Virus record (IMG/VR): IMGVR_UViG_3300047557_001212
Coordinates: 1-33,093 of that record
Length of the DNA stretch: 33,093 nucleotides
Source: a virus
Reading direction: 5' to 3' (one strand)
This document shows, piece by piece, positions 1 to 33,093 of the stretch. Position 1 is the first letter of the stretch, and the number at the start of each line of letters is the position of its first letter. Position numbers and translations under genes: made by a program. A model generated the notes under the pieces. It saw nothing but the letters and a program-made list of their open reading frames with translations. It was not told the DNA's origin and did no database searches.

Positions 1-169
1 ACATAGTATACAAGGCGATCCAAGTGAATGGCTTGCTGTATGTAATATTTTAACTACATACAATTACGATACAGATAAAAATAAAAAACTGACACCAGGT
101 CAAAAACGAAAAAGTTTGTTCTATATCATTAGAGTATGGGACGATCTTGAGATGATGTATTTTTGCTAA
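1..169 (+). CDS. Hypothetical protein, 3' end only
   Basis: An open frame enters from the left edge in the frame beginning at base 2 and stops at TAA 167-169, giving the last 55 residues of a protein. The visible part contains DPSEWLAVCNILTTY and ends LEMMYFC. It is mixed and charged, with no recognisable motif. The next gene starts two bases after the stop, so the two are probably co-transcribed. Other frames across this stretch contain early stops. The start lies outside the window and no function can be given. Confidence 0.55.
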   Translation, partial: HSIQGDPSEWLAVCNILTTYNYDTDKNKKLTPGQKRKSLFYIIRVWDDLEMMYFC

Positions 170-170
170 T

Positions 171-428
171 ATGAGAATATATCTAGAAGTACCTTTTGAA
201 GAAAAGGAACTAGCAAAACAAAAGGGTTGCTGGTGGGATGATCATAAACAAAAATGGTTTATAGAAAATCCAATACATATGACTGAATATGTTCGTTGGA
301 TGCCAAATCGGTTATTAGAACCTACTAAGTCAAAACCATTGAAGCATGAACCATTCGTCAATACTAAAATTAGTAAAGACAGATTGAAACGACTAATTAA
401 GAAGCAGAACAAAAAATTTAGACGCTAA
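171..428 (+). CDS. DUF5710-like small protein
   Basis: An 85-residue protein that starts MRIYLEVPFEEKELAKQKG, followed by CWWDDHKQKWFI. The pattern of a short beta strand, VPF/Y-EEK, AK-x-G, then a tryptophan-rich W-x4-KxW is the hallmark of DUF5710. That small domain is common in phages and plasmids, alone or fused to primases and DNA-processing enzymes. The C-terminal third is very lysine- and arginine-rich, ending KKQNKKFRR, which suggests nucleic-acid contact. The start ATG lies two bases after the previous stop, which suggests translational coupling. The family call is by motif recognition; the molecular role of the family is not established. Confidence 0.7.
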   Translation: MRIYLEVPFEEKELAKQKGCWWDDHKQKWFIENPIHMTEYVRWMPNRLLEPTKSKPLKHEPFVNTKISKDRLKRLIKKQNKKFRR

Positions 429-890
429 ACGCTTGCGCCGCGTAGAAGGCGACCGTAATCCGTTCTGATGTGTGACGGTAAGGTGTGGTGAGTCTAACAC
501 TATAATGTAGACAACGAAAGTTGCCATAAATGATATCACGCCACTCGGCACGACAGTCATTTCTACATCGTAAAGGTTAAATGCGATGCGTCATAGTAAA
601 AAAGGGTAGAGGGCGCATACTAGACATACAGAAGGTCTAACGAATGCTGTATGTTATTAGTGAATACACGAACAGCCAGAAATGGTACTGAGATATAGTC
701 AATCCGCTAGTTTAAATGTTTAGAGTTAGAACCTTCAGCCTCGGGCATGAATTTTGTGCAAAGTGGGTATCTACCCCTTTGCCTGTGCATGATATGAGAT
801 ATAAAATGTGACCTAAAAAGGATGCACGAAACAGAAACGAAAGTTTCTGTGAAGTGCTATGCCTGAGCGAAGCGAACGGCATAAAAGCAC
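429..890 (+). ncRNA. Gene-free, hairpin-rich stretch, candidate structured RNA or leader
   Basis: About 520 bases between genes with no credible ORF but many strong dyads. On the + strand these include CAAC-GAAA-GTTG (512-523, GNRA loop), an 8-bp ACATACAG/CTGTATGT pair (624-631 with 647-654), and GCCA-GAAA-TGGT (675-686, GNRA loop). A long hairpin spans 758-782 (GCAAAG/CTTTGC plus GGGT/ACCC). ACAGAAAC-GAAA-GTTTCTGT (831-850) is a perfect 8-bp stem with a GNRA loop. A two-part stem (852-858 with 886-892, 859-863 with 878-882) ends in the -35 box of the next promoter. Some pairings are mutually exclusive: ATGTAGA 505-511 can pair with 562-568 or take part in a local hairpin. I do not recognise a known RNA class. 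Confidence 0.4.
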
Positions 891-920
891 TTGACAGAAA
901 TTATCATATATAGTATGATA
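891..920 (+). promoter_or_regulatory. Sigma70-type promoter with dyad over the -10
   Basis: TTGACA (891-896), a 17-bp spacer and TATGAT (914-919) form a near-consensus promoter pointing at the glycosyltransferase gene at 949. A perfect inverted repeat, TATCATA-TATAG-TATGATA (902-920), covers the spacer and the -10 box, where a repressor would block polymerase. The upstream hairpin arm AGCACTT (886-892) overlaps the -35. Confidence 0.7.
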
Positions 921-948
921 CTAATAACAAACCAATGGAGCGTAACAA

Positions 949-2010
949 ATGAAAACAATTTATATAGTAGATATCGAACCACTTGACAATAGATATACCA
1001 AGCAATGGCATTATCATATACCAAGGCACATGAAGAAACTACTCAAAGACCATGAGATAGTAAACATAAGTGGAGATACAAGTAATTACAAAGACACCAC
1101 AAATGGTGCTTTCTTTGATTTCAATAAGACATGCGATTACAAAGCAAGCCAAGCACGAAAGATCAGCCAATTATTCATAGATAACAAAGTGAAAAATGGC
1201 GATGTGTTTTTCTTCACAGATGCATGGAATCAGACCATACATACATTGAGATATCTGTGTGAATTGAACGATATAGATATCAAGGTCGTTGGCATATGGC
1301 ATGCAGGTTGGTATGATAAGACCGACATACTTGGCATGAAGATCAAGAATCATGCTTGGGTCAAAAATCATGAGTTGAGCATGTATAACGCATATGATAT
1401 CAATTTCTTTGCCACGAATCATCATCTAGATACATTCATGGCAGAACATAGCGTGGATAGGAAGAAAGCCATGTTGGTTGGTTATCCATTAGATTATCTT
1501 GAAGATATCATACAGCCAAATTACGATGATAAAGAAGATATCGTGGTGTTTCCACATAGATTGAATACTGACAAGGCGCCACATGTATTCGATTGGATAG
1601 CGAAAAAAGTGCAAAGTTATTTTCCAGATATATTGTTCGTCAAGACACAAGAACATAATCTAGACAAAGACGAATATTACAAATTATTGAGCAAATCCAA
1701 AGTGGTGTTCAGTTGTAGCAAACATGAGAATCTAGGCATAGGCACATATGAAGCCGTGAGATTGGGTTGTGTTCCAATCGTGCCGGACAAACTCAGTTAT
1801 AAAGAGATGTATCCAATATCAAATCGTTATCATATGGATGATCCATGGTATGAGAAGGAGAATGTCTGGGTAGATGTCAGCGAACGCATATTGCATATCG
1901 TCAAGACATATGACAAGAACAGATATAACGAGTCATTGAATATCGCCAAACATATCCGTGAGCGTTATTTCAGTGGTGAGCATATGTATCATATCATATC
2001 TAGATTATGA
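949..2010 (+). CDS. GT-B glycosyltransferase (GT4-like)
   Basis: A 353-residue protein with the two-domain layout of GT-B enzymes. The N-terminal half begins with a beta strand (MKTIYIVDIE) and contains FFTDAWN and a GIWHAGWYD loop. The C-terminal half carries the nucleotide-sugar binding segment HENLGIGTYEAVRLGCVPIV at about 259-278, an E-x7-E-like glycosyltransferase family 4 motif. It probably moves a sugar from a nucleotide sugar to an unknown acceptor, such as phage DNA, a virion protein or host glycan. The start is supported by GGAG at 937-940 nine bases upstream and by the strong promoter. The next ORF overlaps its stop by four bases (ATGA). A methyltransferase follows two genes later, suggesting a joint modification pathway. 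The acceptor cannot be read from sequence. Confidence 0.8.
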   Translation: MKTIYIVDIEPLDNRYTKQWHYHIPRHMKKLLKDHEIVNISGDTSNYKDTTNGAFFDFNKTCDYKASQARKISQLFIDNKVKNGDVFFFTDAWNQTIHTLRYLCELNDIDIKVVGIWHAGWYDKTDILGMKIKNHAWVKNHELSMYNAYDINFFATNHHLDTFMAEHSVDRKKAMLVGYPLDYLEDIIQPNYDDKEDIVVFPHRLNTDKAPHVFDWIAKKVQSYFPDILFVKTQEHNLDKDEYYKLLSKSKVVFSCSKHENLGIGTYEAVRLGCVPIVPDKLSYKEMYPISNRYHMDDPWYEKENVWVDVSERILHIVKTYDKNRYNESLNIAKHIRERYFSGEHMYHIISRL

Positions 2011-2153
2011 ACAAAAAACTAGTCAAGAGATTATCTAAAAAAGAACTAGAAACCAAAAAACTTAAGAAACAATGGCGTGAACTTGGATATGATAAGTTCA
2101 TGCCATTTGGTAATTTCCGCATACTCGCAAGTAAGCGAAAAGACCTAAAATGA
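2007..2153 (+). CDS. Small basic hypothetical protein
   Basis: A 48-residue ORF whose ATG overlaps the stop of the glycosyltransferase gene (ATGA at 2007-2010), the usual sign of translational coupling. It starts MNKKLVKRLSKKELETKK and is very rich in lysine and arginine, with one aromatic stretch (KFMPFGNFRI). No family is recognised. Its coding status rests on tight overlap, base composition like the neighbours, and filling what would otherwise be a gap in a packed operon. Confidence 0.55.
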   Translation: MNKKLVKRLSKKELETKKLKKQWRELGYDKFMPFGNFRILASKRKDLK

Positions 2154-2163
2154 TAAGTAGTTG

Positions 2164-2457
2164 ATGCCAAGAACTAGAAAACCATATACGCAAGAACAAA
2201 AGATAGCAAGCCAATTGAATGGAGTCAATAGCAGTACCAAAGCACAACTCAAGAGGATAGAAAAACTAGAGATCATAGAAGAATTAGAACAAGTCCCATT
2301 GAGCGAGGTATATGTCTATCTAAAAAAACAATGGCAATTCAAGGGCATGAGTTGTAGGTTATGTGATACATTGATGACCGATACTAGGGTCATAGACAAG
2401 CATCGTTATATCTGTACTGTCAACAAGCAAAAAATGAAGACAAATGGCTTTGACTAA
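2164..2457 (+). CDS. Hypothetical protein with Cys/His zinc-ribbon-like motif
   Basis: A 97-residue protein from ATG 2164; the TTG immediately before it (2161) is a possible but less likely start. The N-terminus is basic (MPRTRKPYTQEQKIASQ) and helical. Near the C-terminus CRLC, then a short spacer and HRYIC give a C-x2-C...H-x3-C arrangement that could hold one zinc ion. No clear Shine-Dalgarno site precedes either start. It lies between the glycosyltransferase unit and the methyltransferase in the same orientation. A nucleic-acid-binding role is possible but is only inference. Confidence 0.6.
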   Translation: MPRTRKPYTQEQKIASQLNGVNSSTKAQLKRIEKLEIIEELEQVPLSEVYVYLKKQWQFKGMSCRLCDTLMTDTRVIDKHRYICTVNKQKMKTNGFD

Positions 2458-2467
2458 ATACTAGACT

Positions 2468-3166
2468 ATGACACAAATAATTGATGCACAAAAAACAATC
2501 GATACATTAAAACTTAGATTTTATAACGAATATCTTTACACCAATCATGTCTATGACGAGGGTGAGAGTGGATTCCACAAAGAACTCACTAGCAAAGTCA
2601 CAGTAGAACATGTAGACAGTCTCAATCTAAACAAAGACAGCAAGATATTAGACTTGGGTTGTGGTCCAGGATATTTCCTAGACGAGATGAAAAGTAGAGG
2701 ATACACAGATGTCACAGGAGTCACATTAAGTCCAGGCGACATACAACTTTGCACTAGCAAGGGTCATACCGTCAAGCAATATGATCTAAGTTTCTTGCCA
2801 CAAAGTGATGGCTATCATGACGAGAGTGTAGACTTCATTTTCCTCAGACATGCACTAGAACATAGCCCATATCCTATATTCAGCCTCATGGAGTATAATC
2901 GCATACTCAAGCAAAATAGCCATATCTATATAGAAGTTCCAGCACCAGGTTGTGAACGCAAACATGAGTATAATCCAAATCATTATAGCATATTATCAGA
3001 AGACATGCTTGTTGCATTGTTAGTACGCACAGGATTTACTATCAAGAAGTTCGACATATTAGAATTCACATTGAACTTGCCGGCAGAAAATAACACATAT
3101 AAATCTGTCAAAGAGAAGTTTTTCTGTATCACAGCCATGAAGTCAAGACCATTGGATGTGAAATAA
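2468..3166 (+). CDS. SAM-dependent methyltransferase (class I)
   Basis: A 232-residue protein with the Rossmann-fold signature of class I methyltransferases. The glycine loop ILDLGCGPG lies at about 60-68, followed by the acidic end of the second strand in the TGVTLSPGD region. The DFIFLRHALEH strand and helix at 122-132 is the motif seen in Methyltransf_11/23 enzymes. SHIYIEVPAPG follows at 151-161. It should transfer a methyl group from S-adenosylmethionine to a small molecule or sugar. The motifs are not those of DNA adenine or cytosine methyltransferases: there is no DPPY or PCQ. The glycosyltransferase upstream makes a modified-glycan or modified-nucleotide pathway plausible. The substrate is unknown. 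Confidence 0.8.
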   Translation: MTQIIDAQKTIDTLKLRFYNEYLYTNHVYDEGESGFHKELTSKVTVEHVDSLNLNKDSKILDLGCGPGYFLDEMKSRGYTDVTGVTLSPGDIQLCTSKGHTVKQYDLSFLPQSDGYHDESVDFIFLRHALEHSPYPIFSLMEYNRILKQNSHIYIEVPAPGCERKHEYNPNHYSILSEDMLVALLVRTGFTIKKFDILEFTLNLPAENNTYKSVKEKFFCITAMKSRPLDVK

Positions 3167-3187
3167 ATAATAGTATAGGAGAACACT

Positions 3188-3334
3188 ATGCCAGTCAAAG
3201 AAGTCAGAAACAGTAGTGGTAAGATCATGGGATATCGTTGGGGCGACACAGGTAAAGTATATCGCAAGCGTGAAGATGCCGAGAAACAAGCAAGAGCGAT
3301 ATATGCGAGTGGATACAAAGGTAAGAACAAATGA
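3188..3334 (+). CDS. Small conserved phage protein (GYRWG...YASGYKGK type)
   Basis: A 48-residue ORF with a good ribosome site (AGGAG ending about six bases upstream of ATG 3188). It reads MPVKEVRNSSGKIMGYRWGD, then KVYRKREDAEKQARAIYASG and YKGKNK. This layout of a short hairpin, a K-x-Y-x-[ST/K]-x-x-[AD]-A helix and a terminal ASGYKGK resembles tiny proteins seen near terminase genes in many phages. Their function is not known to me. Its stop overlaps the ATG of the next gene (ATGA at 3331-3334). Confidence 0.7.
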   Translation: MPVKEVRNSSGKIMGYRWGDTGKVYRKREDAEKQARAIYASGYKGKNK

Positions 3335-3654
3335 AAGAGACATACGAATTAATGAAGACAGAAGATGGCAGATTATGGGTCACAGTAAATGAACTCATGA
3401 ATGACATCAAAGATGCATTGACCAAACTATCAAGTTTAGACGATCCACGATTGATCGAAGTAGACAAGAAAGAGATCGATGCAAAGATCATTGGCTTACA
3501 TGCGATCTATACATTCTTGGGCGCATTGCAGACTGAGCAGAAATTGATCGACAAGAAGAAAGAATTAGAACGACAGCCACTCATGGGTGATGTCAATATC
3601 AAGACTGTGCAATTTGATGTTCCTGTAGAAGTCAATAAGGAGACACTACATTGA
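3331..3654 (+). CDS. Hypothetical helical protein
   Basis: A 107-residue protein beginning MKETYELMKTEDGRLWVTV, coupled to the previous gene by ATGA overlap. The middle is predicted by eye to be two amphipathic helices (ELMNDIKDALTKLSSL and KEIDAKIIGLHAIYTFLGAL), followed by a charged region and a short C-terminal strand (VQFDVPVEV). Nothing indicates membrane insertion or an enzyme. It sits in a run of small genes ahead of the terminase; no family was recognised. Confidence 0.65.
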   Translation: MKETYELMKTEDGRLWVTVNELMNDIKDALTKLSSLDDPRLIEVDKKEIDAKIIGLHAIYTFLGALQTEQKLIDKKKELERQPLMGDVNIKTVQFDVPVEVNKETLH

Positions 3655-4013
3655 TCATAACAAATCACAATCGCATCATTCACACATTGGGCTTCAAACA
3701 GTTTGAGAAGATGTATGCAGAACTATGTCCATATCTGTTAGAACCTGAGCAGAACAAATGCTTGGACTTCATGATCACCATAGAGAACAGCAAATACGAT
3801 ATCAATCCTAGCATAGAAGACTGTAAGACACAGATGCGATTGATATTGGGCGGTGATCGTTATGATGAAGTTGTCACTAAATGGAAAAAAGATAATCAAA
3901 AAGTACTAAGCATCTATGGTAGACTAAAGTATAGGTATAAAGTAGATGGTACTATGTGGGACGGTCTTGATCCAGAAGACGACCCAGAACAATATGAGAA
4001 GGTATATGTATGA
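3651..4013 (+). CDS. Hypothetical protein (TTG start)
   Basis: A 120-residue protein read from TTG 3651. That start is favoured because AAGGAG lies about eight bases upstream and because it overlaps the previous stop (TTGA). The first in-frame ATG lies about 20 codons in and would cut off a conserved-looking N-terminus. The sequence has an acidic, helix-rich character (FEKMYAELCPYLLEPEQNK) and a C-terminal MWDGLDPEDDPEQYEKVYV segment. No catalytic motif is visible. The next ORF again overlaps its stop by four bases. Confidence 0.65.
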   Translation: MIITNHNRIIHTLGFKQFEKMYAELCPYLLEPEQNKCLDFMITIENSKYDINPSIEDCKTQMRLILGGDRYDEVVTKWKKDNQKVLSIYGRLKYRYKVDGTMWDGLDPEDDPEQYEKVYV

Positions 4014-4153
4014 AACAAAGTAAACCCGTTAAGTTGCCACAGACTAATCAGCAAGGTAAAAAGATCGGCGCCGATGCAAAAGCATGTTGGCAAGGATACA
4101 AATATCAAGGTACACAAAATGGTAGAGATATCTGTGTCAAGGTGAAAAAATGA
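4010..4153 (+). CDS. Small basic hypothetical protein
   Basis: A 47-residue ORF in an overlapping chain: its ATG overlaps the previous stop, and its own stop overlaps the next ATG at 4150. It starts MKQSKPVKLPQTNQQGKK and ends GRDICVKVKK, with two cysteines and a high lysine content. Reading frame, composition and double overlap support it as real. No family recognised. Confidence 0.55.
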   Translation: MKQSKPVKLPQTNQQGKKIGADAKACWQGYKYQGTQNGRDICVKVKK

Positions 4154-4458
4154 GTTATAGACCAACTGAGACCATGGCAAATAATGCCAAGCGTGGACTG
4201 AAAATGCGTGAAGAAAGCACACCCAGCAATCGTGGTGGTACAGCAGTTGGTTTACAACGAGCGAATCAATTCGCAAAGCGTGAAAGTGTCAGCCTAGATA
4301 CTGTCATGCGAACATATCAGTTTTTGTCGAGGCATCGTAAGAATTACAAACCTGGACAGAACACACCTGGTACACAAGCATATCTATTATGGGGCGGACC
4401 TGCCGCATTGACATGGGCACTAAGCATACTCAAAAAAGAAGGAGTCATCGATGTATAA
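4150..4458 (+). CDS. Conserved phage protein (NAKRGL...TPG...LLWGG type)
   Basis: A 102-residue protein with a distinctive pattern: NAKRGLKMREE near the N-terminus, AVGLQRANQFA in the middle, RTYQFLSRHRKNY, then TPGTQAYLLWGGPAAL and a final helix. The same order of motifs (A-x-RGL, R-x-x-L, F-x-RH, TPG, LLWGG, W-A) occurs in short proteins and C-terminal domains of many phages, often near head or packaging genes. I recognise the pattern but know of no assigned function. It is coupled at both ends, and the next tiny ORF starts eight bases before its stop. Confidence 0.7.
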   Translation: MSYRPTETMANNAKRGLKMREESTPSNRGGTAVGLQRANQFAKRESVSLDTVMRTYQFLSRHRKNYKPGQNTPGTQAYLLWGGPAALTWALSILKKEGVIDV

Positions 4459-4501
4459 CAATAAACCAAAGAAACCGAAACCAAGACCCGGTAAGAAATG
4501 A
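4451..4501 (+). CDS. Tiny Lys/Pro-rich peptide, 16 aa
   Basis: ATG 4451 opens a 16-residue ORF (MYNNKPKKPKPRPGKK) with GGAG six bases upstream. It starts inside the end of the previous gene and overlaps the next ATG (ATGA at 4498-4501). Its very basic, proline-rich composition resembles other tiny peptides in phage late operons. It may instead be only a translational bridge between its neighbours. Confidence 0.4.
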   Translation: MYNNKPKKPKPRPGKK

Positions 4502-4713
4502 CGACTGATCATATCAACCGTTGGAACGCCATGACCGATAATGATTTTTTATCAAGCATAATCTATTATAGGCGTTTTAAGAATGTAAGTTCATTAGAAC
4601 ATAGTATCAATCTTGATTATGTCGTCAAGCGTTGTGATAGATTAGGTTATGACTTCTCACCTGCATGTTGTGGTAAATTCACATTAAGTAAAAAAGATGA
4701 TATACAAAAGTGA
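4498..4713 (+). CDS. Hypothetical protein
   Basis: A 71-residue ORF beginning MTTDHINRWNAMTDNDFLSS, with several cysteines (KRCDRLGYDFSPACCGKF) and otherwise no motif I recognise. It overlaps the tiny ORF before it. The cysteine cluster could bind a metal, but there are too few ligands to argue strongly. It is the last of the small genes before the terminase pair. Confidence 0.5.
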   Translation: MTTDHINRWNAMTDNDFLSSIIYYRRFKNVSSLEHSINLDYVVKRCDRLGYDFSPACCGKFTLSKKDDIQK

Positions 4714-4717
4714 TGGC

Positions 4718-4748
4718 ACTATCGTAAAGATAGTTAAAGGAGACGATA
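4718..4748 (+). promoter_or_regulatory. Two mutually exclusive hairpins at the terminase ribosome site
   Basis: ACTATC (4718-4723) can pair with GATAGT (4729-4734). Alternatively TATCGT (4720-4725) can pair with ACGATA (4743-4748), which places the AAAGGAG ribosome site of the next gene in its loop. The two pairings share bases, so only one can form at a time. This could tune translation of the small terminase subunit; the function is inference. Confidence 0.35.
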
Positions 4749-4749
4749 A

Positions 4750-5112
4750 ATGTCTGAAAAACAATCAAATAAACCAAAACATGGTAGAGGTGGCCCAAGA
4801 GCAAACAGCGGCAGACCCAAAGGATCAACAAACAAGATCAGTCCAGCAGTCTTGTTAAACGATTTCCGTCGTGAACAAGGCATGACTTTCAGCCAGTTCA
4901 TAAACAAAAAGATCCGTGACGCAGAATTAGATAACGATAATGAACTAGTCAGCAAATACATCTTGGGACTAGCGAAATATATCATACAAGATGTGCAACA
5001 GATAGATCATACTACGCAAGGTCAGAGCCTCAGACCTATCTATAACTTTCCTAAACAAGAATTGCAAGATTGGTCGCCTATCTATACATTACAAGATGCA
5101 AAGAAAGATTGA
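4750..5112 (+). CDS. terS: Probable terminase small subunit
   Basis: A 120-residue protein directly upstream of, and overlapping, the large terminase gene. The N-terminus is basic and glycine-rich (KHGRGGPRANSGRPKGSTNK), the GRPKGS-type motif frequent at the start of small terminase subunits and their DNA-binding arms. A helical middle follows (SPAVLLNDFRREQGMTFSQF). Small terminases recognise phage DNA and feed it to the large subunit motor. A strong AAAGGAG site lies upstream. Identity rests on position and the N-terminal motif, since these proteins diverge quickly. Confidence 0.7.
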   Translation: MSEKQSNKPKHGRGGPRANSGRPKGSTNKISPAVLLNDFRREQGMTFSQFINKKIRDAELDNDNELVSKYILGLAKYIIQDVQQIDHTTQGQSLRPIYNFPKQELQDWSPIYTLQDAKKD

Positions 5113-6538
5113 CATCACATTATTTGGCGAACAGCAGACTATATTGCGTGATTGGTTAGAGAGTGACAAACATTGCATCAATATAGTTCCTGTAGGTAGT
5201 GGCAAGACATTCCTTGCTAGTATCGCATTGCCTATATTCGCTAACGATGCTAGATATCACAAAGGTAAAGATGTCATCTATAGCGCACCAACAACTACCA
5301 TGATCAAGAGTTTGATATGGGAACCACTAAAGCGTAGTTGTGTTGAATATTATAACTTAGTCGATGGTGTCGATATCAACAACACAGACATGACGATCAA
5401 GTTTCCCAATGGCGTGTTCATACGCTGTAAAAGTGCAGAGATGCGTGAGAATCTAAGAGGTCTTAATGTGGGCGTATGGGTCGCTGACGAGGCCGCACTA
5501 TACACGCAAGATACATTACAAGAAATAACCAATCGATTGCGCCCTAAAGTAGGTCAACCTGACACAGGCGGTAGATTGATCGTGATAAGCACCCCTAATG
5601 GTACAGGTCCATTGTATGACTTATTTAAATTAGCATTAGAGAATAGTGATCGTTATATCGTCAGGCATTTCAACTATGAGCAAATGCGTAGTGGTAATCG
5701 CAAGTTCATCGATGAGCAAAAGAAATTACTAAGTCCACTCAAGTTTGCGCAAGATTATCTATGCAGTTGGGAGAGTAGTGCTGACCAGTTTTTCTATTCG
5801 TTTAACAAACATCTACACACAGTTGATGAGATCGTTGACAGAGGTGGTGATCTGTACCATTTTGCGGACTTTAATAAAAGAGTGATGTGCGCCGTCATAG
5901 CGCAAGTCACTAATGAAGGCAAGATCAATGGTAAGATAGAGATATTGAAGAGTTATGCCATACGAGATTGTAGCACAGAAGGTATTGCGCAAGCAATAAG
6001 AAATGATTTTCCAAGACGCAGGATCAATAGCGTGATCGACATGAGTGGTACGCAAGTGAACCGCGACACTACAAGTCCCTTTGGTATCACAGATAAGATT
6101 ATATTAGAGAAATATGGTTTCACTATCGTCAACAGTCGCAAGAGCAATCCATTGATCACAGACACAGATAACACAGTCAATGCGTTCATCACACGAAATG
6201 GATTGGTAGTCAATAAAGATGATCAATTGTTGTTAGAAGCATTGACCACATATCACTTTGAAGATGGTAGCAGAAAGAAATTAGTCAAATATACTGAACA
6301 GAAATACGCACACATAGACGGATTAGGTGACGCATTACGCTATGGTATACATCACTTGTTCCCAATATTGCACGATGACATGGGCTTGCATGAATATGTA
6401 GGCATGGATCCACGCTACGCACGAATGAACATGCCAGGCAAAGAGTACATGCCTGAGAGTCCATTGTATCCTGGCGGTCCTACATGGGAAGAGATCGTAA
6501 AGGGTGCAGAAATAAATGAAGATTATCAAACATACTAA
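5096..6538 (+). CDS. terL: Terminase large subunit
   Basis: A 480-residue packaging ATPase and nuclease. Walker A is PVGSGKT (32-38) and Walker B with its catalytic glutamate is VWVADE (127-132), preceded by the arginine-rich ENLRGLNVG segment typical of the family. A coupling-motif-like stretch VISTPNGTG follows. The C-terminal half has RNase H-like nuclease features: FADFN near 255, VIDMSGTQ near 316, and the closing GLGDALRYGIHHL. It uses ATP to drive DNA through the portal and cuts the concatemer. It overlaps the small subunit by 17 bases. Length and motif spacing are those of an intact enzyme. Confidence 0.95.
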   Translation: MQRKIDITLFGEQQTILRDWLESDKHCINIVPVGSGKTFLASIALPIFANDARYHKGKDVIYSAPTTTMIKSLIWEPLKRSCVEYYNLVDGVDINNTDMTIKFPNGVFIRCKSAEMRENLRGLNVGVWVADEAALYTQDTLQEITNRLRPKVGQPDTGGRLIVISTPNGTGPLYDLFKLALENSDRYIVRHFNYEQMRSGNRKFIDEQKKLLSPLKFAQDYLCSWESSADQFFYSFNKHLHTVDEIVDRGGDLYHFADFNKRVMCAVIAQVTNEGKINGKIEILKSYAIRDCSTEGIAQAIRNDFPRRRINSVIDMSGTQVNRDTTSPFGITDKIILEKYGFTIVNSRKSNPLITDTDNTVNAFITRNGLVVNKDDQLLLEALTTYHFEDGSRKKLVKYTEQKYAHIDGLGDALRYGIHHLFPILHDDMGLHEYVGMDPRYARMNMPGKEYMPESPLYPGGPTWEEIVKGAEINEDYQTY

Positions 6539-6546
6539 ATACAAGT

Positions 6547-6999
6547 ATGTTTACGAAAAACAAAAAACCACGCAAGAAGTCAAAAACTACAAGCGCATAT
6601 GATCGCGTGATGAAACGCATAGAGATACCCACAGATAAAAGTGAATGCTGGCTATGGACTGGGCCAGTGAACAATGCAGGTTATGGTATGATCCGTGGCG
6701 ACAATGGCATACCAAAGATGACAACAGTTCATAGAGTCGTTGGGATACATAAAGGTCTAGATAGCCATGGTGAGATACAACATACATGCCTCACAAAACA
6801 TTGCGTGAATCCTGATCATTTAGTAGAAGGCACTAGCAAATCAAGGCATACGCGCATAGTTGAGAAACATGGTAGAAACTTTCAAAGAGCAAAGAATCCA
6901 TATAAGACATGTAAGCATTGCAAAGGCACAGATCATGTGACATGGTTCAGTCGCAAGCATAGTGAATGCTACACATATATTCCTAAAAAGAAAGCATAA
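6547..6999 (+). CDS. HNH endonuclease
   Basis: A 150-residue protein with the HNH_3-type layout. CWLWTG (34-39) and GYGMIR lead to VHRVVGIHKG (61-70), then QHTCLTKHCVNPDHLVEGT (78-96) supplies the His, Asn and His residues and paired cysteines. The N-terminus is very basic. A second Cys/His group (CKHC at 122-125, HSEC near 138-141) could form a zinc knuckle. It lies between terminase and portal genes, where HNH proteins are either free-standing homing endonucleases or packaging partners of the terminase. No Shine-Dalgarno precedes ATG 6547, so translation may depend on terL. Which role applies cannot be decided here. Confidence 0.85.
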   Translation: MFTKNKKPRKKSKTTSAYDRVMKRIEIPTDKSECWLWTGPVNNAGYGMIRGDNGIPKMTTVHRVVGIHKGLDSHGEIQHTCLTKHCVNPDHLVEGTSKSRHTRIVEKHGRNFQRAKNPYKTCKHCKGTDHVTWFSRKHSECYTYIPKKKA

Positions 7000-7028
7000 A
7001 TAAATTATACATAACACGAGGTATAGCC

Positions 7029-7340
7029 ATGGACTTTGAAATGATGGTCGAGATGTATACAATCTCTAAATTTTATATCCCACAAGACGATCATTATGAT
7101 CTCGCCAAAGATGTCGTCAGATATCTCACAGATATGGGCCATAGCACACAAGAGATTGATCGTGCATTCGGTGAGTTTCCAGAAGTCATGAAGGCATTAG
7201 ATGAGTACAGCATGTACGATCAAGAGACAGAAGATGTTATGGACATGGATCCAGAAGAATATGCTAGCATGGAACAAGAAGAATACCTTGATGAGAAGTT
7301 CGGCGGCGATTATTACGAATATCTAGACGATGGCGAATAA
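7029..7340 (+). CDS. Acidic hypothetical protein
   Basis: A 103-residue protein, strongly acidic in its second half (EDVMDMDPEEYASMEQEEYL then YYEYLDDGE). The first half is helical and aromatic (EMMVEMYTISKFYIPQDDHY). GAGGT upstream supports ATG 7029. It sits between HNH and portal genes and ends 18 bases before the portal ATG. Its charge could suit a scaffold- or chaperone-like role, but no family is recognised. Confidence 0.65.
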   Translation: MDFEMMVEMYTISKFYIPQDDHYDLAKDVVRYLTDMGHSTQEIDRAFGEFPEVMKALDEYSMYDQETEDVMDMDPEEYASMEQEEYLDEKFGGDYYEYLDDGE

Positions 7341-7358
7341 TCGTCAACGGAAACAAAT

Positions 7359-8966
7359 ATGAATTCACAAGAGTTAATAAAAAAGAATCCTATATACAAT
7401 GCGACCTACGAGCAAATGCTCGCGTATCAGTATGGATATTTGGGCGGTTACATCTTCAAGACTTATGTTCGCAAGAAAAGACCTAGTGAAGACAGCAACC
7501 TTTATCTTGACTTAGTTCAAAACACTATAGCACAACCTATCTGTCGTTATGTCGTTGACACTATCAACGATGTATTGTTTGAGCCAGGCATCAAGCGTGA
7601 TCTAAAGTTTTGCACACCTGATGGCACATACTTAGATCCTAGCAACATCGAATGGTCACAATTATTTTTATTAGATGCTGACTTACAGAATCGCAGTTTA
7701 AATGCGTTCATGGAAAGCGTTGGCGATCTAACTAGCATTTTCGGCCATTGCTGGGTCTTCGTAGACATGGCACAGCAAGGCGATGCAAATTTTGGCAGAC
7801 CTTATGTTGTCGCTATAAATCCTATACAAGTATGGGATTGGGAATGGGAATGGTTCGGCGGCAAACCAATGGTCAAGTATGTCAAAGTATTAGAGACAGA
7901 AGACAAAGATGATTGGTATGTGAAATGTTATCATCTAGGCACACCTGAGAGTCCAAGTTATTGGGTCAGTTATAAGGTAGGCAAGAATCTAAGTAAGAAT
8001 GAAGTCACAGAGACAGGTCGCGGTGAGTATCCACCTGGTATGGCTTTGCCAGCGTTTATCGCTTATGGTCGCCGCGACCCACGCAGTATCGATTTTGGTA
8101 TCAGCGATATCGATGCTCCAGTAGACGCACAAAGAGAACATTATAAATTAGAGTGTGAGGCATATACTGCTATACAGTTTGCGCACACTATCATCCGTGC
8201 TGATAAAGGTGTCAGCATTCCTGTACACGCAGGTTCAATCGTCCGTGCCACACAAGGACAAGTGGAAACTATATCTGTAGACACAGGTGATGTCGATAAG
8301 ATCATCAAGAAACAAGCAGATATATTAGAACAAGTAGAGGCATTGACAGGTTTAGGCGGCTTACGCAATAGCAAGAATCAAATCGCAAGTGGCATCGCAA
8401 TCATCGAGGAACGAAAACAATTACATAGACTCGCAAAGAGCAAAGCCCGCTTGATGGAAATCACAGAAGAGTTGATCTTTACATTTGCCGCCCGTTTTAT
8501 GAACATGCGTTGGGCAGGTGAAGTACATTACAATACAGATTATGAAGCACACGATACAAACTATAGGCTTGCACTTTTCCAACAAGCGAAAACGCTTGTA
8601 CAAAATAATCCAATCATTGATAGCCTCATTGCTAAGGATATCATTGCAATGTTGGCGCCCGCAGAAGCAATCGCACAATACGAACAAGCCTACATCGAAA
8701 CAGTAGCAGACCCAATGGTCAAAGAATTGATGACGCAAGAGAACGAGCAAGTATTGAGCCGCGATCTTGGCGATCAGATACCAACACCAGAAGACTTCGG
8801 TGAGAACGAAGAGATATATGGTGATGCGACAGAATTTGATAGCGGCATCGATGGTGCCGGTGTTGATGATGCTGGTATAGGTACACCTGTGACTTATACT
8901 GGACAAAGTTTTTATACACAACAGGCTGTGTCCGCACAACTTGTTGGTATGAACACAGGTAGATAA
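7359..8966 (+). CDS. Portal protein
   Basis: A 535-residue protein in the canonical portal position after the terminase and before scaffold and capsid genes. It begins MNSQELIKKNPIYNATYEQM and contains the N-terminal YLDLVQNTIAQPICRYVVDT segment, a central beta-rich region (VWDWEWEWFGGKP) and a long helix with ASGIAIIEERKQLHRLAKS, features of SPP1/HK97-type portals. The C-terminus is acidic and glycine-rich. Twelve copies should form the ring at one capsid vertex through which DNA passes and the tail attaches. The call depends on length, position and overall pattern more than on a short signature. Confidence 0.88.
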   Translation: MNSQELIKKNPIYNATYEQMLAYQYGYLGGYIFKTYVRKKRPSEDSNLYLDLVQNTIAQPICRYVVDTINDVLFEPGIKRDLKFCTPDGTYLDPSNIEWSQLFLLDADLQNRSLNAFMESVGDLTSIFGHCWVFVDMAQQGDANFGRPYVVAINPIQVWDWEWEWFGGKPMVKYVKVLETEDKDDWYVKCYHLGTPESPSYWVSYKVGKNLSKNEVTETGRGEYPPGMALPAFIAYGRRDPRSIDFGISDIDAPVDAQREHYKLECEAYTAIQFAHTIIRADKGVSIPVHAGSIVRATQGQVETISVDTGDVDKIIKKQADILEQVEALTGLGGLRNSKNQIASGIAIIEERKQLHRLAKSKARLMEITEELIFTFAARFMNMRWAGEVHYNTDYEAHDTNYRLALFQQAKTLVQNNPIIDSLIAKDIIAMLAPAEAIAQYEQAYIETVADPMVKELMTQENEQVLSRDLGDQIPTPEDFGENEEIYGDATEFDSGIDGAGVDDAGIGTPVTYTGQSFYTQQAVSAQLVGMNTGR

Positions 8967-8973
8967 CTTACGG

Positions 8974-8989
8974 TAGTTACGCATAACTA
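8974..8989 (+). other. Short hairpin between portal and scaffold genes
   Basis: TAGTTA-CGCA-TAACTA is a perfect 6-bp stem with a four-base loop just after the portal stop and 12 bases before the scaffold ATG. No U-tract follows, so it is probably not an intrinsic terminator. It may stabilise or process the message. Confidence 0.35.
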
Positions 8990-9001
8990 AAAAGAGGATA
9001 T

Positions 9002-9778
9002 ATGATAGATAACGAACTCGCTGGCAACGATACAGCCCCTGATGCAGAACAGGTTACAAATGATGCTGATACTAATGTTAAGGCAGGTGCTATTCGCAAG
9101 AGCACCACTAGTTCAATATTGAACGCATTGTCACAAGCAAGCGGTCAACAATTTGAATCAGTCGAGGCAGCGTTAGCCTATGTCGCACGCACTAGTAGTC
9201 AACGCGGTGGCAACGCACAGCCAGTGGAGGTAGACGAATCAGACTCACGCATGGGGCGTGAAGATCGTGCTACTGACAATACTGATCTAAGAGATCAATT
9301 CATGAAGTTGCAACGAGACCTCGCAAGTAAAGAGCGAGCATTACGCACGAAAGAATTGGACTCAGAGATTCTTCGTAACATGGGCGAAAAATTTGATCCT
9401 GATCTACAAGAATACGCATTGCAGAAGATTAAAAGTAACATCAAAATGAATCGTGATGGTTCTTTCACAATCGTAAATCAGAAGGGACAAGAACGCTATG
9501 GTATGGACGGTAATCCACTCACATTAAATGGTCTAGTGAATGAGATCGCTCAAGGTAACCCTAAGTTACTGAAAGGCTCAAGTTCTCAGACCGGTTCTGG
9601 ACTGCGCATGGGACAAACACAGTTTGCTGGTGCTCAACCTGACGCTATTCCTGACTATGCTAAAGACCCTGCCGCATTCAATGCGTGGGCCGCTAGAAAT
9701 GGTCTAGGTAAAGGCATCGGATTGAAGAATGCTAAAGTAGGCGTGAGTGTTAGTGCAATGTCTAAGAAAGTCCTATAA
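9002..9778 (+). CDS. Probable capsid scaffolding protein
   Basis: A 258-residue protein just before the capsid gene. It has an acidic disordered N-terminus, a charged coiled-coil-like region (LRDQFMKLQRDLASKERALR) around 99-118, and a glycine-rich C-terminal part. This profile and position fit a scaffold, which guides capsid assembly and is then lost. No serine protease motif is seen in it or nearby, so the scaffold may leave intact rather than be digested. GAGGATAT precedes ATG 9002. Confidence 0.72.
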   Translation: MIDNELAGNDTAPDAEQVTNDADTNVKAGAIRKSTTSSILNALSQASGQQFESVEAALAYVARTSSQRGGNAQPVEVDESDSRMGREDRATDNTDLRDQFMKLQRDLASKERALRTKELDSEILRNMGEKFDPDLQEYALQKIKSNIKMNRDGSFTIVNQKGQERYGMDGNPLTLNGLVNEIAQGNPKLLKGSSSQTGSGLRMGQTQFAGAQPDAIPDYAKDPAAFNAWAARNGLGKGIGLKNAKVGVSVSAMSKKVL

Positions 9779-9800
9779 GCCAGATTAGAGGAGAATTAAA

Positions 9801-10871
9801 ATGGCATATGTACTAGGTGGTGGCAATAATGAAGCCGATGGCTTTACTACTGCAATCGCAAACTTCGCTCTTCGTGCCATGCACGAAAGCACAGGTCTAG
9901 TGGACTATACTACTGTTGTTGCGCCAAATCAAGGTAACCAGTACTTAGTACCACAGTTCGCACCAATTACCTACCAGGATTACAATCCTAACACAGGTGC
10001 GGCTAACGCAGGTTTCGGAAATGCTCCAGCGGCATTTGAACAGAATCCTTCATTAGGTCAAGGTAGCATCACAGCAACTCCAGCAGTAGCAGCCACAGCG
10101 TTTGATATTTTCTACGCATGGACTACTAGTTTCGAACTTGCTGCCACATTGGGTGCTGAACTCGGTGAGTCATATGGTGAAAAGGTTGACATTCGTGTAT
10201 GTGAAGCCTTCTTATCATTCAAGGCAACACCAACTAACAGCCTCTATTCACCAACACCAGCAGACGGCTTTGCTCGTCCAACTGAACTAGGTGCTATGGA
10301 ATTGTTATACGCAGGTCTACCAAGCAACACAGCAGGTTGGACTACTGGTTTCACATCAGCAAGCGTACTTGAATTGATCCGTAATGTCAAGCAGAACTAC
10401 AAAGTTGCTCGCTTGCCAGGCACTCCAATCATCGTATTGGACAGCAACGGTGACACACAAGGCGGTAATGTCGCAGGACAAGATGGTTCAACAATGAATC
10501 GCTTGCTTGCAGAATTGACTGGCGGTGCTGTTAACAACCCAACATACGGCGGTGGATCACAGGTCAGCAATCTCGGTAACGAATTGCTAGCAACTGGTCG
10601 TTTAGATAATGTTTACGGCTGTAAAGTCGCATTCACTACTTTCCTACCAAGCGCAACTCGTCCTGTATTAGGTCAGGGTTCAAACTCAAATGTTCTAGTA
10701 GGCGCATACTTCCACGAGACAGCATTGATTACTGTTCTCAAAGAAGGTCTACAGATCAAGATGGGCGAGAAGCCAGGCGGATTGCAGATGTGGTTGACTG
10801 GCGTCGCATACATGGGCGCAGGTGTTGCCGATCCAAGACGCGGTGGAGCGATCAACATTTACCAGTCTTAA
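9801..10871 (+). CDS. Major capsid protein
   Basis: A 356-residue protein with a strong ribosome site (GAGGAGAATTAAA). It is rich in small residues and aromatic turns, with ANFALRAMHESTGLVDYTTV near the N-terminus, AAATLGAELGESYGEKVD-like helical text around 115-130, and a C-terminal GGLQMWLTGVAYMGAG segment. The length, the position after portal and scaffold, and the switch to more abundant-protein codon choice (many GGT, GCA, AAC) support the shell subunit with an HK97-like fold. It starts MAYVLGGGNNEADGF; a long N-terminal delta domain is not obvious. The exact capsid family is not identified. Confidence 0.85.
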   Translation: MAYVLGGGNNEADGFTTAIANFALRAMHESTGLVDYTTVVAPNQGNQYLVPQFAPITYQDYNPNTGAANAGFGNAPAAFEQNPSLGQGSITATPAVAATAFDIFYAWTTSFELAATLGAELGESYGEKVDIRVCEAFLSFKATPTNSLYSPTPADGFARPTELGAMELLYAGLPSNTAGWTTGFTSASVLELIRNVKQNYKVARLPGTPIIVLDSNGDTQGGNVAGQDGSTMNRLLAELTGGAVNNPTYGGGSQVSNLGNELLATGRLDNVYGCKVAFTTFLPSATRPVLGQGSNSNVLVGAYFHETALITVLKEGLQIKMGEKPGGLQMWLTGVAYMGAGVADPRRGGAINIYQS

Positions 10872-10898
10872 TGTTAGATAATATAGGAATGTAAAAAT

Positions 10899-11426
10899 AT
10901 GTCAGTCCCCTATCAACGAATCAGTAATGCTACAGTACAGGACATAATCTTTTATGATCCTGCCGCTGAACGCCGCGCCGCTCAGATGCAAGTCAATTGG
11001 GATGACTACTTCAAAGTAGGCAGTCAAGAGATATTGTATCAGATGGAGTTTGGATGGTGGCCCAAGTATTGCGATACGGTGTTAGGGGCAACATATTACA
11101 CTAATTTACCGAACGGTGCCTTGATATCTTCATTCAATCCAAGTCTGCTCATCAAAAATGATCAGACATTGATACGCCTTGATACATTCATGGCTGTAAA
11201 GATATTCTACGAATCAATCGTATCAGATGTAAGCAATGTCAACGATGTTGACAAAGTTAACTTTGATCATGCATTGCGTAGATATCAGATTGAGTGGGAG
11301 AAGGCACTACAATTAATGAATTGGTACGATCTGAACCAAGATGCTCCTAACGGACCGACAACTAAGTTAGAAGAAAATTGGACAGCAGATGTGGACTATT
11401 TCAATAATGATCGCAGGTATTTTTAA
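10899..11426 (+). CDS. Head-tail adaptor (neck) protein, probable
   Basis: A 175-residue protein immediately after the capsid gene. It is helical and aromatic (VNWDDYFKVGSQEILYQMEF, GWWPKYC), and its C-terminal helix bears RRYQIEWEKALQLMNWYDLN. Proteins of this size here usually form the adaptor ring under the portal. It overlaps the next gene's ATG at its stop. The call is from position and helical character; no signature motif was found. Confidence 0.6.
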   Translation: MSVPYQRISNATVQDIIFYDPAAERRAAQMQVNWDDYFKVGSQEILYQMEFGWWPKYCDTVLGATYYTNLPNGALISSFNPSLLIKNDQTLIRLDTFMAVKIFYESIVSDVSNVNDVDKVNFDHALRRYQIEWEKALQLMNWYDLNQDAPNGPTTKLEENWTADVDYFNNDRRYF

Positions 11427-11842
11427 TGAGTAATGTTCCATTAATCGTAAAGCAGAATATCATCGACTACATCAAGGTAGTGGCAGACACACTTGTCCCT
11501 ATCGTTGAAGTGTCAGGCATATATCCTGCTGCCGATGATATCGTACCATATGGTGTCTATGTTGATGATGTCTCTACTATCAGTAGAGAAGTAAATCAAT
11601 TAGGTATCACAAGATGTGGTAGCATCTATACGATGACTGATCAGTTTAGTGTTTTGTTTGTCAGTATACAAGATGATCCTAAATGGATATATCTTGAAGA
11701 ACGCATACAAGGCATGAGTGCTGACGCAGCCTTCTTTAATGGATATTATGAAGTTACATTTACTCAAAACATCGTTATCGGTAATCGTAGTGAAAAGCGT
11801 ACCTATAATTTTAACTTGAAAAGATTGAATTTTAATGATTGA
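11426..11842 (+). CDS. Neck or tail-terminator protein, probable
   Basis: A 138-residue alpha/beta protein (MSNVPLIVKQNIIDYIKVVA, then YGVYVDDVSTISREVN and strands such as FSVLFVSIQDD). An N-terminal helix followed by a beta sheet, directly before the tail-tube gene, is the pattern of tail-terminator proteins that cap the tail tube and join it to the head. ATG 11426 overlaps the preceding stop. The assignment is mostly contextual. Confidence 0.55.
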   Translation: MSNVPLIVKQNIIDYIKVVADTLVPIVEVSGIYPAADDIVPYGVYVDDVSTISREVNQLGITRCGSIYTMTDQFSVLFVSIQDDPKWIYLEERIQGMSADAAFFNGYYEVTFTQNIVIGNRSEKRTYNFNLKRLNFND

Positions 11843-11868
11843 CGCCACTAACTTAAGGAGATTATAAA

Positions 11869-12399
11869 ATGGCATACATTACAGTAAACGAGACAGGTAC
11901 TTTCCCTGCGCTTATACTGTCAACTGATGTGGCTAACTCAAATGTCGGCTTGACTGGCAATGGTTTTCTCGGTGGAGCGAACCTATTGAATGTGACTTGC
12001 TTGCAAGATGTAACAGTAACTAATAGCACTGGTATATTCTCATGGACAGATTTCTGTTCTGCAAGTATCAACAAAGTCACTACACCAAGCGACAATGAGA
12101 TCAGCACTAATATCGTAGTAGATGATGAAGGATTCTTCGGAGATTCAGCCGCAGCCAATACTTCAGCAAAATATTATGGTGTTAGCGGTTTATCACAGAA
12201 CCGTATTGAAGTTGCTTTCAGACTTCAGTTGAACAACAGCGCCAATATTGGTAACGCAACACCTGCTAACACATTCTACTATAGTGGAGTGGGTTATCTA
12301 AGTAGCGTAGCACCAACAGCGTCACCTGACAGCCCTGTGTGGGTTTCCCCACTCACAATCGCTGTCAATGGCGACATGGGTTCTGGACCTAAGGTCTAA
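11869..12399 (+). CDS. Major tail tube protein, probable
   Basis: A 176-residue beta-rich protein with a good ribosome site (AAGGAGATTATAAA). It is followed directly by an intrinsic terminator, as is common for highly expressed tail-tube genes. Text such as VGLTGNGFLGGANLLNVTCL and the hydrophilic serine/threonine/asparagine bias fit a structural subunit. Its place between neck proteins and tail chaperones is where the tube gene lies in siphoviruses. It could instead be a related virion protein, but no other tube candidate is present. Confidence 0.7.
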   Translation: MAYITVNETGTFPALILSTDVANSNVGLTGNGFLGGANLLNVTCLQDVTVTNSTGIFSWTDFCSASINKVTTPSDNEISTNIVVDDEGFFGDSAAANTSAKYYGVSGLSQNRIEVAFRLQLNNSANIGNATPANTFYYSGVGYLSSVAPTASPDSPVWVSPLTIAVNGDMGSGPKV

Positions 12400-12409
12400 T
12401 TGACCAAAG

Positions 12410-12440
12410 AAAGAGGGCAGAGCGATCTGCTCTCTTTTTC
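12410..12440 (+). terminator. Intrinsic terminator after the tail-tube gene
   Basis: A 12-bp stem with one G-U pair (12410-12421 with 12426-12437) closes a GCGA tetraloop, and a run of T residues forms the end of the 3' arm and tail (12435-12439). It lies 10 bases after the tube stop. It probably makes the tail-chaperone and tape-measure genes less abundant than capsid and tube. Confidence 0.8.
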
Positions 12441-12454
12441 TATATGGTGAACAA

Positions 12455-12652
12455 ATGAATACTAATAACAACGCATTCCTCATCACGACTGAGGAAAAAT
12501 TACGCAGCCTCATTGCAGACGAAGCAAAACTGTTACCAATGTTGAATAACATGGAGCAGACAATCAGACAGATGAAGGCTAAACAAGCATTTCGTATAGC
12601 ATTGCTCAATCAACTTTTGGAAGAGCATTACGATAAATATAGTGGTAACTAA
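12455..12652 (+). CDS. Small coiled-coil hypothetical protein
   Basis: A 65-residue protein starting MNTNNNAFLITTEEKLRSLI. After about ten residues it is one long heptad-like helix (DEAKLLPMLNNMEQTIRQMK) ending in a charged tail. It lies just after the terminator and before the tail chaperones. GGTGA upstream is a weak ribosome site. It might be a tail assembly factor; no family recognised. Confidence 0.6.
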   Translation: MNTNNNAFLITTEEKLRSLIADEAKLLPMLNNMEQTIRQMKAKQAFRIALLNQLLEEHYDKYSGN

Positions 12653-12670
12653 TTAACTAGGAGATAACAA

Positions 12671-13015
12671 GTGAATATCAAAGATTACGCAAGCAAACCA
12701 GAATTAGTAGAAGTCATACTCGACGGCAAAGAACTTGTCGAGCGTTATGGTGAACCTATCACATTCTACACATACAATATCGTGCGCATGTCAACATATT
12801 TTGACTTCTTCAATGCACGAAGCAATAACGAATTTACTAACCTTGATAAGATGATGAAAGCCATGATCTTAGACAAGGATGGCAAGCAAGTACTTGCAGA
12901 TGATGAGGATCTACCCATCGATATCGCTGCCGCGGCGATCAACAAGATTGGAGAAATCTTGGGAAAACCACAGAGCAAGGCATCGACCCAAACAGTTGGG
13001 GAAGCGCAAAAATGA
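12671..13015 (+). CDS. Tail assembly chaperone, first ORF (gpG-like), probable
   Basis: A 114-residue protein from GTG 12671, supported by AGGAG about seven bases upstream. It has a short beta N-terminus (VEVILDGKELVERYG) and a helical, acidic C-terminal half (EDLPIDIAAAAINKIGEILG). Position between tube and tape measure, size, and an overlapping second ORF match the G / G-T pair of siphoviruses, which chaperones the tape measure during tail building. The stop overlaps the next ATG within CAAAAATGA, leaving room for a -1 slip; no classical slippery heptamer is present. Confidence 0.65.
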   Translation: MNIKDYASKPELVEVILDGKELVERYGEPITFYTYNIVRMSTYFDFFNARSNNEFTNLDKMMKAMILDKDGKQVLADDEDLPIDIAAAAINKIGEILGKPQSKASTQTVGEAQK

Positions 13016-13236
13016 TCACGATAGGTCGTATGGCTGAAAAATATGGTGTTTTGCCACATGTCGTGGAACAGAACGCCACCACATACGACTTCATGATCAC
13101 AGATGTCCTTGCTGCCTACGATAGTTATCAGATGGAAAAGCAAAGAGCGAAAGGCACAGCACCTAGACCTGACGCTTATAAACTTAGCCAAGATCAATTG
13201 CAAACTATATTACAAAAAGGCAAAAAGAAGAAATGA
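13012..13236 (+). CDS. Tail assembly chaperone, second ORF (T-like), probable
   Basis: A 74-residue ORF in the -1 frame relative to the gene before it, sharing four bases with it. It reads MITIGRMAEKYGVLPHVVEQ, then a helix with TYDFMITDVLAAYD and a lysine-rich end. In many siphoviruses this second frame is made as a frameshift extension of the first; here it also has its own ATG, so independent coupled translation is possible. Its stop overlaps the next gene. Confidence 0.6.
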   Translation: MITIGRMAEKYGVLPHVVEQNATTYDFMITDVLAAYDSYQMEKQRAKGTAPRPDAYKLSQDQLQTILQKGKKKK

Positions 13237-13538
13237 GCAATATCGTAGATCGCCTCAATCAAGTATTAGATACATTAGATGAAAAATCTATAAGCAAATT
13301 CGCATTTACAGAATTTGTGAAGAATACTCCTGTGCGATCAGGTAATGCTAGACGCAGTACTGTATTACAAGGTAACGAGATACAAGCAAATTATGGATAT
13401 GCGCAAGTACTAGACAAAGGTCGTCATATGACTAATCGAGGCATGCGTGGTAGCACACAAGCACCTAAAGGTATGACTGCTCCAACATTACAATCTGTGC
13501 GTGATTATGTCTACAAGAAATTGGGAGTGAGAGTATAA
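13233..13538 (+). CDS. HK97 gp10-like tail completion protein, probable
   Basis: A 101-residue protein with the pattern of the HK97-gp10 family: a short N-terminal helix, FVKNTPVRSGNARRSTVLQG (loop and strand), the strand NYGYAQVLDKGRH, and a C-terminal helix (APTLQSVRDYVYKKLGVRV). These small proteins act at the head-tail joint or tail completion. Here the gene sits between the tail chaperones and tape measure, slightly away from the usual neck position. It is coupled to both neighbours by overlaps. Confidence 0.65.
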   Translation: MSNIVDRLNQVLDTLDEKSISKFAFTEFVKNTPVRSGNARRSTVLQGNEIQANYGYAQVLDKGRHMTNRGMRGSTQAPKGMTAPTLQSVRDYVYKKLGVRV

Positions 13539-15790
13539 TGGCAACGATAGACCAATATAAAATACAGATCGATGTCAGTGGGCAGGGCAAAGTCGATGAC
13601 CTTAATAAATCCGTAAAGAATGCTGATAAGAGCCTCGAAGACTTACAAGATCAAGCGAAAAAGACCGAGCAAGCGTTTAATACATTAGGCAATGGTCTAC
13701 AAAAAGTAGGCAACATTGCCGCCGCCGCATTAGCATTGATAGGTGGTACTGCACTTAGAACAGCAGATGAGATGAACGATCTTGGTGATGCCTTTGGTCT
13801 TAATGCAGGATTCGTCAAAGGTCTAGCACAAAGTTTAGAAGAAGCAGGTGGTAAGTTCGATGGCGTAGGCAAAGTCTTGATGAACTTCTATAAGTCATTA
13901 GACGAAGTTGCCAATCTCAATGTCGATACACAAGAAGCATTCAAAGAACTAGGAATCACGCTTAAAGATTTAGAAGGTAAAACCAATATACAAATCTTTG
14001 AGCAAGTTATCGAAAAACTTGCTAACATGGAGCAAGGCGCGGCAAGAACAGCACTAGGTATCAAGATATTTGGTAAAGAGTTTTCTAGCATTGATCCTGC
14101 AAAACTGCAAGAAATATTACAAACAAAAGATTTTGCACGATTAGAAAGCGAGATGATGTTGGCGGCAGCCGCTACTGCCGCTATGGAAAAGAATTTCCGC
14201 ATGTTGCAAGATGCATTCTTGCGTTTTATAGAACCATTCCTAGGTGGCGCACAAGATATGGTGTTGACTGCTGAAGAAGCAGACAAAGCAATCAAGATAC
14301 TTGCCGCTACATTTGCATTAGCGTTTGGTGCAAGTGCTGTAGCCAATGTCATAAAGATGGCAGGTGCTATAAAAACCTTAGCAAGCGCCGCGGGTCTGTT
14401 AGCAAAAAATCCTGTATTCAGAGCATTAGCATTAGGCGGTCTAGCAGTAGGTGGTTTAGTAGCAGGCAAAAATTTGATGGAAGATGCGCCTGCAGGCGAA
14501 GATCCAGAAGTTAAAAAACAACAAGAAATTGCCAAAGCACAACAGCAACAAAAAAATATTGGCGAGATAATTAGGGCACAACAATCAGCAGTAGCAGAAC
14601 AACAACAAAGAAGTTTTGATCTACAAAATGCAAATGTCCAGGCTGCGTTAGAATATCAAAAGGCTGTAAATGGTACAGCAAATCTAACCAAACAAGAAGC
14701 AGATCGTCAAAAAGTTCGTTTAGATACAGAACGCCAATTAAAGATTGATCTTGCAAATATAGATGCCAAGATCACAGAAGAACAGAATAAAAAAGGTTAT
14801 GTCAATCAAGCATTGATCGCAACCTATGAGCAACAGAAACAAATAATCAAAGATCAATCTGCCGAGAGCGAAAAACAAAAATTGGCTGCTCTTGCTTTAG
14901 CAGAAGCAGAACGAGCAAGAACTGTAGATTTACAGAATCAATTAGGTATTATGCAACAACAATCTGAAAAGACTGTTGCCATGAAAGATGCAGAATTGGC
15001 ACGCCAAGTCATCACAGGTCAAATCACAGAGAAACAAAAAGCACAACAATTAGAACTGATCAAGATACAAGAGTCCGGTGCATTGAAAGAATTGCAATTG
15101 GCTAGACAAATCGCGGCTGAAAAAGACGATATAAAGAGAAAAGAATTAGAAAATGAATTGGCAAGAGTAAAATCTGCAACTGATTTTGCAATAAGCGAAG
15201 AAAGACGCAAACGAGCAGAACAACAAGCATTAGAGCAAAGTTATAGCGCAGGCGTAGTCAAAGGATTAGAACAGATCGCCGAACAATTCAAGCCTATCAA
15301 CATGGCACAGAAAGCAGTAGCAGACACATGGGGTAGCATAAGCAATGCTGTAGATACATTTGTCAGTACAGGTAAGTTCAAGTTCAGCGATTTCGCTAGA
15401 AGCATCGTTGCTGATCTTGCTAAAATGATCGCAAAAGCATTGATCTTCCGTGCCATCAGTGGATTCTTAGGTAGCGTTGGCATACCATTGCCAGGATTTG
15501 CTGAGGGTGGTAATCCACCAGTAGGCAAAGCAAGCATCGTTGGTGAGAAAGGTCCTGAATTATTTGTACCTAAGCAAGCAGGCACAGTCATACCTAACAA
15601 TAAATTAGGTAACATGATGTCCTCACAACCAGTACAGCAACAACCTGTAGTAAACAACTATAACTACAATAATAACATCAATGCTGTAGATGCTAAATCT
15701 GTAGCAACATTGTTCTATGAAAATAGAAAAGCATTATTCGGTGCTACAAATCAGGCAAGACGAGAATTGCCATATGGCGCGGCAGCATAA
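13538..15790 (+). CDS. Tape measure protein
   Basis: A 750-residue protein that fixes tail length and enters the cell envelope with the DNA. The N-terminus has coiled-coil text (VDDLNKSVKNADKSLEDLQD). Hydrophobic stretches lie near 57-70 (IAAAALALIGGTAL) and 250-310 (AATFALAFGASAVANVI and LALGGLAVGGLVAG). A long Gln/Glu/Lys/Ala coiled coil occupies about 320-560. The end has the signature GFAEGGNPP...GPELFVPKQAGTVIP seen in many tape measures. At roughly 0.15 nm per residue the tail would be about 110 nm, an inference. It overlaps the preceding gene by one base. Confidence 0.93.
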   Translation: MATIDQYKIQIDVSGQGKVDDLNKSVKNADKSLEDLQDQAKKTEQAFNTLGNGLQKVGNIAAAALALIGGTALRTADEMNDLGDAFGLNAGFVKGLAQSLEEAGGKFDGVGKVLMNFYKSLDEVANLNVDTQEAFKELGITLKDLEGKTNIQIFEQVIEKLANMEQGAARTALGIKIFGKEFSSIDPAKLQEILQTKDFARLESEMMLAAAATAAMEKNFRMLQDAFLRFIEPFLGGAQDMVLTAEEADKAIKILAATFALAFGASAVANVIKMAGAIKTLASAAGLLAKNPVFRALALGGLAVGGLVAGKNLMEDAPAGEDPEVKKQQEIAKAQQQQKNIGEIIRAQQSAVAEQQQRSFDLQNANVQAALEYQKAVNGTANLTKQEADRQKVRLDTERQLKIDLANIDAKITEEQNKKGYVNQALIATYEQQKQIIKDQSAESEKQKLAALALAEAERARTVDLQNQLGIMQQQSEKTVAMKDAELARQVITGQITEKQKAQQLELIKIQESGALKELQLARQIAAEKDDIKRKELENELARVKSATDFAISEERRKRAEQQALEQSYSAGVVKGLEQIAEQFKPINMAQKAVADTWGSISNAVDTFVSTGKFKFSDFARSIVADLAKMIAKALIFRAISGFLGSVGIPLPGFAEGGNPPVGKASIVGEKGPELFVPKQAGTVIPNNKLGNMMSSQPVQQQPVVNNYNYNNNINAVDAKSVATLFYENRKALFGATNQARRELPYGAAA

Positions 15791-15802
15791 TAGGAAAAAG
15801 TC

Positions 15803-16489
15803 ATGGCAGGATTACAAACAATCTTAAACAAATGTAATGCGATCAGCATAGATCGTAGAAAGGTCGCTGGCATACAGTTCACAAGAAACGAGATACCAAG
15901 AGTTAGTCTCACGCCAACTAAGAATCCATGGCGTTTTACATTAAAGATGCCTGCGAGTCTACAATATTATCAGAATCGTGATCTGTTAGAAGCATTAGAT
16001 ACCATGGATGTTGTAAGTCCTGAGATCGTGACATTCAGCGACAATGCATGTTTAAGTTGGATATTTAGATATCAAGGTCAATTGACACAGGCTCAGATCA
16101 ATAGCATGACTGTGCAAAGTTTCGTTGGTAATCAATTGATATTGAATAATCTACCAATAGTTCCAAGCAATCGCGTGATATTTGAACCAAACGATTTGAT
16201 ACAGATTGGTAACTATCCATATCCATTCACTAGCACTACAAGGGTGACTAGAGGTGGTGCTGGAACTATAACTGTGACGACAAATAGACCAAATATATTG
16301 ACCGCTAGCGTAGCAGGTTTAGGTATCACAGTAGGTAATGCATGTGAATGGAACATGTTCTGTCCAAACATGCCTACATACACATTAGTGCCCGGCGCGT
16401 ATGTTCGTCCTAATGGTACAGTAGTCAATAACGCATTGATAGAATTTAGCGAAGACTTTCAACTTTACGAATTTGTAGGTACAGCATGA
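15803..16489 (+). CDS. Distal tail / tail-tip structural protein
   Basis: A 228-residue protein directly after the tape measure. The first part (GIQFTRNEIPRVSLTPTKNP and WRFTLKMPASLQYYQNR) resembles the N-terminal belt of distal tail proteins. A middle segment with VIFEPNDLIQIGNYPYPFTS and VTRGGAGTITVTTNRPN looks like a beta domain seen in marine phage virion proteins. The end contains NACEWNMFCPNMPTYTLVPG. AGGAAAAAGTC precedes ATG 15803. The role is assigned from position and beta-rich texture. Confidence 0.6.
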   Translation: MAGLQTILNKCNAISIDRRKVAGIQFTRNEIPRVSLTPTKNPWRFTLKMPASLQYYQNRDLLEALDTMDVVSPEIVTFSDNACLSWIFRYQGQLTQAQINSMTVQSFVGNQLILNNLPIVPSNRVIFEPNDLIQIGNYPYPFTSTTRVTRGGAGTITVTTNRPNILTASVAGLGITVGNACEWNMFCPNMPTYTLVPGAYVRPNGTVVNNALIEFSEDFQLYEFVGTA

Positions 16490-17313
16490 CGACTAGCATA
16501 CCAGCAGTTGCAAACAATAAAGCAAATGTCACTAGCGCAGAATTTGTGCAATTGGTGATATACAATAATTATCTGCCTACAGATGCAGATGATCTAGATG
16601 TGGGTCAAGAATATATCATCAAAGTCAGTGGTAACACACCATGGACTAGTTTAGGTGCTAGCAGTAATGTCGCAGGTACTTTATTCACAGCAAATGCAAA
16701 CATAGCAAATACCACAGGTACTGCTGATGAAGTAGAATTCTTGACATTCAGTAGCGCATATCAAGCAGAAAGCATAGATGGTAATGTATACACACCACTA
16801 GGTGGATTGTTGAGTGTAGGAGCACAACAGCGTAGCATCCGTGTCACAGCAGGTGATACAAGCATAGCGATCAGCGGTGTTAGCGGTAACAACATCTATG
16901 ATTTTTTAGAGAGCCAGGGTCAAGTGCGTGGTGGATTGGTCAAGATATATCGTGGTTTCTATGACAACACTTATAATTTAAGCAATGCATACCTAAGATT
17001 TACAGGCATCGTGACCAATTATGGTATCAGCGAAGAGCGTGAAGAAAGATTAGATAACTATACCATAACATTTGATTGTAGCAGTTATAAGACTGTGTTA
17101 GAAAATAGAATTGCAGGAAGAAAAACAAACAAGGAAAGTTGGCAGTTCTTTAATAGCACAGATAGTAGCATGAACAATGTCACAAGTTTAGCAGGATTCA
17201 CATTCGATTTCGGTGTCGATCCTAAATCTAGACAAGTCGTACCAAATCCTACAGGTGGTAGCGCGGCAGGTAGTAGCGGTGTAGTAGGACCTAGAGGCAT
17301 ACAAAGAGATTAA
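16486..17313 (+). CDS. Minor tail protein with inserted beta domain
   Basis: A 275-residue tail-tip protein starting four bases before the previous stop. After FVQLVIYNNY the sequence is interrupted by a roughly 55-residue segment (DVGQEYIIKVSGNTPWTSLG, ending NTTGTADEVE) before resuming FLTFSSAYQAESIDG. The insert resembles a small G-x-Y-x-I domain that turns up repeatedly in phage tail proteins. The rest (AGDTSIAISGVSG, RFTGIVTNYGISEEREE, FDCSSYKTVLENRIAGRKTN) matches the DUF1833/2163-like baseplate proteins that precede a J-like hub. The C-terminus is a Gly/Ser-rich tail. Confidence 0.65.
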   Translation: MTTSIPAVANNKANVTSAEFVQLVIYNNYLPTDADDLDVGQEYIIKVSGNTPWTSLGASSNVAGTLFTANANIANTTGTADEVEFLTFSSAYQAESIDGNVYTPLGGLLSVGAQQRSIRVTAGDTSIAISGVSGNNIYDFLESQGQVRGGLVKIYRGFYDNTYNLSNAYLRFTGIVTNYGISEEREERLDNYTITFDCSSYKTVLENRIAGRKTNKESWQFFNSTDSSMNNVTSLAGFTFDFGVDPKSRQVVPNPTGGSAAGSSGVVGPRGIQRD

Positions 17314-17315
17314 TT

Positions 17316-20072
17316 ATGGGTATCTTTAGTAAAATAGGTAAAGCACTTAAGAAAGTCATAGGCGTAGTTGCCGCTGTCGCTGCCGCTGTGTTCATACCAG
17401 GCGCAGGTGCTTTCATAGGTAAAGCATTATTAGGTGCGGCTATAAGCATAGGTGCTAGCAAACTGTTAGCAAAGCGTGGTGCAGATGCCCCTGCAGGTGG
17501 TGATGCTGGTGGTCGTGTGCAAGTACCGCCTGCTACAGAAAACAAACTTCCTGTAGTATATGGTCAAGCATGGATAGGTGGTCCTATCATCGATGCAAAG
17601 ATCAGCCAAGATCAGAAATACATGTGGTACTGTATCGCCTTTGCAGAAAAGACAGATACAGGAACTTATAGTTATGATACCGCCAATGGTGTCTATTACG
17701 ATGGTAAATTAGTAGAATTTGGTAGTAATGGTGTAGTCAATGCATTGGTTACAAACAATGGTGGCTTAGGTACGGCACAGCGTGATACACGCATGGCAGG
17801 CAAGATTTATATCTGGTTGTTTACCGATGGTTCAAGTTCAGGTGTCAACACAGGTGGCCAAAGTGCTATCACTATCATGAGTGATAGCAGTACAGGTGGT
17901 GGTATATTCCCAAGCGATCTGCGTTGGAATGGTTCATTGTACACTAGCAATGGTCAAAGTGCAACCATGACCAACACAGCGTTCGCAATCGTGCGTGTAG
18001 AATATAATCCAGACGCAGGTACTACAGGACTAGGATCATTGCAAGTCAAGTTGACAAACAATATGGGCGCAAGTTATGGCGCAAGGCCCGGTGCTGTGAT
18101 TTTAGACTATATGACTAATGAGCGATATGGATGTGCTATACCTTTCAATCAGATAGATAATAATAGTTTAACCTCATTAAATTTATACAGTAATCAAAGC
18201 ATAGGTTACATTGATGTCAATGGCAATCCACAGACACAGCCATATCGTTATCGCATCAATGGTGTAGTGAATACAGCGGCAACATGCTTGACTAATTTAC
18301 AAACTATGGTCGATAGTTGCGATAGTTGGTTACAATATAGCGAAAGCACAGGTCAATGGCGCGTAGTCATGAACGCACCATATAGCGGTGCAGAATCAAG
18401 TTTATTCTTAGTAGATAGTAATAATCTAATAGGTGGTATACAGATCAATCCTGTAGACTTGAATGAGACATATAATCAAGTAGAAGTCGCATACCCAAAT
18501 AACAATGTCAAAGATCAGACAGATTATCAAGTCATCGATCTGACAAATCCTTCAAATTGGAGCAGTCAAGTCTATGATGATATATTGAGTCCTAATGAAG
18601 CAGTCAATAGATTGAACATCAGTTTACCATTAGTCAATGGTGCTGTGCAAGCGAAATATCTAGCGGCAAGAAGACTGTTACAGAGCCGCGAGGATCTAGT
18701 GATAAGTTTTCAACTTGACTATTCAGGTATACAGATAGAAGCAGGCGATGTCATTCGTGTTGGTCAACCTGACTATGGTTGGGGACCTACGACTGCTAAT
18801 CCTGCGAATCCATATAAATTATTCCGTGTCAGCAATGTAAGCGAACAGACCACTGATGACAATAGTTTAGTCGCTAACATAGAAGCATTTGAATACAATG
18901 CAACAGTCTATGCTGACAATGCTATCACAGATTTCATACCTGCTGACAATACAGGATTGACTGATCCTAATGTGATCAGCCAACCATGTCCACCTACTAT
19001 CACTAATTTCACAGATGCTAATGCTACTGTCACAGGTTTTGAAGTCACTTCATGCGTGCCTGATACTGGTACTGTGTTATATATGGATTTCAATTATGGT
19101 AACAATAGCAATGTCCAACAACATCAATTATATCGCACAGTACAAAGCGCAGGTGGCATACCATTCACAAATAGTGATAGCGCAAATGCTGTTTATAATA
19201 ATGTATCTATAACTGTAAACGATTTACCTAGCGCAAATTATTATTGGAGTGCCACAGCAAGAAACGACACATCAGGTCGCTATAGCAATGTAAGCAATGT
19301 GATAGCATGGGGTGGTGCGAATATACAACCTTATAATCCTATCAGCAATACAGGTGGTATAGCAGGTGGACAGATTAAAAATAATACGATTGTAAACAAT
19401 AATATTGTAAATTATACAATACAAGGTAGTAAAGTAGCAAATAATACTTTAGAATTGAATAATTTTAGTGCTAATTTAACTATTAGTGAACTAACTGATT
19501 CTATAACATTTGGTGTTCTAGGCAATGATCCTCCAATTGCACCTATCAATGTAACGGCAAGAACATCCTATGATGTACCTTTTTATATCATAGGAACTAA
19601 CCCAGGTACAAATTATTACACACCATTTTATCAAGGTACAAGTACTACTGCCAATGGATATTATGATAATAGTTCTGGATCCTTTAATCCTTATGGTGCA
19701 GGTTTATGGGAAAGAGCAGATGGAGATTGGAATTGGTATGTCATTACCGCATTTAATTTAACTACACCGATATCTCCTCCTTTTGGTGTACAATATAGAG
19801 CATCAATAATTATGGTATCGAATGTCGATGCCAATGTTCAATTGGCAAGCGGCTCTGGTAATAATTCACTTAGTTTTGGCTATGTATCATCTGATGATTT
19901 GATAACAACAGTTAATTTAAAAGCAAATCAAGCATATAGATTTGAAACAACAGCGACAGGTTTTCCTAATGGTACTGTAGATTATGCAGGTTATTTGATG
20001 AGAAATATGACTACAGGAGCAAATGTAGTTGTTTATGCTGTACAATTTGCTATATGCAAATCTTATCTATAA
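17316..20072 (+). CDS. Central tail-tip protein (lambda J-like host-specificity protein)
   Basis: A 918-residue protein. The N-terminus has a basic amphipathic and hydrophobic stretch (GKALKKVIGVVAAVAAAVFI) and then NKLPVVYGQAWIGGPIIDAK, the typical opening of phage J-like hub proteins. The middle includes DETYNQVEV-like hub text (LNETYNQVEVAYPNN) and EAGDVIRVGQPDYGWGPT-like beta domains. An fn3-like region lies at about 560-665. From about 685 the sequence becomes Asn/Thr-rich and more AT-rich, with NNTIVNNNIVNYTIQGSKVA, a region that often binds receptor or fibres and swaps between phages. It should form the tail tip and take part in host recognition. Confidence 0.82.
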   Translation: MGIFSKIGKALKKVIGVVAAVAAAVFIPGAGAFIGKALLGAAISIGASKLLAKRGADAPAGGDAGGRVQVPPATENKLPVVYGQAWIGGPIIDAKISQDQKYMWYCIAFAEKTDTGTYSYDTANGVYYDGKLVEFGSNGVVNALVTNNGGLGTAQRDTRMAGKIYIWLFTDGSSSGVNTGGQSAITIMSDSSTGGGIFPSDLRWNGSLYTSNGQSATMTNTAFAIVRVEYNPDAGTTGLGSLQVKLTNNMGASYGARPGAVILDYMTNERYGCAIPFNQIDNNSLTSLNLYSNQSIGYIDVNGNPQTQPYRYRINGVVNTAATCLTNLQTMVDSCDSWLQYSESTGQWRVVMNAPYSGAESSLFLVDSNNLIGGIQINPVDLNETYNQVEVAYPNNNVKDQTDYQVIDLTNPSNWSSQVYDDILSPNEAVNRLNISLPLVNGAVQAKYLAARRLLQSREDLVISFQLDYSGIQIEAGDVIRVGQPDYGWGPTTANPANPYKLFRVSNVSEQTTDDNSLVANIEAFEYNATVYADNAITDFIPADNTGLTDPNVISQPCPPTITNFTDANATVTGFEVTSCVPDTGTVLYMDFNYGNNSNVQQHQLYRTVQSAGGIPFTNSDSANAVYNNVSITVNDLPSANYYWSATARNDTSGRYSNVSNVIAWGGANIQPYNPISNTGGIAGGQIKNNTIVNNNIVNYTIQGSKVANNTLELNNFSANLTISELTDSITFGVLGNDPPIAPINVTARTSYDVPFYIIGTNPGTNYYTPFYQGTSTTANGYYDNSSGSFNPYGAGLWERADGDWNWYVITAFNLTTPISPPFGVQYRASIIMVSNVDANVQLASGSGNNSLSFGYVSSDDLITTVNLKANQAYRFETTATGFPNGTVDYAGYLMRNMTTGANVVVYAVQFAICKSYL

Positions 20073-20083
20073 TGGAGAAACAA

Positions 20084-20272
20084 ATGAAAATCACATTTAG
20101 AAATTTTGATGATATCATTAATAATTCTAATCAAGAAGAATTTTTAGAATTTGCCAAAAAATACAATATTTTTCAACAAAGCAATAGTAAAGTATACGAT
20201 GAGGTCTGTAATAAAATCAAAGCACGACTTGATCGTGAAGGTCTCAGTCATGAAACTGTCAGACCAGAATAA
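20084..20272 (+). CDS. Small hypothetical protein in fibre module
   Basis: A 62-residue protein. ATG 20084 is chosen over in-frame starts at 20054 and 20072 because GGAG (20074-20077) is correctly spaced for it. It reads MKITFRNFDDIINNSNQEEF, then a helical segment with charged residues and a basic end (KIKARLDREGLSHETVRPE). It is AT-rich like the 3' end of the J-like gene, so both may have arrived together. No family recognised. Confidence 0.55.
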   Translation: MKITFRNFDDIINNSNQEEFLEFAKKYNIFQQSNSKVYDEVCNKIKARLDREGLSHETVRPE

Positions 20273-20294
20273 ATAATATATAGGAACTACGAAC

Positions 20295-20798
20295 ATGAGT
20301 CTATTACTAAACGGCGCGAAAACGATGACCATAGCAGGCACAGAGATGCAATGCTTGGAAATCTATACAGGTGAAGCATATACTTTACCTATCAATTTCA
20401 CAGATAATCAAGGTAATCCTGCTAATGCATTAAGTCCTAACGCATGGACATTAGCAGCCAATGCTAAATTTTATACTGTAGATAATGTTACATATAGTGC
20501 AAATGGTGATGAAGTAGTGTTGGGTAATATCAATCTCAATAATACACAACCAAATGCTAATGCATACACTCTTGTTAGTGCATTTAGTAATGCCGCAAAT
20601 GGTACTGCATATCTATATGTTGGCAATAACATCACAGGTACTGCTAATGTGGGTATACCAAATGTGTCATTAGCGAATAACGCAGCCAATAGTACATTAG
20701 TCATCGTGACATTGACGGTATCAAAAGAAAGCATATCAAATGCGAGTTTGACAGATATAAATCGTGAGCCATTAGGATTCATCGTAAGGTACCAGTAA
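20295..20798 (+). CDS. BppU-like / fibre-attachment protein, probable
   Basis: A 167-residue beta-rich protein. It contains [20 protein letters not shown] near residues 24-43, the start of an Ig-like domain similar to the N-terminal part of phage baseplate-upper (BppU) proteins. Asn/Ala/Thr-rich strands follow, ending [11 protein letters not shown]. It is two bases from the start of the first collagen-like fibre gene, so it may dock that fibre on the tail tip. AGGAACTACGAAC upstream supports ATG 20295. Confidence 0.5.
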
Positions 20799-20799
20799 A

Positions 20800-22095
20800 A
20801 TGTCAGAAATCAATGCAACCTTTGTTGTACAACCATATAATATCAATATCACGCCAGGCGCCCCTGATATAACAATCACGCCTGAAGTCATCGACATGAC
20901 TATATCTACAGGTGGTATTGTAGGCGCAACAGGTGCAACTGGGCCTACAGGCGCAACAGGTGCTACAGGCTTGCAAGGCAATATGGGCAGTACTGGATTG
21001 ACTGGTGCCACCGGCGCTACTGGTCTTACAGGATCGACTGGATCTATAGGTAGCACAGGACCAGTCGGCGCTACTGGATTGACAGGAGCGACTGGCAATG
21101 TTGGACCAACAGGTGCTACTGGGCTACAAGGTGCTACAGGATTACGCGGTTCTACGGGTGCAACTGGTGTCACAGGTGCGACCGGTGTTACAGGTGCCAC
21201 TGGTGTAGGTGCGACAGGTGCAACTGGTGTTGCTGGCCCAACCGGCGCTACTGGTTTGACTGGTGCTACTGGAGCAGGAGCAACAGGTGCTACTGGACCT
21301 ATAGGTAGCACAGGCGCTACAGGACCCACTGGTGCTCAAGGCGTGGTCGGTAATACCGGTGCCACTGGACCTGTCGGTGCAACAGGTCCTTCTGGTGGAC
21401 CTACTGGAGCAACAGGTCCTACTGGACTTACAGGTGCAACAGGTCTTACAGGTGCAACAGGTCTTACAGGCGCTACAGGCCCAAGTGGTGGACCAACAGG
21501 GGCTACGGGACCACAAGGTGCCACAGGTCCTGCAGGTTCAGTAGCAGGTAGTAACACACAGATTCAATATAATAATGCAAATAATTTTGGTGCTAGTGCT
21601 AATCTAACATTTGATAGTTCTAACCAAACATTAACAGTTAATGGTAATATTAATGGTACCTATGCACAATTCAATGGCAATACTAGTACAATATCTCAAT
21701 ATGTAGTAAATGCATCAGAAAAAATTGTGACAGTAGGTACTGGTGCGACTGGTACTATAAATTTTGATGTTACTACACAATCTATATTGTATTATACTGC
21801 CAATGCTTCAAATAATTTCACTTTAAATTTTAGAGGAAGTTCTGGCACGCCATTAAATTCATTATTGACAGCCAATTCAAGCGTGACAGTTACTCTGTTA
21901 AATACTAATGGTAATACAGGATATTATCCCAACATTACACAAATTGATGGTAGTAATGTTAATGTATTTTGGCAAAATTATTTTGTACCTACTACAGGTT
22001 CTACCAATGCGATTGATGCCTATACATATTGTATCATAAAAACGGCTTCTTCTACATATACAGTATTGGGCTCTCAAGTTCAATTTAAAAGATAA
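20800..22095 (+). CDS. Collagen-like tail fibre
   Basis: A 431-residue fibre. Residues 1-38 are a beta-rich base. About 39-247 are Gly-X-Y triplets dominated by GATG, GPTG and GLTG, with four one-residue breaks (GVGATG, GAGATG and twice GPSGGPTG). Then comes [20 protein letters not shown], a linker motif common in phage fibres, followed by a beta-rich C-terminal domain ending [17 protein letters not shown] of the type found at the end of cyanophage fibres. The triplets should form a rigid triple helix and the C-terminal domain should trimerise and/or bind receptor. DNA for 21550-22095 is notably more AT-rich than the stalk. No signal peptide or membrane segment. Confidence 0.88.
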
Positions 22096-22111
22096 ATTAG
22101 GGTGAGTTTAT

Positions 22112-23557
22112 ATGCCACTAATTACTAGAAGAGGAGCACTAACAGCAATGGCGACAGGATTCACATCATCGAGTACTGGTAATAATGTATCAGGTAGATT
22201 ATTTGCTACCGGTAACAATGATGCCGGCCAATTAGGATTAGGAGATAATGTAGATAGAAATGCATTCACAGCAGTAGGTACTGATAGTGATTGGGTTCAA
22301 GTTACTACTGGTGAAGGTATAGGCCTAAATTCTGGTTTTACAATAGCAAGAAAATCTAATGGTACATTATGGGCTACCGGATACAATGGTAATGGTGAAT
22401 TGGGTATAGGTAGTACTATAAGTAAAAATTTATTTACACAGATAGGTACTGATACAGACTGGGCTACAGTATGTGCCGGATATCAAGCAGCCATAGCAGT
22501 AAAAACAAATGGTACATTGTGGGCATGGGGCAGTAATGCATTATATAAATTGGGTTTGCCCACTACAGGTACTTATACATCACCAACTCAAATAGGTAGT
22601 GATACCGATTGGTTAAAAGTATGGACTTACTCCAATAGGTCGTTCGCTATCAAAACTGATGGTACATTATGGAGTGTTGGTAGAAATGAATTCGGTGATT
22701 TTGGTGATGGAACATATACAAATAAAACTACATGGAGCAAGATAGGCACCGCTACTGATTGGAAAAACATTAAATCAAGTTTCGGAGGTACTTTTGCACA
22801 AAAAACTAATGGATATTTGTATGCCGCGGGATGGAATATTCAGGGACGATTAGGAATAGGAGAAAATGTTCCTGTTTTATGTAATGTTACTTCTTCAAGT
22901 AGTGTAACAAATGAATTTACATGCGATAGTACTGCAAATTTAGCCATATATAATCCTCCTAGTAGCATATATGGATCATACATTGCTTTTGGTGGGACTA
23001 CATTTGGTGGGGTGACCGGTAACGAAACTCAATATATTGTTAAAGCAATAACTTCAAATACAACTTTTACTGTTTCCACAACTGCAGGCGGAAATACATT
23101 AGCCTTAACAACGGCTACAGGTAATATGACAGTAAAACCAATATATCTTAATACTTTTACTGCTGTGACTCCGAATTATGATTGGCAAGAATATAATGTA
23201 AATCAAAATGGAGTATGGGCGTTAGATCCAAGTTATACTCAATATGGTACTACTTCAACTGATGTATATGATATACCTGCCGCAGGTTCTATTGCTGGAT
23301 ATGGTATGCGCAATGCTAATACTGTCAATACTGCGCGTTCCATATTATTAGGTAGAAACGGTCAGAGCGTACAAATTAGAACCGATAAAAGAGCATATGT
23401 ATATGGATTGAATACACAAGGATGTTTAGATAACGGTGTACCTGTATATACATCTGGACCTTTAAGTTTTACTACACCTACAGTAGTATCAGGTTTTAAT
23501 AATGTTACTAGATTACAGGATCAAAGTAATGATTTTACAACATTCTTGATACTATAA
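22112..23557 (+). CDS. RCC1-like beta-propeller tail protein
   Basis: A 481-residue protein made of RCC1-type repeats. Units of the form DW-x-x-V...G...KTNGTLWAWGSN...LG.G recur with starts near residues 60, 117, 167 and 217 and again after 357. GRLFATGNNDAGQLGLGDN (28-46) and GRLGIGEN (245-252) are clear blades. Residues about 256-343 break the pattern with a separate domain that also occurs in the next gene (see findings). Propellers bind ligands and other proteins; here it probably sits at the fibre tip or baseplate as an adhesin. The AT-rich composition differs from the structural genes. AGGGTGAG precedes ATG 22112. Confidence 0.82.
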   Translation: MPLITRRGALTAMATGFTSSSTGNNVSGRLFATGNNDAGQLGLGDNVDRNAFTAVGTDSDWVQVTTGEGIGLNSGFTIARKSNGTLWATGYNGNGELGIGSTISKNLFTQIGTDTDWATVCAGYQAAIAVKTNGTLWAWGSNALYKLGLPTTGTYTSPTQIGSDTDWLKVWTYSNRSFAIKTDGTLWSVGRNEFGDFGDGTYTNKTTWSKIGTATDWKNIKSSFGGTFAQKTNGYLYAAGWNIQGRLGIGENVPVLCNVTSSSSVTNEFTCDSTANLAIYNPPSSIYGSYIAFGGTTFGGVTGNETQYIVKAITSNTTFTVSTTAGGNTLALTTATGNMTVKPIYLNTFTAVTPNYDWQEYNVNQNGVWALDPSYTQYGTTSTDVYDIPAAGSIAGYGMRNANTVNTARSILLGRNGQSVQIRTDKRAYVYGLNTQGCLDNGVPVYTSGPLSFTTPTVVSGFNNVTRLQDQSNDFTTFLIL

Positions 23558-23595
23558 AATCTAATTTAACCAATAAATATAACATAACACCTTAG

Positions 23596-23613
23596 ACTTG
23601 CGAGGTAGCAAGT
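23596..23613 (+). other. Hairpin upstream of the 23640 gene
   Basis: ACTTGC (23596-23601) and GCAAGT (23608-23613) form a 6-bp stem whose loop reads GAGGTA, in the 82-base gap after the RCC1-like gene. G-U pairs could extend the stem. No T-run follows. The real ribosome site of the next gene is GAGGA at about 23628-23632. Confidence 0.35.
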
Positions 23614-23639
23614 TGGGGTCATAATGCGAGGAAGCAGAG

Positions 23640-24455
23640 ATGGCAAAATTCAGTCAAAACACGCTCAATCAAGTGGGCGGATTCGATGGACAAGTATTAG
23701 CACAAGAACTTGTCTATAACCAGAAAGATTTCTGGAACTTAGCATGGAGTAACATCACTAGTTATCCAAGTGGTTGGCAGACAGGCACTACGCCAATCAA
23801 TTTAACAGGTGCAACGATTGATGCGACAATCATTCGCAGGGCCATCACAAACTTCCGTGACAGTCGTAGTGGATACGATTTTACGATCACAGACTATCCA
23901 TTAGTCAGTCAAATCACTACAGTCACAGCGACAACTACAGGTACAAACATATTGACTTGTAGTTCAACAGCAGAATTATTCATCGGTATGCCCGTACAAT
24001 TTCGTGGCACAGTATTCGGTGGCGTAGCGATCAACACAACATACTATGTCAAAGAAGTTATTACTAGTACTACTTTTACTATCAGCGACACTCGCGGGGC
24101 AGCACCAACTTATACACCAGGTACTGTTTTTGCATTATCGACAGCCACTGGCTCTATGACGATGAATCGCATAGAAGCATTACCCATATCATTGAGTATC
24201 ACTAACAGAGTGAATAGTGCTGGCACATTCACATTAGTCATCGATGAAGAAACATGGGCTACTATAGGTCGTGATAGTTTGCAAGTCACATACTCAGGAT
24301 TGCCTGGTGACCCCGATCTTGGTATCAATGCTAGTGACCCAGCATGTTTCACAGGACGAATCAAGATCAGTTTTCCCGCGAGTGGCTCTACCCCTGCTTA
24401 TGATGAGAGCATATTCTTGTTATTCTTGGTAGCGTCAGACGGCGTATATAATTAA
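23640..24455 (+). CDS. BppU-like tail protein with an inserted mobile domain
   Basis: A 271-residue protein. The N-terminal part has the BppU-like opening GTTPINLTGATIDATIIRR (about 49-67). Residues about 91-178 are an inserted domain (ILTCSSTAELFIGMPVQFRG, TVFGGVAINTTYYVKEVI, STATGSMTM) that is also found inside the RCC1-like protein. After it the Ig-like strand pattern resumes (FTLVIDEETWATIGRDSLQV). It directly precedes the giant collagen-like fibre and probably attaches it to the tail. The GC content returns to that of the core structural genes. GAGGAAGCAGAG upstream supports ATG 23640. Confidence 0.65.
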   Translation: MAKFSQNTLNQVGGFDGQVLAQELVYNQKDFWNLAWSNITSYPSGWQTGTTPINLTGATIDATIIRRAITNFRDSRSGYDFTITDYPLVSQITTVTATTTGTNILTCSSTAELFIGMPVQFRGTVFGGVAINTTYYVKEVITSTTFTISDTRGAAPTYTPGTVFALSTATGSMTMNRIEALPISLSITNRVNSAGTFTLVIDEETWATIGRDSLQVTYSGLPGDPDLGINASDPACFTGRIKISFPASGSTPAYDESIFLLFLVASDGVYN

Positions 24456-28085
<3,630 letters not shown>

Positions 28086-28096
28086 GGAAAATGAAC

Positions 28097-28342
28097 ATGT
28101 TAGAAACATTGATGGCTTTTATTAAATCATTACCAAGTTGGCTTGGTGCAGTCGCAGAAGTGTTGGTAGTTGCCATCATATTCATGACTGCTGTGACATT
28201 CCTCGCAGGAATATGGTGTGGACTACGCATTGTGGGTAAAAGAGCCAATAGTATACAAGAGATACAATTCTTTCCACCCAAGATCATTTTTAAAGAAAAT
28301 GATACTATTACGACCGACTTTATCGACAAGAAGACTAAATAA
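28097..28342 (+). CDS. Small one-pass membrane protein
   Basis: An 81-residue protein from ATG 28097; an in-frame ATG at 28091 lies too close to AGGA to be favoured. One hydrophobic segment (VAEVLVVAIIFMTAVTFLAG, about 19-38) is followed by a short basic turn and a polar cytoplasmic-looking tail (KRANSIQEIQFFPPK ending DFIDKKTK). It is the last gene of the rightward structural run. Holins and superinfection-exclusion proteins can look like this, but there is no lysis gene next to it to support that. Function unknown. Confidence 0.6.
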   Translation: MLETLMAFIKSLPSWLGAVAEVLVVAIIFMTAVTFLAGIWCGLRIVGKRANSIQEIQFFPPKIIFKENDTITTDFIDKKTK

Positions 28343-28345
28343 GTT

Positions 28346-28440
28346 TGTAGGGTGAGCGACACATGCCTAATGTGTTATATTTTGAGTGCGCTTATTCAAA
28401 CAGACTAGCCATAGTCTATATCCGTTATGCTCACCCTACA
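28346..28440 (+). ncRNA. Candidate structured RNA: four-way junction
   Basis: TGTAGGGTGAGC (28346-28357) pairs perfectly with GCTCACCCTACA (28429-28440) over 12 bp. Inside are three separate hairpins: ACACAT/ATGTGT (28359-28364 with 28370-28375), TTTGAG/TTCAAA (28381-28386 with 28395-28400) and AGACTA/TAGTCT (28402-28407 with 28412-28417). The plan resembles a tRNA cloverleaf. However, the closing stem is too long, there is no T-loop or recognisable anticodon stem size, and the loops are 5, 8 and 4 bases, so it is not a normal tRNA. It starts three bases after a stop codon. Expression and function are unknown. Confidence 0.6.
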
Positions 28441-28486
28441 TCTATAAATGGAAACGCCCACTTCCGTGCGATCTGTGGGCGATAGA
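28441..28486 (+). other. Hairpin stacked next to the four-way junction
   Basis: CGCCCAC (28455-28461) pairs with GTGGGCG (28475-28481) around a 13-base loop, and TCTAT (28441-28445) pairs with ATAGA (28482-28486), leaving a nine-base bulge. The outer pair abuts the closing helix of the junction and could stack on it. No T-run follows. Confidence 0.5.
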
Positions 28487-28490
28487 TACT

Positions 28491-28680
28491 TTAGCCTTGC
28501 AACAGTTTTGAGAGTTCTCCTTATTTTAAAATAAGAATCTTGGGGCTAATATGCACGACCTGAATTAGTGCCCGATTTGTGCGCCTTCGGAGCCGAGATT
28601 ACAAATGATCAGCGATGAGTATAAATGGAACATTGCTGAGATGTTTGCTGATCAGATACACAGATACTATTATTTAGTTA
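28491..28680. other. Rest of the convergent gene-free stretch
   Basis: No credible gene is seen. TTAGCC (28491-28496) can pair with GGCTAA (28544-28549) around a palindrome CTTATTTTAAAATAAG (28520-28535). GGGC and TAAT at 28543-28550 can alternatively pair with ATTA and GCCC downstream. ATTTGT (28575-28580) pairs with ACAAAT (28600-28605) around a TTCG-containing segment, and TGATCAGC (28606-28613) is inverted at 28647-28654. Rightward and leftward transcription meet here, so these may be terminators without classic T-runs or further parts of one RNA. Confidence 0.4.
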
Positions 28681-28917
28681 TCAAGGACAAGTGTAAATTT
28701 TTCCTGTACTATGATCTTGCCAAAAACCTGCACGATTATTGGCACACTTACTTTGTTGATTCTGCTTACCAACTGCACCTGCTATCGCACCAACAACGAT
28801 GATCATGCCAACAGTTTTTACCATGTCATCAGTCTTGGTACTCTGACCATTGACATTACCTATAGTAGCACAACCTGTCAGGTACAGGACACTTGACAAT
28901 AATGTTAGATTACGCAT
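28681..28917 (-). CDS. Small outer-membrane lipoprotein
   Basis: A 78-residue protein from ATG 28917, chosen because GAGGAAT lies at the right distance and because the signal peptide starts there; a longer frame begins at 28974. MRNLTLLSSVLYLTGC is a lipoprotein signal with lipobox LTGC, the acylated cysteine being residue 16. After a polar spacer comes a short hydrophobic stretch (VGMIIVVGAIAGAVG), then KCANNRAGFWQDHSTGKIYTCP with two further cysteines. The Ala after Cys favours outer-membrane sorting in Gram-negative cells. It could be an o-spanin-like lysis protein, an exclusion factor, or a virion-unrelated envelope protein. It overlaps the metallopeptidase gene by eight bases. Confidence 0.72.
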   Translation of the reverse strand: MRNLTLLSSVLYLTGCATIGNVNGQSTKTDDMVKTVGMIIVVGAIAGAVGKQNQQSKCANNRAGFWQDHSTGKIYTCP

Positions 28918-29251
28918 TGTAGTATTCCTCTTTGACCTTTTGATCAACATATTTGTGTATCCAAGCATTGTCACGCAAGAACATACTAAACATATAGGCT
29001 AACTTATCAGTTTGATTTTCAGTAAGTTTTATGCTATGAGCAAAATCCATAGCATGTATGATTTCATGTAACAATGTATCAATATCTTCCATACCACCTT
29101 GTTCTAAAATATTGATAGTCGCCTCCATTGGAGGAGAACATTGTCCTACACAATTTTCTGGTAATTCTTCTTGGTTGACACTATTGACAGTCCAATATAA
29201 ATTACCAAATTGAACTTTTCGACTAGAAAGTTTACGCATTGTAGTAGTCAT
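28910..29251 (-). CDS. HExxH zinc metallopeptidase-like protein
   Basis: A 113-residue protein from ATG 29251, supported by GGAGGAGCAAG just upstream; an alternative ATG four codons later (MRKLSS) and a longer frame to 29305 exist. HEIIH at 62-66 in LLHEIIHAMDF is the zinc-binding and catalytic motif of gluzincin or metzincin-type peptidases, followed by a helix (TDKLAYMFSMFLRDN). Short HExxH proteins occur in many phages without known substrates. It could act on a host or virion protein. No signal peptide is seen, so it is probably cytoplasmic. It sits between a 41-aa ORF and the lipoprotein gene, overlapping both. Confidence 0.72.
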   Translation of the reverse strand: MTTTMRKLSSRKVQFGNLYWTVNSVNQEELPENCVGQCSPPMEATINILEQGGMEDIDTLLHEIIHAMDFAHSIKLTENQTDKLAYMFSMFLRDNAWIHKYVDQKVKEEYYNA

Positions 29252-29357
29252 CTTGCTCCTCCCATTGACGCATGAGCATATCGTTCTCTGCATTGAGTTC
29301 GTCATCGATCTCTCTCTGCATGAGTTCGCAATATTCTTTCCATTGATCAGGATTCAT
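29232..29357 (-). CDS. Small acidic hypothetical protein, 41 aa
   Basis: ATG 29357 overlaps the previous stop as TAATG, and the frame ends at 29232 inside the next gene. The protein (MNPDQWKEYCELMQREIDDE, then a Glu/Asp-rich helix ending EEQDDYYNA) is acidic and helical. Double overlap and conserved gene spacing support it. Its last codons are identical in DNA to the end of the metallopeptidase gene. Confidence 0.55.
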   Translation of the reverse strand: MNPDQWKEYCELMQREIDDELNAENDMLMRQWEEQDDYYNA

Positions 29358-29866
29358 TACTTAATCAACTCCAAATAAGTGTAAACACCTTGCTCTTTTA
29401 ATGATTCATACTTTGCTTTCCAGATAGCAAGATTTTCCTTAGTGTGCTTGATCTGTCTACGATAATAGTCAGGATTGTACACATTGTAGTTCATAGGATT
29501 GACACCATGAGGATACTTGATTTTATCAGTCTCAGCAATTTTGAATTGCTTGTTGAGATAAGTCAAGCGACGGCGCATGTTGTTCAAATCAAAAGTAAAT
29601 TTCTTGACAAACGCAAGTGTGATGTTTGCTTCGTTAGCAGGACCTTGCAAGAAATTATCACGCTTTTGCCTGCGAATAGGCTTGTCGCTAAAATACTTGC
29701 GCATTGTAAAGTCATCACTATTTGTAAAAAACAAACTGATGTCAAATTTGTTACCATAACCGTCAGGTTGACGATTACCAAACACATAGTCAGTACGCAC
29801 ATGTTGATTGTGCAGACCATAGTTTTTCATATAAATGAACTTGTAAGTCTTAGACAGATTTTTCAT
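29357..29866 (-). CDS. Hypothetical protein, second cassette of the leftward arm
   Basis: A 169-residue basic protein starting MKNLSKTYKFIYMKNYGLHN. It has aromatic, charged text (DGYGNKFDISLFFTNSDD) and a long C-terminal helix (YYRRQIKHTKENLAIWKAKY). GAGGTGATTT before ATG 29866 is identical to the leader of the gene at 31211. Its own promoter lies at 29903-29931. No family recognised. The basic helix could bind nucleic acid, which is inference. Confidence 0.65.
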   Translation of the reverse strand: MKNLSKTYKFIYMKNYGLHNQHVRTDYVFGNRQPDGYGNKFDISLFFTNSDDFTMRKYFSDKPIRRQKRDNFLQGPANEANITLAFVKKFTFDLNNMRRRLTYLNKQFKIAETDKIKYPHGVNPMNYNVYNPDYYRRQIKHTKENLAIWKAKYESLKEQGVYTYLELIK

Positions 29867-29902
29867 AAATCACCTCAGCAGTTAAAGTTAAACAACACAA
29901 GA

Positions 29903-29931
29903 ATAGTAACATACAACACACACAATGTCAA
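29903..29931 (-). promoter_or_regulatory. Leftward sigma70 promoter (cassette B)
   Basis: On the minus strand TTGACA (29931-29926), a 17-bp spacer and TACTAT (29908-29903) drive the gene at 29866. The leader ends CTGAGGTGATTT, the same as in the cassette at 31151-31210. Confidence 0.78.
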
Positions 29932-29940
29932 GCCTGTATG

Positions 29941-29958
29941 TGTTGTATTTTTGCAACA
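29941..29958 (-). promoter_or_regulatory. Upstream dyad (cassette B, leftward)
   Basis: Minus strand TGTTGCAAAAATACAACA, a dyad with arms TGTTG/CAACA, 10 bases upstream of the -35. It shares the CAAAAATACA core with the dyads at 30835 and 31131; the dyad at 30375 has a one-base variant. A regulator-binding site is likely. Confidence 0.6.
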
Positions 29959-29960
29959 GA

Positions 29961-30278
29961 TTAATAAACATTAATCTTGACATTTTGGCTATATTTGCCA
30001 AGATCGTTAAGGCCAGGTTGCTGCCTAGCAGTATTATCCATCTCGGCAAGCAAACTGTCACGCAGTTGTACCCAACCCGATTCTGTCATGTCAAGCCAAC
30101 CAGGTTGATGGAATGTTGTACGATTTTCTTCATGGCAACGACCAAATTTGTCAACACGCATACGCACCATATAAATTTTGCGCAGTTTGTCGTCAACTTG
30201 GAAGCCTAATGCGGCACCGCCAAGTTTTTGCTTTTTGCTAGTACTAACGATACGACCGTCAATAACTTTATAACTCAT
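29961..30278 (-). CDS. Hypothetical protein, first cassette of the leftward arm
   Basis: A 105-residue protein (MSYKVIDGRIVSTSKKQKLG and KIYMVRMRVDKFGRCHEEN). Early strands and a C-terminal helix with SLLAEMDNTARQQPG suggest a small alpha/beta protein. It is probably the first leftward gene, driven by the promoter at 30326-30354, with the leader GAGAGAGTATACATT before ATG 30278. No family recognised. Position next to the divergent promoter region suggests early expression. Confidence 0.65.
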   Translation of the reverse strand: MSYKVIDGRIVSTSKKQKLGGAALGFQVDDKLRKIYMVRMRVDKFGRCHEENRTTFHQPGWLDMTESGWVQLRDSLLAEMDNTARQQPGLNDLGKYSQNVKINVY

Positions 30279-30302
30279 AATGTATACTCTCTCAACAATG
30301 TC

Positions 30303-30318
30303 GTAGCAAAATCGCTAC
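30303..30318 (-). promoter_or_regulatory. 5'-leader hairpin (cassette A, leftward)
   Basis: Minus strand GTAGCGATTTTGCTAC folds with GTAGC/GCTAC arms. It lies just after the start site and before TGAGAGAG. A matching hairpin lies at 30897-30912 on the other arm. Confidence 0.6.
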
Positions 30319-30325
30319 ATTGACT

Positions 30326-30354
30326 ATATTACTAAAAGCGCAAGTCAATGTCAA
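30326..30354 (-). promoter_or_regulatory. Leftward sigma70 promoter (cassette A)
   Basis: Minus strand TTGACA (30354-30349), a 17-bp spacer and TAATAT (30331-30326). It is the probable promoter of the leftward arm. Confidence 0.78.
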
Positions 30355-30374
30355 GCGTTTTTTCGACTTTTTTC

Positions 30375-30390
30375 GTTGTATTTTCGCAAC
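30375..30390 (-). promoter_or_regulatory. Upstream dyad (cassette A, leftward)
   Basis: Minus strand GTTGCGAAAATACAAC, arms GTTG/CAAC, 20 bases upstream of the -35. The core differs from the others by one base (CGAAAATACA). Confidence 0.55.
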
Positions 30391-30402
30391 AGTAAAAAAC
30401 CC

Positions 30403-30504
30403 AATAAAATCAACAACTTACGATTGTTGCATAAAAACAACGATTTTCGTGCAAAAAAGTGAAAAAAGAGCGTAAAAAACACTAATAAAATCAACAACTT
30501 ACGA
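30403..30504. repeat. 21-bp direct repeat in the divergent control region
   Basis: A perfect 21-bp repeat occurs at 30403-30423 and 30484-30504. Each copy is preceded by the same GTAAAAAAC (30392-30400, 30472-30480). In the first copy CAACAA (30411-30416) pairs with TTGTTG (30424-30429) just after it. Between copies is another dyad, GTTGCATAAAAACAAC (30426-30441), and A-rich tracts. The block could be an iteron-like origin or a regulator site. Confidence 0.7.
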
Positions 30505-30545
30505 GTGCCCACGCTAAGTCATTGATTTATATAGGGTTTTTAGGC

Positions 30546-30574
30546 TTGACTTGTGACTTGTTTTAGCATACACT
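30546..30574 (+). promoter_or_regulatory. Rightward promoter of the 30604 gene
   Basis: TTGACT (30546-30551), a 17-bp spacer and TACACT (30569-30574) precede the leader CACGGAGATTATT and ATG 30604. It lacks the cassette A or B leader. Confidence 0.65.
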
Positions 30575-30603
30575 ATATCTATAGTTGATTCACGGAGATT
30601 ATT

Positions 30604-30831
30604 ATGTATACTGCTAAGTTTGATAATGTTGAATATGTAATTCCTAACGAAATTTATGATTATTTTATAACAATGAATCCAGCCAACCCTAGCAACAATG
30701 TTGCTGAAGAAGATTTCTATATTGCAAATGAGATTTTTTACAACAATTTTGATGCTCTTGTGCGTAAGCATTTGCCCGTGTGTACTACTACTGATCGCAT
30801 TGATTATGTGATTGAATGTATGAATTGCTAA
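30604..30831 (+). CDS. Small acidic hypothetical protein
   Basis: A 75-residue protein, first gene of the rightward arm, with CGGAG upstream. It reads MYTAKFDNVEYVIPNEIYDY and then helical acidic text (NVAEEDFYIANEIFYNNFDA), ending CTTTDRIDYVIECMNC with three cysteines. Acidic small early proteins of phages often bind host enzymes, but nothing specific is recognised. Confidence 0.6.
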   Translation: MYTAKFDNVEYVIPNEIYDYFITMNPANPSNNVAEEDFYIANEIFYNNFDALVRKHLPVCTTTDRIDYVIECMNC

Positions 30832-30834
30832 GTT

Positions 30835-30850
30835 GTTGCAAAAATACAAC
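30835..30850 (+). promoter_or_regulatory. Upstream dyad (cassette A, rightward)
   Basis: GTTGCAAAAATACAAC, arms GTTG/CAAC, 10 bases upstream of the -35 at 30861. It begins three bases after the end of the preceding gene. Confidence 0.6.
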
Positions 30851-30860
30851 AAAAAAAGGC

Positions 30861-30889
30861 TTGACATTACTATTCTGTTTTGATACTAT
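30861..30889 (+). promoter_or_regulatory. Rightward sigma70 promoter (cassette A)
   Basis: TTGACA (30861-30866), a 17-bp spacer and TACTAT (30884-30889) precede the gene at 30938. Confidence 0.78.
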
Positions 30890-30896
30890 ATGTACT

Positions 30897-30912
30897 GTAG
30901 CAATGTTGCTAC
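30897..30912 (+). promoter_or_regulatory. 5'-leader hairpin (cassette A, rightward)
   Basis: GTAGCAATGTTGCTAC, with arms GTAGCA/TGCTAC or longer, directly after the start site and before TGAGAGAGAG. It matches the leftward copy at 30303-30318 with changes confined to the loop and upper stem. Confidence 0.6.
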
Positions 30913-30937
30913 GAACTGCTGAGAGAGAGAGTATATT

Positions 30938-31120
30938 ATGTTTGATGACACACCGATCGCAATCGTTGTTGACGATGTTAATCGTAGACTTCATGCGCAA
31001 TTTGAAAATGGTCGAATTGAAGAATATCAGTTAGGACCCGAATTTCAAGACGATGAAGTTTGGGCTATGGTCAAGAATGACTTGGCTCCGCTTATCGTAG
31101 ATAAAATGGATCTAAACTAA
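30938..31120 (+). CDS. Small hypothetical protein, cassette A rightward
   Basis: A 60-residue acidic protein (MFDDTPIAIVVDDVNRRLHA, then FENGRIEEYQLGPEFQDDEV). Two beta strands and a C-terminal helix (AMVKNDLAPLIVDKMDLN) are plausible. The leader GAGAGAGAGTATATT provides the ribosome site. It does not resemble the protein under the leftward cassette A, so promoter and leader are shared but the genes are not. Confidence 0.6.
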   Translation: MFDDTPIAIVVDDVNRRLHAQFENGRIEEYQLGPEFQDDEVWAMVKNDLAPLIVDKMDLN

Positions 31121-31130
31121 GACATGTTAG

Positions 31131-31150
31131 TACTGTACAAAAATACAGTA
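31131..31150 (+). promoter_or_regulatory. Upstream dyad (cassette B, rightward)
   Basis: TACTGTA-CAAAAA-TACAGTA, a perfect 7-bp inverted repeat that touches the -35 box. It keeps the CAAAAATACA core, but its arms differ from the GTTG/CAAC arms of the other dyads while still pairing. Confidence 0.65.
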
Positions 31151-31179
31151 TTGACATTGTATCCATGTTTTGCTAGACT
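31151..31179 (+). promoter_or_regulatory. Rightward promoter (cassette B)
   Basis: TTGACA (31151-31156), a 17-bp spacer and TAGACT (31174-31179). The leader contains TTGTTTAACTTT and CTGAGGTGATTT, as in the leftward cassette B. Confidence 0.72.
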
Positions 31180-31210
31180 ATCATTATTGTTTAACTTTCT
31201 GAGGTGATTT

Positions 31211-31654
31211 ATGAGTAAGATCGTTTTTAGTCAAACTGACGAGTTCAAGAATATGCGTGAAGTCATTACTGACACATTGTCTATGCTTGCTTGTCAAACT
31301 GTTGGCACTAAGTCTTGGGCCAACAAGCATTGCGACACTAAGTTCAATGACGAGCAACTAGATTATATGTATTACAAGATCGTTGATATCGGTGTCGAGG
31401 GCTGTATGAGAGCGTTCGAACATCAGTTTCCAGATTTTTGTTTCGGCGATACTGCTACTAGAAATGCGGCAACATATGCTGTGAGCCGTGTTCTCGACAA
31501 AGCAGAACAGTTGCCAGATCGTGAGCAGTGGGACTATATTCGCAACAACATCGATTGTTCAGAATTGTTTGACGATCTGTTGCATATGTACACTAGCGAT
31601 AGTGACATCTACGAATACGAAGGCGACAACGCATTGTTCAATGACGAGTTTTGA
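31211..31654 (+). CDS. Hypothetical protein, cassette B rightward
   Basis: A 147-residue acidic, helix-rich protein starting MSKIVFSQTDEFKNMREVIT. It has several cysteines (LACQTV, HCDTKF, EGCMRAFEHQFPDFCFGD) and a very acidic end (YTSDSDIYEYEGDNALFNDE). GAGGTGATTT precedes ATG 31211. Scattered cysteines and histidines might bind metal but no ordered motif is seen. It is the longest gene of the early rightward arm before 32264. Confidence 0.65.
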   Translation: MSKIVFSQTDEFKNMREVITDTLSMLACQTVGTKSWANKHCDTKFNDEQLDYMYYKIVDIGVEGCMRAFEHQFPDFCFGDTATRNAATYAVSRVLDKAEQLPDREQWDYIRNNIDCSELFDDLLHMYTSDSDIYEYEGDNALFNDEF

Positions 31655-31662
31655 TTTAGCAC

Positions 31663-31720
31663 AAGGCACCCTTTAGGGCCTTATGTCCACTCTAGTCCCG
31701 TAGTGTGTGCGAAACGGGAC
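31663..31720 (+). terminator. Two hairpins after the 31211 gene
   Basis: AAGG/CCTT with CCC/GGG (31663-31682) forms a bulged hairpin, and GTCCCG (31695-31700) pairs with CGGGAC (31715-31720). They lie in the 73-base gap before the next ATG. Neither has a clean T-run, so termination is possible but weakly supported. Confidence 0.4.
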
Positions 31721-31727
31721 ACTTTAT

Positions 31728-31964
31728 ATGATAGAACAAATCACATATTTTGATTTGTGTAAGACATTTCTTACACGCAGGAGTTTTTGCGAATTGGTTA
31801 TGAAAAGCACTTGTCCAGAAGGTATAGGTGCTAAAGACATGACCATGGAGCAATTTACAGAATTACAACATCTTGCACATATCAACCTCTTGCGTGGATG
31901 TGAGTTTGATGATGTAACTTTTGATCATTTAATAAACAGAGGAGCAAATGATGAAGAACCGTGA
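31728..31964 (+). CDS. Small hypothetical protein
   Basis: A 78-residue protein from ATG 31728; a GTG at 31707 in the same frame would place the start inside a hairpin. It reads MIEQITYFDLCKTFLTRRSF, then helical segments (TMEQFTELQHLAHINLL) and an acidic end (DHLINRGANDEEP). The only ribosome-site candidate is a weak GGGA. It overlaps the next gene by 14 bases. No family recognised. Confidence 0.55.
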   Translation: MIEQITYFDLCKTFLTRRSFCELVMKSTCPEGIGAKDMTMEQFTELQHLAHINLLRGCEFDDVTFDHLINRGANDEEP

Positions 31965-32157
31965 CTATTGTGTGTTGATTAACTTTGACAAACCCTGGAT
32001 CGTGCGTTGCAGATTGGAATCTGCAAAGAGTCGCAATCCACAAAAATATGGATATCCAGTTTATCGTGATGTCACATATCTGCCCGTCTATAGTGGCAGT
32101 AAAGCCAAAGCGACAAAGATCGCCAAGCATTTAAAGAAAGTCAATGATTATCTGTAA
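31951..32157 (+). CDS. Small basic hypothetical protein
   Basis: A 68-residue protein; ATG 31951 is slightly favoured over ATG 31948 by its distance from GAGGAG (31939-31944). It starts MKNRDYCVLINFDKPWIVRC and continues with a basic, aromatic region (KYGYPVYRDVTYLPVY) and a lysine-rich helix (GSKAKATKIAKHLKKVNDYL). The basic helix suggests nucleic-acid contact. The stop codon lies inside a Fur-box-like sequence. Confidence 0.55.
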   Translation: MKNRDYCVLINFDKPWIVRCRLESAKSRNPQKYGYPVYRDVTYLPVYSGSKAKATKIAKHLKKVNDYL

Positions 32158-32171
32158 TGAGAATCATTCGC
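32153..32171 (+). promoter_or_regulatory. Fur-box-like sequence
   Basis: By eye, 14 of 19 positions match the enterobacterial Fur consensus, including the central dyad AATGA-GAA-TCATT (32156-32168). It lies about 25 bases upstream of the -35 of the next promoter and covers the stop of the gene before. Confidence 0.4.
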
Positions 32172-32196
32172 ATTTAGACATGTTTACACTAAATGC
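32170..32196 (+). promoter_or_regulatory. Inverted repeat touching the -35
   Basis: GCATTTAG (32170-32177) is inverted as CTAAATGC (32189-32196), with 11 bases between. It ends exactly where TTGACA begins, in the same place as the dyad at 31131-31150. Confidence 0.55.
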
Positions 32197-32224
32197 TTGA
32201 CATGGCATTTATCTTGTGTATAAT
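32197..32224 (+). promoter_or_regulatory. Near-consensus sigma70 promoter
   Basis: TTGACA (32197-32202), a 16-bp spacer and TATAAT (32219-32224), both boxes perfect. It drives the gene at 32264. Confidence 0.8.
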
Positions 32225-32229
32225 AGTAC

Positions 32230-32245
32230 ATGAGCATATGCTCAT
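32230..32245 (+). promoter_or_regulatory. 16-bp perfect palindrome at the start site (operator)
   Basis: ATGAGCATATGCTCAT is a perfect palindrome about where transcription should begin. A dimeric repressor bound there would block initiation or escape. Confidence 0.6.
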
Positions 32246-32263
32246 AACACATGGAGAACATAT

Positions 32264-32632
32264 ATGGCTAAATTAGATAGATTAGTAAATGGCATCATCA
32301 TTGCCAGTGACAAGCATGGTCGCAACAAAGTTAGATTTTGCGACAATGTGAAGTTACGCACATACTTGTTAATAAAGCAAGGCTTCACTATACATGACAT
32401 AGTGACAAGTCCAGAACCTGTTTCTAGGACACAGATGTTGAAATTGGCATTAGATCATGAGTTCGATCATGACGATAGCGAACATCTTGTCAAGAACTTG
32501 TTGTTCAAGTATGATCAAAAAGTATTAGATGAACATCTCAAGCAAGACTTGTTGCGTGAGATCGCAAATCGTCCACGCCGTGATACAGATATCACAGCAC
32601 AAGAATTGGATAATGTATTGAAACAATTATGA
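32264..32632 (+). CDS. Hypothetical protein under a strong regulated promoter
   Basis: A 122-residue protein with ATGGAG upstream of ATG 32264. It starts MAKLDRLVNGIIIASDKHGR and continues with NKVRFCDNVKLRTYLLIKQG. The second half is helical and charged (DHEFDHDDSEHLVKNLLFKY, QDLLREIANRPRRDTDI). The basic central part could bind nucleic acid. It is coupled to the next gene by ATGA. Its promoter is the closest to consensus in the window, so early and strong expression is likely when not repressed. No family recognised. Confidence 0.65.
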   Translation: MAKLDRLVNGIIIASDKHGRNKVRFCDNVKLRTYLLIKQGFTIHDIVTSPEPVSRTQMLKLALDHEFDHDDSEHLVKNLLFKYDQKVLDEHLKQDLLREIANRPRRDTDITAQELDNVLKQL

Positions 32633-32841
32633 CGATATTGACAACCATAGAAAAATCCATTCTTGACGATCATTTTGTCAAGAATGGATTAAGTCCTAAC
32701 AAAGCAAATTTCATACTTGCTGTTAGCAATATCATGCCAGAGTTCCGTGTCGTTGAGATACTAGGCGAAAGTAATTATATCAGCATGGAACCTTGCGTTG
32801 CATACGAACAGTACATAGAAGAAATTTTGCGTGGCGAATAA
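32629..32841 (+). CDS. Small hypothetical protein
   Basis: A 70-residue protein overlapping the previous stop by four bases. It reads MTILTTIEKSILDDHFVKNG, then a short hydrophobic strand region (FRVVEILGESNYISME) and an acidic end (YEQYIEEILRGE). Probably a small alpha/beta protein, co-translated with the gene before it. No family recognised. Confidence 0.6.
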   Translation: MTILTTIEKSILDDHFVKNGLSPNKANFILAVSNIMPEFRVVEILGESNYISMEPCVAYEQYIEEILRGE

Positions 32842-32886
32842 CTAACATAAATAACTATGCTTTCTAAGAGAAGCAAATTAGTCAAT

Positions 32887-32948
32887 ATGACGCTCCAGCC
32901 CCATGTGTTTAGCGCACATGGGGCATCTCGCTAAAAGATGAGTGTCAT
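32887..32948 (+). ncRNA. Three-way-junction RNA with complementary 7-nt loops (riboswitch-like leader)
   Basis: P1 ATGACGCTC/GAGTGTCAT (32887-32895 with 32940-32948, one G-U) encloses P2 GCCCCATGTG/CACATGGGGC (32898-32907 with 32915-32924) and P3 ATCT/AGAT (32925-32928 with 32936-32939). Only two bases (32896-32897) are unpaired at the junction. The P2 loop TTTAGCG (32908-32914) is the exact reverse complement of the P3 loop CGCTAAA (32929-32935). They can form a seven-base kissing interaction, or an alternative hairpin that would replace P2 and P3. P1 ends just before AGGAG (32951-32955), the ribosome site of the gene at 32963. I do not recognise the class. Confidence 0.75.
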
Positions 32949-32962
32949 ACAGGAGCGAACAA

Positions 32963-33093
32963 ATGAACGAGATAAGTTTCAGAGAAAAAATCGTAGCACT
33001 TCAACATGAATGGCTAAAAGATCCATACAATGACAAAAGATCAAATGATTTTTGGTATGTCATGGACAGTATCAATGATGAACTCATCATAAG
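32963..33093 (+). CDS. Hypothetical protein, N-terminal part only
   Basis: ATG 32963 with AGGAG seven bases upstream opens a frame that runs off the window after 43 codons. It begins MNEISFREKIVALQHEWLKD, a charged helical start. The structured RNA at 32887-32948 is its leader and may control it. Identity of the complete gene cannot be judged. Confidence 0.6.
   Translation, partial: MNEISFREKIVALQHEWLKDPYNDKRSNDFWYVMDSINDELII

Follow-up and report, generated by a model that had tools for sequence, protein, structure and literature searches.

A three-way-junction leader RNA with two mutually complementary loops, probably a bistable translational switch, in an uncultivated phage clade

The window, a stretch of 33,093 nucleotides, is the 33-kb virus record IMGVR_UViG_3300047557_001212 of IMG/VR, in which a large terminase, a portal and a tape-measure protein are encoded. 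The 62 bases from 32887 to 32948 fold into a three-way junction with P1 of 9 bp, P2 of 10 bp, P3 of 4 bp and two 7-nt loops (Table 1). The predicted minimum free energy structure was this same junction (-31.3 kcal/mol, z = -6.1), to which RNAfold adds one pair closing loop L2, a small difference, and none of 200 shuffled sequences was equally stable. Both the coordinates and the stem lengths proposed in an earlier sequence-only reading of the window were exact, and so was its observation that the loops TTTAGCG and CGCTAAA are perfect reverse complements. The P2 hairpin is the second-longest perfect short-loop hairpin of the window, tied with a hairpin at 17864. As that reading had also noted, the leader lies directly before the ribosome site of the next gene, whose ATG stands just 3' of the Shine-Dalgarno (SD) sequence AGGAG.

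Table 1. Features of the leader and its surroundings in the window
Feature	Position	Strand	Basis or remark
ATAAATA promoter-like box (T4-late-like -10)	32847..32853	+	about 35 nt upstream of P1
5' hairpin HP1 (TGCTTT-CTAAGA-GAAGCA)	32858..32875	+	predicted fold; probably 5' end of transcript
P1 5' strand	32887..32895	+	fold; covariation (84.8% of P1 cells paired, two-sided changes at 6/6 scored pairs)
Anti-Shine-Dalgarno CGCTCC	32891..32896	+	overlaps P1 5' strand; pairs with GGAGCG at 32952-32957
P2 hairpin, 10 bp	32898..32924 (32898-32907 / 32915-32924)	+	fold; covariation in homologues
Loop L2 TTTAGCG	32908..32914	+	exact reverse complement of L3
P3 hairpin, 4 bp	32925..32939 (32925-32928 / 32936-32939)	+	fold; covariation in homologues
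Loop L3 CGCTAAA	32929..32935	+	exact reverse complement of L2
P1 3' strand	32940..32948	+	alternative to the real SD as partner of the anti-SD strand
Shine-Dalgarno AGGAG (32951-32955), extension GGAGCG	32951..32957	+	sequence; anti-SD target, cognate pairing in 39 leaders
First late-module gene, start	32963..33093	+	about 100 aa without a known domain; truncated at contig end

No described RNA family in Rfam 15 was matched: there was no match at the gathering score for the whole window, none at E <= 5 for 32800-33093, and none at E <= 0.05 in 20 loci, mostly 3-kb stretches around homologues. A published description of the class was not found in the literature searched, which mostly did not cover subscription journals. 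The impression of the sequence-only reading that no described class fits the element was in agreement with the Rfam results.

The relatives of the element were searched for through the terminase. The best terminase matches in cultured phages (50,697 phage records) were below 30% identity, so there is no close cultured relative, and scanning bacterial and archaeal genomes for the terminase returned no relative. Another terminase scan yielded 78 related contigs, in which the covariance model R1, made from the single sequence, gave three full-length matches, each located 4-5 kb upstream of the terminase. In five more contigs the leader of the first gene was inspected without a loop criterion, and the same architecture was seen with other loops. 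The set was enlarged by further scans and by whole-record searches with a covariance model R2 to a total of 40 distinct elements, namely 33 and then L137, L256, L258, L262, L265, L270 and L272. All of them come from one uncultivated phage clade, and the terminase, where it lies on the contig, is of the same family; with 40 distinct relatives in that clade, the window element is not a chance structure. The elements share a position 5' of the first gene and about 4-7.5 kb before the terminase, whatever that gene is, and they are nearly always preceded by an [A/C]TAAATA box and a 5' hairpin and followed by a long co-directional module. Two exceptions were seen. Directly behind the leader of L243 lies noncoding sequence and not a gene, and in L009 (3438-3530) P2 is a terminator-like hairpin, GCCCCATAAAA-TTTAGCG-TTTTATGGGGTTTTTTT, in which the loop TTTAGCG is kept and L3 is missing. 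Six further candidates, L134:5452, L153:6851, L173:5787, L040, L146:3992 and L255, proved to be chance matches or HP1 and were rejected.

A pattern search directed at one loop subtype recovered 14 real elements among 18 matches in viral contigs, whereas the 9 matches that it gave in bacterial and archaeal genomes (257 Gb searched) all lacked the stems, and the element therefore appears to be phage-restricted as far as sequence patterns can tell. DNA-level searches of the related records and of cultured phages gave no match, which indicated that the element is not conserved as sequence. No relatives were found for the protein encoded just upstream of it.

Given that alignment of whole elements with MAFFT misaligned P1 and P3, the covariation alignment was built from the paired segments, each of fixed length and gap-free, of 33 elements. 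In this alignment 95.2% of the cells were paired, compared with 56.5% after shuffling, and the covariation score was 1.02 against 0.24 for shuffled alignments (0 of 500 reached it) and 0.14-0.20 for slid structures. Two-sided changes were found at all 19 scored pairs, including all 6 loop-loop pairs, one position of which shows the types UA, CG, GC and AU. A total of 15 different loop hexamers occurred among the 33 elements, including TTAGCG, TTGACG, TTTGCG, TTGGCG, CTGACA, CTGACG, TGATAG, GTGGTA, ATTGCA and TGGTAG, and each was complementary to its partner loop. The element sequences are related, being of one clade, yet the loop families have changed many times. In the comparison of homologues, which the sequence-only reading had named as its own test, both the stems and the loop complementarity were kept by paired changes.

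Part of this set was gathered by requiring loop complementarity, and the unbiased subsets are smaller. The matches of R2, a model without a loop-loop term, that lie outside its training set had fully complementary loops in all cases, and several carried new loop sequences (CTGATAG, TTGGCG). A loop-blind search after TAAATA boxes yielded 17 three-way junctions, 14 of which were judged genuine; the loops of these were complementary over at least 5 nt in 14/14. Complementarity of at least 6 nt was reached in 11 of the 17, while re-pairing the loops between elements gave a mean of 1.7 such junctions and a maximum of 6 in 2000 trials. Random positions and re-paired loops were used as controls, since hairpins survive reversal and reversed or complemented sequence is unsuitable. 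The loop match, earlier rated as beyond chance from the window only, was upheld by the R1 homologues at the same genomic place and by the loop-blind counts. These comparisons supported that the loop complementarity is selected, the loops changing in pairs across homologues.

The strand between HP1 and P2 usually holds CTCCTA or a similar motif; it is the 5' strand of P1 and can also pair with the SD. In the window the anti-SD:SD helix was calculated at -12.1 kcal/mol and P1 at -14.3 kcal/mol, with 5 nt common to both. Among 39 leaders, whose start codons were assigned by rule with L119 and L076 corrected, 38 have the two helices overlapping on the 5' strand by 4 nt or more, 8 nt on average; the exception is L173, in which the two best helices do not overlap. 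Cognate P1 averaged -11.7 kcal/mol over the 39 leaders compared with -6.3 +/- 0.4 after swapping (best of 10,000 permutations -7.8), and the cognate anti-SD:SD helix -12.3 kcal/mol compared with -7.8 +/- 0.3 (best of 10,000 permutations -9.3). With each helix forbidden in turn, the two secondary structures, designated ON (P1 formed) and OFF (SD paired), differed by 0.8 +/- 2.1 kcal/mol, and 26 of 32 were within 3 kcal/mol; these energies are those of secondary structure and do not count the loop-loop contact, a pseudoknot. In some homologues the 3' strand of P1 is a direct repeat of the ribosome-binding region. Thus GATTGAGAA occurs twice in L027, as the P1 3' strand and then over the ribosome site, and ATTTCAGA in L169 and ACAAATA in L077 each occur both in the P1 3' strand and in the ribosome-binding region. 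The alternative pairings can be read directly in others: ATCCTAATAGT of L114 pairs with ACTATAGGAT or with ACTATTAGGAG, in L010 either ACCTCC pairs with GGGGGT or ACCTCCTA with TAGGAGGT, and in the window either ATGACGCTC pairs with GAGTGTCAT or CGCTCC with GGAGCG.

An SD-sequestering translational switch is recognized by a helix that hides the SD and excludes the other fold, and such a helix, specific to each leader, was found across the 39 leaders, together with two predicted states of comparable stability when the kissing is kept outside the energies. When one strand retains two equally strong partners despite so much sequence turnover, it looks like a selected bistable switch. Translational control, which the sequence-only reading had considered plausible, is very plausible. 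Its two-state switch, in which the loop pairing replaces P2 and P3, was abandoned because both stems are present in all accepted homologues; the predicted switch lies between P1 and the anti-SD:SD helix, which had escaped that reading.

TAAATA stands before every listed homologue, the full box being [A/C]TAAATA and often TATAAATA, a type that resembles T4 late promoters. TAAATA was a criterion in some of the searches and not in the covariance-model searches, whose strong matches also have it. Judged from their sequence, the [A/C]TAAATA boxes are likely phage middle or late promoters. Further boxes of this kind lie on the + strand at window positions 2454, 3163, 6535, 6996, 12633, 20269, 23573 and 28335, most of them just before a gene start, and WTAAATA is rarer in the window than expected by chance (8 versus 24.8). 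A predicted hairpin follows the box after 1-6 nt in 33 of the 33 elements folded. By eye, HP1 loops recur (UAAGAG, UUUUAGAACUU, GAGACA) on varying stems, and HP1 could be a protein site or a stabiliser of the 5' end.

The first gene behind the leader is cut at 33093. A full-length relative (L027:512-826) resembles 32963-33093 in its N-terminus and the frame at window 1-169 in its C-terminal part, so that the cut gene apparently continues at 1-169. The R1 matches, all 4-5 kb upstream of the terminase, likewise suggest that the window record is circularly permuted, 33093 joining 1. The first gene is not conserved among the phages. Most commonly it is gene X (about 250 aa), for whose predicted fold no structural relative was found; in other phages it encodes a DUF5710 protein, a small protein, or a product of about 550 aa whose predicted fold is family-A polymerase-like. 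Even in L004, whose terminase is 96% identical to that of the window, the first gene and P2 are different. This variation indicates that the leader is a module of the operon head and not of one gene. A very diverged protein is encoded by the first or second gene behind the leader in L035:2230-4047, L119:2733-4355, L173, L137, L258, L203 and L114; it carries the motifs YDLNAAVYA, AITAIGFGA and RVHDSF, its predicted model, of low confidence, resembles POLRMT and family-A DNA polymerases, and from this model it could be a phage DNA or RNA polymerase.

The geometry of the element was nearly constant while its sequence was free. The mean lengths were 10.9 +/- 0.7 for P2, 4.4 +/- 0.8 for P3 and 6.8 for the loop-loop helix; P3 ranged from 4 to 5 bp and the loop helix from 6 to 9 across the elements, and the P2 arms were 10-12 nt long in nearly all of them, even where a bulge or UU:UU internal loop interrupts the helix (L104, L175). 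P3 plus the loop helix minus P2 amounted to 0.3 +/- 1.0 bp. A loop helix stacked on P3 would thus be as long as P2, so that two parallel columns and kissing in cis are conceivable. The sequence-only reading had considered the kissing geometry uncertain because the arms are unequal; the concern is valid, but it is softer than it looks, given this equality of length. The sum of P2, the loop helix and P3 was 22.2 +/- 0.8 bp, or two helical turns, which makes kissing in trans a conceivable alternative to kissing in cis. Since P2 and P3 are present in both states, the loop-loop contact may form in both.

Taken together, the element probably belongs to a family of phage leader RNAs, so far undescribed, that work as bistable translational switches, as judged by sequence comparison. 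The transcript would start near HP1 from a TAAATA-type phage promoter. When the anti-SD strand pairs as the P1 5' strand with the P1 3' strand, a compact three-way junction would be closed with the loops of P2 and P3 paired, the SD would be accessible and translation of the late module's first gene would proceed (ON); when the same strand pairs with the SD, the ribosome site would be hidden (OFF). The two folds would be tuned to nearly equal energy. By holding P2 and P3 together, the loop-loop contact would keep the two P1 strands close to each other, favour the nearby P1 partner and bias the leader to ON. Because the junction is transcribed ahead of the SD, new transcripts should begin in the ON fold. 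Making or breaking of the loop contact by a protein, ions, a second RNA or folding during transcription would then set translation, and RNA-RNA kissing in trans or plain folding kinetics are also candidates for shifting the balance. It is possible, albeit on a tentative footing, that the switch reads geometry only: no base would be required as such, the loops would have to match each other, one strand would have to match both of its two partners, and the loop-loop contact itself would be the sensor. Under trans kissing, for example, the concentration of late mRNA would set late translation, or a phage protein reading the kissing helix would do so. A control mode of this kind, if true, would be one not known to have been described for leader RNAs.

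The closest system in function is the add adenine riboswitch, of which the phage element is not a member. In that riboswitch a stable P1 releases the SD and a collapsed P1 sequesters it, and the L2-L3 kissing is formed before ligand binding (PMC9588036). The likeness to the add/purine class (RF00167) consists of a three-way junction of P1, P2 and P3, an L2-L3 pairing, supported here by covariation, and release of the SD by P1 formation, predicted for the phage element, and this shared layout would be expected if the junction bound a small molecule that stabilises P1. To our knowledge, a ligand pocket goes with the three-way junctions with kissing loops described so far. However, P2 and P3 are about 7 bp each in purine riboswitches, whereas those of the phage element are 11 bp and 4-5 bp. 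The phage junction is nearly without unpaired bases and has no conserved multi-nucleotide ligand pocket: J12 has 1-4 variable nt, J23 0-1 nt and J31 0-3 nt, none of them invariant, and an A beside P2 in J12 is a preference only. A small-molecule pocket is unlikely given that no unpaired base is invariant. The loops are fully paired and free in sequence, the RF00167 model was not matched, nor was any other Rfam family, and the first genes are mutually unrelated and without a metabolic theme. A metabolite riboswitch is for these reasons very improbable.

Very improbable, too, is a structural RNA that multimerises by loop kissing in trans and is an mRNA leader only incidentally. The model for it is phi29 pRNA, in which a three-way junction carries two hairpin loops that complement each other and are free in sequence provided they match, a description that fits the phage leader equally well. 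Loops of 6-9 nt that are almost fully paired favour end-to-end kissing, a sum of 22.2 +/- 0.8 bp corresponds to two A-form turns and suits rings or filaments, and the element is located in that half of the genome which holds the packaging genes. It differs from pRNA in being an mRNA leader with an anti-SD strand, in the loop helix of 6-9 bp, and in sizes and strand layout. The element forms part of an mRNA, where a conserved cognate anti-SD:SD helix is found that would be of no use to a structural RNA. In nearly every homologue it runs on into the ribosome-binding site of the gene, and no terminator separates P1 from the SD. The ColE1 RNAI/RNAII kissing invoked by the sequence-only reading holds as far as two 7-nt loops that pair are concerned, the 6-7-nt loops pairing almost completely in both systems; it fails in that the phage element has both loops in one short RNA, with no antisense partner and no plasmid origin. 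Homo-oligomeric RNA complexes have been reported for the phage RNAs GOLLD and ROOL (PMC12286853). These are also phage-borne, but they are large, whereas the phage leader is about 60 nt long and without an Rfam match.

A still smaller chance is given to a transcriptional element heading the late operon, either a put-like antitermination site or a pause site, with a secondary anti-SD helix. The put RNAs of HK022 are short phage RNAs directly 3' of a promoter at the operon head and act on RNA polymerase, and the phage leader is likewise short, stands directly 3' of a promoter-like box at an operon head and is independent of the following gene; L243 keeps the leader without a gene, and L009 has a terminator-like hairpin in its place. 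Against this, put has no anti-SD switch, the cognate anti-SD:SD covariation and the balanced energies would be left unexplained, and there is no conserved unpaired sequence for contact with RNA polymerase. A site acting at the level of DNA (cruciform, packaging or replication origin), suggested by palindromic arms near the packaging module, is hardly credible, since G-U pairs are used, the orientation follows the late genes, and a competing SD helix with loop-loop pairing is sensible only in RNA.

Very few phage leader RNAs are known in which a two-state anatomy can be demonstrated. The 40 natural variants of the probable switch share only geometry (P2 of about 11 bp, P3 of 4-5 bp, loop helix of 6-9 bp) and a balanced competition for the SD, and their loops, changing in step, form a natural set of compensatory mutants for loop kissing. 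The pieces of the element are of a size that suits reporters, probing and structural studies, and the family would show how an uncultured group of small phages times its late genes.

Two other regions of the window were also recorded. A perfect 14-bp hairpin, AATCCATTCTTGAC / GTCAAGAATGGATT, lies at 32654-32690 in the 5' portion of the gene that begins at 32629. Window 426-950 (about 500 nt) lacks a good reading frame, has no Rfam match and is possibly a separate large structured RNA; parts of it are 72-82% identical in L010, L006, L243/L244, L097, L124, L125 and L127. Rfam RF02939 (COG2908 RNA, listed as Cis-reg) was found above its gathering score at L243:15827-15871 and L006:1006-1050.
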